DNA of 64,000 bases, from assembly GCF_013348805.1 (NCBI RefSeq), contig NZ_CP054690.1, positions 1,054,001-1,118,000 of the forward strand. The letters run 5' to 3'. The position numbers were made by a program, and so were the translations under genes. The number at the start of each line of letters is the position of its first letter. Position 1 is the first letter of the stretch. The notes below the pieces were generated by a model. That model did not search any database. It was not told the origin of the DNA and was given only the letters and a program-made list of their open reading frames with translations. Positions 1 to 64,000 of the stretch are shown here, piece by piece. Origin of the DNA: Rhodococcus sp. W8901 (GTDB lineage: Bacteria > Actinomycetota > Actinomycetes > Mycobacteriales > Mycobacteriaceae).

Positions 1-1
1 A

Positions 2-889
2 AACCGGATCTGGGTCAAGGACGACAGCACGTTCGGCTCCGGTGGCTGGGGCGGCAACAAGGTCCGCAAACTGGAGTGGATCATCCCCGACGTTCTGGCG
101 CGGAAGTCGCGGCGGATCATCACGGTGGGCGGGCTGGGGACCAACTGGGGTCTGGCGACCGCGTTGTACGCCAGAGAGTTCGGCATCGAAACGGCGATCG
201 CGCTGATCGATCAGCCCGTCGACGACCATGTGCGGGCGCAACTGGCCCGGCTGCAGCGCTCGGGCGCGACCCTGCACTTCACCCGGAACAAGGTGCGGAC
301 GTTCGCGTCCGCACCGTGGTTGATGCTGCGGCACATTCGCGGCGGACGGCTGCCGTACTACCTGCCGCCGGGCGGTTCGTCCCCGATCGGTGCGCTCGGA
401 TACGTCGAGGCCGCACTGGAGTTGGCTGCGCAGGTCGAGGCCGGGGATATTCCGGAACCGGCCCACATCGTCGCGCCGGTCGGATCGGGTGGCACCGTGG
501 CGGGTCTGCTGCTGGGTCTGCAATTGGCGGGCCTGCGCACTGGTGTCGTCGCGGTCGTCGTCAACGACACCCTGCCGCTGGGCGCCGCCGAGATCCGGGA
601 CCTCGCGGGTCGGGCCGAGTCCCTGCTGCGTCGTCGTGGCGCGCAGCTGGGCGAGATCGACCTCCGCTCGGCCGGTCTGACCGTGACGCGGGAATATCTG
701 GGGCCCGGTTACGGATACGCCACCGCGGAGGGTCGCGCAGCGCAGCGCGTCGGTACCGAGTACCGCGTCCCGCTCGATCCCGTGTACACGGCAAAGGCAT
801 TCGCCGGGTTGCTCGAGATCGACGCGAAGACGCGGGTCGACGACGGTCCCATCGTCATGCTCGACACCTTCGGGCCGCGGCCGGACTGA
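2..889 (+). CDS. ACC deaminase / D-cysteine desulfhydrase-like PLP enzyme (5' truncated)
   Basis: The reading frame is open from the window edge, so the N-terminus is missing; 295 residues remain of a family that usually has about 330. The GGNKVRKLE motif (encoded at about 50-76) holds the lysine expected to bind pyridoxal phosphate in 1-aminocyclopropane-1-carboxylate deaminases and D-cysteine desulfhydrases. A glycine-rich phosphate-binding stretch, APVGSGGTVAGLLLG, follows in the middle. Such enzymes act in the cytoplasm on small amino acids, releasing ammonia and a 2-oxo acid. Which substrate is used cannot be told here. The next gene starts 16 bp downstream. Confidence 0.75.
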   Translation, partial: NRIWVKDDSTFGSGGWGGNKVRKLEWIIPDVLARKSRRIITVGGLGTNWGLATALYAREFGIETAIALIDQPVDDHVRAQLARLQRSGATLHFTRNKVRTFASAPWLMLRHIRGGRLPYYLPPGGSSPIGALGYVEAALELAAQVEAGDIPEPAHIVAPVGSGGTVAGLLLGLQLAGLRTGVVAVVVNDTLPLGAAEIRDLAGRAESLLRRRGAQLGEIDLRSAGLTVTREYLGPGYGYATAEGRAAQRVGTEYRVPLDPVYTAKAFAGLLEIDAKTRVDDGPIVMLDTFGPRPD

Positions 890-905
890 CCGATACCGTG
901 GCGCC

Positions 906-1268
906 ATGAAATGGTGGCTCCTGTCCGGTGCGATCGTGTGCGAGGTCGCGGCGACGTTGTCGTTGCGCGCCGCGACCGAACACCCCGCGTGGTACGTCCT
1001 GGTGGTGACCGGGTACCTCGCGTCCTTCGCGTTCCTCGCGGTTGTGCTGCGTCACATGGCGGTCGGTGTCGCATACGGGATCTGGGGTGCATGCGGGATC
1101 ACCCTGACGGCGGTACTGGCCACCGTGCTCTTCGGCGATGCACTGACCGCGCTCATGGGCGTGGGCATCGCCCTGGTCATCGCCGGCGTGCTGACCGTCG
1201 AACTCGGTTCGCAGGCCGCCGAGAAGGACAGGGTCGGCGACGGCCGGGAGTTGGAAGCGACGCCGTGA
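906..1268 (+). CDS. SMR-family efflux protein, subunit A of a pair
   Basis: A 120-residue protein with four predicted membrane helices (roughly residues 2-20, 30-50, 57-77 and 84-104) and the membrane-embedded glutamate of small multidrug resistance transporters at residue 13 (context VCEVAATLSL). Proteins of this family exchange protons for cationic drugs or guanidinium. A hydrophilic tail follows the fourth helix. There is no clear Shine-Dalgarno; a TACCGT hexamer at 894-899, six bases before the ATG, suggests a leaderless transcript. The stop overlaps the start of a second SMR gene, which points to a heterodimeric transporter like EbrAB or YkkCD. Confidence 0.88.
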   Translation: MKWWLLSGAIVCEVAATLSLRAATEHPAWYVLVVTGYLASFAFLAVVLRHMAVGVAYGIWGACGITLTAVLATVLFGDALTALMGVGIALVIAGVLTVELGSQAAEKDRVGDGRELEATP

Positions 1269-1591
1269 CCTGGGTGCTGCTCGTCGGGGCGATCATCGCC
1301 GAAGTGACCGGTACCTTGTGCCTCAAGGCATCCGACGGCCTCGCCCGGCGGTGGTGGTTGATCCCCACCGGGGTCGGCTATCTGGTGGCGTTCGGCCTCC
1401 TCGCCGTCGTCCTCGACCGTGGCATGGCCGTCGGTGTCGCGTACGGCGTCTGGGCGGCCTGCGGTGTGGCGCTCACGGCGCTCCTCGGTCGCGCGATCTT
1501 CAAGGACCCGTTGACGCCGCGGATGGGGTTCGGGATCGCGCTCATCGTCGCGGGGGTGCTCGTCATCGAACTCGGTGCCTCAGCGACCTGA
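1265..1591 (+). CDS. SMR-family efflux protein, subunit B of a pair
   Basis: A 108-residue protein with four hydrophobic segments and the conserved glutamate again at residue 13 (IIAEVTGTLCLKA). It ends straight after the last helix, without the hydrophilic tail of its partner. The GTG start at 1265 overlaps the TGA of the upstream SMR gene in a GTGA junction, so the two are probably translationally coupled and made in equal amounts. Paired SMR genes of unequal tail length usually encode antiparallel heterodimers. The substrate is unknown. Confidence 0.88.
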   Translation: MTWVLLVGAIIAEVTGTLCLKASDGLARRWWLIPTGVGYLVAFGLLAVVLDRGMAVGVAYGVWAACGVALTALLGRAIFKDPLTPRMGFGIALIVAGVLVIELGASAT

Positions 1592-1653
1592 TCTGTACCG
1601 ATTCCACCTGGACCCATGTCCAGAAAGGTGTCGTGGAACGCCCCGGTATGTGG

Positions 1654-1667
1654 TAGAACACGTTCCA
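1654..1667. promoter_or_regulatory. KstR-type operator
   Basis: The 14-mer TAGAACACGTTCCA fits the published KstR consensus TnnAACnnGTTnnA at every fixed position and is an almost perfect palindrome. KstR is the TetR repressor of steroid catabolism in mycobacteria and rhodococci. The site lies 71 bp before the start of a steroid-reductase-like gene, so repression of that gene by KstR is a reasonable inference. Confidence 0.65.
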
Positions 1668-1738
1668 GTTCGTTGTTCGTCCGTGGTGGGTGCGTCGTGT
1701 GCTCGTGCTGTACCGGCCACGTCCACCGAAGGATCTCG

Positions 1739-2530
1739 ATGCACTGGTACACCGGCAACACCGTCTACGACACCGTCCTCACATGTGCGTTCGTGTTCGC
1801 CGCGTTCGTCATCGTCGGCGGGTTCTTCGCGCAGAGTTCGTACGGCAGGTTCTCCTCGACCAACCTCGGTTTCAACCTCAACCCGAAGCTCGGGTGGTGG
1901 CTGATGGAGATCCCCGCCACCGTCGTCTTCGCGATCTTCTACCTCACCGGACCCGACCGGTTCGAGCCCACGTCGATGGTGCTCGCCGCGGTCTGGCTGC
2001 TGCACTACGCGAATCGTGGCTGGTTCTTCCCGCTGTCGATCCGGCAGGTGCCGGGCAAGCGCAGCACCTTCAACATCTCGGTCATCGCGATGGGCGTCAT
2101 CGTGACCTCGATGCACGGCTACCTCAACGGCGCGTTCTTCAGCCACGACTACATGCACCAGTACGACACGGCGTGGCTCACCGATCCCCGGTTCCTGATC
2201 GGCCTGGCCGTCTACCTGTGCGGGTTCGCGCTGCTGGTGAACTCCGAATCCATCGTCCGCAACCTCCGGGACAAGAAGAACCCCGGCGCGACCGAGTACC
2301 GCATACCGGAGGGCGGAGGCTTCCGATTCGTCTCCAGCCCCGCGTATCTCGGCGAGCTGATCGCATGGGCCGGCTTCGCCCTGCTGACGTGGTCGCTCGC
2401 GGGCGTCGTCATCTTCCTCATCACTGCCGGCAACCTCATCCCGCGCGCCCTCGCGACGCACAAGTGGTATCGGGACAAGTTCGTCGAGTACCCGACCGAC
2501 CGCAAGGCGTTGATCCCGGGCCTCGTCTGA
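1739..2530 (+). CDS. 3-oxo-5-alpha-steroid 4-dehydrogenase-like membrane enzyme
   Basis: A 263-residue integral membrane protein with about six hydrophobic segments. Its C-terminal third matches the steroid 5-alpha-reductase family: the segment SSPAYLGELIAWAGFAL, then HKWYRDKF and the terminal YPTDRKALIPG, the usual NADPH/substrate domain ending. Such enzymes reduce a C=C bond next to a ketone in steroids or related lipids. ATG 1739 is preferred to the longer frame from 1616 because GAAGGA lies just upstream at 1729-1734. A KstR-type operator upstream supports a steroid-related role. The gene converges on the acyl-CoA ligase, with 8 bp between them. Confidence 0.8.
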   Translation: MHWYTGNTVYDTVLTCAFVFAAFVIVGGFFAQSSYGRFSSTNLGFNLNPKLGWWLMEIPATVVFAIFYLTGPDRFEPTSMVLAAVWLLHYANRGWFFPLSIRQVPGKRSTFNISVIAMGVIVTSMHGYLNGAFFSHDYMHQYDTAWLTDPRFLIGLAVYLCGFALLVNSESIVRNLRDKKNPGATEYRIPEGGGFRFVSSPAYLGELIAWAGFALLTWSLAGVVIFLITAGNLIPRALATHKWYRDKFVEYPTDRKALIPGLV

Positions 2531-2538
2531 TCGATTCG

Positions 2539-4321
2539 TCAGCCCACGTACAGTGCGTCGATCTCGCGGGCGTACTTGGTGTCGATGGGTTTGCGCCGCA
2601 GCTTCATCGTCGGCGTGAACTCGTCGCCGCCGGGCTCCCAGATTGTCGGCAGCAGCGTGTACTTCTTGACCTGTTCAACGCGGGAGAGTTTTGCGTTCGC
2701 TGCCGTGACGGCACGGTCGATCTCGCCGCGCACCAGTGGATTCGACGCGAGGTCGCCGGGCGACCCGTCCTCGATACCGTTGCGGGTCGCGAAGGTGGCC
2801 GCGGCGTCGGGGTCGAGGGTCAGCAGGGCGGTGACGTAGGGACGGTCGTTGCCGATCACCACCGCGCCGCCGATCAGCGAGCTCGCCGCGCGGATCGCGC
2901 CCTCGATATTCGATGGCGACATGTTCTTGCCCGCGGCATTGATGATCAATTCCTTCTTCCGGTCCACGATCCGGACGTAGCCGTCGGCGTCGATGGTCCC
3001 GATGTCGCCGGTGTGCAGCCGTCCGTCGGCGTCGATGGTCTCGGCGGTCTTGGCTGGGTTGTTCCGATAACCCTTCATGACGACCGGACCGGAAATCAAC
3101 AGTTCGCCGTCGTCGGCGAGCTCGAGCGTCACGCCCTTTGACGGCCTGCCCGACCGTGCCGATCCGGACAGCATCCGGTCGGTTGATCGAGACTGCTCCG
3201 GTGGTCTCGGACAGGCCCCATGCCTCGAGGCACGGAATACCGAGCCCGAGCACGAACTCCAGCGTGTCCGGTGACAGCGGGGCGGCTGCCGATACCGCGA
3301 CGCGTACTCGGTCCAGCCCGAGTTTCGTGCGGACGGCGCGGAGTACCAGCCTGTCTGCAACGGTGTGCTGGATGCGAAGGGTCCGCGGCACCGGAGCGTG
3401 GTCGGACTCCAGTCGGGCCATGCGGCGGCCGACGCCGATGGCCCAGTCCGCCAGACGCCTCTTCGCCGTGCTCGGTTCGTCGGTGAGCGCCAGCTCGATT
3501 GCTGCCTTGACCTTGTACCAGACCTGCGGCACGGCGACGAGCACGGAAGGCCGAACCTCCGGCAAGGCCGTAACCGCCTGCTTCGCGTCCGCGAGGGTGG
3601 TGACTTGGAGTCCGCCGACGAGGTTGGCGTAGTGAAAGAGCCGGTTCGCGATGTGTGCGTCGGGCAGGTAGGACACGTACCGGTCGTCCGGACCCAAGTC
3701 CACGAAGTCACTCACCGCGTCGTACTCGGCGAGGATGTTCGCGTGCGTGAGCTCCACACCCTTCGGCGGTCCAGTGGTGCCGGAGGTGTAGATGATGGTG
3801 AGCACATCGCCCGGTTCGACTGCCCGCCAGGAGGCGTCGAAGTCGAAATCCGGGTCGCCGTTCGCCTCGAGATCCGCCAGGTTCATCGTGCCCTCGGCGT
3901 CCGCATCCACGCAGACGATCCGCTCGACGGCGGTGCCCTCGACCGCCTCTCGCACGACCGGCAGGAACTGCTCCTCGCAGACCATGACCTTGTTTCCGGC
4001 ATTGCCCAACACGTATTTCAACTGCTCGGGGGCGAGCGGGTTGTACACGGAGAACGGGGTCGCACTCGCGTGCAGCGCGGCGGTGTCGACGAGATGGAAT
4101 TCGGGTCGGTTGGTCAGCATGATGCCCACGGTGTCGCCTTGGCGGACACCGAGTTTCGCCAGACCGGAGGCGATCCGGCGGACCCGCTCGCCGTACCGGC
4201 GCCAGGTGATGACGACACCGTCGTCGGGGGTGCGGAGCGCCACGGCGTCCGGGTCGGTCGCGACGGTGGACTGGAATGCCTCACACAGTGTCCGAGGTTT
4301 CGTACCAGTGACTGGGGGCAT
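2539..4321 (-). pseudogene. Long-chain acyl-CoA ligase (FadD-type), frameshifted
   Basis: An AMP-forming fatty acyl-CoA ligase of about 595 residues, split between two frames. The N-terminal frame (4321 to about 3140) carries the ATP-binding loop YTSGTTGPPKG and ends in frame at VGQAVKG. The C-terminal frame resumes at KGVTLELADDGELLISGPV and carries the TGDIG, DRKKE and lysine-containing ending of the family. The switch falls on the run TTT at 3137-3139 (AAA in the coding strand); removing one base restores GTC AAG GGC GTG ACG and a continuous protein. Both halves are otherwise intact, so this is a very recent mutation or a base-calling error. The start has a strong GAGGAGGAT ribosome site. 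It lies 35 bp after the aldehyde dehydrogenase gene, probably co-transcribed. Confidence 0.85.
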
Positions 4322-4356
4322 CGTGATCCTCCTCGATGTCGTCGACCCCAGCTTTC

Positions 4357-5775
4357 TCAGGGCCGGTACAGCCTGCGAATCAGCTTGGCCGCGCGGTCGG
4401 TGTAGGGCGGGTAGGCGATCCGGAGATCGGGCTTGAACAGCTTGACCAGCACGGCCTTTCGATGGCTGAGTTCATCGAACCCCCACTTGCCGTGGTACCG
4501 CCCCATCCCGCTGGATCCCACGCCTCCGAACGGAAGCTGGGGTGCCACGCGCTGGTAGGTGAGGTGATTGACCACCGCTCCGCCGGAGCTGACTTCGGAC
4601 AGCACCCTGCGGCCGGTCCGGGTGGACTTCGTGAAGACGTAGGCGGCCAGGGGTTTCGGTCGCGCGTTGACGAAGGCGATCGCCTCGTCCAGCGAGTCGA
4701 CGGCGAGCACCGGCAGGATCGGCCCGAAGATCTCCTCCCGCATGACCGGCTCGTCGGGGCTCGGGTCCATCAGCACGGTGGGCTCGATCGTCAGCGCGGC
4801 TCGATCGGATCCGCCGCCGTGCGCAACCGTGGCCTCGGTGTCTGCGAGGTACCCGGCCAGCCGGTCGAACTGATGCTCGTTCACGATCCGCACGCCTCGC
4901 CCAGGTGGTCCCGCCCGGAACTCCTCGAGGCTGCGCACTATGTGATGCACCAGCTCGTCCCGGGCGGCGCGCTCGACCAGCACGTAGTCTGCCGCGATGC
5001 AGGACTGGCCGGAGTTGAACACCTTCGTCCAGGCGATGCGACGGGCGGTGACGGCGAGGTTCGCGTCCCGCATCACGATCGCGGGGCTCTTGCCGCCCAG
5101 CTCGAGGGTTACCGGCGTCAGGTGCGGCGCGGCCCCCGCCATGATCTTCCGGCCGATCTCGGTCCCGCCGGTGAAGACCACGTGATCGAGGCCCTGAGCG
5201 AGCAGGTTCTGGGTGGTGCGCCCGTCGCCCTCGACCACGGCGACGGCATCCGGGTCGAGGTACTCGGGCAGCAGTCGGGCCAGCAGGCGCGACGACGCGG
5301 GTACCAGCTCCGAAGGCTTGATCACGGCACAATTGCCTGCCGACACGGCGGCGATCAGCGGTCCCAGCGTGACCGTCAGCGGGACGTTCCACGCCCCTAT
5401 GATCAGCACCACCCCGAGCGGCTCGTACTGCACCCACCCCAGTGCCGGCATCTGGTGCAGCGGCAGTCGCCGCGGCCTGCTGAGCATCCACCGGCGTACC
5501 CGTCTGCGTGCGTACGCAGCCTCGAGCCTGACGTCGAGGACGTCGATCATCCAGGACTCGAAGGTGTCGCGGCCCAGATCCTCGGCGAGGGCGCGGGTGA
5601 TCTCGTCCTCGCGCTCGTTCAGCATTCGTTCGATGCCGCGGAGCTGTTCGATCCGCCACTGCGCGGTTCTGGTGCGTCCGCTCGCGTGCACCTTCCGAAG
5701 CCTGGCGACGACTCCCGCGATCACATTCGTGGTGTCCGAATCGGTTGCGCCGGTTTCTGCCTGATCGGTGGTCAT
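4357..5775 (-). CDS. Aldehyde dehydrogenase (class 3 / coniferyl-aldehyde type)
   Basis: A 472-residue NAD(P)-dependent aldehyde dehydrogenase. It shows the glutamate motif LELGGKSP, the catalytic cysteine in NSGQSCIAADYV, the cofactor motif FTGGTEIG and the late EEIFGPILPV motif. Length and the NHLTYQ..LPFGGVGSSGMG ending fit the short class-3 group that oxidises fatty or aromatic aldehydes to acids. ATG 5775 is chosen over an upstream ATG at 5850 because family members start near here and a GAGG lies about six bases before it. The acyl-CoA ligase follows after 35 bp, so aldehyde to acid to acyl-CoA is a plausible two-step unit, if that ligase is functional. Confidence 0.87.
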   Translation of the reverse strand: MTTDQAETGATDSDTTNVIAGVVARLRKVHASGRTRTAQWRIEQLRGIERMLNEREDEITRALAEDLGRDTFESWMIDVLDVRLEAAYARRRVRRWMLSRPRRLPLHQMPALGWVQYEPLGVVLIIGAWNVPLTVTLGPLIAAVSAGNCAVIKPSELVPASSRLLARLLPEYLDPDAVAVVEGDGRTTQNLLAQGLDHVVFTGGTEIGRKIMAGAAPHLTPVTLELGGKSPAIVMRDANLAVTARRIAWTKVFNSGQSCIAADYVLVERAARDELVHHIVRSLEEFRAGPPGRGVRIVNEHQFDRLAGYLADTEATVAHGGGSDRAALTIEPTVLMDPSPDEPVMREEIFGPILPVLAVDSLDEAIAFVNARPKPLAAYVFTKSTRTGRRVLSEVSSGGAVVNHLTYQRVAPQLPFGGVGSSGMGRYHGKWGFDELSHRKAVLVKLFKPDLRIAYPPYTDRAAKLIRRLYRP

Positions 5776-5922
5776 GACGGCCTCAGCTCCATTGTGCGGT
5801 GGCACAGCTGTATCAGTGCGGCCGACGCGCGACGGGATCGGCCGTTTCACGGGGTGCGGTATCGCCCCATATGTCTCTGATCAACAGTGGTCGCTGATCG
5901 AGTGACCGTCAAGACCTCGAGC

Positions 5923-6216
5923 TCAGTTGTTGTGCTTGCGATCTGCGTGCCCGAGGTCCCGGTCCGGCACGACCGCGTCACGCACCAGCTTCTTGAGTGT
6001 CACGATGTCGGGAAAACCGCTGTCGCGCTTACGATCCCACACCAGTGTGTCGCCCGCGGTGACCTGGAAGATCCCGCCGGTACCGGGAATCATTGCCACC
6101 TCGCCGAGTTCGGTGCCGAACGTGTTCAGCAATTCCTGTGCCATCCATCCGGCTCGGAGCAGCCAGTTGCATTGCGTGCAGTACGTGATCGTGACGCGGG
6201 GTGAGGCGGAGGTCAT
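5923..6216 (-). CDS. SelT/SelW/SelH-family (Rdx) thioredoxin-fold protein
   Basis: A 97-residue protein with a CxxC redox motif near the N-terminus (TYCTQCNW, residues 12-18), a GTGGIFQV strand and the DLG ending typical of bacterial SelW-like proteins, which carry cysteine in place of selenocysteine. These proteins are thought to act in thiol redox reactions; substrates are not known. The ATG overlaps the stop of the upstream TetR gene (ATGA at 6213-6216), so it is probably translated with the regulators. A longer frame from 6342 lies inside the TetR gene and is not credible. Confidence 0.82.
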   Translation of the reverse strand: MTSASPRVTITYCTQCNWLLRAGWMAQELLNTFGTELGEVAMIPGTGGIFQVTAGDTLVWDRKRDSGFPDIVTLKKLVRDAVVPDRDLGHADRKHNN

Positions 6217-6845
6217 GGCTCCAGGGTGGCAGACGGACCGCCGGCTACGATCCCGAGCGCGTTCAACCACAGAGTCGTCAGGTGCTCGGACGCCTCCTCC
6301 AACGCCGGGGGCTCGCCGAAGACGAACCAGATGTACGCGCATCGTTCCGTCATGGCGCCGAGCATCGCGGCAGCGGCATCGACGTCGAGATTCGCGTCGA
6401 TCAGGCCCTCGTCCTGCCAGCGAGTGAACGCGCGGCGGGTTCGCCCTTGGTAGTAGCGGCGCCGGTCGGTGAGCGCCCGGCGTGCCTCTGCGCTGGAGAG
6501 TGCGGCTTCGCCGAGTACCTTCCAGAAGTCGGAATTGCGTTGGAAGGCTTCAAGGTACAGCAGGTTCGTCTCGGCTATTCGGGCACGCGGTTGATCCGGT
6601 CCGGCGACTGGGGACGAGAGTTCGCCGTAGACCTCGTCCTCGACGTCGATGATCAGATTCGTGAACAGCTCGTTCTTGTCCTCGAAGTACCGATAGAACG
6701 TACCGACGGAGACGCCTGCTTCTGCGGTGATGTCCGCAACGCGTGCCTGATGGAAGCCCCTTTCGGAGAAGACACGCCGGGCTGCGCGCAGGAGCGATCC
6801 GCGGGTGCGTAGCCCCTGGCGGGTCATGGACGTCTTGTCGCTCAT
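6213..6845 (-). CDS. TetR/AcrR-family regulator (second of a tandem pair)
   Basis: A 210-residue TetR regulator. The N-terminal helix-turn-helix is clear (AARRVFSERGFHQARVADI then AGVSVGTFYRYFEDKNELF, residues about 20-60). The C-terminal ligand-binding domain includes a paired-aromatic stretch, AYIWFVFGEPPALEEA, shared in style with its neighbour. ATG 6845 overlaps the upstream TetR stop as ATGA, which sets the start; the longer frame from 6887 is rejected. Two different TetR proteins made from one message may form heterodimers or read two signals. The likely target is the divergent SDR/ABC cluster. Confidence 0.87.
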   Translation of the reverse strand: MSDKTSMTRQGLRTRGSLLRAARRVFSERGFHQARVADITAEAGVSVGTFYRYFEDKNELFTNLIIDVEDEVYGELSSPVAGPDQPRARIAETNLLYLEAFQRNSDFWKVLGEAALSSAEARRALTDRRRYYQGRTRRAFTRWQDEGLIDANLDVDAAAAMLGAMTERCAYIWFVFGEPPALEEASEHLTTLWLNALGIVAGGPSATLEP

Positions 6846-7474
6846 TTCGTCAATCCCTCGGTGGCAGCGACAACGACAACGCGGCACCAGAGGTCGGTCA
6901 ACTGGTCCGCGGCGGCATCGATCGCTGGAGGGCGGTCATCGAGCACGAACCACTGGAAGGCGCATTGTTCGGTAGTTGCGACGAGAGCGAGTGCGGTGAG
7001 GTCGACGGGGACGCCGGGCGTGACCAATCCGGCCTCGACCCAGGCGGCGATCGTGTCGCGCACGTGGGCGACATAGACCTCTCGTCGTGCGGCCAGCATG
7101 CGGCTGATGTCGCGATTTCCGAGTGCCGCCTGCTCGACTCGTCGCCAGAAGTCGGCGTGGCGTGCGAACTCCTCGAGATAGTGGTGGGCATTCGTGCGAA
7201 TCCACTGGTGGACGCCGTGTTCCGGTGACCAGGATGCCGGCATGATCGCGGCGTCCAGTTCGTCGAGCATGGCTTCGAAGACGAGTTCCTTCGAACTGAA
7301 GTACGTGTAGAAGCTGCCCGACGCGACTCCGGCTGCCGTCGTGATGTCGGTGATGCGTGTGTCGAAGAAGCCGCGATCGACGAAGACGTCTCGGGCGGCC
7401 GTCACGAGGAGAGTTCTGGTGGGCGTCGATCCGGTGGTGGATTCGGCCGCACGGGAGTTGCGCTTGTTGTCCAT
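6842..7474 (-). CDS. TetR/AcrR-family regulator (first of a tandem pair)
   Basis: A 210-residue TetR regulator whose DNA-binding domain reads AARDVFVDRGFFDTRITDI followed by AGVASGSFYTYFSSKELVF (about residues 26-65). The ligand domain contains FQWFVLDDRPPAIDAA, matching in position the FVFGEPPALEEA segment of the second TetR, so the two are paralogues. It is the first gene leftward from a 322-bp divergent control region facing the SDR/aminotransferase/ABC cluster, the usual position for a local repressor. A purine-rich CAGGGCGGGG lies just before the ATG. The inducer is unknown. Confidence 0.87.
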   Translation of the reverse strand: MDNKRNSRAAESTTGSTPTRTLLVTAARDVFVDRGFFDTRITDITTAAGVASGSFYTYFSSKELVFEAMLDELDAAIMPASWSPEHGVHQWIRTNAHHYLEEFARHADFWRRVEQAALGNRDISRMLAARREVYVAHVRDTIAAWVEAGLVTPGVPVDLTALALVATTEQCAFQWFVLDDRPPAIDAAADQLTDLWCRVVVVAATEGLTK

Positions 7475-7796
7475 ACCCCGCCCTGGTTTGCGCCCCGATC
7501 AGGGGCGTTGTCTGTTGCCGGTGCCCGATCCTACTCGGCGGTTCGCTGCCGACCGCCCGGCCCGATGGGTGCTGAGGTGAGGAATTGTTCAACGTGGCTG
7601 GAGGCTCCTCCGTGCAGAGTGACGCGGATGGTTCGTGTCCTTGAACGCTGATGTTTAACACAGTGATTCGGCTACACGTGCAAGATCGCATCGAATTCGT
7701 CCAGTCGTTGACAACCGTCGACTCCGGGTGGATAGTCGCCTCACCTGAATGGTTCTTCAATAGGCTCGAATGACCCTGGATGTGAGGGCGGTTCAA
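7475..7796. promoter_or_regulatory. Divergent control region between the TetR pair and the SDR/ABC cluster
   Basis: This 322-bp stretch holds no credible gene. On the plus strand TTGACA at 7708-7713 and GATAGT at 7731-7736 are 17 bp apart, a good sigma-70-type promoter for the SDR cluster. On the minus strand TAGGAT (complement of 7528-7533) may be the -10 of the TetR genes. Inverted repeats seen are CGCCCC-N5-GGGGCG (7491-7507) and the near-palindrome TGTTTAACA close to 7653. Neither is strong enough to name as the operator. Confidence 0.5.
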
Positions 7797-8654
7797 TTGA
7801 GAGATCTAGAGGGATCCGTCGCTGTTGTCACAGGCGGCGCCCGCGGTATAGGTGCAGCGATCGCCAAGCGGCTGGCGGCGGCCGGTGTGGATGTCGCGAT
7901 CTGGGACGCGCCTGAATGGAACGATCCGCCGCTCGGATACGCCCTCGGCGATGAGGCTGACCTGCGGGATATCGAAACGGAAGTCCGTGCGCACGGGCGC
8001 CGTGCGCATGCGATCGCCATCGACGTGCGTGACCCGGACGCCGTCGAGTCCGCGGTGGCCGAGACCGTGTCCGCGCTCGGCGGGCTCGACATACTCGTAT
8101 GTGCGGCGGGCGTGCGGAGTGCTGTACCCGTTGCCGAGATGACCGACGTGCAGTGGGAGTCGGTGGTCGATACCAATCTGCACGGTGCATATCACTGCAT
8201 CCGGTCGTCGCTCGCGCACCTCGAGTCGTCCGGTTCGGGCCGCGTGGTGATCGTGGCCGCGGAGGAAGGCAGACGCGGTGCTGCCGGACTCTCCCACTAC
8301 GCCGCAGCAGCGTGGGGGTTGATCGGGCTGGCCAAGTCGTTGGCGCTCGAGTCCGCGGAGTTCGGGCTCGCGGTCAACGTCCTCGCTCCCGGTCCCGTCG
8401 ATACGACGATGTCGCGGACCTCCGACTTCTGGGCCCTGGCGCAGGCCGGGCGTGCTGGAAACGACCCGGTGGGAGAGGTGAACGAGGAGTCCGCCCGTAG
8501 CGCCCTCGAGCTGATTCACCCCAGCAGATCCGCGTACGTGTCGATCGAATCCATCTGTGATGCGGCGATGTTTGTGATCGGGGCAACGGGGCTGGATATG
8601 ACGGGATCGGTGCTCGATGTCTCGGCCGGATTGGCCGCAACCAATACGGCGTGA
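7797..8654 (+). CDS. SDR-family protein lacking the catalytic Ser and Lys (mycofactocin-type)
   Basis: A 285-residue Rossmann-fold short-chain dehydrogenase-like protein. The cofactor motif TGGARGIG is intact, and an insert after beta strand 2 (WNDPPLGYALGDEADL) resembles that of mycofactocin-coupled SDRs. The active site is damaged: at the YxxxK position it reads YAAAA (Tyr168 kept, Lys172 is Ala), the serine 13 residues earlier is Ala155, and the NAG motif reads CAAG. The protein may bind cofactor without normal catalysis. TTG 7797 is preferred because GAGGG lies upstream and the protein then starts MRDLEGSV, like its siblings; ATG 7770 is the alternative. It is the first gene of the cluster. 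Confidence 0.8.
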   Translation: MRDLEGSVAVVTGGARGIGAAIAKRLAAAGVDVAIWDAPEWNDPPLGYALGDEADLRDIETEVRAHGRRAHAIAIDVRDPDAVESAVAETVSALGGLDILVCAAGVRSAVPVAEMTDVQWESVVDTNLHGAYHCIRSSLAHLESSGSGRVVIVAAEEGRRGAAGLSHYAAAAWGLIGLAKSLALESAEFGLAVNVLAPGPVDTTMSRTSDFWALAQAGRAGNDPVGEVNEESARSALELIHPSRSAYVSIESICDAAMFVIGATGLDMTGSVLDVSAGLAATNTA

Positions 8655-8663
8655 GGAGAGGTG

Positions 8664-9497
8664 ATGAGGAGCTTCGAAGGACGAGTCGTCGTCGTGACCG
8701 GTGCCGGCAAGGGCCAGGGAGGTTCCCATGCGCTGTCGTTCGCGCAGCAGGGCGCGTCGCTGGTGCTGTGTGATCTGGGACAACAGATCCCGTGCGCGTC
8801 GCCGATGTCGACTCCCGAGCAGTTGTCGGAGACGGCCCGGATGGTCGAGTCGGTCGGTGGTCAGTGCATCTCGATGCTGGCGGATACCCGTTCGAGCGCC
8901 GACATGGACAAGTTGGTCGGCGCTGCCGTCGAACGGTTCGGCAGGGTCGACGTCTTCGTCGCGAACGCCGGCCTCGCATCGTTCGGCCCGCTTCGCGACA
9001 TGTCTTATGACGTTTGGCGTGAGGTGGTCGACGTCAACCTCACCGGCGTCGCGACGAGCATTCGAGCGGTTGTGCCGCAGATGATCGAACAGGGGAGCGG
9101 GCGGATCATCGCGACGTCGTCGTCGGTCGCGCGAGAGGGCGGGCCCAACAACGCGAACTATGCCGCCTCGAAGTGGGGTGTCATCGGGTTCGTCAAATCA
9201 CTGGCGATCGAGCTGGCACCGCACAACATCACGGTCAATGCTTTCGCCCCGATGTCGGTGTCGACAGACATGTGTCACAACCAGTTGACCTATCGGCTGT
9301 TCCGGCCGGACCTCCGAGAGCCGACGACCGACGACGTGCGTGAGGTGTTCGCAGGACTCAATCCCATGGGTGTTCCGTGGCTCGAGGTGGCCGATGCGAG
9401 TGCGGCAGTGCTGTTCCTCGCCTCGGACGATGCCCGGTACGTCACCGGCAACGCCTTCGACGTCGCCGCCGGATGGAACGCATTCCACGTCGCGTAA
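8664..9497 (+). CDS. Mycofactocin-type short-chain dehydrogenase/reductase
   Basis: A 277-residue SDR with TGAGKGQGGSHAL as cofactor loop, NAG (VANAGLAS), catalytic serine in IIATSSSVA and the intact YAASK pair. After beta strand 2 it carries the extended segment CDLGQQIPCASPMSTPEQL typical of SDRs that hold NAD tightly and depend on mycofactocin for recycling. It probably oxidises a secondary alcohol to a ketone. Start ATG 8664 has GGAGAGG just upstream; it lies 9 bp after the pseudo-SDR, so the two are one operon and may form mixed oligomers. No mft biosynthesis genes lie in the window. Confidence 0.85.
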   Translation: MRSFEGRVVVVTGAGKGQGGSHALSFAQQGASLVLCDLGQQIPCASPMSTPEQLSETARMVESVGGQCISMLADTRSSADMDKLVGAAVERFGRVDVFVANAGLASFGPLRDMSYDVWREVVDVNLTGVATSIRAVVPQMIEQGSGRIIATSSSVAREGGPNNANYAASKWGVIGFVKSLAIELAPHNITVNAFAPMSVSTDMCHNQLTYRLFRPDLREPTTDDVREVFAGLNPMGVPWLEVADASAAVLFLASDDARYVTGNAFDVAAGWNAFHVA

Positions 9498-9554
9498 TCA
9501 CTTCTCGTGCTCCCCCCCGAATTCAGATCTCAGCAACAACGAAGGAGTTCTTCG

Positions 9555-10817
9555 ATGACGATCGACCCGAAGCATCTTCTGTCGGACCTCGCTCAGGGCG
9601 GACCTGCCCTGTTCTTCCCGGACCCGCCGACTGCAGTCACGTTCAACTTCGACCAGGGCATCGCCGCCGAAGAGACGTTTCCCATCGAGGACTTCAAGGA
9701 GCTGATGGGTGATGTGCTCGACCGTGACGGCGGGTTGGCGCTGGAGTACATCTCGTTCGATTATGACAAGTCCAACGACCAGATCGTCTATCTGCCCTCC
9801 TACATCGAACTGATGCTCGGCCACACCGGTCTTCGGGCGGAGCTGGCAACGTGGCTGGGCCGGACCCAGGGGATCGGCGGTCTCGGCGCGGACAACTTCA
9901 TCCTGACCTCCGGGTCGGTCCAGGCAATCGCTTTGGCGGTCAATGCATTCGTCAACCCCGGCGACGGCGTTCTCGTCGAAGCGGCAACCTTCCCGTATGC
10001 AATGCGGTTCATGCAGATGCGGGGTGCCGACATTCGAACGGTCGACATCGACCAGGACGGCCTTGTCATCGAGTCCCTGGAGGCACGTCTGGAGGAGTTC
10101 CGCCGGGACGGCGTGAAACCGAAACTGCTGTATGTGATTCCGACATTTCAGCTTCCGACATGTGTGGTGATGCCGGAGGAACGCCGTCGGCGCCTCCTCG
10201 AGATCGCCGAGAAGTGGGAACTGATCGTTCTCGAGGACTCGATCTACGCCGATCTGCGCTACGGCGGAGATCCGGTGCCCTCACTCCGAAGCATGGACAC
10301 CTCCGGTCTGGTCATCCAGTCTCACGGGTTCTCGAAGGTCCTCGCCCCTGCACTGCGTCTCGGGTGGATGTGCGCATCCGAGCAGATGATTCACGCGTTG
10401 GCCTCGGTCCGGCAGGACCTGGGCGTCAGCCAGTGGATGTGCCGGATGATGGCCGACTACCTTGCCCAGAACAAGCTCGATCCGCACATCGAGAGGGCAA
10501 ACGCCGTCTATCGCCGCAAGCGCGACATCGCGGTGCAAGCCGTGCGTGAGCATTGCGGCGGTCTGGTCGACTTCGATGTGCCTGACGGGGGCTTCTATCT
10601 GTGGTTGCGGATCGACGACTCGGTGGACTGGGATCGAGCCCAGCACGCCGCTGCGATGAGTGGCGTCTTCTGTCGACCCGGCGAGAAGTTCCTCGGAAGG
10701 GAAGCGGGGCAGGGCTATCTGCGGCTGGCGTACAGCCATGCCCCCGACCACGAGATCGAGCGCGGGATCAAGGCGCTCGGTGACGCCATCACCTCCAACG
10801 TCCGGGCCACCGCATAG
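9555..10817 (+). CDS. PLP-dependent aminotransferase, class I/II (LysN-like)
   Basis: A 420-residue fold-type I aminotransferase. The PLP lysine is Lys261 in SHGFSKVLAPALRLGWM, preceded by the aspartate motif LEDSIYADLRY, as in 2-aminoadipate and aromatic aminotransferases of the MocR/LysN group, but with no N-terminal DNA-binding domain. It swaps an amino group between an amino compound and a 2-oxo acid in the cytoplasm. ATG 9555 follows GAAGGAG by nine bases. Its place between the SDRs and the importer suggests a job in breaking down the imported compound. The real amino donor is unknown. Confidence 0.85.
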   Translation: MTIDPKHLLSDLAQGGPALFFPDPPTAVTFNFDQGIAAEETFPIEDFKELMGDVLDRDGGLALEYISFDYDKSNDQIVYLPSYIELMLGHTGLRAELATWLGRTQGIGGLGADNFILTSGSVQAIALAVNAFVNPGDGVLVEAATFPYAMRFMQMRGADIRTVDIDQDGLVIESLEARLEEFRRDGVKPKLLYVIPTFQLPTCVVMPEERRRRLLEIAEKWELIVLEDSIYADLRYGGDPVPSLRSMDTSGLVIQSHGFSKVLAPALRLGWMCASEQMIHALASVRQDLGVSQWMCRMMADYLAQNKLDPHIERANAVYRRKRDIAVQAVREHCGGLVDFDVPDGGFYLWLRIDDSVDWDRAQHAAAMSGVFCRPGEKFLGREAGQGYLRLAYSHAPDHEIERGIKALGDAITSNVRATA

Positions 10818-10886
10818 TCCGAAAACTCTGGAGCCTGCCCCGAGTTCTGCGGTGGGCACTCCATCGACCGAGTGAGAGGGATTGAC

Positions 10887-12050
10887 ATGACCGTGTCGGT
10901 AACACAGCGATCCACGCGCCGTCGCCTGTCGAGGATCATGCTCGGCGTTCTCGGGGCGGTGACGGCGACCGTCATGCTCGTCGGATGCGCCGGCGCCACC
11001 GGTGACACCGCAACCGATCCGGGTTCTGATCCGGCTGGTAGCGAGTGGTTGGCCGCCGCTCAGGATGCGGCGCAGGCCGCCACCACGGTTCCCACCGTCA
11101 TCCGAGCGGCCCAGCTCGGTCCGGTGACCCCACCTGCGACCCGCACCATCTTCTTCGTCGGGTGTGACCAATCGATACCCGGATGCGTTGCACAGGTGGC
11201 AGGGGTTCAGGAAGCGGCCGCTGCCCTCGGATTCACCGTGAAGGTGTGCGACGCGAAGGCCGACGTCGCGTCCTTCCAGAACTGTATGAGCCAGGCGGTG
11301 AACGCCAAGCCCGACGTGATCGTCAACAATGCCCGGCCCGCGGCGGATGCCGCCGAGGCGTACGCCGGGGCGCACGCCGCCGGGATTCCCGTCATCGGCC
11401 AGTTCACCTCGGAGCAGCCCGATCCCGCCAAGGGAAACACCGTCGAGGTTGGCAACGTCTGCCGTCAGGAAGGCGAAATGCTCGGCAACTTCATCGTCGC
11501 CGAAAGCGGTGGTAAGGCCGACGTCGCAGTGTTCGCCGACACCGTCTACGGGTGCAACGGGCAGCGCGCAGAGGGAATCGAGGCCGCCCTCGACAAGTGC
11601 GACTCGTGCAAGACCACGATCAAGCGATTCTCGGCGGCCACGGCGCAAACGGACCTACCTCCCGCACTCCAGGCGGCCATCCAGTCGAATCCGAAGCTGA
11701 ACTGGATTGTAGGAACACCCGGATTCTCCGGTCTGATGGCATCGGACGCGGTTCGTCAGGCGGGCAAGGCCGACTCCATCTCGGTCGGAACCTTCGACGG
11801 CGACGAACCGTCACTGGCGCTGGTGCGCAAGGGTGACATCATCAAGGCCGACGTTGCCTCGGGTGTGTACGAGAACGGGTGGACTGTCGTGGACGCGGCC
11901 GTGCGTCTCGCCGCCGGTCAGTCGATCCCGGACGGGATCTCGAACCCGACCCAGCTCCTGATGACCCAGTCGAGCGTTCCCCAGAACGGAACCTACGAGG
12001 GTGCAACGGGTTTCCGAGAGCAGTTCGAGACGCTGTGGGGTGTCGCGTGA
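10887..12050 (+). CDS. Sugar-type ABC transporter substrate-binding lipoprotein
   Basis: A 387-residue periplasmic-binding protein of the RbsB-like type 1 fold. It starts with a basic region and hydrophobic stretch ending in the lipobox LVGC (cysteine about residue 34), so it should be a membrane-anchored lipoprotein. The binding domain begins near TIFFVGCDQSIPGC and continues with DVIVNNARPAADA, AGIPVIGQF and FDGDEPSLALVRKG. Eight cysteines in the mature part are unusual for the family and may form disulfides. ATG 10887 follows GAGAGGG. The ATPase and permease genes follow, so it captures the substrate of the cluster, which need not be a sugar. Confidence 0.87.
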   Translation: MTVSVTQRSTRRRLSRIMLGVLGAVTATVMLVGCAGATGDTATDPGSDPAGSEWLAAAQDAAQAATTVPTVIRAAQLGPVTPPATRTIFFVGCDQSIPGCVAQVAGVQEAAAALGFTVKVCDAKADVASFQNCMSQAVNAKPDVIVNNARPAADAAEAYAGAHAAGIPVIGQFTSEQPDPAKGNTVEVGNVCRQEGEMLGNFIVAESGGKADVAVFADTVYGCNGQRAEGIEAALDKCDSCKTTIKRFSAATAQTDLPPALQAAIQSNPKLNWIVGTPGFSGLMASDAVRQAGKADSISVGTFDGDEPSLALVRKGDIIKADVASGVYENGWTVVDAAVRLAAGQSIPDGISNPTQLLMTQSSVPQNGTYEGATGFREQFETLWGVA

Positions 12051-12084
12051 TCTCGGATGCGCCGGGTAGAGGTGAGGGTGCGTG

Positions 12085-13596
12085 ATGACGGCTCTCGAAA
12101 TGGCCGCTATCACCAAGACCTATCCGGGACAGCGCGCGCTCGACAATGTGGACTTCGCGGTCGCAGCCGGGGAGATTCATGCCCTGCTCGGCCACAACGG
12201 ATCGGGAAAGTCGACGCTCATCAAGGTGATGTCGGGATATCACCTACCGGATTCGGGAGCGGGAGGTTACTCGGTAGCCGGGAAGCCGATCAGGTTCGGC
12301 GACGTGGCCGGGATACGCAACGCGGGAATGCGGTTCATCCACCAGGACATCGGGATGGTCGAGGGCCTGACCGTCCTCGAGAATCTGAGGCTCGGTGTCG
12401 GGAACTACGACGCCCGCCGCCTCGGTCGCATCAAATGGCGCCGTGAACGTGAACTGGCGAGACGCAGCCTCGAAGAACTGGATCTGGGCCACATCGACCT
12501 CGACGCCCCGCTCTCGGATCTGACCGCCGTGGAGCGGACCGAGGTCGCGGTCGCCCGAGCCCTCGGGGACCAGAGTTCGGTGACGGTGCTCATCCTCGAC
12601 GAGGCGACGGCGGCGATGCCCTCCGAGCAGGTCGGCAACTTGTTCCGCCTGGTCCGTCGGCTCGTCGAGCGCGGCGTGGGAGTCGTCTACGTGACCCACC
12701 GGCTGGAGGAGGTCCTCGAAATCGCGGACCAGGTGACCGTCCTCCGGGACGGCAAGGTGGCCCTGCGCTCGCGGGTTGCCGACCTGACGGGAGCGGAACT
12801 GGCGCGGGTGATCGCGGGCACGGAGTTGACGCCCGTGCGAAGCCCCCGGAACGAGGGCCGGGTGCGGGGCGATACTCGTCTCGAGTTCGTCGACGTGATT
12901 GCAGGCAGGGAATTGAAGGGCGCCAGCTTCTGTGTGCGAGCCGGCGAGGTTGTCGGCATCGCGGGACTCACCGGATCCGGAGTGCACGAGGTAGTGCGAC
13001 TGCTGCAGGGCGGTGCCCGAGTGGTCTCGGGGGAGGTGAGGGTGGAAGGGCGACCCGTGGGTCGATTCGGAACCCGGCCGATGCGCGAACACGGAGTGGC
13101 AGTACTGCCCGGCGAGCGGCGCCTCAAGGCGATCTTCACGATGTCGGTGGCCGAGAACATGACGATATCGAGGCTCCGGCCGCTGTGGCGCAGGGGAATC
13201 CTCAGCCGGCGAGCGGAACGGACCGAGGTACTCGCCGGGATCGATCGCTTCGGCATCCGCCCGGGAGACCCGGACCGGCCGATCGAACTGCTCAGCGGCG
13301 GCAACGCCCAGAAGGTGTTCGTTCTCCGCTGGCTGCGCATCGATCCGCGTGTACTCGTCCTCGAAGAACCTACGCACGGTGTCGACGTCGGAGGATCAGC
13401 GGAAATACTCCGAGTCGTGTCCGAATCGGCAGCGCGGGACGGCATCGCAGTCCTGCTCTGTTCGTCGGATACCGACGACCTCGCAGCAGCGTGTGATCGC
13501 GTCCTGGTGTTCCGGGACGGGTCTGTCCAAGCAGAGCTACAGGAGGAGGAGATCACTCGTGAAAGAATCGTTGGACTCTGTTACGCCCCGTCCTGA
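12085..13596 (+). CDS. Sugar-type ABC transporter ATP-binding protein (two NBDs)
   Basis: A 503-residue RbsA-like protein with two nucleotide-binding domains. The first has a good Walker A (GHNGSGKSTL), Walker B (VLILDEATAAM) and a weak signature region (LTAVERTEVAVARAL). The second has the degenerate Walker A usual for this family (GLTGSGVHEVV), an intact LSGGNAQKV signature and EEPTHGVDVG. It powers uptake with the permease that follows. ATG 12085 directly follows an in-frame GTG; a purine-rich AGAGGTGAGGG lies upstream. Its 3' end overlaps the permease start by 38 bases, a sign of tight coupling. Confidence 0.9.
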   Translation: MTALEMAAITKTYPGQRALDNVDFAVAAGEIHALLGHNGSGKSTLIKVMSGYHLPDSGAGGYSVAGKPIRFGDVAGIRNAGMRFIHQDIGMVEGLTVLENLRLGVGNYDARRLGRIKWRRERELARRSLEELDLGHIDLDAPLSDLTAVERTEVAVARALGDQSSVTVLILDEATAAMPSEQVGNLFRLVRRLVERGVGVVYVTHRLEEVLEIADQVTVLRDGKVALRSRVADLTGAELARVIAGTELTPVRSPRNEGRVRGDTRLEFVDVIAGRELKGASFCVRAGEVVGIAGLTGSGVHEVVRLLQGGARVVSGEVRVEGRPVGRFGTRPMREHGVAVLPGERRLKAIFTMSVAENMTISRLRPLWRRGILSRRAERTEVLAGIDRFGIRPGDPDRPIELLSGGNAQKVFVLRWLRIDPRVLVLEEPTHGVDVGGSAEILRVVSESAARDGIAVLLCSSDTDDLAAACDRVLVFRDGSVQAELQEEEITRERIVGLCYAPS

Positions 13597-14590
13597 TCTC
13601 TCGGCGCGCGACATCGCCGGGACTCGTGCCAGACGCACGTCCGTGAACTCGCTCGCATCGAAATGGGCCGGCCCGGCGCTGCTGCTCGCGATGATCATCG
13701 GATTCACGATCGCCCTCCCCGGCGTATTCCTCACCAGCAGCAATCTCGTTGCGGTGGTGAACAACCAGGCGATCGCCGCGATAGTTGCGCTGGGGCTGCT
13801 GTTCCCGCTCGCTGCCGGTGTCTTCGACATCTCGATCGGAGGTGTGATCACGCTGTCGGTGATCTCCTCCGCGTCGATGTTCCAGGCGACCTCCGGCAGG
13901 ATGCCGGTGATCGCGGTCATCGTCGTCACCCTCCTGGCCGGATCGCTGGCGGGATTCGTCAACGGCCTCCTCGTGGTTCGACTCCAGATCGATCCATTCA
14001 TCGTGACTCTGGGAACCGGCTCGGTCTTCCTCGGGCTGTCCCAGCTCGTCGCGAACGGCAAAGCGGTATCGGAGAACATCCCGACCGCATTCACCGACCT
14101 CGGGCGGGGTGAGATCCTCGGGATACCCAACCCCATCGTGTGCGTCATCGTGCTGGCGGCGATCGTGTACTACGTCCTCGAACACACCCCGCTCGGGCGC
14201 ATGATCTATGCGACCGGCGCCGGTCGTGAGGCCTCGCGGTTGGCGGGGGTGCCGACGGATCAAATTCTCTACCTTGCATTCTGGGCTTCGGCATTCTGCG
14301 CAGCCCTGGCCGGACTCGTGTACACGGCCCGCATCGGCACGGGGCAGCCGGATGTCGGCGGACAGTATCTGTTGCCGTGTTACGCGGCCGCCTTCCTGGG
14401 ATCGACCATGATCAAGCCGGGACGATTCAACGTCCCAGGTCTGCTCGTCGGTCTCGCGATCATCGCAATCGGAATCAACGGACTGCAGCTGTGGGGCATC
14501 CCCTTCTGGGTCATCTCCACCTTCCAGGGCGGCGCTCTTGTCCTCGCCGTGGTCCTCACCAAGATTCGCAAGACCCCGAAGACGACCTGA
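13559..14590 (+). CDS. Sugar-type ABC transporter permease (RbsC-like)
   Basis: A 343-residue membrane protein of the BPD_transp_2 family, with about eight to ten helices. Family hallmarks are GVFDISIGGVITLS, the cytoplasmic loop YATGAGREASRLAGV and a late LPCYAAAFLGSTM. GTG 13559 is chosen because AGGAGGAGGAG at 13541-13551 gives one of the strongest ribosome sites in the window, although it lies inside the upstream ATPase gene. It should dimerise to form the channel for the substrate delivered by the cluster lipoprotein. Confidence 0.88.
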   Translation: MKESLDSVTPRPDLSARDIAGTRARRTSVNSLASKWAGPALLLAMIIGFTIALPGVFLTSSNLVAVVNNQAIAAIVALGLLFPLAAGVFDISIGGVITLSVISSASMFQATSGRMPVIAVIVVTLLAGSLAGFVNGLLVVRLQIDPFIVTLGTGSVFLGLSQLVANGKAVSENIPTAFTDLGRGEILGIPNPIVCVIVLAAIVYYVLEHTPLGRMIYATGAGREASRLAGVPTDQILYLAFWASAFCAALAGLVYTARIGTGQPDVGGQYLLPCYAAAFLGSTMIKPGRFNVPGLLVGLAIIAIGINGLQLWGIPFWVISTFQGGALVLAVVLTKIRKTPKTT

Positions 14591-14623
14591 CCGGAACGAC
14601 AGAAGGTACGAGAGGAGAACCCG

Positions 14624-15457
14624 ATGGGCAATCTGGATGGCAAGGTCGCTTTCGTCACGGGAGCCGCACGCGGGCAGGGGCGCTCACACGCGCTGGCCCT
14701 CGCGCGTGCGGGTGCAGACGTCGTCGTGTCCGACATCTGCCGCGACCTCGATTCGATCCGTTACGCACTCGCCACCGAGGATGATCTCGCCGAGACGGTC
14801 CGCCTCGTCGCAGAGGTGGGGCGGAAATGCCAGCCCTTCGCTCTCGATGTGAGGGACGGCGACGCGCTCGACGACGCGGTGTCCGAGACGGTCGACCGTT
14901 TCGGCTCACTCGACATCTGTGTCGCGAACGCGGGAATCTGTGGGCATGGAAAGTTCTGGGAGATAACCGATTCCATGTGGGATGAGATGATCGGAGTCGA
15001 TCTGACCGGAGTGTTCAAGACGCTCCGTGCCGTCACGCCCACGATGGTGGGGCAGGGACGCGGACGGATCGTAGCGACCGCCTCGATGGGCGGTCGCATG
15101 GGCAACCCGAATCTGGCCCACTACGTGGCCGCGAAGTGGGGCGTCATCGGCCTGGTCAAGACCCTGGCGCTCGAAGTGGCCGAACACGGGATCACCGTCA
15201 ACGCGGTGTGCCCGGCAACTGTCGACACGCCGATGGTGCACAACGCATCGATGTACGAGTTGTTCTGTCCAGGGCTCGATTCCCCGGACCGCAGCGACGT
15301 CGAGCCCATCTACTCACGGATGAGTCCCATGCGGACACCGTGGGTCGATCCGCAGGACGTCTCGGACGCAGTGCTCTATCTGGTCTCGGACCAGGCGCGC
15401 TACGTCACCGGGTCGACGCTCGACGTCTGTACCGGCGCAACGGCCGGGATGCCCTGA
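14624..15457 (+). CDS. Mycofactocin-coupled short-chain dehydrogenase/reductase
   Basis: A 277-residue SDR with all active-site residues: TGAARGQGRSHALALARAG, VANAG, serine in IVATASMGG and YVAAK. The segment SDICRDLDSIRYALATEDDL is a textbook mycofactocin-SDR insertion, so bound NAD is probably reoxidised through mycofactocin rather than by exchange. It is the best conserved of the three SDRs here and probably oxidises an alcohol carried in by the ABC system. The ATG follows GAGAGGAGAAC. The last base of its stop is the first base of the RidA start (TGATG at 15455-15459). Confidence 0.88.
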   Translation: MGNLDGKVAFVTGAARGQGRSHALALARAGADVVVSDICRDLDSIRYALATEDDLAETVRLVAEVGRKCQPFALDVRDGDALDDAVSETVDRFGSLDICVANAGICGHGKFWEITDSMWDEMIGVDLTGVFKTLRAVTPTMVGQGRGRIVATASMGGRMGNPNLAHYVAAKWGVIGLVKTLALEVAEHGITVNAVCPATVDTPMVHNASMYELFCPGLDSPDRSDVEPIYSRMSPMRTPWVDPQDVSDAVLYLVSDQARYVTGSTLDVCTGATAGMP

Positions 15458-15867
15458 TGACGCAGATCTCCGAATCGAGCGGGGTGCAACGAGGGTTCAG
15501 CCCACCGCATCTGACGTTTGCCGGGATGTCGCAGTCCGTCCGGTGTGGGGGACTCGTCCTCGTCTCCGGTCAGGTCGCACTGGGCGACGACGGAACGGTG
15601 GTCTCCGACGATCCGCGCGATCAGGCCGAACAGTGCTTCGCCAACATCGAGTCGGCCCTCAGCCTTGCCGGTGCGCGCGTCTCCGATGTCGTCAAGCTCG
15701 TCTGCTACCTCACCGACGCCTCATATTTCGGTGCCTACAGCGACGCCAGGGCGAAGTGCCTCGGTGACAATTCGCCTGCCGGTACGGCCGTCGTGGTGGC
15801 GAGTCTGCTGGATCCGGCGATGCTGATGGAGGTGGAGGCGTGGGCTGTCGTACCGCAGCCCGATTGA
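15457..15867 (+). CDS. RidA-family enamine/imine deaminase
   Basis: A 136-residue protein of the YjgF/YER057c/UK114 family. It shows the N-terminal barrel strands (GGLVLVSGQVAL), DQAEQCFANIESAL, DVVKLVCYLTD and the late EVEAWAVVP segment. Classic RidA proteins hydrolyse reactive enamines and imines released by PLP enzymes; in catabolic operons, paralogues act as dedicated deaminases. The start shares a base with the SDR stop, so it is the coupled last gene of the cluster. With the aminotransferase upstream it suggests an imine or enamine intermediate. Confidence 0.85.
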   Translation: MTQISESSGVQRGFSPPHLTFAGMSQSVRCGGLVLVSGQVALGDDGTVVSDDPRDQAEQCFANIESALSLAGARVSDVVKLVCYLTDASYFGAYSDARAKCLGDNSPAGTAVVVASLLDPAMLMEVEAWAVVPQPD

Positions 15868-15881
15868 GTGGTGACGCGGAG

Positions 15882-16646
15882 CTACTCGGCGGGGTCCAAG
15901 GATCGCCGCGCACCGTGCCACTCGGTGACGGGACGTCCCTCGACGAGGTGCTCGTCGACGAATCGCTCGACCCGGTCGGCGTGCAGTGCGGCGTACCAGG
16001 TGTTGTCGGGGTACACCACGGCGACCGGGGCCTGCGAGCACGGGAACAGGCAGCCCGTCTGGGTGACGAGGACGTCGTCGTCACCCAGACCGCGGGCCTC
16101 GAGCGCGTGGTCGAGCGCCTGCGCGGCCTCCGGACCGCCGCGGGCCGAGCACCGCGGACCCCGGCACACCAGGACGTGCCGTGCGAAGCCGGGCACCTCG
16201 TCCCAGGCAGGGGAGGTCAGGGGAGCGGTGGTGGTGCGCGCCGGGGTGGTGGGGCCCGAGATCGCGGCGTCGAGCAGGTCGGCGTAGTTCGCGTTGTCGG
16301 AGAGCGGATTCGCGACCCGCACGTCGGGAATCCGTTCCTCGGAGTGCTCGCGGGAGTGCTCGCGCAGCCAGTGCCCGATGACGCGGCGGAACCACGCGTC
16401 GATCTTGCGGTCCAGCACCGTCTGGGCGCTCACCACGACGACCTCGGTCGCGCCGGACGCGGTCGCCTCGTCGAGCGCCGTGGTGACGGATGTTCCCGAG
16501 CCGCCGAGCACCGCCGTCACGAAGACGGTGTCCGGGTGCCGGTCCTGCAGGGTGCGCAGCGCCCCGAGTACCTGGTCGCGGGGATCGGCGCCGCGATCGG
16601 TGGGCGCGGTGACGACCACCCACCGGTTCTGCGCAATCGTGTTCAT
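15882..16646 (-). CDS. Chelatase-like domain fused to thioredoxin-like [2Fe-2S] ferredoxin
   Basis: A 254-residue two-part protein. Residues about 1-110 look like a CbiX/sirohydrochlorin-chelatase fold (VVVTAPTDRGADPRDQVLGA, then VVVVSAQTVLDRKIDAWF), but the metal-binding histidines of active chelatases are not seen. Residues about 155-254 are a thioredoxin-like ferredoxin with four cysteines as CRGPRC and GCLFPC, followed by VAVVYPDNTWY. It is the last gene of the riboswitch-controlled corrinoid import operon and overlaps the ATPase gene by four bases. A role in corrinoid reduction or cobalt handling is a guess from this context. Confidence 0.75.
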   Translation of the reverse strand: MNTIAQNRWVVVTAPTDRGADPRDQVLGALRTLQDRHPDTVFVTAVLGGSGTSVTTALDEATASGATEVVVVSAQTVLDRKIDAWFRRVIGHWLREHSREHSEERIPDVRVANPLSDNANYADLLDAAISGPTTPARTTTAPLTSPAWDEVPGFARHVLVCRGPRCSARGGPEAAQALDHALEARGLGDDDVLVTQTGCLFPCSQAPVAVVYPDNTWYAALHADRVERFVDEHLVEGRPVTEWHGARRSLDPAE

Positions 16647-17455
16647 GAGAAAGACCTTTCGGCTGCCGCGTCGACGGTGCCGCACAGCACCACCATCGGA
16701 CGGCCCGTTCGTGGATGGGGTTGCACCAGGGCGTCGAGGCCGTACACGTCCGCCAGCAGTTCGGCGGTGAGTACCGACTCCGTCGGGCCCTCGGTGACGA
16801 CCTGGCCGTCGCGCAGCACCACAAGGTGATCGCAGTACATGGCGGCCAGGTTCAGGTCGTGCATCGCGGCGACTGTGGTGAGCCCGCGGGCCCGGATCAG
16901 TTCGAGCAGTTCCAGCGACGCCGAGACGTCGAGGTGGTTGGTGGGCTCGTCGAGTAGCAGCACACAGGGGCGCTGCGCGAACGCGCGGGCCAGCTGGGTC
17001 TTCTGCTTCTCGCCGCCGGACAGGCTCTGCCACAACCGGTGTCGCAGGTCGGCGATGCCGGCCGTCGCGAGGCAGTCGGTGACGAGTTCACCCGTGCCGA
17101 GTGCGGCGGGGCGGGCCCAGCCACCGCGGTGCGGAATGGCGCCGAGTTCGACGATCTGTTCCACCGTCAGGTCCAGTTCGGTGGCCGAATGCTGTTCCAC
17201 CAGTGCGACGGTCCGGGCGAACTCGCGCCGGTGCATCGCGGTCGCCGGGACGTCGCCGATCAGCACCCGTCCGCTGTCGGGACGTTCGAGCCGGGCGATG
17301 GCCGACAGCAGCGAGGTCTTGCCCGATCCGTTCGGCCCGATCAGCCCGGTGACCCGACCGTCCGGGGCCGTGCACGACACCCGGTCGAGGATCCGCGTGC
17401 CTCCGGCCGACCAGGTGACGTCCTCGACCCGGATCTCGGGAGAGTGGTGCGTCAT
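16643..17455 (-). CDS. btuD: Corrinoid ABC transporter ATP-binding protein
   Basis: A 270-residue ATPase of the FecE/BtuD type, with Walker A GPNGSGKTSLL, signature LSGGEKQKTQLA, Walker B VLLLDEPTNHLD and the switch histidine in AAMHDLNLA. It drives uptake through the FecCD-type permease encoded just upstream. The start overlaps the permease stop and its own stop overlaps the ferredoxin start, both as ATGA. Sequence alone cannot split siderophore from B12 transporters, but the cobalamin riboswitch at the head of the operon favours corrinoids. Confidence 0.85.
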   Translation of the reverse strand: MTHHSPEIRVEDVTWSAGGTRILDRVSCTAPDGRVTGLIGPNGSGKTSLLSAIARLERPDSGRVLIGDVPATAMHRREFARTVALVEQHSATELDLTVEQIVELGAIPHRGGWARPAALGTGELVTDCLATAGIADLRHRLWQSLSGGEKQKTQLARAFAQRPCVLLLDEPTNHLDVSASLELLELIRARGLTTVAAMHDLNLAAMYCDHLVVLRDGQVVTEGPTESVLTAELLADVYGLDALVQPHPRTGRPMVVLCGTVDAAAERSFS

Positions 17456-18510
17456 GAGGTGGCTCCCCGTCGTCGGAGCAGCCACACGAACGCCGGCACC
17501 CCGACGACCGCGGTGACGATACTGATCGGCAGTTCCCGCCCGGGCATGACCGTGCGGGCGGCGATGTCGGCCCACACGAGCAGCAGGGCGCCCACCAGAG
17601 CGACCACCGGGAGCAGGCGCGCGTGCAGCGGCCCGACGAGCATCCGGGCCGCGTGCGGCACCACGAGCCCGACGAAGCCGATGATGCCGGCCTGCGCCAC
17701 CAGCGCCGCCGTGCACAGTGACGCCACCGCGTACAGCACCCAGCGCGACCGCTCGACGTTGGTGCCGAGGCTCGCGGCGGCACGCTCACCGAACGCGAAC
17801 GAGTCCAGTACCCGGCTGTACGCCAGGAAGATCGTCATCGTCGCGGCGACGACGACGACGATGCCGACCAGACCCGACCAGCGCACGCCGGCCACCGAGC
17901 CCAGGGTCCAGTTCAGCACCCGGTGGGCGGAGTCGCGGTCGCCGAACAACACCAACGCCGACGTCAGTGCCGCGGTCAACTGCCCCACCGCGATACCGGC
18001 GAGGACGAGTCGACCGGGCAGCAGCGCCCCGGACCGGGACGTCGCGATGACGAACACCAGCAGCAGGCTCCCTAGGGCACCGAGGAATGCGGCGGACGAC
18101 ACGGCGCCGAATCCCAAGGCGCCCACCGCGCTCGCGCCGGTCGTCAGTGCCAGGACCGCACCCAGTGACGCGCCCCCGGACATGCCGAGCAGGTAGGGGT
18201 CGGCCAGCTGATTGCCGGTCAGCGACTGCAGCACGGCGCCGCACAGGGCGAGCCCCGCGCCGATCGCCGCGGCCGCCAGCACCCGCGGCATCCGCAGGTC
18301 CACGACGATGTGGGTGGTGAGCAGATCGGTGCCCGGGCCGATGCCGAGGCGTCCGGCGATCGACTCGACGACCGTGCCGATCGACAGGTCGGCCGCACCG
18401 ATCGCGACCCCGGCCGCGCAGCTCACTGCGAGCAGCGCGACCAGGATCACCGACCAGCCGGTGCTGGTCGTCGCGGCTACCCGGGCCGGCACCCGGGTCG
18501 TCGGACTCAT
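17452..18510 (-). CDS. btuC: Corrinoid ABC transporter permease (FecCD family)
   Basis: A 352-residue polytopic protein with about ten helices. FecCD motifs include RMPRVLAAAAIGAGLALCGA, the LADPYLLGMSGGASLGA segment, GVRWSGLVG and the late GFVGLVVPHAAR, the coupling region that touches the ATPase. It forms the membrane channel for the substrate delivered by the lipoprotein. ATG 18510 overlaps the lipoprotein stop (ATGA). The cobalamin riboswitch upstream makes vitamin B12 or cobinamide the likely cargo. Confidence 0.85.
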   Translation of the reverse strand: MSPTTRVPARVAATTSTGWSVILVALLAVSCAAGVAIGAADLSIGTVVESIAGRLGIGPGTDLLTTHIVVDLRMPRVLAAAAIGAGLALCGAVLQSLTGNQLADPYLLGMSGGASLGAVLALTTGASAVGALGFGAVSSAAFLGALGSLLLVFVIATSRSGALLPGRLVLAGIAVGQLTAALTSALVLFGDRDSAHRVLNWTLGSVAGVRWSGLVGIVVVVAATMTIFLAYSRVLDSFAFGERAAASLGTNVERSRWVLYAVASLCTAALVAQAGIIGFVGLVVPHAARMLVGPLHARLLPVVALVGALLLVWADIAARTVMPGRELPISIVTAVVGVPAFVWLLRRRGATS

Positions 18511-19493
18511 GCCCCGTTGTCGCCCAGCTGTTCGGCGACCAGGCTCGCGCCCTCGATGGTGCGCGGTCCCGGCGTGCTCGCCGAGAACGGGACCACGACG
18601 AACGCGTCGTCGCGAACGGCCTTCAGATCCTTCAGGGCCGGGTCGCTCCGCATGTAGTTCTTCTTCTCCTCGGCCGTGTCCCACGACGCGTCCGCGAGGA
18701 CGATGACGTCGGGGTTCGCGGCCAGCACCGTCTCCCAGCTGCCGTCGAGCCACGCGCCGTCGGCATTCGCGAAGATGTTGGTGCCGCCGACCGCATCGAT
18801 GATCAGCTGCGGTCCGCCGGCGTTGCCGCCGACGTACGGGGTATCGGTGTTGCTGTCGTACCAGAAGATGCTCTTGCCCTTCGCGGGCGCCGCAGCCTCG
18901 ATGCCGCTGAGGGTCTCGCGCATCTGTGCGACGACGGCGTCGGCCTCGGAGTTGCGGCCGAACAGGGTCCCGTAGTCGGTGATCTCGGTGCCGATCGAAT
19001 CCCAGGACACGGCGGGACGGGTCGACTTGTCCTTGCAGCCGAACGGGGAGACGTAGGTGGCGACACCGAGGGCGTCGAACGACTCGTGCGAGCCGACGGC
19101 CTTGTCGTCGAACGCGCTCGAGTACGACGCGAGCACCAGGTCGGGCTTGACCTCGAGCAGGGCCTCGCGGCTCGGGTAGTCCTTCTCGTCGAGCGCCGGG
19201 ACCTGCGCGTAGGCGGAGGCCCACTGCGGCGCGATGGTGTCGTCGAGGTAGGCCGTGCCGGCCATCCGGTCCTGGGCGCCGATCGACAGCGCCGTCTCGG
19301 TGGCGCCCTGGTTGAGGGTGACGCCCCGCTCGGCGGGGCCGTCGAGGGTGACGGTCCGACCGCAGTTCTGCAGGGAGATCGCAGCGGTGTCGGCGTCGGA
19401 GTCCGACGATCCGCCGCACGCGGACAGCGTGAGTACGGCAGTGATCGACAGTGCCGCGGAGGAGATGACTCGGTGTGAAACAGGGGTACGCAA
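18507..19493 (-). CDS. btuF: Corrinoid-binding ABC transporter lipoprotein
   Basis: A 328-residue helical-backbone metal-receptor protein (BtuF/FepB class). The signal peptide ends in LTLSAC, giving a lipid-anchored cysteine about 25 residues in; the two lobes contain RGVTLNQGATETALSIGA and KPDLVLASYSSAF, then NPDVIVLADASWD. No ATG fits: the first plausible start is TTG 19493, with GGAAGG nine bases before it and the riboswitch immediately upstream. The ATG at 19510 is in another frame. The gene heads the btuFCD-ferredoxin operon. Confidence 0.82.
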   Translation of the reverse strand: MRTPVSHRVISSAALSITAVLTLSACGGSSDSDADTAAISLQNCGRTVTLDGPAERGVTLNQGATETALSIGAQDRMAGTAYLDDTIAPQWASAYAQVPALDEKDYPSREALLEVKPDLVLASYSSAFDDKAVGSHESFDALGVATYVSPFGCKDKSTRPAVSWDSIGTEITDYGTLFGRNSEADAVVAQMRETLSGIEAAAPAKGKSIFWYDSNTDTPYVGGNAGGPQLIIDAVGGTNIFANADGAWLDGSWETVLAANPDVIVLADASWDTAEEKKNYMRSDPALKDLKAVRDDAFVVVPFSASTPGPRTIEGASLVAEQLGDNGA

Positions 19494-19539
19494 AGCGACC
19501 CGCCTTCCATGACTCGTGGAAAACGTGCTGGTGTGCGTC

Positions 19540-19695
19540 ACGGCCGGTCTCCTGGCTCGGCAGGGATAGCCGCCGGCTACGCCTTCCCGGATGCGTGCGC
19601 ATCCAGTGGCTGGGGTCGAACCCCTAGTAGTCGACGTACCTGCCCACAGTGGCGAGTACCGCGCCGGCTTCAACCGGACTTCCCGAACACCGTGA
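19540..19695 (-). promoter_or_regulatory. Cobalamin riboswitch
   Basis: Read on the minus strand, the leader contains the riboswitch hallmarks in order: GAAGTCCGGTTGAAGCCGGC, then GCGGTACTCGCCACTGT (19638-19661 region), GCCACTGG, GGGAAGGC and the B12 box AGCCAGGAGACCGGCC (complement of 19542-19557). The box ends about 50 bases before the TTG start of the corrinoid-binding lipoprotein, so ligand binding probably blocks translation initiation. A TATTCT hexamer (complement of 19707-19712) just upstream could be the -10 element. Confidence 0.93.
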
Positions 19696-19721
19696 CAACA
19701 TCGTGAAGAATAGACGACGGG

Positions 19722-21185
19722 TCAGGCGGCGCTGTCCGCCTTGTCTGCTTCCTCGGCCTCCTCGGCCTCCTCGGCTTTCTCGGCCTTCGGCATCAGCGCC
19801 GACGACACGGTCAGCAGCACCGCGATCCCGAACAGGCCGAGGAACACCAGATGGATGGCTTCGGACAGGTCGCCCGGATCCGGTTCGGCCGTGTCGCCGA
19901 CCCGCGAGTTCACCAGCGCTCCGAACACCGCGACGCCCACGGCGCTGCCGATCGAGCGCGCGAACATGTTGGTCGAGGTCACCACGCCGCGTTCGGTCCA
20001 GTCGACGCTGGTCTGCGCCGCGATCAGCGTCGGGGTGGCGATCAGGCCCATCCCGGATCCGATGACGAAGCATGTCGCGCCCACCTGCCACACCGGTGAG
20101 CCGTCCGAGAGCAGCAGCAACAGCGCGGTGCCGACGAGTGCGAGGGCGCTGCCGATCAGCGCGGTGGTGCGGAACCCGACGCGCAGGTACAGCCGTCCGG
20201 CCTGGGATGCGGCGATGGGCCAGCCGATGGTGAGCACTGCGAGCGCGAAGCCCGCTACGAGCGCGCCGGTGCCAAGCACGCCCTGCACGAACGTCGGCAC
20301 GTACGACGTGAGGCCCATCAGGATCGCGCCGACGGACAGCGACACCAGGCTGCTCGCGACCAGCACCCGGCGGGTCAGCATGTGCAGCGGCAGGATCGGT
20401 TCGGCGACGCGGCGCTCGACGAGGACGAACCCGACGAGCAGCAGCGCCCCGACGACGAAGATGCCGATACCCATCGGGGACAGCCACTCCCACGACTGGC
20501 CGCCCTCGAGCAGTCCGAGGATCATCAGCGCGGCGCCGCCGGTGAGCAGGATTGCGCCGGGGTAGTCGATGCGTCGCCGCGCGGCGGTGGTCTTCTCGGT
20601 GAACTTGCGATGCAGCATCCACGCCGCGATCGCGCACAGCGGAAGGTTGACGAGGAAGATCCAGCGCCACGACAGGTACTCGGAGAACACGCCGCCCAGC
20701 GTCGGGCCCAGGACGGCGGACATGCCCCACACGCTCGCGATGTAGCCCTGCACCTTCGCGCGTTCGGCCACGGTGTAGATGTCGCCGGCGATGGTGAGGC
20801 TCATCGGCTGCACCGCCCCGGCGCCCAGACCCTGGATCGCGCGGAAGACGATCAGCGCCGGCATGCTCCACGCGAGGCCGCACAGCAGAGAACCGATCGC
20901 GAACAGCGCGATGCCCAGCAGCATGATCGGTTTGCGGCCGAACACGTCGGACAGCTTGCCGTAGATCGGCACCGAGACCGCCTGCGCCAGCAGGTACACC
21001 GAGAACAGCCACGGGAACTGCGAGAACCCGCCGAGATCGCCGACGATGGTGAGCACCGCGGTCGCGATGATCGTGCTGTCGAGCGCGACGAGGGACGTGC
21101 TGAGCATCAGCGACAACAGGATCGGGCCGCGTTCCGAGCGCAGTCCCACCGATGCCCTGGCTGCGGCGGTCGTGTCGGTCGCCAT
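19722..21185 (-). CDS. MFS drug-exporter, DHA2 (EmrB/QacA) family
   Basis: A 487-residue transporter with the 14-helix pattern of the DHA2 family. Motif A appears as GKLSDVFGRKP, motif D1 as LVALDSTIIATAV and motif C as GPTLGGVFS. It probably exports hydrophobic compounds by proton antiport. The ATG at 21185 has AGGAGAG just upstream. The C-terminus ends in a charged tail, KAEKAEEAEEAEEADKADSA, encoded by a short repeat around 19745-19785. Beside it lies a siderophore-interacting-protein remnant, so an old role in siderophore export is possible but not shown. Confidence 0.85.
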   Translation of the reverse strand: MATDTTAAARASVGLRSERGPILLSLMLSTSLVALDSTIIATAVLTIVGDLGGFSQFPWLFSVYLLAQAVSVPIYGKLSDVFGRKPIMLLGIALFAIGSLLCGLAWSMPALIVFRAIQGLGAGAVQPMSLTIAGDIYTVAERAKVQGYIASVWGMSAVLGPTLGGVFSEYLSWRWIFLVNLPLCAIAAWMLHRKFTEKTTAARRRIDYPGAILLTGGAALMILGLLEGGQSWEWLSPMGIGIFVVGALLLVGFVLVERRVAEPILPLHMLTRRVLVASSLVSLSVGAILMGLTSYVPTFVQGVLGTGALVAGFALAVLTIGWPIAASQAGRLYLRVGFRTTALIGSALALVGTALLLLLSDGSPVWQVGATCFVIGSGMGLIATPTLIAAQTSVDWTERGVVTSTNMFARSIGSAVGVAVFGALVNSRVGDTAEPDPGDLSEAIHLVFLGLFGIAVLLTVSSALMPKAEKAEEAEEAEEADKADSAA

Positions 21186-21394
21186 CACTCTCCTGTAGAT
21201 CGATGCCGAGGTGGATCAGCCGACCGTGTCCCGGCGCACACCAAGTCTGAAACAAGGCTAACGATCTTCGGTGCGGTCCTATTCCCGACGCCACCCACCC
21301 CGCGTTTCGCGCACTTATCGTGCAAATCCGGTCTCGGAAGGCGCGACAAGTGCGCAAAACGCGGGAGAACGGGGGACGGGGGAGTCGGGGTCGG
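21186..21394. other. Non-coding stretch between the MFS gene and the SIP remnant
   Basis: About 200 bp without a credible gene. Apart from the ribosome site of the MFS gene, the only clear structure is the long inverted repeat at 21299-21365. Confidence 0.6.
21299..21365. repeat. Large imperfect palindrome
   Basis: Two 22-base arms (21299-21320 and 21344-21365) are inverted copies with 20 of 22 positions matching, separated by 23 bases. The left arm reads CCCGCGTTTCGCGCACTTAT and continues CG. It could be a terminator for leftover transcription of the siderophore-interacting-protein remnant, or a dispersed REP-like element. No T-run follows either arm. Confidence 0.6.
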
Positions 21395-21735
21395 TCGTCG
21401 TGTTCGGTGAAGTCGCGGTCGTGGTCGGCGGCCTTGCCGTACCCGGTCTCGCTGACACCGCGCTTCCAGTGGCCGATGACGAGCGTCGACTTGCGGTCGA
21501 GGCCGACGTTGTGGCGCAGGTGGCGGCGCAGGTCGAGCACGACGGCCGACTCGGCGGACACCCACGCGAACACCTTCTCGTCCGGGGCGTCGGGGAACGC
21601 GTGACGCCACCACCGGCCGCGGCGCCGATCGTGTCGCCCGGTCGCGCCCGCTCCGCCCAGGCGCTCGCTAGCCCCTCGTCGCCGTCCCGGACCGAGGCGA
21701 CGGTGATCTCGGCGGGCAGTCGGTGATAGGAGGAC
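21395..21735 (-). pseudogene. Remnant of a siderophore-interacting protein (SIP)
   Basis: Two pieces of a siderophore-interacting FAD reductase lie in different frames on the minus strand. One (about 21730-21610) reads LPAEITVASVRDGDEGLASA, continuing WAERARPGDTIG, like the middle of SIP proteins. The other (about 21610-21395) reads RHAFPDAPDEKVFAWVSAES, continuing AVVLDLRRHL, GHWKRGVSETGYG and DFTEHD, like the C-terminal NAD-binding half. The FAD-binding N-terminal half is missing, about 70-90 residues are deleted between the pieces and the frame changes at the join. The gene is dead and overlaps no intact gene. Confidence 0.7.
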
Positions 21736-21812
21736 GGCATGTTCTGCAGACACTGACCAAGCGGTTGCGTGCTGTGGGGCGCGCCGATTCGCCGGACCGA
21801 TAGGGTAGCCAC

Positions 21813-22697
21813 GTGCGTCCTTCACTCGATTCCTACACCCACCTGGCCGGCGGCAAGGTCCGCGATCTGTACACGATCGACGACGAGCACCTGCTGCTGG
21901 TCGCGAGTGACCGGATCTCGGCCTACGACCACGTGCTGACCACCCCGATCCCGGACAAGGGGCGCGTGCTCACCGCGATGAGCGTCTTCTTCTTCGAGAA
22001 GTTGGGCGGCACCAACCACCTCGCCGGTGACCCGCTCGACGAGCGCATCCCCGAGGAGGTGCTCGGCCGCGCGTTGGTGGTGCGCAAGCTGAACATGGTC
22101 CCCGTCGAGTGCGTCGCCCGCGGCTACCTCACCGGTTCGGGGCTGCTGGACTACCAGAGCACCGGCGCCGTGTGCGGCGTCGAACTGCCGGAGGGCCTGG
22201 TCGAGGCGAGCAAGCTGCCGGATCCGATCTTCACGCCCGCCAGCAAGGCCGACCTGGGTGACCACGACGAGAACATCGACTTCCAGGCCGTCGTCGACAA
22301 GGTGGGTCGGGATCTCGCGGTCAAGCTGCGCGAGGACACCCTCGACATCTACTTCCGAGCGTCGTCGTTCGCGGCCGACCGCGGCATCATCCTCGCGGAC
22401 ACCAAGTTCGAGTTCGGTCTCGATTCCGACGGCAACCTGGTCCTGGCCGACGAGGTGCTGACGCCGGACTCGTCGCGCTACTGGCCGGCCGACGGCTACG
22501 AGCCGGGCAAGGTGCAGCCGAGCTTCGACAAGCAGTTCGTGCGCAACTGGCTCACCAGCCCCGCGTCGGGCTGGGACCGCGCCTCGGACACCCCGCCCCC
22601 GCCGTTGCCGCAGGAGATCGTGGACGCGACCCGCGCCCGCTACATCGAGGCCTACGAGCGCATCTCGGGTCTGTCCTTCGAGGATTGGGTGGGCTGA
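21813..22697 (+). CDS. purC: SAICAR synthetase
   Basis: A 294-residue phosphoribosylaminoimidazole-succinocarboxamide synthase, the ATP-dependent step joining CAIR and aspartate in purine synthesis. Family motifs are [20 protein letters not shown], the [15 protein letters not shown] signature, [12 protein letters not shown] and [16 protein letters not shown]. Length fits the monofunctional enzyme. The GTG at 21813 has no Shine-Dalgarno; TAGGGT at 21801-21806, six bases before it, points to a leaderless message. The peptidase gene starts one base after the stop. Confidence 0.95.
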
Positions 22698-22698
22698 G

Positions 22699-24816
22699 AT
22701 GAGCGCGCTGACTCCGCCGGTCGCCAAGCGGGTGCCGCTCGAGCGGACCCATCACGGGGACACGTTCGTGGACCACTACGAGTGGCTGCGGGCCAAGGAG
22801 GACCCGGAGGTCATCGAGTACCTCGAGGCGGAGAACGCGTACACCGCGCAGCAGCTCGAGCATCTGGAGCCGTTGCGGGAGAAGGTGTTCCAGGAGATCA
22901 AGTCGCGGACGCAGGAGACCGACATGTCGGTCCCGACGCGGCTGGGCAACTGGTGGTACTACGCGCGCACCGCCGAGGGCAAGCAGTACGGCGTCAACTG
23001 CCGGTGCCCCATCTCGGGACCGGACGACTGGACGCCGCCGGAGCTGTCGGCCGACACCGCGATGCCGGGCGAGCAGGTGCTGCTCGACGGCAACATCGAG
23101 GCGGAGGGCCACGAGTTCTTCTCCGTCGGCGCGTTCTCGGTCAGCCACGACGGCACGCTGCTGGCGTACTCGGTGGACGTCATCGGTGACGAGCGCTACA
23201 CGCTGCGGTTCAAGAATCTCGAGACCGGTGAGCTGCTCGCCGACGAGATCCCGAACACCGCACCCGGTGCGACGTGGGCCATCGACCACCAGCACATCTT
23301 CTACCTGACGGTCGACGAGTCGTGGCGTCCCGACACTGTGTGGCGCCACAAGCTCGGCACCACACAGGACCAGGACGTCCAGGTCTTCCACGAACCGGAC
23401 GAGCGGTACTGGGTGGCGGTCGGGTCCACGCGCAGCGAGAAGTACCTGATGATCTGGCTCGGGTCCAAGGTGACCACCGAGGGCTGGATCCTCGAGTCGG
23501 CGAACCCCGAGGGCGAGTTCCGGGTGATCCTGCCGCGCCGCGAGGGTGTCGAGTACTCGGCCGAGCACGCGGTGATCGCCGGCGAGGACCGCTTCCTGAT
23601 CCTGCACAACGACGTGGTCGACGGCGAGAAGGCCGAGAACTTCGTGTTGGCGCAGGCCCCGGTGTCGGAGCCCGGTGCGATGGAGATCCTGATCCCGCAC
23701 CGCCACGACGTCCGACTCGAGGACATCGACACGTTCGCCGACCACCTGGTGCTCAGCTACCGGCGGGACGTGCTGACGCGCCTGGCGATCTGGCCGCTCA
23801 CCGCGGACGGCTACGGCTACCTGGTCGAGATGGAGTTCGACGAGGAACTGTTCTCGGTGGGGCTCGGCTCCAACCCGGAATGGGACCAGCCGATGCTGCG
23901 CCTGGGGTACACCTCGTTCATCACACCCTCCCGTGTGTACGACTACGAACTGGCGACCGGCGCGCTGCTGCTGCGCAAGTCGCAGCCCGTGCTCGGCGGG
24001 TTCGATCCCGCCGACTACGAGCAGCACCGCGAGTGGGCCATCGCCGAGGACGGCACCCGCATCCCGCTGTCGATCGTGCGGCGCAAGGGAATCGGTGGCG
24101 ACCCCGCGCCGACACTGCTGTACGGGTACGGCTCGTACGAGGCCAGCATGGACCCGGCGTTCTCGGTGGCACGGCTGTCGCTGCTCGACCGCGGCATGGT
24201 GTTCGCGGTCGCGCACGTGCGCGGCGGCGGCGAGATGGGTCGGCACTGGTACGAGAACGGCAAGACGCTCACGAAGAAGAACACCTTCACCGACTTCGTC
24301 GCGTGCGCACGACATCTCGTCGACGAGGGGCGTACGACACCGGCGCAGTTGGTCGCCGACGGGGGCAGCGCGGGCGGCCTGCTGATGGGCGCGGTCGCGA
24401 ATCTCGCGCCCGAGTTGTTCGCCGGCATCCTCGCCAACGTGCCGTTCGTCGATCCGCTCACCTCGATCCTGGACCCGGACCTGCCGCTGACGGTGATCGA
24501 GTGGGACGAGTGGGGCAACCCGCTCGAGGATCCGCAGGTGTACGAGTACATGCGGTCCTACAGCCCGTACGAGAACGTCGCCGCCAAGGAGTACCCGGCG
24601 ATCCTCGCGATCACGAGCATCAACGACACCCGTGTGCTGTACGTGGAGCCCGCGAAATGGGTTGCCGCGCTGCGTGCGACGAAGTCGGGTGAGGCGCCGT
24701 TGCTGCTCAAGACCGAGATGAGTGCCGGTCACGGGGGCGTCAGCGGACGCTACGAGAAGTGGAAGGAAGTTGCCTTCGAGTACGCGTGGGTGCTCGACAC
24801 CGCGGGCGCGGCGTAG
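22699..24816 (+). CDS. ptrB: Oligopeptidase B-like S9 peptidase
   Basis: A 705-residue prolyl-oligopeptidase-family serine peptidase. The N-terminal half is the beta-propeller that excludes large proteins; the C-terminal alpha/beta-hydrolase domain has the nucleophile in GGSAGGLLMG, the aspartate in INDTRVLYVEPAKW and the histidine in SAGHGGVSGRY. Members cut small peptides after basic residues in the cytoplasm. It begins one base after purC ends and is probably on the same message, an arrangement also seen in related actinobacteria. A strong hairpin follows its stop. Confidence 0.9.
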   Translation: MSALTPPVAKRVPLERTHHGDTFVDHYEWLRAKEDPEVIEYLEAENAYTAQQLEHLEPLREKVFQEIKSRTQETDMSVPTRLGNWWYYARTAEGKQYGVNCRCPISGPDDWTPPELSADTAMPGEQVLLDGNIEAEGHEFFSVGAFSVSHDGTLLAYSVDVIGDERYTLRFKNLETGELLADEIPNTAPGATWAIDHQHIFYLTVDESWRPDTVWRHKLGTTQDQDVQVFHEPDERYWVAVGSTRSEKYLMIWLGSKVTTEGWILESANPEGEFRVILPRREGVEYSAEHAVIAGEDRFLILHNDVVDGEKAENFVLAQAPVSEPGAMEILIPHRHDVRLEDIDTFADHLVLSYRRDVLTRLAIWPLTADGYGYLVEMEFDEELFSVGLGSNPEWDQPMLRLGYTSFITPSRVYDYELATGALLLRKSQPVLGGFDPADYEQHREWAIAEDGTRIPLSIVRRKGIGGDPAPTLLYGYGSYEASMDPAFSVARLSLLDRGMVFAVAHVRGGGEMGRHWYENGKTLTKKNTFTDFVACARHLVDEGRTTPAQLVADGGSAGGLLMGAVANLAPELFAGILANVPFVDPLTSILDPDLPLTVIEWDEWGNPLEDPQVYEYMRSYSPYENVAAKEYPAILAITSINDTRVLYVEPAKWVAALRATKSGEAPLLLKTEMSAGHGGVSGRYEKWKEVAFEYAWVLDTAGAA

Positions 24817-24831
24817 AGCTTCTTCCGAGGC

Positions 24832-24866
24832 GAGGGGCGTGGGCACCGACGGTGCCCACGCCCCTC
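24832..24866 (+). terminator. Terminator-like hairpin after the peptidase gene
   Basis: A perfect 16-bp stem (GAGGGGCGTGGGCACC paired with its complement) closes on a GAC loop, 15 bases after the peptidase stop. No T-run follows, as is common in actinobacteria. It may also stop the converging response-regulator transcript. Confidence 0.8.
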
Positions 24867-25020
24867 GTTCGTTCAGGCCGGGACGGGTCTGCTGTACGCA
24901 GCCCCTGCGGTGGGTGCGGTACGGGGCTCGCTCACCAGCGGCTGGACCGGCTCCGTCCGGTGGTCGGGCCACGCTGCTCTTCACGGTGCTGCGGCAGCTG
25001 CGGCGCTTCGACGAGCACGC

Positions 25021-25722
25021 TCAGCCGGTGGTGGCGACCCAGGCGTAGCGCACCTGGGGTCGTCCAGCCTTGCCGTACTCGGTCTCCCGGCCCACCGCAC
25101 CGTCGTCGGCGAGCCGTTCGAGGTAACGCCACGCGGTCACCCGGGACACCCCCACAGCCGCGGCGACCTCCGCCGCGGTCAACGGGCGGCCGGCGTCGCG
25201 GACGCACGCGCCGATGAGGTCCGCAGTCTGCGGTGCAACACCTTTCGGTGCAGTTGCGCGCTCGTCGGCGCTGCGCAGCACCGCCATCGCGCGGTCGATG
25301 TCGCGCTGGCTGGCGGCGGTACCGCCCCGCGACATCGTGGCCCGGAACTCGCGGTAGTGCTCGAGCTTGTCGCGCAGCGCGGCGAACGTGAACGGCTTGA
25401 GCAGGTACAGCAGCACGCCGCGGGTGACCGCCGTCCGGACCACCGCGAGGTCGCGGGCCGAGGTGACGGCGATGATGTCGGGGCGGGGCCGCAGCCCGCT
25501 CAGCGCGTCCGCCAGATCGAGTCCGTTGGCGTCGGGCAGTCCGATGTCGAGCAGGACGAGATCGATCGGGTCGTCGCCGGCCGCGGCACCCGCGACCGCC
25601 CGCATCGCCGCGTTCGCGGTATGGGCGACGGAGTGGACCGAGAAGCCCTCGACCCGTTCGACATACGAGCGGTGCGCCTCCGCGATCAACGGCTCGTCCT
25701 CCACGATCAGGACGCGGATCAT
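25021..25722 (-). CDS. CitB/DcuR-type response regulator
   Basis: A 233-residue response regulator. The receiver domain (residues 1-120) has the acidic pair in VEDEP, the phosphorylated aspartate in VLLDIGLPDANG, and the lysine in YLLKPF. The C-terminal helix-turn-helix (LTAAEVAAAVGVSRVTAWRYLERL) is the type found in CitB, DcuR and MalR regulators of di- and tricarboxylate uptake. ATG 25722 overlaps the kinase stop as ATGA. It presumably activates the divergent dicarboxylate symporter gene. Confidence 0.9.
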   Translation of the reverse strand: MIRVLIVEDEPLIAEAHRSYVERVEGFSVHSVAHTANAAMRAVAGAAAGDDPIDLVLLDIGLPDANGLDLADALSGLRPRPDIIAVTSARDLAVVRTAVTRGVLLYLLKPFTFAALRDKLEHYREFRATMSRGGTAASQRDIDRAMAVLRSADERATAPKGVAPQTADLIGACVRDAGRPLTAAEVAAAVGVSRVTAWRYLERLADDGAVGRETEYGKAGRPQVRYAWVATTG

Positions 25723-27347
25723 CGGGTGCCGTCCCGTCGACCCGGCGTGTGCAGGGGAATCTCGACGACGAGCATTCCGGCCAGCGACGGCTCGGTGCGC
25801 AGACGGCCGCCGTGCCGGGCCACCACCTGCGCCACCAGCGCCAGGCCCAGTCCGCGTTGCATCGCCGGGCGGCCGTCGACCTGCTTGGTCGAGTATCCGC
25901 GGGTCATGGCTCGTGTCAGCGCGTCCGGATCCATCCCCGGCCCGCTGTCGGCGACGCGGATCACCAGGTTCGAATCCTCCTCCGCGACGGTCACTTCCAC
26001 CCACGGGGCGGTCTCGTCGGTCTCGGTCGAGCGGGCCGCGTCGATCGCGTTGTCGATCAGGTTCCCCACCACGGTCACCATCTCCAGCGGCGTCAGCATG
26101 GTCAGCGGACCCATGGCTGTGTCCTCGGTGACCGTCAGTTCCACACCCTGCTGCGCGGCCTCGGTGACTTTCCCCAGCAGCAGCGCCGCCAGCGCCGGTT
26201 CGTGCACCGCCGCGATGAGCCGGTCGATCAGCTGCTGCGACGTCGCCAACTCGGCCGTGGTGAACGCGACCGCCTCGTCGTGGTGGCCCAGCTCCACCAT
26301 CGTCACGATCGTGTGCAGCCGGTTCGCGTACTCGTGGGCCTGGGCGCGAAGGGACTCGGCGACGCTGCGTGTCGAGTCCAGCTCACCCAGCGCGTTCTGC
26401 AGGTCGGTGTGGTCGCGCAGGGTCACGACCGTGCCGATGCGTCTGCCGTCCCACAGCACGGGTGCCCGTCCCACCACCAGGATGCGGTCGGCGGTCACGT
26501 GCACCTCGTCGTGTTCCTCGTCGGCGTCCGGTCCGATGCGGCGGAGGGTCTCGGGCAGTTGGTCGACGGTGATCGGACCGTCCGGCAGCCACAGCAGCCG
26601 GCGGGCCTCGTCGTTGACGACGTCCACGCGAACCCTCCCGTCGCGGTCCCGTCCGAACACGATCAGCCCCTCGCCGATCGAGCGGAGCACCGCGTCGTGA
26701 TGCTCGTACATCCGGCGCAACTGGTCGGGGTCCAGGCCCAGGGTCTGTCGTCGGATCCGGTTGCTGACCAGGGTCGCGCCGATCGCGGCGATCCCGACGG
26801 CGATCGCGGAGATCCTCAGCAGCGACGGCAGGCTGTTCGCGAACTGCTGGCCGATCCGCTCGCGGGTGACACCCACGGAGACAAGACCGACGATCTCGTC
26901 GCCGTCGCGGACCGGGGTCACCGCGCGAATCGACGGGCCGAGCGACCCCGTATAAGTCTCGGTGAACGTCTCCCCGGCCAGTGCGCGATCGATGTGACCC
27001 CCGAAACGTTGCCCGATCAGTGTCGGATCGGGGTGGGTGTACCGGGTGCCGTCCGGTGCCATCACCACGATGAAGTCGGTGTCCGTCGCCGCCCGGATGC
27101 GTTCGGCCTCGGGCTGCAGCAGTGCGGTGGGATCCGGACTGCGCAGCGCCGCGATCGTCGACGCCGACAACGCGTAGGTCTCTGCGATACCGGTCACCTC
27201 CCGACGGCTGGCGTCGTCGGAATCACGTCGCTCGTCGAGTGCGATGAGCACCGAGAGCGCGGCAATGACCAGCGTCAACACGACGAGCTGCAAGATCAGC
27301 AGTCGCGTCGCGACGCTCATGGGCTTGCGGGTCACGCCCCGGCGCAC
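25719..27347 (-). CDS. CitA/DcuS-type sensor histidine kinase
   Basis: A 542-residue membrane kinase. Two membrane helices (about residues 13-36 and 178-197) flank an extracellular PAS-like sensor with FIVVMAPDGTRYTHPDP and IGQRF, the dicarboxylate-binding type. A cytoplasmic PAS domain leads to the phospho-acceptor histidine in RAQAHEYANRLHTIV and an ATPase domain with GNLIDNAIDAA, DSGPGM and RGLGLALV. GTG 27347 follows GAGAGGACC. It pairs with the overlapping response regulator and lies divergent from the symporter gene, so external C4-dicarboxylates or citrate are the likely signal. Confidence 0.9.
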   Translation of the reverse strand: MRRGVTRKPMSVATRLLILQLVVLTLVIAALSVLIALDERRDSDDASRREVTGIAETYALSASTIAALRSPDPTALLQPEAERIRAATDTDFIVVMAPDGTRYTHPDPTLIGQRFGGHIDRALAGETFTETYTGSLGPSIRAVTPVRDGDEIVGLVSVGVTRERIGQQFANSLPSLLRISAIAVGIAAIGATLVSNRIRRQTLGLDPDQLRRMYEHHDAVLRSIGEGLIVFGRDRDGRVRVDVVNDEARRLLWLPDGPITVDQLPETLRRIGPDADEEHDEVHVTADRILVVGRAPVLWDGRRIGTVVTLRDHTDLQNALGELDSTRSVAESLRAQAHEYANRLHTIVTMVELGHHDEAVAFTTAELATSQQLIDRLIAAVHEPALAALLLGKVTEAAQQGVELTVTEDTAMGPLTMLTPLEMVTVVGNLIDNAIDAARSTETDETAPWVEVTVAEEDSNLVIRVADSGPGMDPDALTRAMTRGYSTKQVDGRPAMQRGLGLALVAQVVARHGGRLRTEPSLAGMLVVEIPLHTPGRRDGTR

Positions 27348-27407
27348 CTCGGTCCTCTCGTGAAACTAATGAACACAACCTTCACCGGTGCTCGGATCGG
27401 TACCAAC

Positions 27408-27460
27408 ATTCTCTGACGAGTCGACGTGACCCCGATCACCTGTATCGACTCGTCGAGAAT
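27408..27460. promoter_or_regulatory. Inverted repeat upstream of the dicarboxylate symporter gene
   Basis: Left arm ATTCTCTGACGAGTCGA (27408-27424) and right arm TCGACTCGTCGAGAAT (27445-27460) are perfect complements apart from one bulged T; inside is a smaller GTGA-N6-TCAC repeat. It ends 23 bp before the ATG. It may be the response-regulator operator or a 5'-leader hairpin; the sequence cannot decide. Confidence 0.6.
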
Positions 27461-27483
27461 CCACCCGATCAAGAGGACACCCG

Positions 27484-28914
27484 ATGAGCACGAGTGCAAC
27501 AGGGAGACCCGGCGCAGCGCAACCCGCCCGGGACAAGAAGTCACGTGACCGCACCCACTGGCTGTACGCCGGTGTCGTCGTCGCGGTTATCGCCGGCATC
27601 CTCGTCGGCTGGCTGGCACCCGAGGCGGGCAAGTCTCTCGGCGTGCTCGGCACGATGTTCGTGAGCCTGATCAAGATGATGATCAGCCCCGTCATCTTCT
27701 GCACCATCGTCCTTGGCATCGGGTCGGTGCGTGCGGCCGCGAGTGTCGGCAAGGTCGGCGGTCTCGCGCTCGCGTACTTCATCGGTATGTCCACCGTCGC
27801 CCTCGGGATCGGCTTGGTGGTCGGCAACCTGCTCAGCCCCGGCAGCGGCCTCGACATCACCGCCACCGCGAACACCGGTGCGGCCCTCGCCGAGAAGGCT
27901 CATGCGTCCGGCGGCACGATGGACTTCGTCGCGTCGGTCATCCCGACGTCGTTGCTGTCGTCGCTCACCGAGGGCAGCGTCCTGCAGACCTTGTTCGTCG
28001 CGCTGCTCGTCGGGTTCGGCGTGCAGGCGATGGGCAAGCAGGGCGCGCCGATCCTGCGCGGCGTCGGCCACGTGCAGAAGCTCGTGTTCAAGATCCTGTC
28101 CATGATCCTGTGGCTCGCGCCGATCGGTGCGTTCGGTGCGATCGCGAACGTCGTGGGGCAGACCGGACTCGGCGCCGTCGTCCAACTCGGCGCGCTCATG
28201 CTCGGCTTCTACCTGACGTGCCTGATCTTCGTCTTCGGCGTGCTCGGCAGCATCCTGCGCGCCGTCGCCGGGGTCTCGATCTTCAAGCTCGTGCGCTACC
28301 TGGCGCGGGAGTACCTGCTGATCTTCGCGACCTCGTCGTCGGAATCGGCCCTGCCGCGGCTCATCGCGAAGATGGAACACATCGGCGTCGAGCGCACCAC
28401 CGTCGGTGTCGTCGTGCCCACCGGCTACTCGTTCAACCTCGACGGGACCGCGATCTATCTGACGATGGCGTCGATCTTCATCGCCGACGCGATGGGGAAG
28501 CCGCTGTCGCTGACCGAGCAGCTCTCGCTGCTGGTTTTCATGATCATCGCATCGAAGGGCGCCGCCGGAGTGAGCGGTGCGGGACTGGCGACCCTCGCCG
28601 GCGGCCTGCAGAGCCACCGCCCCGAACTGCTCGACGGCGTCGGCCTGATCGTCGGCATCGACCGGTTCATGTCCGAGGCCCGCGCGGTCACCAACTTCTC
28701 CGGCAACGCCGTCGCGACGCTGCTGGTCGGCACGTGGACCAAGTCCGTCGACACCGATCGGGTCCGGGCCGTCCTGGCGGGTGAGCTGCCGTTCGACGAG
28801 GACAGCATGGTCGACGACGATGGGCCCGACGAGCCGCAGTCGGCTCCGGTGGAGGGGCAGGTGCATTCCACGCCGATACCCGCTCCCGACAAGCGAGAGT
28901 TGGCGAGCGCCTGA
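27484..28914 (+). CDS. Cation:dicarboxylate symporter (DctA/GltP family)
   Basis: A 476-residue transporter of the DAACS family. Hallmarks are the serine-rich loop ATSSSESALPRLIAKME, the VVPTGYSFNLDGTAIYLT motif that binds cation and substrate, and the AGVSGAGLATLAGGL hairpin. About eight helices plus two re-entrant loops are expected. It imports C4-dicarboxylates or acidic amino acids with sodium or protons; the CitAB-type two-component system transcribed away from it favours dicarboxylates. AAGAGGA gives the ribosome site. The long acidic C-terminal tail is cytoplasmic and of unknown use. Confidence 0.88.
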   Translation: MSTSATGRPGAAQPARDKKSRDRTHWLYAGVVVAVIAGILVGWLAPEAGKSLGVLGTMFVSLIKMMISPVIFCTIVLGIGSVRAAASVGKVGGLALAYFIGMSTVALGIGLVVGNLLSPGSGLDITATANTGAALAEKAHASGGTMDFVASVIPTSLLSSLTEGSVLQTLFVALLVGFGVQAMGKQGAPILRGVGHVQKLVFKILSMILWLAPIGAFGAIANVVGQTGLGAVVQLGALMLGFYLTCLIFVFGVLGSILRAVAGVSIFKLVRYLAREYLLIFATSSSESALPRLIAKMEHIGVERTTVGVVVPTGYSFNLDGTAIYLTMASIFIADAMGKPLSLTEQLSLLVFMIIASKGAAGVSGAGLATLAGGLQSHRPELLDGVGLIVGIDRFMSEARAVTNFSGNAVATLLVGTWTKSVDTDRVRAVLAGELPFDEDSMVDDDGPDEPQSAPVEGQVHSTPIPAPDKRELASA

Positions 28915-29000
28915 TGTTCGTGGGACGGATGGCATTTCCGACGCAGGGTGCCCGCGCGTGGCCGAAGCACGAGTCCGAGGCCTTCGCTAGGTTGGTGCAC

Positions 29001-29495
29001 ATGACGAGCCCCCTGCAGAACATCACGATCAACACCCTCGGTGGTGTGCCGACCAGCCTCGGTGAGTACGGCGGCCGCGCGGTCCTCCTGGTGAACGTGG
29101 CCTCCAAGTGCGGCCTGACCCCGCAGTACACGGCCCTCGAGAAGCTGGCCTCGGGGTACGCGGAGCGCGGCCTCACCGTGATCGGCGTGCCGTGCAACCA
29201 GTTCATGGGCCAGGAGCCGGGCACGCCGGAGGAGATCGCGAGCTTCTGCTCCACCACCTACGGCGTCACCTTCCCGCTGACGGAGAAGATCGAGGTCAAC
29301 GGCGACAACCGGCACCCGCTGTACGCCGAGCTCACCCAGGCCGCGGACGCCGACGGCGAGGCCGGCGACATCCAGTGGAACTTCGAGAAGTTCCTGATCG
29401 CCCCCGACGGCACCGTCGCCAACCGGTTCCGTCCGCGCACCGAGCCCGACGCCCCCGAGGTGATCGCGGCGATCGAGGCCGTGCTGCCCCGCTAG
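29001..29495 (+). CDS. Glutathione-peroxidase-family thiol peroxidase
   Basis: A 164-residue protein with the Gpx tetrad: Cys37 in NVASKCGLTPQY, Gln and Asn around GVPCNQFMGQEPG and Trp in IQWNFEKFL. It carries cysteine rather than selenocysteine, and actinobacteria lack glutathione, so it probably reduces peroxides with thioredoxin or mycothiol partners. ATG 29001 is preferred to the upstream in-frame start at 28914: TAGGTT at 28988-28993 lies seven bases before it and there is no Shine-Dalgarno, suggesting a leaderless message. Confidence 0.9.
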   Translation: MTSPLQNITINTLGGVPTSLGEYGGRAVLLVNVASKCGLTPQYTALEKLASGYAERGLTVIGVPCNQFMGQEPGTPEEIASFCSTTYGVTFPLTEKIEVNGDNRHPLYAELTQAADADGEAGDIQWNFEKFLIAPDGTVANRFRPRTEPDAPEVIAAIEAVLPR

Positions 29496-29517
29496 GTCTG
29501 TCCCCCTCAGGACACCC

Positions 29518-29568
29518 GACGGCGCCCACACGCACATTCGACCACCGAATGTGTGCGTGGGCGCCGTC
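29518..29568. terminator. Long hairpin after the glutathione peroxidase gene
   Basis: Two 23-base arms (29518-29540 and 29546-29568) pair with one A-C mismatch and one G-U pair around a five-base loop. It starts 22 bases after the Gpx stop and is a probable factor-independent terminator, though without a T-run. Confidence 0.75.
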
Positions 29569-29600
29569 CGGCGTTCACCTGCAGCTGCCACCCTCGATGC

Positions 29601-30305
29601 ATGACCGGACAGGTGATCGTGTCGGTGTCGGGGATCAGGGACGAGACGCTCGACGTCGTCGCCGAGTTCGCGGCGGAACTGGACCGCAGATCCGTGCCGC
29701 TGTCGCTGCTGGTCGCGCCGCGGCTCAAGGACAAGTACCGACTGGTCTCGGACTCGCTCACGCAGGAATGGCTTCGCGGCCGGCGCGACCGTGGTGACGC
29801 GATCGTCCTGCACGGCTACGACCAGGCCGCCACCAAACGCCGGCGGGCCGAATTCGCGCTGCTGCCCGAGCACGAGGCACGGCTGCGGTTGCTGGCCGCG
29901 GATCGGGTGCTCGAGGAGGTGGGGCTGCGGACGCGGTTGTTCGCGGCGCCGCGCTGGGTGGCCTCGCCCGGTGCCGTCGCGGTCCTGCCGACCAACGGTT
30001 TCCGGCTGCTCGCCGGGATGAGCGCGGTCCGAGACCTCGCGAACGGGACCAGCGTGCGCAGCCACGTGATCGGTCTCGGCGACGGCTTCCGCGCCGAGCC
30101 GTGGCGGTGCCGCGCCATGGTGCTCGGCGCGTCCCGCGGCGCCCGGCGGGGACGCCTCGTCCGGCTGGCGGTCTCCGCGAAGCAGTTGGGCAAGGTCGGG
30201 CCCCGGCAGGCCGTGCTGGACGCCGTCGACCTGTCGTTGCACCACGGCGCCCGGCCGGACGTGTACCGCTGGCCGCTGCGCGAGGGCGTGCGCGAGGTGG
30301 CGTGA
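29601..30305 (+). CDS. DUF2334-family (polysaccharide-deacetylase-like) protein
   Basis: A 234-residue protein resembling the DUF2334 branch of the NodB-like deacetylase fold. Visible features are VSVSGIRDET at the N-terminus (first acidic residues of the fold), RGDAIVLHGYDQ with the conserved HG-Y step, FAAPRWVASPGA and a late YRWPLREGV. No signal peptide is seen, so a cytoplasmic location is likely. The substrate is unknown. ATG 29601 is the first start downstream of the terminator hairpin; a start at 29553 would lie within it. The gene converges on the esterase gene with a 4-bp gap. Confidence 0.7.
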   Translation: MTGQVIVSVSGIRDETLDVVAEFAAELDRRSVPLSLLVAPRLKDKYRLVSDSLTQEWLRGRRDRGDAIVLHGYDQAATKRRRAEFALLPEHEARLRLLAADRVLEEVGLRTRLFAAPRWVASPGAVAVLPTNGFRLLAGMSAVRDLANGTSVRSHVIGLGDGFRAEPWRCRAMVLGASRGARRGRLVRLAVSAKQLGKVGPRQAVLDAVDLSLHHGARPDVYRWPLREGVREVA

Positions 30306-30309
30306 GGCG

Positions 30310-31353
30310 TCAGATCCCCATCGACCGGGCGATCATCGGCCAGTTGTTGTGGAGGTCGTCCTGCCAGTACCCCCACGAGTGGGTGCCGCCCGGCTTGAAA
30401 TCGAACGTGGCCGGGATGTTCAACTGCGCGAGACGATTCGCGAGGTTGTGGGTGCAGTAGTTGGTGGCCGCCTCGATCACACCACCGACGATCATCTGGT
30501 TGGCCAGTGCGATCGGCCGGCCGTCGATGCCGGGCCCGTCCAACGTCTCGTGGTGGCCGGGCAGTCCGGAGCCGGTGGTGATGTAGAGCTCGGTTCCGCG
30601 CAGACCTTCGGCGTTGACGACGGGATCGTTGTCGATCCACCCCTGCCCGTCGAGGGGGCCCCACATGTTGGTGATGTCGACGCCGCCGCGCACGCCGGTG
30701 ACCACCTTGATGGCGTTCTGGCCCGCCCAAGTGCTGGTCTCGGCGCAGCCGCTGTACGAGCCGACGCTCTTGTAGAAGCCGGGCTTGGCGATCGCGTAGT
30801 TGAGCACCGAGGTCGCGGTCATCGAGATCGCGGCGATCGACTGCACCCGGTTGGTGTCGAAGGCCTCGTCGATGACCGGCGGCAGTTCCTCGAGCATGAA
30901 GGTCTGCCACTTCTGGCGACCGAGTTTCGGATCGTCCTTCACCCAGTCGGTGTAGTAGCTGAACGCACCCTCGAGTGGGGTGACGACGTTGACGTTCTTG
31001 TCCTCGAAGAAGTTCATGACATCGGTCTGCCGCTGCCAGGTGGCCCGGTCCTCACCGCCGCCGGTGCCGTTGACGAGGTAGAGCGTCGGGCGCGGCTGAC
31101 TGGTGTCGGCGGGGAGGATGACCTCGAGTGGGATGTTGCGATCCATCGCAGCCGAGTACACCGAGATGGTGACCTTGCGGTCGGAGTTCTTCGTGGTGCT
31201 CACCAGGTAGGGAGCCGAGACGTCCGATGCGGCTGCGGTCTTGACCGAGGTGTCGCCACCGGCGGACGCCGTCGCCGGTACCGCAAGCAGTGAAGCGGAC
31301 ACGACCGCCGCGGCGGCCAGGACGCGGGCGCATCCGAGCGTCGAAGTCCCCAT
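30310..31353 (-). CDS. Secreted esterase / trehalose mycolyltransferase-like protein
   Basis: A 347-residue exported alpha/beta hydrolase of the antigen 85 (esterase D) family. A signal peptide with an alanine-rich core ends near ATASAGG (about residue 32). The nucleophile elbow reads AAISMTATS instead of the usual GxSM, and the histidine lies in GGTHSWGYW. Antigen 85 proteins move mycolic acids onto trehalose and arabinogalactan outside the membrane, so the gene is a marker of a mycolate-containing host. ATG 31353 follows GGGGAGGAAA. Whether this member is a true mycolyltransferase or another esterase is open. Confidence 0.82.
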   Translation of the reverse strand: MGTSTLGCARVLAAAAVVSASLLAVPATASAGGDTSVKTAAASDVSAPYLVSTTKNSDRKVTISVYSAAMDRNIPLEVILPADTSQPRPTLYLVNGTGGGEDRATWQRQTDVMNFFEDKNVNVVTPLEGAFSYYTDWVKDDPKLGRQKWQTFMLEELPPVIDEAFDTNRVQSIAAISMTATSVLNYAIAKPGFYKSVGSYSGCAETSTWAGQNAIKVVTGVRGGVDITNMWGPLDGQGWIDNDPVVNAEGLRGTELYITTGSGLPGHHETLDGPGIDGRPIALANQMIVGGVIEAATNYCTHNLANRLAQLNIPATFDFKPGGTHSWGYWQDDLHNNWPMIARSMGI

Positions 31354-31476
31354 GCGAATTTCCTCCCCTGAGAGCCGAATTCGCCGTGCATCACGAAAGT
31401 GCCCACGGCCGGTAGTCCACCGAGATGCCGAACGTCCCCCTGAGCGCGGCATTCGTGCAGCACAGTACCGACGGAC

Positions 31477-31528
31477 AAGCCCCGGGTGTCCCGATCGGAG
31501 ATACCGGTTCGAGATTCACCCGGGGCTT
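31477..31528 (-). terminator. Hairpin after the MBL-fold gene
   Basis: AAGCCCCGGGTG (31477-31488) and CACCCGGGGCTT (31517-31528) form a perfect 12-bp stem, 21 bases beyond the stop of the minus-strand MBL-fold gene. It probably separates that gene from the esterase gene downstream. Confidence 0.65.
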
Positions 31529-31549
31529 CACACCATGGCGACCGACGCC

Positions 31550-32197
31550 TCAGGACACCTCGACGCTCGACTCCTCGGGCAGGACGCGGAATTCGGTTCC
31601 GCCCGGGCCCATTTCGGTGAGCCGCCCGTAGTAGATGCCGCGGGCCTCCTTCGCGATCACACCCTGATGGATCGGGACCGCGACCCGCGGGTGCACCGCG
31701 CGCAGGTAGTCGACGGACTCGGAGATCTTGAGCCACGGCGCCGCCGCCGGCACCGCGAGAACGTCGACCTTCTGCTCGGGGACGAACAGCGAGTCGCCCG
31801 GGTGCATCAGCTTGGCCGGGTTCTCGGCGTCGCCGAGCAGGTACGCGGTGTTGTCGATCAACGGGATCTCCGGGTGGATCACCGCGTGGGTGCCACCGGT
31901 GCCGGTGACCTGCACCTCGCCGACGTTGAACACGTCGCCGGGATACACCGCGGTCCACGCCTCGCCCAGCAGCGCCGTCGTCTGCGGGTCGGCGTACAGC
32001 CCGGCGCCGGGATTCGCGTCGACCAGCGCGGGCAGCCGCGCCGGGTCGGCGTGATCGGGATGCTGATGGGTGATCAGGATGGCGTCGAGGCCCGTGATCC
32101 CTTCGAATCCATGCGAGAAGTTGCCCGGATCGAACAGGATCTTCGCGCCGTCGAGCTCCACCAGGACACAGGAATGGCCGAAGTGCGTCAGTCGCAT
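31550..32197 (-). CDS. MBL-fold metal-dependent hydrolase (UlaG-like)
   Basis: A 215-residue metallo-beta-lactamase-fold protein. The metal site is visible as FGHSCVLVEL, LFDPGNF, THQHPDHAD and a late PIHQG. The size and the order of strands match the small UlaG-like lactonase/hydrolase group. Cytoplasmic; the substrate cannot be predicted. The start at MRLTHFGH is preferred to the in-frame codon seven residues earlier because the first beta strand begins there. Confidence 0.85.
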   Translation of the reverse strand: MRLTHFGHSCVLVELDGAKILFDPGNFSHGFEGITGLDAILITHQHPDHADPARLPALVDANPGAGLYADPQTTALLGEAWTAVYPGDVFNVGEVQVTGTGGTHAVIHPEIPLIDNTAYLLGDAENPAKLMHPGDSLFVPEQKVDVLAVPAAAPWLKISESVDYLRAVHPRVAVPIHQGVIAKEARGIYYGRLTEMGPGGTEFRVLPEESSVEVS

Positions 32198-32338
32198 GAG
32201 ACGAGTATGCGGGATCACACCGGGCAGCGGGGTGGCGTCCGACGTTCACTCGATGCGGAGTCGCACGGGGCAGCCCGGTAAACTCCTGGATGCCCGGTGC
32301 GATCCCGGGCGCAAACCAGCCATAGCGAGGAGCAGCAC

Positions 32339-32575
32339 GTGGCCCGTGTCGTTGTCGATGTCATGCCCAAGGCCGAAATTCTCGACCCGCAGGGGCAGGC
32401 CATTGTCGGGGCCCTGTCCCGACTCGGTCATGCCGGTGTGTCGGATGTTCGCCAGGGTAAGCGTTTCGAGCTCGAGGTCGACGACACCGTCAGCGACGAC
32501 GAGCTCGCCAAGATCGCCGAGTCGCTGCTGGCGAACACGGTGATCGAGGACTGGAAGGTCACGCGAGTCCAGTGA
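32339..32575 (+). CDS. purS: FGAM synthase small subunit PurS
   Basis: A 78-residue PurS protein ([20 protein letters not shown] .. [11 protein letters not shown]). PurS dimers bridge PurQ and PurL in the three-part phosphoribosylformylglycinamidine synthase of purine synthesis. GTG 32339 follows GAGGAG. It overlaps purQ by four bases (GTGA), so the two are coupled; purL is encoded 13 kb away in this window. Confidence 0.95.
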
Positions 32576-33249
32576 GCGCGCGCATCGGAGTCATCACCTT
32601 CCCGGGCACGCTCGACGACGTCGACGCCGCCCGCGCAGTCCGCCTCGCCGGTGGCGAGGCCGTCAGCCTGTGGCACGGCGACGCCGACCTCAAGGGTGTC
32701 GACGCGGTCATCGTTCCTGGTGGCTTCTCCTACGGCGACTACCTGCGCTGCGGTGCCATCGCGCGCTTCGCGCCCGTCATGGGCGAGGTCGTCAAGGCTG
32801 CGGACGGCGGCATGCCGGTCCTCGGCATCTGCAACGGCTTCCAGGTGCTGTGCGAGGCGGGTCTCCTGCCGGGCGCACTGACCCGGAACGCGGGCCTGCA
32901 CTTCATCTGCCGCGACCAGTGGCTCAAGGTCGAGTCCAACTCGACGGCGTGGTCGTCCCGCTACGAGGTCGGCGCCGAGATCCTCGTGCCGCTCAAGTCC
33001 GGTGAGGGCCGCTACCAGGCGTCCGAGCAGGTGCTCGACGAGCTCGAGAGCGAGGGCCGCGTCGTGTTCCGCTACGCCGGCGACAACCCGAACGGTTCGC
33101 AGCGCGGCATCGCCGGCATCGCATCGGCCAACGGTCGCGTCGTCGGCCTCATGCCGCACCCCGAGCACGCCACCGAGTCGCTGACCGGCCCGAGCGACGA
33201 CGGCCTGGGCATGTTCTACTCCGCGCTCGAGAGCGTGCTGACGGCCTGA
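32572..33249 (+). CDS. purQ: FGAM synthase glutaminase subunit PurQ
   Basis: A 225-residue class I glutamine amidotransferase. The nucleophile is in [11 protein letters not shown], the oxyanion region in [14 protein letters not shown] and the His-Glu pair in [10 protein letters not shown]. It releases ammonia from glutamine for PurL. The GTG start overlaps the purS stop. A strong hairpin ends the transcript. Confidence 0.96.
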
Positions 33250-33270
33250 GCCGCCGACTTATCGAGACCT

Positions 33271-33313
33271 GAAGGGACCCTTCGGCCGCTGCGAGCGGAC
33301 GAAGGGTCCCTTC
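33271..33313 (+). terminator. Terminator hairpin after purQ
   Basis: A perfect 14-bp stem (GAAGGGACCCTTCG with its complement) encloses a second small stem (CCGCT/AGCGG). It begins 22 bases after the purQ stop. Confidence 0.8.
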
Positions 33314-33365
33314 GTCTGTGCGGAAGTGGGTACGCGAGTCGACCTGGTTCGCTAGCGTCCCGCGC

Positions 33366-34442
33366 ATGATCACCACTGTCGTATGGGGCACCGGCAACGT
33401 CGGCCGCGCGGCGATCCGCGCGGTGCACGCCAACCCGCATCTGGAACTGTCCGCGGTCGTCGTGCACAACCCCGACAAGGTGGGACGCGACGCCGGCGAG
33501 TTGGGCGACGTCGGCGAGCAGCTCGGTGTCGCCGCGACCGCCGACATCGACGACGTGCTCGCGACTCGCCCCGGCGCGGTCGTCTACGCGGCATCCGGCG
33601 AGGTCCGGCCCGACGACGCACTCGCCGACATCGTCCGCGCGCTGCGCACCGGTGCGGTGGTGGTGACGCCGTCGCTGTACGCGCTCTACGACCACCGCAG
33701 CGCGCCGCCCGAGCTCCGTGACCCCGTGCTCGAGGCGATCCGGCTCGGCGGCGGGTCGCTGTTCGTCTCCGGGGTGGACCCGGGCTGGGGCAACGACGTG
33801 CTGCCGCTGCTGATCAGCGGGCTCGGTTCCACCGTGGATGTGATCCGCTGCCAGGAGATCTTCGACTACGCGGACTACGACCAGCCCGACTCGGTGCGCT
33901 ACCTCGTCGGGATGGGCCAGCCGATGGACTACGAGCCGCCGATGATCGCGCCGACCGTCCCGACGATGGTGTGGGGCGGCCAGATCCGGCTGATGGCGCG
34001 GGCGCTCGGGCTCGAACTCGACAAGGTGGGCGAGACCGTCGAACGGCGCGCCCTCGAAACGGACGTCACGACCACGTCGATGGGGGACTTCTCCGCGGGC
34101 ACCCAGGGCGCTCTGCGGTTCGAGGTGCAGGGCATCGTCGCCGGCATCCCGCGGATCATCGTCGAGCACGTCACCCGGATCCACCCGTCGTGCGCCCCGG
34201 ACTGGCCGACGCCACCCGACGGCGGCGCCGGCGCGCACCGTGTGATCGTCGAGGGGCGGCCGCGGATCGAGGTCACCGTCGAGGCCACGGACGAGGGCGG
34301 CAGCCGCGCGGCCGGTGGCAACGCCACCGCCGTCGGGCGCCTGGTCAACGCGATCGACTGGCTCGTCGCGGCCGAGCCCGGCCTGTACGACGCCCTCGAG
34401 GTTCCGCTCCGTCCGTCTCCGTCGATGCTGCCGCGCCGCTGA
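33366..34442 (+). CDS. DapB-like NAD(P)-dependent oxidoreductase
   Basis: A 358-residue protein with an N-terminal Rossmann domain (VVWGTGNVGRAAIRAV) like dihydrodipicolinate reductase and 2,4-diaminopentanoate dehydrogenase, and a C-terminal domain with FVSGVDPGWGNDVLPL. Similar actinobacterial proteins are mostly unstudied. It probably reduces or oxidises a small amino or oxo acid with a nicotinamide cofactor. ATG 33366 has no Shine-Dalgarno; TAGCGT at 33353-33358 lies seven bases before it, as in other likely leaderless genes here. It stands alone between a terminator and the CMD gene. Confidence 0.75.
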   Translation: MITTVVWGTGNVGRAAIRAVHANPHLELSAVVVHNPDKVGRDAGELGDVGEQLGVAATADIDDVLATRPGAVVYAASGEVRPDDALADIVRALRTGAVVVTPSLYALYDHRSAPPELRDPVLEAIRLGGGSLFVSGVDPGWGNDVLPLLISGLGSTVDVIRCQEIFDYADYDQPDSVRYLVGMGQPMDYEPPMIAPTVPTMVWGGQIRLMARALGLELDKVGETVERRALETDVTTTSMGDFSAGTQGALRFEVQGIVAGIPRIIVEHVTRIHPSCAPDWPTPPDGGAGAHRVIVEGRPRIEVTVEATDEGGSRAAGGNATAVGRLVNAIDWLVAAEPGLYDALEVPLRPSPSMLPRR

Positions 34443-34707
34443 CCCGCCCCAGATCCACAGCGGGAACGTCAGGATCGACAGGCCCCACACCCACATCGAC
34501 GCCCGCGGGTGGGACCGCATGTAGTGCACGACGGCCCGCAGGATCGCGCAGAACGCGAGCATGGAAAGTGCCGTCACCCGATCGGCCGTAGGGCCGTTGG
34601 TCCTCGTTCCGGCGGCGCCCGCCCGAATCCCGACGCAGTCCGGACTCGATTGCCGAGTGGTGAGAATCTGCACCACACGACGGCTTCGGCGGAGCACACT
34701 GGGCGCC

Positions 34708-35187
34708 ATGAACATCGACATTCCAGAGGGCAAGGACCCGGTCGGCTACGTGTGGGGCGAGATGGTCCCCGGAATCGGGATCCCGGCCTCGAAATTCTCG
34801 CTGTCCGTGTACGCGAACTCGACGCTCGACCTGCGGGAGTTCGAGGCTGCCCGACTGCGGATCGCGCAGATCAACGGCTGCATCGTCTGCATGGACTGGC
34901 GCACCGAGCGCGACGGGCAGAAGGTGGAGGACGACTTCTTCGAGGCCGTCGAGAACTGGCGCACCACCGACGCCTTCGACGACCGTGTCCGGCTCGCCGC
35001 CGAGTACGCCGAGCGGTACGCGCTCGATCACCACAACCTCGACGACGAGTTCTGGGCGCGGATGAGTGCTCGGTACAGCCAGGCCGAGATCGTCGAGCTG
35101 TCGATGTGTCTGGGCTCCTGGATCGCGTTCGGCCGGCTCAACCACGTGCTGGGACTGGATACCGTCTGCGCGTTGCCGGGCAGCTGA
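34708..35187 (+). CDS. Carboxymuconolactone-decarboxylase-family (AhpD-like) protein
   Basis: A 159-residue helical protein of the CMD family. The redox motif CIVCMDWRT at about residues 54-62 fits the AhpD-like branch, which uses CxxC to reduce peroxides or to partner peroxidases, rather than true decarboxylases. The interval since the previous gene (34443-34707) shows nothing clear. ATG 34708 is chosen because the family begins here; upstream in-frame residues are basic and non-conserved. A Dyp peroxidase gene converges on it from the other strand. Confidence 0.8.
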   Translation: MNIDIPEGKDPVGYVWGEMVPGIGIPASKFSLSVYANSTLDLREFEAARLRIAQINGCIVCMDWRTERDGQKVEDDFFEAVENWRTTDAFDDRVRLAAEYAERYALDHHNLDDEFWARMSARYSQAEIVELSMCLGSWIAFGRLNHVLGLDTVCALPGS

Positions 35188-35219
35188 GCCGGGTAAGACG
35201 GCCGGGTCAGACGGCCGGG

Positions 35220-36167
35220 TCAGAGGGCCGGGGTCGGCGGCAGCGCGTCGAGGAAGTCCTCGCTGGGTGCGAAGAACAGCGAACCGGTGACCGCCACCGA
35301 GAAGTCCAGCAGCCGATCGTAATTGCCGCGCGGGCTGCCGAGGAACATGTTCTCGAGCATCCGCTCGGTGATCGCGGGCGTTCGGCAGTAGCCGATGAAG
35401 AACGTGCCCATCTCGTCGCCGACCCGGCCGTACGGCATGTTGGCGCGCAGGATCTCGAGCGCGTTGCCGTCGTCGTCCTTGATCGCATTGAGGGCGACGT
35501 GCGAGTTGGCGGGCTTGACGTCGTCGGTCATCTCGACGTCGTCGGGCTTGCTGCGACCGATCACCCGCTCCTGCTCGTCGACCGGCAGCGCCTCCCAGTC
35601 GGCCATCGTGTGCACGTATCGCTGGATGTGCACGTACGAGCCGCCGGCGAACCCCGCGTCCTCCGCGCCGACGGTGACTGCCGCGACCGCCTGCTGTCCG
35701 CTGGGATTCTCGGTGCCGTCCACGAACCCGATGAGGTCGCGGTTCTCGAAGTACTGGAATCCGTGCACCTCGTCCACCACCGTGGCCGCGCCGTCGAGAC
35801 GCTTGACGATCTGGTGGGCGAGCTCGAAACATGCGTCCGGCGTCTGGGCCCGGATGTGGAACAGCAGGTCGCCGGGGGTAGCGGGCGCGACGTGCTTGTC
35901 GCCGCGCAGTTCGACGAACTCGTGCAACTGCGCCGGCCGCGGCCCGGTGAACAGCCGGTTCCACGCAGCGGATCCGATCGCGACCACCAGTTCGAGGTTG
36001 GAGCCGGGAACCCGCAGGCCCACGGCACGACCCATCCCGGTGACATCGGTGAGTAGGTCCCGGACCGTTGCCTCCCCGCCGGGTGCCACGGTGGCGACGA
36101 GGAAGATCGCGGCAGGGGACAGCGGGGTGGCCACCGGCTGGGACTGGGGGAGGGACACGTCGTTCAT
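35220..36167 (-). CDS. Dye-decolourising (Dyp-type) haem peroxidase, DypB-like
   Basis: A 315-residue Dyp peroxidase. The distal signature GFVDGTENP carries the catalytic aspartate, the proximal haem histidine lies in SYVHIQRYVHTMADW, and VIGRSK and FFIGYCRTP are conserved landmarks. It is close in pattern to rhodococcal DypB, known for oxidising dyes and lignin fragments, but it stops at DALPPTPAL and lacks the C-terminal encapsulin-targeting peptide known from DypB; no encapsulin gene is present. No Tat signal is seen. ATG 36167 is preferred to a longer frame from 36269. Confidence 0.88.
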   Translation of the reverse strand: MNDVSLPQSQPVATPLSPAAIFLVATVAPGGEATVRDLLTDVTGMGRAVGLRVPGSNLELVVAIGSAAWNRLFTGPRPAQLHEFVELRGDKHVAPATPGDLLFHIRAQTPDACFELAHQIVKRLDGAATVVDEVHGFQYFENRDLIGFVDGTENPSGQQAVAAVTVGAEDAGFAGGSYVHIQRYVHTMADWEALPVDEQERVIGRSKPDDVEMTDDVKPANSHVALNAIKDDDGNALEILRANMPYGRVGDEMGTFFIGYCRTPAITERMLENMFLGSPRGNYDRLLDFSVAVTGSLFFAPSEDFLDALPPTPAL

Positions 36168-36285
36168 CGGACTCCGGTTCGTGCGGCGCGGCCGCACGTG
36201 CGACTGCAGTCGATCTTGGGGGCGTGGCCAATCTAGCGTCTGCTTCCGACGGCCGAATGTCGGTCCCACGCGCTAACGTCCGGGC

Positions 36286-36636
36286 ATGACGCTGACACTG
36301 GGCATGATCACGTTCGATTCGACGGATCCCGGGCCGCTCGCGCGCTGGTGGGCGGACCTGACGGGCGGCACGATCGAGGCGGAGAACGACGGCTGGTTCT
36401 ACATGGTCGGGGTTCCCGGCTGGGGACAGAAGCTGGGATTCCAGAAGGTCGACGACCCGACCCCGGGCAAGAACCGGCTCCACATGGACATGACCTCTCC
36501 CGATCTGGACGCGGAGGTCGAGCGGGTAGTCGCGGCGGGCGCCACCGAGGTGCACCGGGAGAACATGGACGGCTTCCGGTGGGTGGTGTTCGCGGACCCG
36601 CAGGGCAACCAGTTCTGTGTCTCGGGAGCACACTGA
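36286..36636 (+). CDS. VOC-family (glyoxalase-like) protein
   Basis: A 116-residue single-module vicinal-oxygen-chelate protein, with LGMITFDSTDPGPLARWWAD at the start, RLHMDMTSPDL in the middle and FADPQGNQFCV at the end. Many such small members bind metals or antibiotics; the role of this one is unknown. There is no Shine-Dalgarno; TAACGT at 36274-36279, six bases before the ATG, suggests leaderless expression. The aminopeptidase gene follows closely. Confidence 0.8.
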   Translation: MTLTLGMITFDSTDPGPLARWWADLTGGTIEAENDGWFYMVGVPGWGQKLGFQKVDDPTPGKNRLHMDMTSPDLDAEVERVVAAGATEVHRENMDGFRWVVFADPQGNQFCVSGAH

Positions 36637-36660
36637 TCCGGGTACTGCATGATTGTCGGT

Positions 36661-37962
36661 ATGCCATCGATTACGCAGGCTGACGCCCAGGGATTGTGTG
36701 CCTTCGTCGACGCGTCGCCGTCCCCGTTCCACGTGTGCGCGACGGTCGCGGCCGAGCTGACCGACAACGGTTTCACCGAGCTGCGGGAAACCGAGGCGTG
36801 GCCGTCCGCGCCCGGGCGCTACTACCTGATCCGCGGCGGGTCGTTGATCGCATGGAGCACCGAGGACGGGACAGCCGGCGGCGCGTCAGTTCCCTCGTGG
36901 CCGTTCCGGATCGTCGGCGGGCACACCGACAGCCCGAACCTACGGGTGAAGCAGCACCCGGACCTGGTGTCGGCCGGCTGGCAGATGGTGGGCCTCGAGC
37001 CGTACGGCGGCGCGTGGCTCAACTCGTGGCTCGACCGCGATCTCGGCATCTCCGGCCGGCTCAGCGTCCGCTCCGGGGACGCGGTCGAGGAGATGCTGGT
37101 CCGTGTCGATCGACCGATCCTTCGGGTGCCGCAGCTGGCGATCCACCTGTCCGAGGAGCGCAAGGGCGTGCAGCTGGACCCGCAGCGGCACGTCAACGCG
37201 GTGTGGGGGACCGGGACCGAACTACGATCGTTCGTCGGTTTCCTCGCCGGTGAGGCGGGAGTGGCGGCCGAGTCGGTGCTCGGTTGGGAGCTGATGACCC
37301 ACGACCTGGCGCCCAGCACGGTGGTCGGCGAGGACGAGTCCCTGATCAGCGCGCCGCGCCTCGACAACCAGGGCACCTGCTACGCCGGAACGCAGGCGCT
37401 GCTCGCCGCGGTCGCCGAGCCGGGCGAGAGCACCCCGGTGCTCGCGCTGTTCGACCACGAGGAGGTCGGCAGCATGTCCGACCGCGGCGCCTTCTCCGAT
37501 CTGCTCAACTCGGTCCTCGAGCGGATCGTCCTGCTCCGGGGTGGTGGTCGGGAGGACTTCCTGCGGGCGATGTCCGGCTCGGTGTGCGCGTCGGGCGACA
37601 TGGCCCACGCGACGCACCCGAACTACCCGGACCGGCACGAGCCCGCGCACCGCATCGAGATCAACGGCGGCCCGGTCCTCAAGGTCAACCAGAATCTGCG
37701 CTACGCCACCGACGCGAGCGGGTCCGCGGAGTTCGCGCTCGCGTGCGACCGCGCGGGAGTCCCGTTGCAGCGGTACGTGCATCGCGCCGACCTGCCCTGC
37801 GGCTCGACGATCGGACCGATCACCGCGTCCCGGACCGGGCTGTCCACGGTCGACGTCGGCGCCCCGCAGTTGGCGATGCACTCGGCGCGAGAACTGATGG
37901 GTGCCCGCGACGTCGGCATGTACGCGGACGCACTCGCGGCGTTCCTCACGCCTGTGCAGTAA
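36661..37962 (+). CDS. apeB: M18-family aminopeptidase
   Basis: A 433-residue zinc aminopeptidase of the M18 (aspartyl aminopeptidase) family. Metal and active-site motifs are [37 protein letters not shown] and [15 protein letters not shown]. It trims N-terminal residues from peptides in the cytoplasm. [12 protein letters not shown] at 36661 is taken as start because family members begin within a few residues of the [10 protein letters not shown] motif; an in-frame ATG at 36649 is the alternative. No strong ribosome site is seen for either. Confidence 0.9.
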
Positions 37963-37995
37963 GAGCGAGTTCTCGCGTTCTGCTGCGAACTGGAC

Positions 37996-38041
37996 AGCGG
38001 TTCAGTAAGAAGGATGCGCGACTGTGCCGAGCTGAACCGCT
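37996..38041. promoter_or_regulatory. Inverted repeat before the secreted-protein gene
   Basis: AGCGGTTCAG (37996-38005) and CTGAACCGCT (38032-38041) are perfect inverted copies, 26 bases apart. The GGTTCAG/CTGAACC half-site recurs at 45103-45134 and in part at 40738-40754. Function is unproven; it could equally be a weak hairpin after the aminopeptidase gene. Confidence 0.4.
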
Positions 38042-38112
38042 CGGCGCACCGCATGTCGGCTCTGCGGGGAGGTCCGACACGCAGCCGTTACCCCCTTCGA
38101 TCGGAGATCTGC

Positions 38113-38847
38113 ATGTCTCGTCCTTCGCTGCGCCGCCTTGCGGCCGCCACCGCCGCTGTCACCCTCGTCGCCACCGGAGTCACCGTCGGGCTCGGAGCCT
38201 CGGTGGCCCAGGCCGCGCCCGCATGCGCGCTCAACCAGTCGGTCACCGACAGTTGGGCCGGCTCCCTCTGGACGCCGTACACCGTGAGCAAGGAGGTTGT
38301 CGGCGACGGCACGGTCGCACCGGGACACACCGTCACGTACCTCACCAAGGTGTCCGGTTCGGGAGCGCTCGTCAACCAGATCCGTGACTTCCACCCGGCA
38401 GGTTTCCAGCTGGTGAAGGCTCGCCTGAACGTCAAATGGCTGATCGGGGATCAGCAGTGGGAGGACGTCACCGGTACCGCCGTCGTCGGCAACAACGCCG
38501 TCATCGCCAAGGGTGGCGGGTGGACCACCGCGGGTGGCGGCGTGATCGCCTTGGAAACCACCTACAAGGTCCCGGACAACGCCACGGTCGGCTCCAAGCT
38601 CGACAGCGGCGCCGGCACCAACATCGTGCTCGCTGCTGGTGACTGGAACATCAACCCGATGGGCGTGTGCGTCACCGTTCGTCCGCCGAACCCCATCGAG
38701 GCCGGCTCGGGCAGCCTCGAGGATCTGGGCTTCGGTTCGGTGAACACCGGATCGGGCCAGGTCTTCGGATCCATCACCGATCCGCAGGGTTCGATCACCA
38801 ACGTGGTCGGCGGAATCCTGGGCAATGTGCTCGGCAACCTGAGCTGA
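38113..38847 (+). CDS. Secreted protein of unknown function
   Basis: I do not recognise a domain in this 244-residue protein. It has a clear signal peptide: RPSLRRLAAAT, an alanine/valine core and a cleavage site after VAQA (about residue 34). The mature part begins APACALNQSVTDSW, looks rich in beta strands, has a second cysteine at GVCVTVRPPN, and ends in a glycine-rich hydrophobic tail (GGILGNVLGNLS). The two cysteines may form one disulfide. A TVAPGHTVTYLTKV segment resembles the start of DUF11-like beta sandwiches, which is a weak hint only. GGAG lies nine bases before the ATG. Confidence 0.75.
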   Translation: MSRPSLRRLAAATAAVTLVATGVTVGLGASVAQAAPACALNQSVTDSWAGSLWTPYTVSKEVVGDGTVAPGHTVTYLTKVSGSGALVNQIRDFHPAGFQLVKARLNVKWLIGDQQWEDVTGTAVVGNNAVIAKGGGWTTAGGGVIALETTYKVPDNATVGSKLDSGAGTNIVLAAGDWNINPMGVCVTVRPPNPIEAGSGSLEDLGFGSVNTGSGQVFGSITDPQGSITNVVGGILGNVLGNLS

Positions 38848-38851
38848 CCCA

Positions 38852-38872
38852 GCGCGCCCGTGACGGGCGCGC
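38852..38872 (+). terminator. Hairpin after the secreted-protein gene
   Basis: GCGCGCCCG and CGGGCGCGC form a 9-bp stem around TGA, four bases after the stop. It is the first of two stacked hairpins here. Confidence 0.6.
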
Positions 38873-38886
38873 TCGGCGCGTGACGA

Positions 38887-38946
38887 CGAGGACCTCCGGT
38901 TCGAGCGTGTCGTGTCCCGGACACGACGGTCGACCGGAGGTCCTCG
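38887..38946. terminator. Bidirectional terminator-like hairpin
   Basis: A perfect 14-bp outer stem (CGAGGACCTCCGGT and complement) encloses an inner GTCGTGT/ACACGAC stem. It lies between the convergent secreted-protein and acyl-CoA ligase genes and could end both transcripts. Confidence 0.75.
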
Positions 38947-38982
38947 CGTTCGTGTGCGCTGCCTCGGACGCGCCTCGACGGC

Positions 38983-40623
38983 TCACAGTCGACTGCGAAT
39001 CAGCTTTCCGGTGACGGTTCTCGGCAGAGCGGCCACGAACTGGACTTCACGCGGATACTTGAATGCGGCCATCGAACGACGGCCGTACTCGATGAGATCC
39101 AGCTCGCGGAGTTCCGAGCCGTCGCGGACGACGACGAAAGCCTTCACTGACTCGCCTCGGTAGTCGTCCGGAATGCCAACCACCGCAGCTTCTTTCACGT
39201 CGGGATGGTTCAGCAGAACCTCTTCGACCTCGCGCGGCCAGATCTTGTAGCCCGATGCGTTGATGACGTCGTTCTTGCGGTCCAGGACGTAGAACCATCC
39301 GCCCCGGTCCATGAACCCGACATCGCCGGTCGGAAACGTGGTTGTGCCGGGGACAGTTTCGCCGTCGTCGGGGTTCGGCCAGTATCCGTGGGCCACCTGT
39401 GGCCCCGTGGTCACCAGCTCGCCCACGTCGCCTACCGGAACGTCCTGGCCGGAGTCGTCCACCACGCGTACATCCGTGTTGTACACCGGAATTCCGACCG
39501 AGAGCACCCCGGTCTCGGCGTCCACCGGTGCTCGCCGGCCGAACGGTACGGCGTGCGATGGGGAACTCGTCTCGGTCTGGCCGTACATGTTGTGGATGTA
39601 CTTGCCGAATACGGTTTCGAGTCGGCTCAGAACGGTGGGGGAGACCGGTGCACCGCCCGAATAGAGCGCGGACAACGAGTCGAGGTCGGTGGCGTCCGCC
39701 CCGGCATCGGCCAGCGCGATGTAGGCGGTGATCGCCGCCATCGCGAACGTCGGTCGATGCTCTCGAACGGAATCGAGCATCACCTCCGGGTGGAAGCGGT
39801 GAGTCAGCACGAGCGGTGATCCCAGGAGAAATCCCACCATCACGTGTCCGACCAAGCCCGAGACGTGGAACAGCGGCGAGAGCCCGAGCACACGGTCGCC
39901 CGGACCCAGTTGCGCCCAGTCCCGGTACACCTGCGCGCTGAAGACGAGGTTGCGATGCGACAGCATGGCCCCCTTCGGAAAACCGGTGGTTCCGGAGGTG
40001 TACATGATCATCGCCAACTCTCCCGGCGCCGGGCTGTCGGTGATCGTCGGACGGTGCGCGCGGTCGTGGGCGGCAACCAGTTCGTACAGGTCCGTGGCGC
40101 CCGTCGCGATCCGGAGGCTCGCGGCGAACAGGCGGGCATCGTTGCGACTCTGGCCGTCGAGTGCCGACACGGTGACGATGTTGTCGATGGGGCATTCACG
40201 AAGCGCTGCCTGAGCAACGGTCTCGAACACGTCCTCGAGGATCAGAATTGCCTTGGGACGGCAGTCGTTCACGAAATGGGCGAACTCCCGTTCCTTGCAC
40301 ATCGGGCTGAGCGACACGGATGTGCCGCCCGCTCGCCACGCCGCGACGACACCGATCAGGAACGCCGGGTTGTTCTGCGTGCACACCGCCAGGCGGTCTC
40401 CACGGCCGAATCCCCGCTCTTGGAGGTGACAGGCCAGAGCATCCGCCGCCGCGGACAGTTCACTGTAGGTGAGCGTGCCGTCGAAGTAGTGGATGGCGAC
40501 GTCCGCCGGCGCCCGTTGCACCGCGGCGTCGAACATCGCCAACGCGTTGTCGAAGTCGGGAGTGATCGAATCGGGATGCTCGGCGGGGAAACTGGCGAGC
40601 CACGGCCTGTTCGGGGATGTCAC
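38983..40623 (-). CDS. AMP-forming acyl-CoA ligase (FadD-like), paralogue 1
   Basis: A 546-residue acyl-adenylating enzyme. Core motifs are MIMYTSGTTGFPKGA (phosphate loop), MYGQTETSSPSHAV, FPTGDVGFMD, the hinge DRKNDVINASGYKIWP and the C-terminal catalytic lysine in RTVTGKLIR. It turns an unknown carboxylic acid into its CoA ester. It is clearly paralogous to the ligase at 42442-44118: both share LFHxSGLVGHxMV and a REHRPTF/REHRPAF block. ATG 40623 is divergent from the XRE-TetR regulator, its likely controller, with 121 bp between starts. Confidence 0.87.
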   Translation of the reverse strand: MTSPNRPWLASFPAEHPDSITPDFDNALAMFDAAVQRAPADVAIHYFDGTLTYSELSAAADALACHLQERGFGRGDRLAVCTQNNPAFLIGVVAAWRAGGTSVSLSPMCKEREFAHFVNDCRPKAILILEDVFETVAQAALRECPIDNIVTVSALDGQSRNDARLFAASLRIATGATDLYELVAAHDRAHRPTITDSPAPGELAMIMYTSGTTGFPKGAMLSHRNLVFSAQVYRDWAQLGPGDRVLGLSPLFHVSGLVGHVMVGFLLGSPLVLTHRFHPEVMLDSVREHRPTFAMAAITAYIALADAGADATDLDSLSALYSGGAPVSPTVLSRLETVFGKYIHNMYGQTETSSPSHAVPFGRRAPVDAETGVLSVGIPVYNTDVRVVDDSGQDVPVGDVGELVTTGPQVAHGYWPNPDDGETVPGTTTFPTGDVGFMDRGGWFYVLDRKNDVINASGYKIWPREVEEVLLNHPDVKEAAVVGIPDDYRGESVKAFVVVRDGSELRELDLIEYGRRSMAAFKYPREVQFVAALPRTVTGKLIRSRL

Positions 40624-40708
40624 CTTCTCACCTCTCTCGATCCCGCACTGCTTGCCGCCCCGGAGGACGCTCTGCGAGACGCACTAAACCCTACGACACG
40701 GAGACATC

Positions 40709-40728
40709 ATCGGACGCGGTGATCCGAT
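40709..40728. promoter_or_regulatory. Second inverted repeat in the ligase/regulator gap
   Basis: ATCGGA and TCCGAT are inverted copies eight bases apart, in the 121-bp divergent region. It differs from the palindrome at the regulator start, so it might serve the other DNA-binding domain of the fused regulator. This is speculative. Confidence 0.35.
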
Positions 40729-40737
40729 CGCTACGAT

Positions 40738-40754
40738 GTTCAGCATGGCTGAAC
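40738..40754. promoter_or_regulatory. Palindrome centred on the regulator start codon
   Basis: GTTCAGC-ATG-GCTGAAC is a perfect 7+7 inverted repeat whose spacer is the start codon of the XRE-TetR gene. TACGAT at 40732-40737 is a good -10 for a leaderless transcript starting at that ATG, so a protein bound here would block initiation. Autorepression is the likely meaning. Confidence 0.6.
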
Positions 40755-41608
40755 GAGCTGCTGTCGCTGTGGGCCCGAATGTGCGCCGCGAGCGAAACCT
40801 CGTGGGCGTGACCCTTCGCGAGTTGGCGGCACGGATCGGCGTCAGCGTCGGAACGATGAGCGCGATCGAGAACGACAAGGTCTCGCCCACGCTGATGCGC
40901 CTTCAGGAGATCGCCGACGAACTCCAGATTCCGATCAAACGGTTGCTCAGCGGGCCGGTCGCTGATCCGTCGCCGTCGGTCCCGGATCCGGCCGCAACCG
41001 ACGCGAGCGCGTGGCGTGAGTTCGCGCCGTTGTCGGTTGATCCGGTGTTGCGTTCGGCAATAGATGTCTTCACGGAGACCGGCTACCACGCCGCGACCAT
41101 GCGGATAATCGCCGACGGCGCCGGCATCAGTGTGGCCGGCGTCTATCACCACTACCGCAGTAAGCAGAGCCTGTTGGTCGCCATCTTCGAGCTGATCATC
41201 GAGGAGGTGCGGGTCCGCTTGATCCGAGCCAGGGACGAGGGCGGAGCGGATCCGGTCGAGCGCTACTCGAACATGGTGGAGGCACTCGCGCTCTATTACG
41301 TGGTGCGCAGCGACATTGCGGTGGTGGGCACCAACGAGACACGAAGCTTGGAAGAACCGGCAGCTGGCCGCATCGCTGCGGAGCGCCGCGGGATGCAGGA
41401 CCTGATGGACGCCGAACTCGATCGGGCGGCCGCAGCGGGTGCGGTCATACGTCCCCGGCCGCACACGACCGCGCGGGCCGTCACGACGATGTGTGCTGCG
41501 CTGCCCCAGTGGTTCGACCCGACCGGGCCCCTCTCCCCGGAGCAGATCGCGCAGGAGTACGCCGGTCATGCGCGCGCGATGCTCGGCATGCGACCGGCGT
41601 ACTCCTAG
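40745..41608 (+). CDS. XRE-TetR fusion transcriptional regulator
   Basis: A 287-residue protein with two different DNA-binding domains. Residues about 10-68 are an XRE/Cro-type helix-turn-helix (NLVGVTLRELAARIGVSVGT then ENDKVSPTLMRLQEIADEL). Residues about 97-150 are a TetR N-domain (SAIDVFTETGYHAATMRIIA then AGISVAGVYHHYRSKQSLL). The remainder is a helical TetR ligand domain. The frame is continuous. ATG 40745 sits inside a perfect palindrome and lacks a Shine-Dalgarno, in line with a leaderless, self-controlled gene. Likely targets are the divergent acyl-CoA ligase and the three-gene operon to the right; the ligand may be an acyl-CoA. Confidence 0.85.
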   Translation: MAERAAVAVGPNVRRERNLVGVTLRELAARIGVSVGTMSAIENDKVSPTLMRLQEIADELQIPIKRLLSGPVADPSPSVPDPAATDASAWREFAPLSVDPVLRSAIDVFTETGYHAATMRIIADGAGISVAGVYHHYRSKQSLLVAIFELIIEEVRVRLIRARDEGGADPVERYSNMVEALALYYVVRSDIAVVGTNETRSLEEPAAGRIAAERRGMQDLMDAELDRAAAAGAVIRPRPHTTARAVTTMCAALPQWFDPTGPLSPEQIAQEYAGHARAMLGMRPAYS

Positions 41609-41614
41609 CGTCGA

Positions 41615-42442
41615 TCAGTCGACTTCGGAGTCGGTGACGCGCCGATGTCGCTGCATGCCGGAGATCCAGCGCTCGATGTCGGCGGCTTTCCGGGCTCGGA
41701 AGTCGGCCACCTCGGCGTGGGGAAGAACGAGGAACTGGTTGTGAGCGACACCGTCGACCGCTTGGCGGGCAACCTCTTCCGGTGTCATCACTTCCCCCGC
41801 ACGGGTGATCGTGGCGGCGGCCGATCGCATCTGCCGGTCCGATGATTCGGAGGCGTCACCGATCATCGCGGTCGCGATGCCCATCGGGCACACGCAGGTC
41901 ACCGATACGCCCAGGTCGCCGTACGTCACGGCGAGCCACTCGGCGAAACCCACGACGGCGTGCTTGGTCACCGAGTACGTCGGCGAACCCAACTGCGTCA
42001 GCAGGCCCGCCGCCGAGGCGATGGACACGAACCGACCGCCGCCTCGCTGCAGCCACGACGGGACGAGAAGGCGGGCGGCACGTACGTGTGCCTGTACGTT
42101 GACCTCCCACGAGGTACTCCACTCCTGCTCCGTGGCATCCAGGCCGAAGCCTTGGAAGACACCGGCATTCGCGACGTACAGGTCCACCGGGCCGAATGTC
42201 GAGTCCGCGAGCGCCAGGGTTCGTTCGATGTCGTGCGAGTCGGCGGCGTCGCCGGCGATCCACTCGACCCGATCGCCGTGTACCCGACGCAGCGTTTCGC
42301 CCGCCACCTGCAGGCCGTCTTCGTCCCTGTCGGCCAGGACCACGCGACATCCGCGACCCAGCAACTCGCGCCCCAGTGCGAACCCGAGGCCGTGGGCAGC
42401 GCCGGTGACAACGGCGACCGACCCATTCAGTTCGGGCCCCAT
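41615..42442 (-). CDS. Short-chain dehydrogenase/reductase
   Basis: A 275-residue classical SDR with TGAAHGLGFALGREL, VANAG, serine in VSIASAAGLL and YSVTK as active-site lysine pair; NAD or NADP is the cofactor (the ADRD after beta 2 favours NAD). It lacks the long mycofactocin insert. Its ATG shares a base with the stop of the upstream acyl-CoA ligase (TGATG on the minus strand), making it the last gene of a coupled three-gene operon. Oxidation of a hydroxyacyl intermediate is possible. It ends 6 bp from the convergent regulator gene. Confidence 0.87.
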   Translation of the reverse strand: MGPELNGSVAVVTGAAHGLGFALGRELLGRGCRVVLADRDEDGLQVAGETLRRVHGDRVEWIAGDAADSHDIERTLALADSTFGPVDLYVANAGVFQGFGLDATEQEWSTSWEVNVQAHVRAARLLVPSWLQRGGGRFVSIASAAGLLTQLGSPTYSVTKHAVVGFAEWLAVTYGDLGVSVTCVCPMGIATAMIGDASESSDRQMRSAAATITRAGEVMTPEEVARQAVDGVAHNQFLVLPHAEVADFRARKAADIERWISGMQRHRRVTDSEVD

Positions 42443-44118
42443 CACAGCGCTCCCGCCGCGGGAATTCCGTTGTCGCGGAAAGCTCGCCGCAGGATCTTCC
42501 CGGTAGCGGTCTTCGGTAGCTCGGAGACCACCACGATCGAGCGCGGATACTTGTATGCGGCCATGCGCTCGCGACAGAACTGGATCAACTCCTCCTCGGT
42601 CGCCGACGCGCCCGAGGCCAACGACACGAATGCCTTGACGGTCTCGCCGCGGTACTCGTCGGGAACGCCCACGACCGCTGCCTCCCGCACGGCGGGGTGC
42701 CCGTACAACACGTCCTCGACCTCGCGCGGCCACACCTTGTAGCCGGAGGCGTTGATCATGTCCTTCTTGCGGTCGACCAGATAGAACCATCCGTCCGCAT
42801 CCATGAATCCGACATCCCCGGTACGCAACTCACCGCCCGGCATCGACGCGGCGGTCGCCTCCGGATTGTTCCAGTAACCGGGGGCCACCTGGGGGCCGCT
42901 CGCGGCGAACTCCCCGATCTGTCCGGCGGGAACCTCGTTGCCGTTCTCGTCGAGAACCCGTACGACGGTGTTGAACACGGGCACGCCGACCGAGAGGGCG
43001 CCGGATTCGTGATCGACGGGTGCACGCATCCCCGCGGGCACCGCGTGCGTGGGCGAACTGGTCTCGGTCAGCCCGTAGATGTTGTGGATGTAGGTCCCGT
43101 ACATCGATTCCAGGCGGTCTGCGACCGCCGGTGCTACAGGTGCACCGCCCGAGTAGATCGCCCGCAGCGACGAGAAGTCGTCGGGACACGCGCCGTCCGC
43201 GCCGGCGAGTGCGATCAGGGCGGTGATCGCTCCGATGGTGAACGCCGGACGGTGCTCTCGGATCGAATCGAGCATGACCTCCGGCTGGAAGCGGTGCGAG
43301 AGGACGAGCGGTGACGCGGTCAGGAACGCCACCATGATGTGCCCGACGAGTCCGGAGATGTGGAAGAGCGGGGCGATCCCGAGCACGGGATCGCCGTCAC
43401 GCAGATGGGCCCAGTCGCGGTATGTCTGGGCGTTGAACGCAAAGTTCGCGTGAGTGTTGACGGCGCCCTTCGGCTTGCCGGTCGTACCCGAGGTGTAGGT
43501 GAGGATCGCGAGTTCGTCGCCCTCGATGCTCACCGGGTCGGGCTTCCGTCCGTCGTGGTTGCCGATGATGGCGTACAGGTCATCGGTGGCGAGGCTTCTC
43601 CGGGTCGCTCCACCGAACAGGCGACCGTCGTTGCGGCGCTGTCCGTCGAGCGCCGACGTCGTCACGACCAGTTCTACCGCCGTTTCCTCCTGCGCGAGTA
43701 CGGGTTCCGCCACCGACTCGTACAGGTCGTCGAGGACGAGCAATGCACGCGCGCCCGAATCCTGCAGCAGGTACGTGACCTCGCGCTGCTTGTTCATCGG
43801 ATTGACGGCGACGGCGGCACCGCCGCACTTCCACGCCGCCAGCAGTCCGATGACGAACGCCGGGTTGTTCTGAACGAAGAGCGCCAGGCGATCGCCACGG
43901 CCGAAGCCCCCGCGCTGCAGGTGGTTCGCGAGTGCATCGGAGGCGGCATCGAGTTCGCCGAACGTCGCCGATCCGTCGAAGTACCTGACGGCGGGCATGG
44001 CCGACGCGCGCCGCACCGCCGATCCGAACATCTCGAGACCGTTGTGGAACTCGGGGGTGATCTCGGGGCCGAGTCCCTCCGGGTAGAGGCGCAGCCAGGG
44101 GCGGTCCCGGTAGGTCAC
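42442..44118 (-). CDS. AMP-forming acyl-CoA ligase (FadD-like), paralogue 2
   Basis: A 558-residue ligase with LTYTSGTTGKPKGA, IYGLTETSSPTHAV, LRTGDVGFMD, DRKKDMINASGYKVWP and the lysine in KTATGKILR. It should activate the acid made by the cyclase-family hydrolase encoded just upstream. The GTG start at 44118 overlaps that gene's stop (GTGA). Residue blocks shared with the ligase at 38983-40623 show that the two arose by duplication and may handle related acids. Confidence 0.88.
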   Translation of the reverse strand: MTYRDRPWLRLYPEGLGPEITPEFHNGLEMFGSAVRRASAMPAVRYFDGSATFGELDAASDALANHLQRGGFGRGDRLALFVQNNPAFVIGLLAAWKCGGAAVAVNPMNKQREVTYLLQDSGARALLVLDDLYESVAEPVLAQEETAVELVVTTSALDGQRRNDGRLFGGATRRSLATDDLYAIIGNHDGRKPDPVSIEGDELAILTYTSGTTGKPKGAVNTHANFAFNAQTYRDWAHLRDGDPVLGIAPLFHISGLVGHIMVAFLTASPLVLSHRFQPEVMLDSIREHRPAFTIGAITALIALAGADGACPDDFSSLRAIYSGGAPVAPAVADRLESMYGTYIHNIYGLTETSSPTHAVPAGMRAPVDHESGALSVGVPVFNTVVRVLDENGNEVPAGQIGEFAASGPQVAPGYWNNPEATAASMPGGELRTGDVGFMDADGWFYLVDRKKDMINASGYKVWPREVEDVLYGHPAVREAAVVGVPDEYRGETVKAFVSLASGASATEEELIQFCRERMAAYKYPRSIVVVSELPKTATGKILRRAFRDNGIPAAGAL

Positions 44119-45080
44119 TTGATCACCACCGGGTTGACCGGGGCGCCGGTGGCCTGATGAATCTTGAGCGGGGCCGCGACATAGAAGAACTCGTAGGTTC
44201 CGTCCGCGGCGCAGTCGGCGGCGAGACTCTCGAGATCGCAGATCTCGGTGAAGGCCACGCCGAGGTTGCGCATCAGGGCGTTGTGCAGGACCAGCGCCAT
44301 CCCGTTGTGGGGATCGGTGGTCACCTCGTTCGCGATGGTGTCGGTGACCAGGTTGGGAATCTCCTTGTCCCGGAACCATTCGACGAGTTCGGGGGAGTAG
44401 ACCAGGCCCGGCTCGCAGAAGTCCGCGTAGAACGCCTCCCGGTCGCGGAAGAACATCTCGAGATGGTTGGTGCGGATGATGATGATGTCGCGGTTGCGGA
44501 TCTCGATGCCCTGTCGTTCCGCGCAGGCCTCGAGGTCCTTGTGGTCGAACGTCTCGCGTTGCCCGAGGTACTCCTTGTCGAAGTGTCGCGCCATGTCGAG
44601 CAGGATCGCTCGGCCGACGATTCCGCGCTGGGCGATCGGTTCCACGCTGGCCTTGGACATGCCGCCGACCGTGCTGCGGGCGTCGTAGCCGTTCCAGATC
44701 TTGCCGTCGTACCAGACGTGGCCGAGGGCGTCGTACTGCGTCGAGCCCTGCAGGAAGGCCTCGATCTTGTCGTCGGCGTAGTGGAGTCCGCCCGGGAAGC
44801 ATGGGCCCGAACCGCCTTCGTCCCAATCCGATTCGTCGTAGATCATCTCGCGCTCGGCCGGCTCGCGGCCGGGCCACACCGGATCGCCCTTCGGGTCGCC
44901 GATCAGCCGCTGGAGGGTGAAGACCGACCCCCGTCGGATCAACGCCGCACCGGCGAGGACCTGCTGCGCGGTCAGGTAGTTGAGGCTTCCGACTTCGTCG
45001 TCGGCCCCCCACTTGCCCCAGTTGCTGGGCGATGCTGCCAGCAGATCCGTGAGATCTGACAGTTCGATGTCGGTCGACAT
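44115..45080 (-). CDS. Cyclase-family (kynurenine-formamidase-like) metal hydrolase
   Basis: A 321-residue protein of the PF04199 cyclase family, which includes kynurenine formamidase and isatin hydrolase and opens amide, imide or lactone bonds with a divalent metal. The motif region reads GSTQYDALGHVWYDGKIWNG; the D-x-x-x-H core is kept but the usual histidine before the aspartate is Gln, as I recall for the larger members of the family. ATG 45080 has an excellent GGAGGAAA ribosome site. It is the first gene of the operon with a ligase and an SDR, suggesting hydrolysis, CoA activation, then oxidation. Confidence 0.82.
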   Translation of the reverse strand: MSTDIELSDLTDLLAASPSNWGKWGADDEVGSLNYLTAQQVLAGAALIRRGSVFTLQRLIGDPKGDPVWPGREPAEREMIYDESDWDEGGSGPCFPGGLHYADDKIEAFLQGSTQYDALGHVWYDGKIWNGYDARSTVGGMSKASVEPIAQRGIVGRAILLDMARHFDKEYLGQRETFDHKDLEACAERQGIEIRNRDIIIIRTNHLEMFFRDREAFYADFCEPGLVYSPELVEWFRDKEIPNLVTDTIANEVTTDPHNGMALVLHNALMRNLGVAFTEICDLESLAADCAADGTYEFFYVAAPLKIHQATGAPVNPVVIK

Positions 45081-45424
45081 GCGCTTTCCTTCCTCCCAAT
45101 GAACTGAACCGAGCGAGCGTTCAGGCGGTTCAGTCAGAGGGTGGCAGGCATGAGGCGGCGTAGTCAACCCCCAAAATTCGTGTCGGGGCCGATGGGCTCC
45201 GGCGCGGTGTTCAGGCAGGGTGAACACGTCGCGCCGCACTTGCCGCATGGGCGGTACGGCGTCCCGGGGCGTCCGCGTGCTCGGCAGGGTTCACTGGTGA
45301 CGCGGGCGTGGGCGGTGTCGGACCGGTCGTGCGCAGCGCGTCGGTGCGCCCGGCTAGACTTTGCCCTGGCAGCGCGCCGCCCGGCCTGCCGATTCGATCC
45401 CAGAGGGAAGGGACCATAAGCCCC
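45081..45424. promoter_or_regulatory. Divergent region between the hydrolase operon and purL
   Basis: A 344-bp stretch with no gene I can support. It holds the inverted repeat at 45103-45134 near the hydrolase start and TAGACT at 45355-45360, a fair -10 for purL, whose ribosome site GAAGGGA lies at 45406-45412. Confidence 0.5.
45103..45134. promoter_or_regulatory. Probable operator of the hydrolase-ligase-SDR operon
   Basis: ACTGAACCG (45103-45111) and CGGTTCAGT (45126-45134) are perfect inverted copies, 14 bases apart, and a third GTTCAG lies between them at 45119-45124. The same half-sites form the palindrome at the XRE-TetR start codon. It sits 23 bp before the hydrolase ATG, where a repressor would act. 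Confidence 0.55.
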
Positions 45425-47704
<2,280 letters not shown>

Positions 47705-47707
47705 TGT

Positions 47708-49492
47708 GTGACGGACTCGGGGGTCGAGCGGGAGGCGGTCGCTGAGCTGCGGGAGGATCCGCGGCCGGTGACACCTGTCCTCACCCCCGGGTTCGATCAG
47801 CGTCACCCGTTCGTCCTGTGGGCGTGGGGCCTGCTCAAGCTCGACTTCACGGGCATCGCGTTCGCTTCACTGTTCTTCTGCTGGTCCCTGACGCCGTCGC
47901 TGCTTCCGCGCGACTGGCTGTTCCAGGGACTCATCGGCGGTATCAGCGCTGCAATCGGCTACGCGGTCGGCGCCGCCGTCGGGTGGGTGGTCTACGAGTT
48001 CGGCCTCGCACGCCGCCCCTGGTGGCCGCTGCCGGACCGGATCATGCTCGCCGTGAAGGTGTTCGTGCCGGTCGCGTCCGCGCTGGCCGCGGTGATCATG
48101 CTCATCTACGCGGCCGGATGGCAGCGTGAGCTGTCGGCGCTGATGAACGCCGAGGGCACCACCACCACGGGATACATCCGCACCGGCGGGCTCAGCCTGC
48201 TCGTGGCGGCCGCGCTCATCTCGCTGTGGCGGGTGCTGCGCGACCTGGTCCGCTGGGTCGCGCGCCAACTGAACAAGCGGCTCAAGATCCCGCCACCCGC
48301 CGCGTCTGCGGGCGGACTGGCCGTGGTGCTCGTGCTCGTCTTCATGCTTGTGGACGGAATCCTGCTCCGCGCCGGGTACGCCGCCGTGAACTCGATATTC
48401 AGTCTGCAGAACAACGAGACCCGGCCCGGTGCCGTGCAACCCCTGCTGCCCGAACGGTCCGGAAGCCCGGCATCGCTGGCATCGTGGGACACCCTCGGGT
48501 TCGAGGGCCGCAACTTCGTCTCCGGCGGCATCCACGCCGGCGAACTGACCGCCGCGAACGGCAAGCCCGCCAAGGAACCCATCCGGGTGTATGCGGGTCT
48601 CGAGACCGCCGACGACACGGCCGCGCGGATGAACGTCGTGCTCGACGAACTGGAGCGGACCGGCGCGTTCGAACGCAAGGCCCTCGTCATCATTCCCACC
48701 ACGGGGACAGGATGGGTCAATCCCACCGCGGCGCAGGCCATCGAACTCGTCGAGAACGGCGACAGCGCACTGGTGGCGGCGCAGTACTCGTACCTGCCGA
48801 GTTGGATCTCGTTCATCGCCGACCGCGGGAAGGCGGCGGTGGCCGGGAACGCGTTGATCCACGCGGTGCACGACCGTTGGCTCACGAAACCGGAGGCCAC
48901 CCGCCCCAAGCTGTACGTGTACGGCGAGAGCCTCGGCACCCAGGCCGGCGAGGGCGCCTTCGACGGTCTCGCCGACATCCGCGAGACCGTGGACGGTGTG
49001 CTGTGGGTGGGTCCGCCCAACGCCAATCCGCTGTGGAGTGCGCTCACCGACCGGCGTGACCCGGGCACCCCGGAAGTGCAACCGGTGTACGCGGACGGTC
49101 TGGTGGTCCGGTTCGCGGACGACGCGTCGGCGATCCCCGGCGATCAGGGGCCGTGGCTCGAGCCGCGGGTGCTCTACATCCAGCACCCGTCGGATCCCGT
49201 GGTGTGGTGGTCCACCGATCTCGCGTTCACCCGCCCGGACTGGCTGTCCGAGCCACCGGGATTCGACCGGTTGCCGTCGATGAAATGGTTCCCGTTCGTG
49301 ACGTTCTGGCAGGTGAGCGCCGATCTCGCGAATGCCGCGGGCGTCCCGGACGGGCACGGCCACAACTACGGCACCGTGATCCTCGACGGCTGGGTCGCCG
49401 TCACTGCGCCCGAGGGCTGGACGCCTGCCGACACCGAACGGGTGCGCGCCACCCTCGAGGACCTGCGCGGGCACGACGGGCCCGAGAAGTGA
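47708..49492 (+). CDS. Membrane-anchored alpha/beta hydrolase
   Basis: A 594-residue protein in two parts. The first 230 residues hold about five membrane helices (LWAWGLLKLDFTGIAFASLF, then LFQGLIGGISAAIGYAVG and others). The rest is an alpha/beta-hydrolase domain: IPTTGTGWVNP, the nucleophile serine in VYGESLGTQAG, and a late GHGHNY that may hold the histidine. The family is frequent in actinobacteria and largely unstudied; a lipid or cell-envelope ester is a plausible substrate. It overlaps the following CPBP protease gene by four bases (GTGA). Confidence 0.8.
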   Translation: MTDSGVEREAVAELREDPRPVTPVLTPGFDQRHPFVLWAWGLLKLDFTGIAFASLFFCWSLTPSLLPRDWLFQGLIGGISAAIGYAVGAAVGWVVYEFGLARRPWWPLPDRIMLAVKVFVPVASALAAVIMLIYAAGWQRELSALMNAEGTTTTGYIRTGGLSLLVAAALISLWRVLRDLVRWVARQLNKRLKIPPPAASAGGLAVVLVLVFMLVDGILLRAGYAAVNSIFSLQNNETRPGAVQPLLPERSGSPASLASWDTLGFEGRNFVSGGIHAGELTAANGKPAKEPIRVYAGLETADDTAARMNVVLDELERTGAFERKALVIIPTTGTGWVNPTAAQAIELVENGDSALVAAQYSYLPSWISFIADRGKAAVAGNALIHAVHDRWLTKPEATRPKLYVYGESLGTQAGEGAFDGLADIRETVDGVLWVGPPNANPLWSALTDRRDPGTPEVQPVYADGLVVRFADDASAIPGDQGPWLEPRVLYIQHPSDPVVWWSTDLAFTRPDWLSEPPGFDRLPSMKWFPFVTFWQVSADLANAAGVPDGHGHNYGTVILDGWVAVTAPEGWTPADTERVRATLEDLRGHDGPEK

Positions 49493-50154
49493 GCCGGGCG
49501 GCCGGGCCGGCCACCGCGGCCGCGCTCGTCGCCTGGAACAACGCGGTGCTGCCCGCGCTGCGGCTGTCGTCGCGGGGCCGGGCGACGTCCGGAACCCTGG
49601 TGGCGCTCGGCGCCACGGCGGCCGGGCTGGCGCGCGGGCTGCACCGCGACGAACTGGGGCTCGGCAACGTCCGCTCGGGGCTGGCGTGGGGGAGTGCCGC
49701 CGCCGCGGTCCCCGTCGTCGGTTATGTGGGCGCGCTCGCGATGCCGTCGCTGCACAGCCGTTTCACGGTGCCCGACGAGGTGCGGCACGACTTCGCCGAG
49801 TGGGTGTCGGCGCACATTCCGTTCGGCACCGTCGTCACGGAGGAGTTGCTGTTCCGGGGCGTGCTGACCGCGTTGACCGACCGCGCGTTCCCGCCGGCCG
49901 CCGCGACGGCGGTCCGGGCGACGGCCTTCGGGCTGTGGCACGTGCACCCGGCACACGTGGCGGGCGACTCGGTGGTCGGCACCGTCGCTTTCACGGCCGC
50001 CGCATCGATCCTCTTCGACCGGCTGCGCGCGGTCAGCGGCAGCGTCCTCGCGCCGGCACTGCTGCACCTGGCGGTCAACGTCGGTGGCGCGCTGCTGCTG
50101 CGGCGCATCCGGGTCGTCACCGGCCCGGTCGAGGTGCCGCTGCCGCCGGTGTGA
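49489..50154 (+). CDS. CPBP-family intramembrane metalloprotease (Rce1/CAAX-like)
   Basis: A 221-residue membrane protein with the CPBP motifs: EELLFRGVLTAL (glutamate pair and arginine), FGLWHVHPAH and LLHLAVNVGGA. Bacterial members are thought to process peptides or to take part in bacteriocin immunity and envelope homeostasis; they do not need a CAAX substrate. The GTG at 49489 overlaps the hydrolase stop, so the two membrane proteins are probably made together. It ends 7 bp from the convergent PPOX gene. Confidence 0.85.
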   Translation: MSRAAGPATAAALVAWNNAVLPALRLSSRGRATSGTLVALGATAAGLARGLHRDELGLGNVRSGLAWGSAAAAVPVVGYVGALAMPSLHSRFTVPDEVRHDFAEWVSAHIPFGTVVTEELLFRGVLTALTDRAFPPAAATAVRATAFGLWHVHPAHVAGDSVVGTVAFTAAASILFDRLRAVSGSVLAPALLHLAVNVGGALLLRRIRVVTGPVEVPLPPV

Positions 50155-50161
50155 CCGGCGG

Positions 50162-50608
50162 TCAGGGCAGCTGCGCCATGCCGTAGACGTGGTCGGCGCG
50201 GACCCGCAGGACCAGACGCCGCTCGGCGACCATCGCCCGACGGAACTCGTCCCAGTCGTCGTGCTCGCCCCCGGTGGCGGCGCGGTAGACCGCGATGAGT
50301 TCGTCGACGGTCGCGTCGCCCGGATCGGCGGCGACGGGCGTCAGCTCCGCGTCGCCCTCGATCACCGCGTAGCTCCAGAAGTCGGCGGCGCTCACGTGAA
50401 GCGACACCCGCGGATCGCGGGACGCATTACGGGTCTTCGCGCGATCCGCGGTGACCGAGATCCGCGCGGTGCGCGACTCGGGGTCCCACGCGTAGATGAT
50501 GTTGGACAGTTGTGGCCTGCCGTCGTGCTTGAGGGTCGCGAGGATCGCCCGGTTCTGGGACGCGACGAGATCGAGCAGCGGTCTCTGGGTGTCGGCTGCG
50601 ATGCTCAT
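50162..50608 (-). CDS. PPOX-class F420-dependent oxidoreductase
   Basis: A 148-residue split-barrel flavin/deazaflavin-binding protein. The N-terminal NRAILATLKHDGRPQLSNII and DPRVSLHVSAADFWSYAVIE segments fit the PPOX F420-dependent reductase group, which is abundant in actinobacteria. It probably transfers hydride from F420H2 to an unknown small molecule. The start faces the sterol-carrier-family gene, leaving only about 69 bp for both promoters. Confidence 0.85.
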   Translation of the reverse strand: MSIAADTQRPLLDLVASQNRAILATLKHDGRPQLSNIIYAWDPESRTARISVTADRAKTRNASRDPRVSLHVSAADFWSYAVIEGDAELTPVAADPGDATVDELIAVYRAATGGEHDDWDEFRRAMVAERRLVLRVRADHVYGMAQLP

Positions 50609-50677
50609 GGACTGTGCAACTGCGCTGCCCGGAGGCTTGTTCCGCCGCCGCGGACGGGCTCAGTAGATTTGATGCTC

Positions 50678-51064
50678 ATGCCAGCCCGCCGTGCCGTCGA
50701 CCCCGCCGAACTCCGCAGTGCGCTGCTCGCCGTCGGGCCGTGGCTGCGCGGCGAGGACGAGACGAAGCCGGCCCGCGCGGACCTGGCCGCCGCGGTGCGG
50801 CTGAGTGCCCGCACCCTCGAACAGATCGCGCCCGGGTCGAGTGTCGAGGTCCGGGTGCCGCCGTTCGTCGCGGTGCAGTGCATCGAGGGCCCGCGACACA
50901 CCCGGGGGACCCCGCCCAACGTCGTCGAGACCGACCCGCGGACGTGGCTGTTGTTGGCGACCGGACGACTCGGATTCGACGACGCGGCGGCCGGCGGGTC
51001 GCTGAGCGCGTCGGGCAGTCGGGCCGGCGAGATCGCCCACTGGCTCCCGCTGATCCGCTTGTGA
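50678..51064 (+). CDS. Sterol-carrier-family protein
   Basis: A 128-residue protein matching the small conserved sterol-carrier-family gene found just before purF in mycobacteria: RRAVDPAELRSALLAVGPWL, VEVRVPPFVAVQCIEGPRHT, RGTPPNVVETDPRTWLLLATG and a final AGEIAHWLPLIRL. Its function is unknown; a lipid-binding fold is likely. TAGATT at 50664-50669 lies eight bases before ATG 50678, fitting a leaderless start; ATG 50672 is the alternative. Confidence 0.82.
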   Translation: MPARRAVDPAELRSALLAVGPWLRGEDETKPARADLAAAVRLSARTLEQIAPGSSVEVRVPPFVAVQCIEGPRHTRGTPPNVVETDPRTWLLLATGRLGFDDAAAGGSLSASGSRAGEIAHWLPLIRL

Positions 51065-51182
51065 GTTCATGTGACGTGGGTCGCATCGACGTGATCCGAC
51101 GCACCGACCGTCGAGTGTGCCTGGATCGGTAGTTAGAATGGGGCACGCCCCCCTCACCGAATCCCCTTAGGGAGCGCTTGCC

Positions 51183-52763
51183 GTGACTCGTGCCGAACTG
51201 TCGGTCAACAGTCGGAATCTTCTCGCTACGACCGCACCAGACGAGGACGAGAACGAACCTCGTGAAGAGTGTGGCGTCTTCGGTGTCTGGGCGCCGGGCG
51301 AGGACGTCGCCAAGCTGACGTACTACGGGCTGTACGCCCTCCAGCACCGTGGCCAGGAGGCTGCCGGCATCGCCGTCGCCGACGGCGCGCAGGTGCTGGT
51401 GTTCAAGGATCTGGGCCTGGTCAGCCAGGTGTTCGACGAGCAGACCCTCGGTGCCATGCCGGGGCATGTCGCCGTCGGCCACTGCCGCTACTCCACCACC
51501 GGGTCCACGACCTGGGAGAACGCGCAGCCGATCTTCCGCACCACCGCCGCCGGCACCGGCGTCGCGCTGGGCCACAACGGCAACCTCGTCAACACCGCCG
51601 AACTGGCGCAGCGCGCCCGCGAGGCCGGCCTGATCAACGACAAGCGTCCCGGCGCGGCCACGTCCGACTCGGACATCGTCGGTGCGCTGCTGGCGCACGC
51701 CGCCGCCGACAGCACGCTCGAGCAGGCCGCGATGAAGCTGCTGCCGACGCTGCGCGGTGCCTTCTGCCTGACGTTCATGGATGAGCACACGCTGTACGCG
51801 GCGCGCGACCCGCACGGCATCCGCCCGCTGTGCCTCGGTCGTCTCGACCGCGGCTGGGTGGTCGCCAGCGAGACCGCCGCCCTCGACATCGTCGGCGCGT
51901 CCTTCGTGCGCGAGATCGAGCCCGGCGAGCTGCTCGCGATCGACGCCGACGGTGTCCGGTCGTCCCGCTTCGCGAACCCGGAACCCAAGGGCTGCGTGTT
52001 CGAGTACGTGTACCTGGCCCGCCCGGACAGCGTCATCTCCGGTCGTTCGGTGCACTCGACCCGCGTCGAGATCGGTCGCCGTCTCGCCAAGGAGCACCCC
52101 GCCGAGGGCGATCTGGTGATCCCGGTGCCGGAGTCCGGCACCCCGGCCGCGGTCGGCTACGCACAGGGTTCGGGTATCCCGTACGGCCAGGGGCTGATGA
52201 AGAACGCCTACGTGGGCCGCACCTTCATCCAGCCGTCGCAGACCATCCGTCAGCTGGGTATCCGCCTCAAGCTCAACCCGCTCAAGGAAGTCATCCGCGG
52301 CAAGCGCCTCGTCGTGGTCGACGATTCGATCGTCCGCGGCAACACCCAGCGCGCGCTGATCCGGATGCTCCGCGAGGCCGGCGCCCTCGAGATCCACGTG
52401 CGCATCGCCTCGCCGCCGGTCAAGTGGCCGTGCTTCTACGGCATCGACTTCGCCTCGCCCGCCGAGCTCATCGCGAACGGTGCCGAGGGCAGCGGCGTGA
52501 ACGCCACGTTCGACGAGATGCTCGACGGCGTGCGCCGGTCGATCGGTGCCGACTCGCTCGGCTACATCTCGATCGACGGCATGGTCGCCGCCACCGAGCA
52601 GCCCCGCTCGCGTCTGTGCGCGGCGTGCTTCGACGGCAACTACCCGATCGCGCTGCCGGACGGGGGCATCGGCAAGAACGTCCTCGAGGGGATGTTGGAG
52701 TCGGCCGCGGGCGCCGCGGTCAGTCATGACAACGACAACGCGGACGCGCTGTCTCGTCCCTAG
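51183..52763 (+). CDS. purF: Amidophosphoribosyltransferase
   Basis: A 526-residue PurF, the first committed enzyme of purine synthesis, making phosphoribosylamine from PRPP and glutamine. The N-terminal 33 residues are a propeptide cut before the nucleophile cysteine in REECGVFGVW. The PRPP loop is VVVDDSIVRGNTQRALI, and the C-terminal cysteines (RLCAACFDGNYPI) fit the Fe-S type. GTG 51183 follows GGGAGCG, and TAGAAT at 51134-51139 is a fair -10. It lies just upstream of purM. Confidence 0.96.
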   Translation: MTRAELSVNSRNLLATTAPDEDENEPREECGVFGVWAPGEDVAKLTYYGLYALQHRGQEAAGIAVADGAQVLVFKDLGLVSQVFDEQTLGAMPGHVAVGHCRYSTTGSTTWENAQPIFRTTAAGTGVALGHNGNLVNTAELAQRAREAGLINDKRPGAATSDSDIVGALLAHAAADSTLEQAAMKLLPTLRGAFCLTFMDEHTLYAARDPHGIRPLCLGRLDRGWVVASETAALDIVGASFVREIEPGELLAIDADGVRSSRFANPEPKGCVFEYVYLARPDSVISGRSVHSTRVEIGRRLAKEHPAEGDLVIPVPESGTPAAVGYAQGSGIPYGQGLMKNAYVGRTFIQPSQTIRQLGIRLKLNPLKEVIRGKRLVVVDDSIVRGNTQRALIRMLREAGALEIHVRIASPPVKWPCFYGIDFASPAELIANGAEGSGVNATFDEMLDGVRRSIGADSLGYISIDGMVAATEQPRSRLCAACFDGNYPIALPDGGIGKNVLEGMLESAAGAAVSHDNDNADALSRP

Positions 52764-52810
52764 TTCGCAGGACCGTCCGGGGATGCCCGAGCAACTCCGG
52801 TAGCGTAAGG

Positions 52811-52838
52811 GCGCAATCGAGGTGATTGCGCATGCGCA
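52811..52838. promoter_or_regulatory. Stacked palindromes between purF and purM
   Basis: GCGCAATC-N5-GATTGCGC (52811-52831) is a perfect 8-bp inverted repeat that overlaps the perfect 12-bp palindrome TGCGCATGCGCA (52827-52838). They lie in the 147-bp gap, 73 bp before the purM start. A purine operator, an RNA hairpin or a partial terminator are all possible. Confidence 0.45.
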
Positions 52839-52910
52839 CATGCATTCGCGACCGCTGCGGATGCTGCAGTTGAGACGTTCACCGAGTATCAAGGCTGGAG
52901 CCAGAACCCA

Positions 52911-53990
52911 ATGACCGAGGACAGTACCCGCACGCAGGGCGCTTCGTACGCCGCCGCCGGAGTGGACATCGAAGCGGGCGACCGGGCAGTCGAACTGTTC
53001 GCCCCGTTGGCGAAGAAGGCCAGCCGCCCCGAGGTCATGGGTGGTCTCGGTGGTTTCGCCGGCCTGTTCTCCCTCAAGGGTGGATACAAGGAGCCGCTGC
53101 TCGCCGCGTCCACCGACGGCGTCGGCACCAAGCTCGCCGTCGCGCAGGCCATGGACAAGCACGACACCGTCGGCCTCGACCTGGTCGCGATGGTCGTGGA
53201 CGACCTCGTGGTGTGCGGCGCCGAGCCGCTGTTCCTGCAGGACTACATCGCGGTCGGCCGGGTCGTCCCCGAGCGGGTCGCCGAGATCGTCGGCGGCATC
53301 GCCGAGGGCTGCATCCAGGCCGGCTGCGCGCTGCTCGGCGGCGAGACGGCCGAGCACCCCGGGGTGATGGCCGACGGTGACTACGACCTGTCCGCCACCG
53401 GTATCGGCGTCGTCGAGGCCGACCAGGTCCTCGGACCGGACCGTGTCCGCCCGGGCGACGTCGTGATCGGCATGGGCGCGTCGGGTCTGCACTCCAACGG
53501 TTACTCGCTGGCCCGCAAGGTGCTGCTCGAGATCGACCACATGTCGCTGACCGGGCACGTCGACGAGTTCGGCCGTACCCTCGGCGAGGAGCTGCTCGAG
53601 CCCACCAAGATCTACGCCAAGGACTGCCTGGCGCTGGCCGCCGAGACCGACGTGCGCACGTTCTGCCACGTCACCGGTGGCGGCCTCGCCAACAACCTCG
53701 CGCGCGTGATGCCCAAGGGCCTCGTCGCCGAGCTGGACCGTGGCACCTGGAGCCCCGCTCCCGTGTTCACCATGATCGCGCAGCGCGGTCGTGTCGAGCG
53801 CGCCGAGATGGAGCAGACGTTCAACATGGGCGTCGGCATGGTCGCGATCGTCGCGCCCGAGGACGTGGACCGCGCCCTGGCGGTGCTCACGGCCCGCCAC
53901 ATCGACTGCTGGACCCTCGGCAGCGTCAAGAAGGCATCGGACGCCGACGCCGCACGCGCCCTGCTGCTGGGCGATCACCCTCGCTTCTGA
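52911..53990 (+). CDS. purM: AIR synthetase
   Basis: A 359-residue phosphoribosylformylglycinamidine cyclo-ligase that closes FGAM to AIR with ATP. Motifs include YAAAGVDIEAGDRAV, AASTDGVGTKLAVAQ, LGGETAEHPGVM, GLHSNGYSLAR and HVTGGGLANNL. Length is typical. It follows purF as in mycobacteria. A strong terminator hairpin lies 31 bases after the stop. Confidence 0.96.
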   Translation: MTEDSTRTQGASYAAAGVDIEAGDRAVELFAPLAKKASRPEVMGGLGGFAGLFSLKGGYKEPLLAASTDGVGTKLAVAQAMDKHDTVGLDLVAMVVDDLVVCGAEPLFLQDYIAVGRVVPERVAEIVGGIAEGCIQAGCALLGGETAEHPGVMADGDYDLSATGIGVVEADQVLGPDRVRPGDVVIGMGASGLHSNGYSLARKVLLEIDHMSLTGHVDEFGRTLGEELLEPTKIYAKDCLALAAETDVRTFCHVTGGGLANNLARVMPKGLVAELDRGTWSPAPVFTMIAQRGRVERAEMEQTFNMGVGMVAIVAPEDVDRALAVLTARHIDCWTLGSVKKASDADAARALLLGDHPRF

Positions 53991-54021
53991 GCGGCCGTCC
54001 CGAGCCGGGACCGCACGTAGG

Positions 54022-54060
54022 CGTCGTCCCCGGAACCTCCACGAGGTTCCGGGGACGACG
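54022..54060 (+). terminator. Terminator hairpin after purM
   Basis: A perfect 18-bp stem (CGTCGTCCCCGGAACCTC and complement) with a CAC loop, followed by TCGTTCT. Confidence 0.85.
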
Positions 54061-54186
54061 TCGTTCTAGGCGGTGTCGGCCGGTTAGGGCCGGAGATGCC
54101 AGAGGCGCCAGACGTGCACCCGGGATGCCGGAGATGCGACGGCATTGCACGCGCGGGCAGGCCGCGAAGTACTCACGGAGATACCA

Positions 54187-54223
54187 CGAATGAGGGGGAG
54201 CCGGTCGGGCTCCCCCTCATTCG
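54187..54223. terminator. Terminator hairpin after the DUF3073 gene
   Basis: CGAATGAGGGGGAGCC pairs perfectly with its complement around GGTCG. It lies 28 bases beyond the minus-strand DUF3073 stop and probably ends that transcript. The stretch between it and the purM terminator holds nothing recognisable. Confidence 0.78.
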
Positions 54224-54251
54224 CGTTTGTCCGACTGGGTCAGGACGACAG

Positions 54252-54467
54252 TCAACGACGCCAATCGTCGTAGTCGTCGTCCTCCCAGGGAGGGCGGTTG
54301 TCCTCGTCGGAGCGCTTGTCGGCGATGACTCCGCCGTTACGGGACGAGCCGGATCCACCGCCGCTCGAGAGCTCTCGTTGCAGGCTGTCGAAATCCGTGG
54401 ACGGAGAGCTGTATTTGAGCTCCCGTGCAACCTTGGTCTGCTTTGCCTTAGCCCGGCCGCGGCCCAT
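54252..54467 (-). CDS. DUF3073-family small protein
   Basis: A 71-residue protein that starts MGRGRAKAKQTKVARELKYS and ends in an acidic, aromatic tail (PPWEDDDYDDWRR). This is the DUF3073 family, found near purM across actinobacteria; no function is known. The basic head and acidic tail suggest a disordered or nucleic-acid-associated protein. The ATG at 54467 follows GAGGGGG and fixes the start; the longer frame is not conserved in character. Confidence 0.88.
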   Translation of the reverse strand: MGRGRAKAKQTKVARELKYSSPSTDFDSLQRELSSGGGSGSSRNGGVIADKRSDEDNRPPWEDDDYDDWRR

Positions 54468-54651
54468 GGCTGACCCCCTCGCGCTTTCGCGGGGCGGCCT
54501 GGGGAATTTGGCGGCCCCGCGTGAGTGTTGATGTTTTCCTGACCCACACTCTAGCGTGCAAATGTCGCTTCCGCCTCCACGAATGGTTCCCGGTGGTGTC
54601 TGATTTGTCTCAGAGGGCCCGTGAGCTGGAGTGATGGCGAATTTCTGCAGG

Positions 54652-55605
54652 CTAGAACACACCCGGGACGGCGCGTATCGTCCCCACTCGGGCGCCGCCG
54701 CCGAGGACGGGCTGGGACGCCAGTGCGGCGTGGTCCTCCGACCACGTCACGCCGAGCCGGTGGAGCAGCGCCGCGGTCAACGGCAGCCGGGCCCGCTCGT
54801 GCCCATCGTCGATCTTGAACGCGAAGGCGGTGCCGTCGGGCAGCGCGCCCGCATGGACTCCGTCGGCGCCGGCCTTGCACAGCAGCCCCGGCACCGCCGG
54901 CATCAGGCGGGCGTCGTCGCGACCGGTGCCCGACACGAGGTGCGGGTGCGCGCGGATCGCGTCGGCGACGGATCGCTCGGCCGATCCGGGTTCGGCCGTA
55001 GCCAGGCGGGAGAACGCCCGCGCGAGGTTGGTCAGCGACACCGGAATGATCGGCAGCCCGCAGCCGTCGATGCCCAGTTCGGTCTCGGGTTCGCCGCTGA
55101 GTTCGGCGATGGTCCCGATCACGGTGCGCTGGAGCGGGTGGGCGGGGTCGAGGTACGTGTCCATCGGCCAGTCGTTGGCCGCGCATGCTGCGAGCATGGC
55201 CGCGTGCTTGCCCGAACAGTTCATGTAGACCGTTCGGGGCGGCCGGCCCGTCGCGAGCACCTCGGCGCGCGCCAGTTCGTTCGCCGGCAGGTCCGGAGGG
55301 CACTGCAGCTGCCGCTCCTCGAGGCCGTGGCGGTCGAGTAGCTGCTCGACGAGTTCGACGTGCGCGAGCTCGCCCTCGTGCGACGCCGACGCGATCGCCA
55401 GCTGCTCGCTGGACTCGGGCACGAACCCGCTGCGGAGCAGTGCGACCGCCTGCATCGGCTTGTTCGACGACCGCGGGTAGATCGGCGTGTGGACCTCGCC
55501 GAGGGTCAGCGTGCTGGTTCCGTCCGGCGCGAGCACCACCAGGGAACCGCGGTGCACGCACTCGCGGAATCCGGATCGGACGACCTCGACCAGTTCGACG
55601 CTCAC
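54652..55605 (-). CDS. Asparaginase II-family protein
   Basis: A 317-residue protein of the thermolabile asparaginase II family (PF06089), unrelated to type I enzymes. Family signatures are RSSNKPMQAVALLRSG, SASHEGELAHVE, NCSGKHAAMLAACAAN and IDGCGLPIIPVSL. It probably hydrolyses asparagine in the cytoplasm. The GTG at 55605 overlaps the MOSC gene stop (GTGA), making it the third gene of a YgfZ-MOSC-asparaginase run. Confidence 0.85.
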   Translation of the reverse strand: MSVELVEVVRSGFRECVHRGSLVVLAPDGTSTLTLGEVHTPIYPRSSNKPMQAVALLRSGFVPESSEQLAIASASHEGELAHVELVEQLLDRHGLEERQLQCPPDLPANELARAEVLATGRPPRTVYMNCSGKHAAMLAACAANDWPMDTYLDPAHPLQRTVIGTIAELSGEPETELGIDGCGLPIIPVSLTNLARAFSRLATAEPGSAERSVADAIRAHPHLVSGTGRDDARLMPAVPGLLCKAGADGVHAGALPDGTAFAFKIDDGHERARLPLTAALLHRLGVTWSEDHAALASQPVLGGGARVGTIRAVPGVF

Positions 55606-56264
55606 GACGGCACCTGCTCTTCCAGACGGTTCAGGAACTTGCGGACCCGGGCTTCGACCGTGTCCGCGAGATCGGGTTGTTCGGCGAGCAGGCGCGCCAG
55701 CCGGGCGGCGTCGTCGCCGACGAACACGTCGCGGACGGTCACCCCGTGTGCGGGCACCGACAGGATCTCGACGGCGTCGCCGGCCTGTATGCGGCCGGGG
55801 GTCAGCACCCGCATGTACGCGCCGACGTCGGCGCGTTCGGTGAACCGCTTGACCCACCGTGGCTCGCCGGACCAGTGCGCGAACGTCCCGCACGGCACGC
55901 GCGGCTCGGTGATCTCGAGTTCGACGTCGCCGATGCGCCAGCGGGTGCCGATCACCGCGTCGGTGGTGGGCACGCCGACCACGCGCATGTTCTCGCCGAA
56001 CCAGCCCGGCGCGAGGGGCCGGCCCAGTTCCGACGCCCAACGCTCGGCCTCTTCCGTGGAGTAGGCGTAGACCGCCTTGTCGCGCCCTCCGTGGAACTTC
56101 GTGTCGCAGACGTGGTCTCCGGTCACCCCGCCGGTTTCGACGCGCACAGGGCCCGTCACGGGCCGTTTGTCGATGGCCGTGCGCGGCGCCCGCTTGCTGG
56201 GTGCGTCGCGGTCGGCGAACACGACGCACACCGCATCGAGGCGGCCGGTCGACGCGCCCGTCAC
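55602..56264 (-). CDS. MOSC-domain protein (YiiM-like)
   Basis: A 220-residue MOSC-domain protein. Seen are KRPVTGPVRVETGGVTGDHV, the DKAVYAYSTEEAERW step, PGWFGENMRV, EPRVPCGTFAHW with the conserved cysteine, and a C-terminal helical extension (DAARLARLLAEQPDLADTVE). YiiM-like proteins use a molybdenum cofactor to reduce N-hydroxylated compounds. The GTG start overlaps the YgfZ stop and its stop overlaps the asparaginase start. Confidence 0.85.
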   Translation of the reverse strand: MTGASTGRLDAVCVVFADRDAPSKRAPRTAIDKRPVTGPVRVETGGVTGDHVCDTKFHGGRDKAVYAYSTEEAERWASELGRPLAPGWFGENMRVVGVPTTDAVIGTRWRIGDVELEITEPRVPCGTFAHWSGEPRWVKRFTERADVGAYMRVLTPGRIQAGDAVEILSVPAHGVTVRDVFVGDDAARLARLLAEQPDLADTVEARVRKFLNRLEEQVPS

Positions 56265-57391
56265 CGGCCGCGCAACCGGTCGACGGCCGCCCGGCCCGCC
56301 TGCACCTCGTCGTGCCGCGGCACCGAGTCCGCGTCGATCGAGGCGGCGCACGGCCCGGCGACGAGCGCGGTCTCGACGGGCACGGTGCGCTTCACCAGCG
56401 CCAGCGCGATCGGTCCCCACTCGAAGTGGTCGACGACGGTGCCCACGCGGCCGACGGTGCGCCCGTCCGCGGTCACGGACTCGCCCGCCTCGGGGCGACC
56501 CTCGGCGGAGCCGTCGAGGTGCAGCAGCACGAGGTGGCGCGGCGGCTTGCCGAGGTTGTGGACCCGGGCCACCGTCTCCTGGCCGCGGTAGCAGCCCTTG
56601 TCGAGGTGGACGGCGCCGTGCTCGGCCGGCCCACCGATCCAGCCGGCCTCGTGGGGGATGGTGCGGTCGTCGGTGTCGACGCCGATCCGCGGGCGCAGCG
56701 CTGCGACCCTCAAGGCCTCGAACGCCCACGAGCCGGCCGGACGCGCGCCGGCCGCGGTGAGGACGGTCCACCAGCGGCTGAGTTCGCTGCGCGGGATCAC
56801 CAGGTCGAACGAGTCCACGGTGGGCCACGGCATCCGGCGCACGAATCCGCCGCCGGCCAGCGGGACCGCGTCGTACACGCCGGGCAGTGCCGACACGCCG
56901 AGCGCCTCCAGGAAGGCGGGGGAGGATGCGACGTCGGGGCCGAGCAGGCTCAGCACGGCCATGTCGTTGCCGTCGCGCGGCTCGGCCTTGGACCAGAACA
57001 CCATCTTCTGCAGGAAGGTCAGCAACTCCGGGCCGTGGTCGGCCTCGGTGTCGATCCACGTCACGCTGTCGATGTCGGTCTGCACGAAGTGGTGCTCGAT
57101 GCGGCCGTTGATGTCCAGGCTCAGGTTCTCGGCGCTGGACCGGTCCGGGAGCGCGGCGACGTGCTGGCTGGAGATGGTGTGCAGCCACGTGAGCCGCTCG
57201 TCGCCGGAGATCGCGATGACGAACCGGTGGGAGCGGTCGACGACGGCTGCGGAGCGGACCGCGGCGCGTTGCTCGGCGAACGGATCGCCGTAGTGCCATG
57301 CGACGCCGGCATCCGGTGAGCCCTCGGGCGGAGGGACCGCGCCGGGCGTGGACAGAAGTGGACTGGGTGCAACGTGCGGAGTGTCGGCCAC
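56261..57391 (-). CDS. ygfZ: YgfZ/GcvT-like folate-binding Fe-S maintenance protein
   Basis: A 376-residue protein with the YgfZ signature KGCYRGQETVARVHNLGKPP, whose cysteine is essential in E. coli YgfZ, plus the GcvT-like N-terminal AAVVDRSHRFVIAISGDERL. These proteins use folate to help assemble or repair certain Fe-S enzymes. It is divergent from pabC, which makes the p-aminobenzoate part of folate, a functional link often kept in actinobacteria. It is the first gene of a coupled three-gene run on the minus strand. Confidence 0.9.
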   Translation of the reverse strand: MADTPHVAPSPLLSTPGAVPPPEGSPDAGVAWHYGDPFAEQRAAVRSAAVVDRSHRFVIAISGDERLTWLHTISSQHVAALPDRSSAENLSLDINGRIEHHFVQTDIDSVTWIDTEADHGPELLTFLQKMVFWSKAEPRDGNDMAVLSLLGPDVASSPAFLEALGVSALPGVYDAVPLAGGGFVRRMPWPTVDSFDLVIPRSELSRWWTVLTAAGARPAGSWAFEALRVAALRPRIGVDTDDRTIPHEAGWIGGPAEHGAVHLDKGCYRGQETVARVHNLGKPPRHLVLLHLDGSAEGRPEAGESVTADGRTVGRVGTVVDHFEWGPIALALVKRTVPVETALVAGPCAASIDADSVPRHDEVQAGRAAVDRLRGR

Positions 57392-57476
57392 GGCCCCATT
57401 CTAGGAGCGGTGAGCGACGGTGCCGCGTGACACAGGGAACTGCTGGTCGCGCCGAGTTCTGACTATGGTGGGCGGC

Positions 57477-58346
57477 ATGGCTGAGCAGGTTGGACAGGTG
57501 CTGGTGACACTGGACGGGCAGGTGCGCGACGCCGACGCCCCGCTCCTGCACGTGGACGACCTCGCCGTGGTGCGCGGCGACGGCGTGTTCGAGACGCTGT
57601 TGGTCCGCGACGGGCGGGCGTGCAAGGTCGGGCTGCACCTGGATCGTCTGGAGGCGTCGGCGACCGCCCTCGAGTTGCCCCTGCCGGGCCGTGGGTTGTG
57701 GCGCCGCGCCGTCGAGGCGGCGGCCCGGGAGTGGGGACGCGACCGGGAAGGCTGGATGCGTCTTCTGCTCAGTCGTGGCCGGGAGACCGGGGGACCGGCC
57801 ACCGCGTTCGTGTCGGTGGGTCCGGTCGCGGAGCGTGTCCTGCGTGCTCGCCGCGACGGGGTCTCCGTCATGACGCTGCCGCGCGGGTACTCGGTCGACC
57901 TTGCGGCGTCGGCGCCGTGGCAGCTGGCGGGGGCGAAGACTCTGTCGTACGCGACGAACATGGCGGCCCTGAGGCATGCCCAGGCGCAGGGTGTCGACGA
58001 CGTCATCTTCACGAGCAGTGAAGGACGAATTCTGGAGGGTCCCCGGTCGACGGTCGTGATCGCCCGGGGTAAGACGTTGATCACTCCGCCGCCCGAGCAC
58101 AGCATCCTGCCGGGCACCACGCAGCGGGCCCTGTTCGAGGTCGCCGGGGCCAAGGGATACACGTGCAAGTACGAACCTCTGAATCCCGTGGATCTTGTTG
58201 TCGCGGAGGGAATCTGGATGGTCTCGAGTGTTACCCTGGCGGCGCGGGTGCACACCCTCGACGGGCTCTCGTTGTCGGTGTCGCCGGCGGCCGAGGACGT
58301 GGCCTCGATGGTTCAGTTGGCCGTCGAGACGGTGGGGTCGGACTAG
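57477..58346 (+). CDS. pabC: Aminodeoxychorismate lyase / class IV aminotransferase
   Basis: A 289-residue fold-type IV PLP enzyme. The PLP lysine is in LAGAKTLSYATNMAALR, with the glutamate motif VIFTSSEGRILEGPRSTVV and TPPPEHSILPGTT. It should release pyruvate from aminodeoxychorismate to give p-aminobenzoate for folate. Branched-chain or D-amino-acid aminotransferases are related, but the position after purM and DUF3073 matches pabC in mycobacteria. TATGGT at 57464-57469, seven bases before the ATG, suggests a leaderless message. Confidence 0.85.
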   Translation: MAEQVGQVLVTLDGQVRDADAPLLHVDDLAVVRGDGVFETLLVRDGRACKVGLHLDRLEASATALELPLPGRGLWRRAVEAAAREWGRDREGWMRLLLSRGRETGGPATAFVSVGPVAERVLRARRDGVSVMTLPRGYSVDLAASAPWQLAGAKTLSYATNMAALRHAQAQGVDDVIFTSSEGRILEGPRSTVVIARGKTLITPPPEHSILPGTTQRALFEVAGAKGYTCKYEPLNPVDLVVAEGIWMVSSVTLAARVHTLDGLSLSVSPAAEDVASMVQLAVETVGSD

Positions 58347-58372
58347 ATCGGGTTAGGCGCCGACCGAAAGGT

Positions 58373-58391
58373 CTACTACATTCCGTAGTAG
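58373..58391. promoter_or_regulatory. Operator-like inverted repeat before cydA
   Basis: CTACTAC-N5-GTAGTAG is a perfect 7-bp inverted repeat, 111 bp before the cydA start. TACTAC/GTAGTA half-sites look somewhat like those of BlaI/CopY-type repressors, but the regulator is unknown. Confidence 0.5.
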
Positions 58392-58502
58392 CAATCCGCT
58401 GCGGGGAGCTTCTGCCCGCAGTAGCTTTGTGAACAGGGATCGAGCGGACGCCCACGTCTCGACCCCGAAGCCTGTCCTACGGGCCGACTTTTCGGAGTAG
58501 CC

Positions 58503-60020
58503 ATGGATGTCTTGGATGTCTCCCGGTGGCAGTTCGGAATCACCACCGTCTACCACTTCATCTTCGTTCCCCTCACGATCGGACTGGCTCCGCTGGTCGC
58601 GATCATGCAGACGATGTGGGTGATCACGAAGAAGGATCACTGGTATCGCCTCACCAAGTTCTTCGGCAAGTTCTTCCTGATCAACTTCGCGATCGGTGTC
58701 GCGACAGGCATCGTGCAGGAGTTCCAGTTCGGTATGAACTGGAGTGAGTACTCCCGGTTCGTCGGCGACGTCTTCGGTGCCCCACTGGCGCTCGAGGGTC
58801 TCGTCGCGTTCTTCCTCGAGTCGACGTTCCTCGGCCTGTGGATCTTCGGCTGGACCCGACTGCCCAAGGGTGTCCATCTCGCGACGATCTGGTTGGCCGC
58901 GATCGGTGTGAACGCCTCGGCGTACTTCATCATCGTCGCCAACTCGTTCATGCAGCACCCCGTCGGCGCGCGTTTCAATCCGGAGACCGGACGCGCCGAG
59001 CTCGAGAGCATCTGGGCCCTGCTGACCAACAACACGGCCATCGCGGCGTACCTTCACGCGGTTGCAGGTGGCTTCCTCACCGCCGCAACGTTCGTGGTCG
59101 GCATCGCCGGTTGGTGGATGGTGCGCAACATGCGCAAGTCCAAGACCTCGGCTCCGGAGGAGGCCGAGACGCTCGTCGAGGACGCGCGTGGAATGTTCCG
59201 GCCGGCCGCGCGGATGGGCATGCTCGTGATGATCATCGCCGGTATCGGTCTCATCTACACCGGTGACGTCCAGGGCAAGCTGATGTTCCAGCAACAGCCG
59301 ATGAAGATGGCGTCTGCAGAGTCGTTGTGTCACACCGAGACCGATCCAGACTTCTCGATCCTCACCGTCGGTACCCACAACAACTGCGAGGGTGTCACGC
59401 ACGTGCTCGAGGTGCCCTTCGTGTTGCCGTGGCTGGCCGAGGGCAAGTTCAGCGGCGTGACACTGCAGGGCGTCGAGGATCTGCAGGCTCAGTACGAGCA
59501 GCAGTTCGGTCCCGGCAACTACCGTCCCAACCTGTTCGTCACGTACTGGTCGTTCCGCGCGATGATCGGTCTGGCTGCCGGGTCGCTGGCGCTGGCGCTG
59601 GCCGGACTGTGGGTCACCCGTCGGGGCCGGGTCCCGGACCAGAACTGGTTCAAGTGGTTGTGCCTCATCGCGATTCCGATGCCGTTCCTCGCGAACAGTG
59701 CGGGCTGGATCTTCACCGAGATGGGCCGTCAGCCCTGGGTGGTGCATCCCAACCCGACCGGCGTCGACCTGATCCGGCTCACCGTCGACCAGGGTGTCTC
59801 CGATCACCCGACCGGGCTGGTCGTCACCTCGCTCGTGGTGTTCACGCTGCTGTACGGCGCGCTGGGTGTCGTGTGGTTCTACCTGATCCGCCGGTACGCG
59901 GTCGAGGGACCGTCGCCGCACGATCTGCATCCGCCGGGTCGAGGGCCCGCGCCGAAGGCCGGCGGCCCGGGCGAACCGGGCGAGCCGGAGGCCGAAGAGC
60001 AACTGTCGTTCGCGTACTAG
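58503..60020 (+). CDS. cydA: Cytochrome bd oxidase subunit I
   Basis: A 505-residue quinol oxidase subunit with about nine membrane helices. Haem ligands are visible: His18 in TVYHFIFVPLTIG and the later Met region, and GRQPWVVHPNPTG is the hallmark after the quinol-binding loop. The Q-loop is short. With CydB it reduces oxygen to water at very low oxygen levels and resists nitric oxide. GGAG gives the ribosome site. It is the first of four cyd genes. Confidence 0.95.
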   Translation: MDVLDVSRWQFGITTVYHFIFVPLTIGLAPLVAIMQTMWVITKKDHWYRLTKFFGKFFLINFAIGVATGIVQEFQFGMNWSEYSRFVGDVFGAPLALEGLVAFFLESTFLGLWIFGWTRLPKGVHLATIWLAAIGVNASAYFIIVANSFMQHPVGARFNPETGRAELESIWALLTNNTAIAAYLHAVAGGFLTAATFVVGIAGWWMVRNMRKSKTSAPEEAETLVEDARGMFRPAARMGMLVMIIAGIGLIYTGDVQGKLMFQQQPMKMASAESLCHTETDPDFSILTVGTHNNCEGVTHVLEVPFVLPWLAEGKFSGVTLQGVEDLQAQYEQQFGPGNYRPNLFVTYWSFRAMIGLAAGSLALALAGLWVTRRGRVPDQNWFKWLCLIAIPMPFLANSAGWIFTEMGRQPWVVHPNPTGVDLIRLTVDQGVSDHPTGLVVTSLVVFTLLYGALGVVWFYLIRRYAVEGPSPHDLHPPGRGPAPKAGGPGEPGEPEAEEQLSFAY

Positions 60021-60029
60021 GAGACCGTC

Positions 60030-61067
60030 ATGGGACTGCAGGAATTCTGGTTCATTCTCATCGCGGTGCTCTTCGTCGGGTACTTCGTACTCGAGGGGTT
60101 CGACTTCGGTGTCGGAATGCTGATGCCCGTCCTGGGCAAGACGGAGAACCGTCGTCGCGTGCTGCTCAACACGATCGGGCCCGTCTGGGACGGCAACGAG
60201 GTGTGGTTGATCGTCGGTGGTGGTGCGCTGTTCGCGGCGTTCCCCGACTGGTACGCGACATTGTTCTCCGGGTTCTATCTACCGCTGCTGATCATCCTGG
60301 TGGCGTTGATCCTGCGAATCGTCGCGATCGAGTGGCGCGGCAAGATCGACGACGACAAATGGCGGCGGCGTGCCGACTGGGGCATCATGATCGGCTCCTG
60401 GGTGCCGGCAGTGCTGTGGGGTGTCGCATTCGCGAACATCGTCCGCGGTGTCGCGATCAACGCGGACAAGAAGGTGACGTCAACCTTCTTCGACCTGCTC
60501 AACCCGTACGCGCTGCTCGGTGGCATCACCACGGCGCTGGTGTTCGCGCTGCACGGCGCGGTGTTCATCGCCCTCAAGACCGCCGACGACGTGCGGATCG
60601 ACGCCGCGGACCTGGCGAAGAAACTCGCCATCCCGACGGTCCCGATCGCCGGTGGGTTCGTGCTGTGGACCCAGCTGGCTCACGGCAAGGGCTGGACGTG
60701 GATCCTGGTGGCACTCGCGGCAATTGCCGTGATCGCGGTGGTGTTCCTGACCCGGGCCGAGAGCGAGGGCTGGGCGTTCGCGTTCACGACGCTCGCGGTG
60801 ATCGCCACCGTGGTGCTGCTGTTCGCGTCGCTGTACCCGAACGTGATGCCGTCGACGACGAGCGAGGCGTACAACCTCACGATCGAGAACGCGTCGTCGA
60901 GTCCGTACACCCTGAAGGTGATGAGTTGGGCGGCAGTGATTCTCACGCCGATCGTGCTGTGCTACCAGGGCTGGACGTACTGGGTGTTCCGTAAGCGGAT
61001 CTCCACCAAGCACATCCCGCCGTCGATCGGGCTGTCCCGCAAGGCTGGATCTACGAAGGTCGGATGA
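60030..61067 (+). CDS. cydB: Cytochrome bd oxidase subunit II
   Basis: A 345-residue partner of CydA with about eight helices. Landmarks are FVLEGFDFGVGML near the start, TIGPVWDGNEVWLIVGGGALFAA and WGIMIGSWVPAVLWGVAF. It supports quinol oxidation and haem assembly. AGGAGA lies just before the ATG, nine bases after cydA. The stop overlaps the cydD start by four bases (ATGA). Confidence 0.95.
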   Translation: MGLQEFWFILIAVLFVGYFVLEGFDFGVGMLMPVLGKTENRRRVLLNTIGPVWDGNEVWLIVGGGALFAAFPDWYATLFSGFYLPLLIILVALILRIVAIEWRGKIDDDKWRRRADWGIMIGSWVPAVLWGVAFANIVRGVAINADKKVTSTFFDLLNPYALLGGITTALVFALHGAVFIALKTADDVRIDAADLAKKLAIPTVPIAGGFVLWTQLAHGKGWTWILVALAAIAVIAVVFLTRAESEGWAFAFTTLAVIATVVLLFASLYPNVMPSTTSEAYNLTIENASSSPYTLKVMSWAAVILTPIVLCYQGWTYWVFRKRISTKHIPPSIGLSRKAGSTKVG

Positions 61068-62809
61068 GTACTGATATCGATCGCCCCGCCCGATCGAGTC
61101 GACGGGCGGGGCGGCGCGGGGGTCCGGTGGATCCCCGCCTGTGGAAGTACTCCGCGTCGGCGCGCGGCTACCTGATCCTCACGGTCGTCCTGTCCGCGAT
61201 CAACGTCGCGATGGTGATCGTCTCGGCCGTGCTGATCGGCACGATCCTGGCCGGGGTGATCACCTCCGATCGGCGCAGCCTCGCGGACTGGCGTACCGAC
61301 CTGATGTGGCTCGCCGTGGCGGTGGCCGTGCGGGTCCTGGCGGCCTGGCTGCACGCGCGGTACGCCCACCGCTCCGCCAACCGGGTGGTCGCCGAACTCG
61401 AGGTCGAGGTCCTGCAGGCGGCCGTGCGGATGCCGCCGCGCACCCTCGACCCGCGCCGCGACGAGATCGCGACCGTGCTCACCCGGGGGGTTCGCGCGTT
61501 GGCGCCGTATCTGACGGGCTATCTGCCCGCGCTCATCCTGGCGGCGACGCTCACCCCGGCGACGCTGGTGGTGATCGTCATGCAGGACCTGACGGCGGCG
61601 ATGATCGTCGTGATCACGCTGCCGCTCATCCCCGTGTTCATGATCCTGATCGGCCTGCTCACGAAGGGGAAATCCGAGCAGACGCTCGCCGCGTTGACGC
61701 GCCTGTCGGGGCAGCTCCTGGACCTGTTGGCCGGCCTGCCGACGCTGCGGGCGCTCGGCCGCGAACACGGCCCCGCGACGCGGGTGCGCGAACTCGGGGA
61801 CGCGCACCGCAAGACCACGATGTCGTCGCTGCGGGTCGCGTTCCTGTCGTCGATGGTGCTCGAACTGCTCGCGACGCTGTCGGTGGCGCTCATCGCCGTC
61901 AGCATCGGCCTGCGTCTGGTCTTCGGCAACATGGAACTCGAGCCGGGCATTGTCGCGCTGATCCTCGCGCCCGAGGTCTACCTGCCGCTGCGCATGGTCG
62001 GTGCCCAGTTCCACGCCGCCGAGGACGGTGTCGCTGCCGCAACCAAGGCGTTCGGAGTGCTGGACGAGGCCGCGGAACAGCGGCCGACCGGCACTCGCGC
62101 GGTGGTGGCCGAGGGTGCCGTCGTCGAACTGGCGGGCGTAAGCGTGCGGTCCCGGTCGGGGACGGCGCCGGACCGGTTGGATGCGAGGTGCCTGCCCGGC
62201 GCGGTGACCGTGCTGACCGGTGCCAACGGGTCCGGAAAATCCACTGCCCTGCAGGTGGTTCTGGGACTGACCGAGCCCGACGCCGGATCGGTGCGGATCG
62301 ACGGGACCGACGTCCGTGACCTGGACCCGGCCGGATGGTGGGCACAGATCGCGTGGCTGCCCCAGCACCCCGTGATCGTCCCGGGCACTCTCGCCGAGAA
62401 TCTCGCCCTCGTCGGCGACGTCGACACGGACGCCGAGCGATTGCAGCAGGCATGTCGGGCAACCGGATTCGACGATGTCCTCGCGGAACTGCCGCGCGGA
62501 TGGGACACCGTCGTCGGTGCCGGGGGACTGGGGCTGTCGCTCGGTCAACGCCAGCGACTGGCCCTCACCCGGCTGTTGGTGTCCTCGCGGCCGGTGCTGT
62601 TGCTCGACGAGCCGACGGCGCACCTGGACGAAGAAACCGAACGGACAGTGTTGAACTCGCTACGTGAGCTCGCCCGCCACGGCCGCACCGTCGTGGTCGT
62701 GGGACATCGCCCGACCGTGCTGGCGGCGGGGGACCAGGTGATCGAGGTGGCGGCCCGACACGACGTCGTGGCCGACGAGGACGCGGGAGCGCAGCACCAT
62801 GAATCGTGA
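61064..62809 (+). CDS. cydD: Thiol-reductant ABC exporter subunit CydD
   Basis: A 581-residue half-transporter with an N-terminal six-helix domain and a C-terminal ATPase: Walker A TGANGSGKSTALQ, signature LSLGQRQRLAL, Walker B VLLLDEPTAHLD. With CydC it forms the exporter needed to assemble cytochrome bd; the E. coli complex moves thiols or binds haem. Its start overlaps the cydB stop and its end overlaps cydC by 11 bases. Confidence 0.93.
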   Translation: MSTDIDRPARSSRRAGRRGGPVDPRLWKYSASARGYLILTVVLSAINVAMVIVSAVLIGTILAGVITSDRRSLADWRTDLMWLAVAVAVRVLAAWLHARYAHRSANRVVAELEVEVLQAAVRMPPRTLDPRRDEIATVLTRGVRALAPYLTGYLPALILAATLTPATLVVIVMQDLTAAMIVVITLPLIPVFMILIGLLTKGKSEQTLAALTRLSGQLLDLLAGLPTLRALGREHGPATRVRELGDAHRKTTMSSLRVAFLSSMVLELLATLSVALIAVSIGLRLVFGNMELEPGIVALILAPEVYLPLRMVGAQFHAAEDGVAAATKAFGVLDEAAEQRPTGTRAVVAEGAVVELAGVSVRSRSGTAPDRLDARCLPGAVTVLTGANGSGKSTALQVVLGLTEPDAGSVRIDGTDVRDLDPAGWWAQIAWLPQHPVIVPGTLAENLALVGDVDTDAERLQQACRATGFDDVLAELPRGWDTVVGAGGLGLSLGQRQRLALTRLLVSSRPVLLLDEPTAHLDEETERTVLNSLRELARHGRTVVVVGHRPTVLAAGDQVIEVAARHDVVADEDAGAQHHES

Positions 62810-64000
62810 CCTGGTGCGGGCGATACGGCTGCTGGATCTGCAGCCACGGCGGGTGCTGGCCGCGATCGCCGCGGGTGTCGCGACGCTGGGCAGTGCGCTG
62901 GCGCTCGCGGCGCTGTCGGCGTGGCTGATCACGAAGGCGTGGCAGATGCCGCCCGTGCTCGATCTGACGGTCGCGGTGGTCGCGGTGCGTGCGCTCGGCA
63001 TCTCCCGCGGCGTCTTCCGCTACCTCGAACGCCTCGCGACGCACGACGCCGCGCTGCGCGGCACCACGTCGGCCCGGACGAAGATCTACCGCCGCCTCGC
63101 GGACGGTGATCCGGCGGCCGCCGCAGGACTCCGGCGCGGTGACCTGCTGGCCCGGACCGGCGCCGACGTCGACGCACTCGGCGACGTCGTGGTGCGGGCG
63201 CTGATCCCGATCGCCGTCGCGGCGATCATGGCACTGTCCGCCGTCGTCGTGCTCGGGCTGATCTCGCCGCCCGCCGCGCTCGTTCTCGCCGTCGCCCTCG
63301 CCCTGTCGGGGGTGCTGGCGCCGTGGCTGTCGGCGCGCGCGGCTCGGATTGCGGAGTCCCGCAGCGCGGCCGCGACGGCACTGTTCAGCGAGACCGCGGT
63401 GACCGCACTCGACCATGCCGCCGAGTTGCGGGTGGCCGGACGCCTCGACGACGTCCTCGCGAGTGCGGAGGCCACCAACCACGACGCGGTTCGGGCCACC
63501 GACCGGGCCGCCCTGCCCTCGGCGTTCGCCGCCGCCGCGACACCGCTCGCGATCGGGGCCAGTGTGCTGGGGTCGCTGCTGATCGGAATCACGCTGTACG
63601 GGCTGGACGGTGGTACGCCGGGCGCGATGACGCCGATGTCGTTGGCGATCCTCGTGCTCGTGCCGCTCGCCGCATTCGAGGCGACCGGTGCCCTGCCGGC
63701 GGCCGCGCTCGCGCTGACCCGGGCTCGGATCGCGTCGGGTCGGATCCTGGCGTTGCTGGATCGGGCCGGTGAGCCGCTGCCCGAGGGCGCCGAGGTGCCG
63801 TCGGGTCCCGGACGGGTTCGTGCCGAGGGCTTGCGGTGCGGGTGGCCTGGAGGCGAGAGGGTGACCGCGCCCGTGGATCTGGATCTGTCCCCGGGGGCGC
63901 GTGTCGCCGTGGTCGGCGGGAGCGGTGCGGGCAAGACCACGCTGCTCATGACCCTGGCCGGGTTGCTGCCGCCGGTCGACGGCACCGTGTCGCTCGACGG
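62799..64000 (+). CDS. cydC: Thiol-reductant ABC exporter subunit CydC (3' truncated)
   Basis: The frame runs from ATG 62799 to the window edge, giving 400 residues of about 550. The membrane domain starts MNRDLVRAIRLLDLQPRR and contains ALGISRGVFRYLERLATHDA, a CydC feature. The ATPase domain begins near the end with Walker A VVGGSGAGKTTLL; the signature and Walker B lie outside. It pairs with CydD. The gene overlaps cydD by 11 bases, so the order cydA-B-D-C is kept as in mycobacteria. Confidence 0.92.
   Translation, partial: MNRDLVRAIRLLDLQPRRVLAAIAAGVATLGSALALAALSAWLITKAWQMPPVLDLTVAVVAVRALGISRGVFRYLERLATHDAALRGTTSARTKIYRRLADGDPAAAAGLRRGDLLARTGADVDALGDVVVRALIPIAVAAIMALSAVVVLGLISPPAALVLAVALALSGVLAPWLSARAARIAESRSAAATALFSETAVTALDHAAELRVAGRLDDVLASAEATNHDAVRATDRAALPSAFAAAATPLAIGASVLGSLLIGITLYGLDGGTPGAMTPMSLAILVLVPLAAFEATGALPAAALALTRARIASGRILALLDRAGEPLPEGAEVPSGPGRVRAEGLRCGWPGGERVTAPVDLDLSPGARVAVVGGSGAGKTTLLMTLAGLLPPVDGTVSLD

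Follow-up and report, generated by a model that had tools for sequence, protein, structure and literature searches.

A ten-gene island in Rhodococcus sp. W8901 as a candidate mycofactocin-linked catabolic unit with a conserved SDR lacking catalytic residues

Gene content of the cluster

The window, i.e. the whole stretch of DNA analysed here, comprises 64,000 nt of Rhodococcus sp. W8901 (NZ_CP054690.1, positions 1,054,001 to 1,118,000, forward strand). Positions 6213-15867 are occupied by ten genes (Table 1) that code for two divergent TetR regulators, three SDRs, a class I/II PLP enzyme (AT), a Rid-family protein and a CUT2-type importer made up of a binding lipoprotein (SBP), a double ATPase and a permease. 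All genes described in the original prediction were confirmed at the positions listed. The original prediction also held that this combination of genes corresponds to no characterised pathway, and in the literature searched we found neither a description of such a pathway nor a substrate assigned to the cluster; a lead towards ephedrine degradation gave no relevant literature, as judged by titles and the first parts of abstracts.

Table 1. Features of the cluster at positions 6213-15867 of the window
Feature	Position	Strand	Profile match or motif
TetR1 regulator	6213..6887	-	PF00440
TetR2 regulator	6842..7474	-	PF00440
Possible promoter of the SDR1-RidA operon	7708..7736	+	TTGACA-17-GATAGT
SDR1, mycofactocin-type, catalytic Ser and Lys gone	7770..8654	+	TIGR03971 203.8 (below cut-off 300)
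SDR2, intact mycofactocin-coupled SDR	8661..9497	+	TIGR03971 310.6 (cut-off 300)
AT, fold-type I PLP enzyme, aminotransferase-like	9507..10817	+	PF00155
SBP, substrate-binding lipoprotein of CUT2-type importer	10872..12050	+	PF13407
Double ATPase of importer	12082..13596	+	Best NCBIfam matches are sugar-importer ATPases, all below cut-off
Permease of importer	13589..14590 (start provisional)	+	PF02653
SDR3, intact mycofactocin-coupled SDR	14624..15457	+	TIGR03971 370.8 (cut-off 300)
Rid-family protein without catalytic arginine	15454..15867	+	PF01042

Conservation, insertion and regulation of the block

The ten genes are conserved together: the full set recurs with unchanged order and orientation in eight loci outside the window (L002-L005, L029 and L033-L035; nine loci with the window), which belong to Prescottella and Nocardioidaceae. 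In seven of 14 same-genus genomes the genes that flank the cluster lie 14-31 bp apart, i.e. the site is closed, and in two of the 14 the gap between them measures 9668 and 9674 bp, i.e. the site is filled. Given the ten-gene order in the eight other loci and the otherwise closed site in the genus, the block is more than a chance arrangement. The flanking SelW-like and ferredoxin-like genes were considered as members of the cluster and rejected, since both are neighbours of the closed site. The GC content is 64.5% in the island versus 68.7% in the rest of the window, and the island value is the lowest sliding-window value of the window, within its range and not outside it. The region matches an island that was inserted as one block, and it was probably acquired horizontally. 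AT and SBP had no close counterpart among 72,556 plasmid records (best identity 36.4% and 29.3%, respectively).

Partial sets occur elsewhere in the form of SDR1-SDR2-Rid-AT (L030 and L032), AT-Rid (L031) and AT-SDR3 (L006/L036). Given that L006/L036 have no match to Rid, SDR1 or SDR2 and that L031 has no cluster SDR, the steps encoded by the cluster are not obligatory together.

The distribution of the cluster is patchy (2/14 genomes of the genus, 2/401 of the family and 10/341 of Nocardioidaceae), which together with the presence of two TetR regulators would fit a function in detoxification rather than growth, with an incoming amine-bearing natural compound being modified by the set. Under such a function a dedicated importer would be hard to explain, and AMP-binding ligase genes lie near the variant loci L031 and L032, that of L031 being accompanied by a thiolase-like gene; we consider detoxification quite unlikely.

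A TetR2 relative (34-79% identical) is found in the same place in all eight other full-cluster loci, and TetR1 relatives are also present in the variant loci L030, L031 and L032. The putative promoter has 10/12 consensus matches, with two such sites found versus 1.3 expected in shuffles, and both of its hexamers are unchanged in L002. At the settings used, no inverted repeat was detected in the divergent promoter region of the window, nor in that of L003; the regions of L002 and L004 each contain two, which are unrelated between the loci.

The three SDRs and mycofactocin

In mycofactocin-coupled SDRs the buried NAD is re-oxidised by mycofactocin. The host encodes mycofactocin genes (mftA, MftC, MftD and MftR), with MftC, MftD, MftR and two mycofactocin OYE proteins scoring above cut-off, and mftA is present in all six carrier genomes tested of the 12 found and in 0/14 control genomes. 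The host and the carriers tested are thus mft-positive, as the original prediction supposed.

SDR2 and SDR3 pass the NCBIfam mycofactocin-SDR model TIGR03971; SDR1 fails it (Table 1). The catalytic residues are conserved as N-S-Y-K in 11/11 copies of SDR2 and as S-Y-K in 10/10 copies of SDR3, the closest solved relatives of which are carveol-dehydrogenase-type SDRs. In SDR1 the catalytic Ser and the catalytic Lys are each replaced by Ala or Gly in all 11 copies, so that the Ser-Tyr-Lys triad occurs in 0/11; Tyr is kept in nine copies and is Val in L030 and L032. Among 58 SDR-like stretches from 29 sources, Ser-Tyr-Lys is conserved in 46, which include the copies of SDR2 and SDR3; of the 12 stretches that deviate, 11 are SDR1. 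The excerpt of PMC3023750 consulted calls the Ser, Tyr and Lys residues invariant in TIGR03971. The original prediction of three working mycofactocin SDRs is accordingly not borne out by SDR1.

All three SDRs contain an extra loop of about a dozen residues on the NAD side that is absent from 5/5 ordinary SDRs in the same alignment; such a loop near the NAD site is described for mycofactocin-coupled SDRs in the portion of PMC5264612 seen. The SDR1 copies form a single clade (100/100) within the TIGR03971-type SDR branch, a placement that rests on a long branch, and SDR2 directly follows SDR1 in all 11 loci with the pair. With L002 as the reference, dN/dS is 0.137 for SDR1, 0.050 for SDR2 and 0.040 for AT; as judged from these codon comparisons, SDR1 shows purifying selection despite its lost catalytic residues. 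The possibility that SDR1 is a decaying pseudogene was rejected on the basis of this ratio and of a reading frame that is open in 11/11 copies.

Alternatively, SDR1 could be an active SDR with unusual catalytic residues, in which case the cluster would have three mycofactocin dehydrogenases. SDR1 keeps Asn and the NAD-binding glycines and, in 9/11 copies, Tyr, so that residual activity is possible, and the purifying selection also speaks for this alternative. Against it, Ser and Lys are both gone in every copy, Tyr is gone as well in L030 and L032, and this pattern of loss was seen in no other SDR stretch scanned; we regard an active SDR1 as distinctly improbable and favor a catalytically dead SDR1. 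The excerpt of PMC5264612 leaves open by which route mycofactocin would reach the NAD buried in its partner SDRs, and the present gene pair, in which a dead but conserved SDR adjoins an intact mycofactocin-coupled one, provides a concrete, testable system for addressing this access.

The PLP enzyme, the Rid protein and the importer

In AT, Lys277, Asp244 and Arg406, which we take to be the PLP lysine, the Asp and the carboxylate-binding Arg, are kept in 13/13 copies. The Asn of the NPxG motif, presumably a contact to PLP O3', is Leu in 13/13 copies and Asn in the five best solved relatives aligned. The predicted transamination is compatible with the three kept residues; the Leu at the Asn position makes the reaction uncertain. 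In L037/L081 a distant AT (41-43%) adjoins guaA-like genes by eye, an observation that is uninformative on the substrate.

At the position of the catalytic Arg, the Rid protein has Gly, Ser, Thr or Ala in 12/12 copies, and against the model for Rid detoxifying hydrolases the window protein scores 59.8, below the cut-off of 106.25. A conserved Glu in the C-terminal region of the window protein, the only copy compared, aligns with Glu of 2dyy. According to the part of PMC4433059 consulted, the arginine is essential for imine hydrolysis by Rid proteins, about 10% of RidA proteins have Ser at this position, and the Rid type without the catalytic Arg has no known function. Given the Ser-containing RidA proteins described in that part, loss of the Arg alone is compatible with a RidA-like role; the imine hydrolysis originally proposed for this protein is not borne out. 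Through the cluster, an Arg-less Rid protein gains a defined genetic context that includes a PLP enzyme.

The original prediction favored a small polar compound such as an amino sugar as the substrate, and a cluster for catabolism of an amino sugar, aminocyclitol or polyol, with sugar-type import, polyol oxidation by the SDRs and transamination, would agree with the CUT2 architecture. It would also agree with the NCBIfam matches of SBP, which are confined to the rhizopine- and ribose-binding families and lie far below cut-off (32.4 of 420 and 29.1 of 337, respectively). On alignment to 2ioy, however, the positions that we take to contact ribose, as in E. coli RbsB, are mostly replaced; the Asp of the FDG motif, a sugar-type residue, is the only one clearly kept, and most sugar contacts of SBP are apparently gone. 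Profile searches of the cluster gave no match to a sugar kinase, isomerase or aldolase. In six regions with distant SBP relatives (27-30% identical) no sugar genes were seen by eye; one of them contains a meta-cleavage pathway (TIGR03217 and TIGR03215 above cut-off) and one styrene-monooxygenase-like genes. On this evidence the proposal of a small polar substrate is not upheld, and we assign a low probability to a sugar or polyol cluster.

Model and comparison with known systems

Of the original prediction, a single catabolic unit with import and probable mycofactocin-linked oxidation is retained. The best reading of the sequence data is that the cluster is a mobile catabolic unit for import of a non-sugar hydroxylated nitrogen compound and its oxidation by mycofactocin-linked SDRs. 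We suggest that (i) the importer, of CUT2 architecture with a pocket that apparently no longer suits sugars, would take up a hydroxylated nitrogen compound, which is probably aryl or alicyclic in nature rather than sugar-like, (ii) SDR2 and SDR3 would oxidise alcohol groups on buried NAD that mycofactocin re-oxidises, (iii) SDR1 probably serves SDR2 as a subunit for structure or docking, in the way that BbsC serves BbsD, (iv) the PLP enzyme may act on an intermediate bearing the amine, perhaps by a reaction other than plain transamination, (v) the Rid-like protein could assist the PLP enzyme by some means distinct from classical imine hydrolysis, and (vi) the divergent promoter is probably kept repressed by both TetR proteins as long as no ligand is available. 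The explanation as a whole, i.e. an acquired catabolic unit for a nitrogen-containing alcohol with mycofactocin-linked SDRs and SDR1 as a dead subunit, is held with about even confidence. A more specific version, which we think rather unlikely, is a two-subunit SDR in which dead SDR1 with its NAD-burying loop would provide the site for mycofactocin docking or electron relay and SDR2 would do the chemistry, feeding a PLP enzyme with an altered reaction and a non-hydrolytic Rid protein; if true, a two-subunit SDR with a dead subunit would be a new kind of mycofactocin enzyme.

The cluster resembles rhizopine (moc) catabolism in its profile matches to a rhizopine-type SBP and to MocR-related PLP domains; it differs in that all these matches lie far below cut-off (SBP as given above, AT against MocR 128.8 of 650) and in that none of its genes was seen to code for a moc enzyme. 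On plasmid pRHL1 of R. jostii RHA1 (L026), an SBP, an ATPase and a permease are encoded in the same order together with an SDR of mycofactocin type (48.5% to SDR3), but in the 24 kb read there no AT, Rid or SDR1-SDR2 pair was seen and, by eye, flavin-type oxidoreductases are present in their place. With TIGR03971 SDRs of the carveol dehydrogenase type the cluster shares two SDRs above cut-off, the extra loop near NAD and mycofactocin genes in the host, whereas SDR1, which lies in the same branch and has the loop, is without the residues called invariant in the excerpt of PMC3023750. Clustering of mycofactocin-SDR genes with genes for a PLP enzyme, a Rid protein and an importer was not found described in the parts of the literature searched.

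The SDR1-SDR2 gene pair is comparable to that of BbsCD in that a dead SDR is encoded next to an intact one within a catabolic operon. BbsCD is a heterotetrameric SDR in which the BbsC subunits are inactive pseudoenzymes, and we know of no link between BbsCD and mycofactocin. It belongs to anaerobic toluene degradation and differs from the predicted system in its substrate, which according to the excerpt of PMC10818641 consulted is a CoA-thioester intermediate in the oxidation of benzylsuccinate.

Insertion and distribution of the cluster

The ten-gene cluster is an inserted unit. Among 14 genus genomes including the host, each searched for the SelW-like and ferredoxin-like genes that flank the cluster, the two matches lie 14-31 bp apart in seven genomes and 9668 and 9674 bp apart in two (the host and G001, a second genus genome), and the interval of the original prediction is therefore the insert itself. 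In the remaining five genomes the SelW match is missing in two, the ferredoxin match in two and both in one. The GC content of the island is 64.5% versus 68.7% in the rest of the window, which alone is a weak sign of insertion because sliding windows of the same length span 64.5-70.9%. Gene calls and profile searches confirm every gene that had been named in the cluster.

Features of the cluster, its surroundings and related loci
Feature	Location	Strand	Remark
Long-chain acyl-CoA synthetase-like gene	window 2539-4321	-	broken across two frames at ~3132-3133; frameshift or assembly error
Aldehyde dehydrogenase (ALDH) gene	window 4357-5850
SelW-like gene	window 5923-6216		flank
Cluster	window 6213-15867
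TetR1, TetR2		-	regulators
SDR1, SDR2, AT (PLP enzyme), SBP (lipoprotein), double ATPase, permease, SDR3, Rid-family protein		+	in this order
Ferredoxin-like gene	window 15882 on		flank; comes after Rid
HbpS-like gene (PF03928)	L005 16413-16823		3' of Rid gene; Nocardioidaceae copy
HbpS-like gene (PF03928)	L029 19362-19781		3' of Rid gene; Nocardioidaceae copy
Two tandem ALDH genes	L002 (P. agglutinans) 3298-6307	-	79% and 85% to window ALDH
R. jostii RHA1 pRHL1 region	L026 1026000-1050000		importer and mycofactocin SDR

The cluster is co-conserved, yet rare. The full cluster recurs in identical order in nine loci including the window (L002-L005, L029, L033, L034 and L035 in other genomes; the permease match of L035 is in two pieces in different frames). 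A pattern scan across named genomes, covering close relatives only, returned five loci. Matches to AT occur in 2/14 genus genomes (E 1e-60), 2/401 family genomes (E 1e-80), 1/394 class genomes (E 1e-60; the host alone), 2/396 phylum genomes (E 1e-80; one is the host, the other a 43% match) and 10/341 genomes from the family that includes Pimelobacter simplex (Nocardioidaceae by tree label; E 1e-80). The larger searches scored no more than the top four or five first-look candidates of each genome. G001 is probably the genome of L002 and was counted once; this relationship suggests that the host belongs to Prescottella. By eye, L003 and L004 have HbpS-like genes similar to those in the table.

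Variant loci reveal which parts of the cluster belong together. L030 and L032 contain SDR1-SDR2-Rid-AT (44-45%, 64-68%, 50% and 50% identity to the window, respectively). In L032 this set is adjoined by an NMT1-type SBP and, beyond what by similarity is an ABC ATPase, a BPD_transp_1 permease. In L030 other genes separate the set from a downstream BPD_transp_1 permease, and no SBP or ATPase for it was identified within the stretch examined. Genome G487 holds both L030 and the full cluster L029. In L031, AT and Rid occur alongside genes for an NMT1-type SBP and ABC ATPase; an AMP-binding ligase and a thiolase-like gene lie nearby, and the locus yielded no cluster SDR. L006/L036, from one genome, retains AT and SDR3 only; by eye, its surroundings include an oligopeptide-type SBP along with acyl-CoA dehydrogenase-like genes. 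On pRHL1, a related SBP, ATPase, permease and mycofactocin SDR are ordered as in the window, which suggests that importers of this kind partner mycofactocin SDRs more widely; no AT, Rid or SDR1-SDR2 was found within the 24 kb examined. Flavin-type oxidoreductases were also seen there by eye, near the importer and SDR.

Three dehydrogenases and mycofactocin

Of the predicted mycofactocin-type SDRs, SDR2 and SDR3 score above the TIGR03971 cut-off of 300 (310.6 and 370.8) and SDR1 below it (203.8). PMC3023750 describes Ser, Tyr, Lys and one Asp as invariant in TIGR03971. By its sequence, SDR1 is dead: read against SDR2, the catalytic Ser and the catalytic Lys are each replaced by Ala or Gly in 11/11 copies, and Tyr is kept in nine, the exceptions being L030 and L032, where Val stands in its place. 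SDR2 keeps N-S-Y-K in 11/11 copies, and SDR3 keeps S-Y-K in 10/10 with Asp at the Asn position. In a control scan of 58 SDR-like stretches, each 450 bases or longer, from the window and 28 loci (29 sources), 46 keep S-Y-K, including the SDR2 and SDR3 copies; of the twelve that lack it, eleven are SDR1 copies and one is a partial, distant SDR encoded on pRHL1. The nearest other SDRs in 197 class genomes (L039, L040, L041 and L043) keep the triad, L042 being SDR3 itself. SDR1 copies group as a single clade (100/100) within the mycofactocin-type SDRs; the branch is long and its precise position uncertain. SDR1, SDR2 and SDR3 share an extra NAD-side loop missing from 5/5 ordinary SDRs. In a single pairwise codon comparison with L002, dN/dS is 0.137 for SDR1, 0.050 for SDR2, 0.125 for SDR3, 0.040 for AT and 0.292 for Rid.

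A host lacking mftA-F would have contradicted the original prediction; of these genes, mftA, MftC and MftD are present. mftA scores above cut-off in 6/6 carriers tested (the host and the L002-L006 genomes), out of twelve carriers that also include G487, G493, G570, G593, G622 and G666, versus 0/14 controls. Near the host mftA lie MftC (665.5, cut-off 265), MftD (734.9, cut-off 470.85), MftR (277.6, cut-off 224.9), together with two proteins of the OYE type that also score above cut-off.

Importer, PLP enzyme and Rid protein

The genes of the proposed sugar-type importer are present, but its cargo is probably not sugar: on alignment of SBP to 2ioy, the positions that we take to be ribose contacts are replaced except for the FDG Asp. 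SBP relatives occur in 10/101 family genomes including two cluster carriers, and six of seven regions taken were inspected (L082-L086 and L088). L086 has above-cut-off matches to TIGR03217 and TIGR03215, which form part of a meta-cleavage pathway; L083 encodes two StyA-like monooxygenases below cut-off; and the mutually alike L082, L084, L085 and L088 carry, by eye, ALDH and SnoaL-like genes, with LLM-like genes in some. These regions point to aromatic or other non-sugar substrates, at an SBP identity to the window of just 27-30%.

The proposed transamination is uncertain: the PLP enzyme keeps Lys277, Asp244 and Arg406, but the NPxG Asn, which contacts PLP O3', is Leu (13/13 copies), and the enzyme may catalyse another type of reaction. 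This Asn is Ala in the distant AT of L037 and present in 5/5 solved relatives aligned; it is also replaced in MocR-type regulators. The best solved relatives are named as multiple-substrate, alanine-glyoxylate, aminoadipate and kynurenine-type aminotransferases. Imine hydrolysis by RidA is disfavored, and judged by sequence the Rid protein is not a standard imine hydrolase: the Arg position, set by alignment to 2dyy, is Gly, Ser, Thr or Ala in 12/12 copies, and the window protein scores 59.8 with TIGR00004, below the cut-off of 106.25. According to PMC4433059, this Arg is essential, Ser is found in ~10% of RidA proteins, and Rid4-Rid7 lack the Arg and are of unknown function.

A model for the cluster

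We suggest that (i) the importer would bring the substrate in, the direction following from family knowledge, (ii) SDR2, with SDR1, and SDR3 would oxidise alcohol groups on buried NAD, recycled via mycofactocin as is known for the family, (iii) PLP chemistry would act on an amine-bearing intermediate with the Rid-like protein assisting, and (iv) the products would be released into central metabolism. The SDR1-SDR2 heteromer, the order of the steps and the substrate of the cluster are what we infer. In the open-licence literature, which excludes subscription papers, we found no paper assigning the cluster to a known substrate, none combining mycofactocin, short-chain dehydrogenase and aminotransferase, and none combining mycofactocin and amino alcohol. 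For the pairing of a dead with an active SDR, BbsCD of anaerobic toluene degradation is reportedly a precedent.
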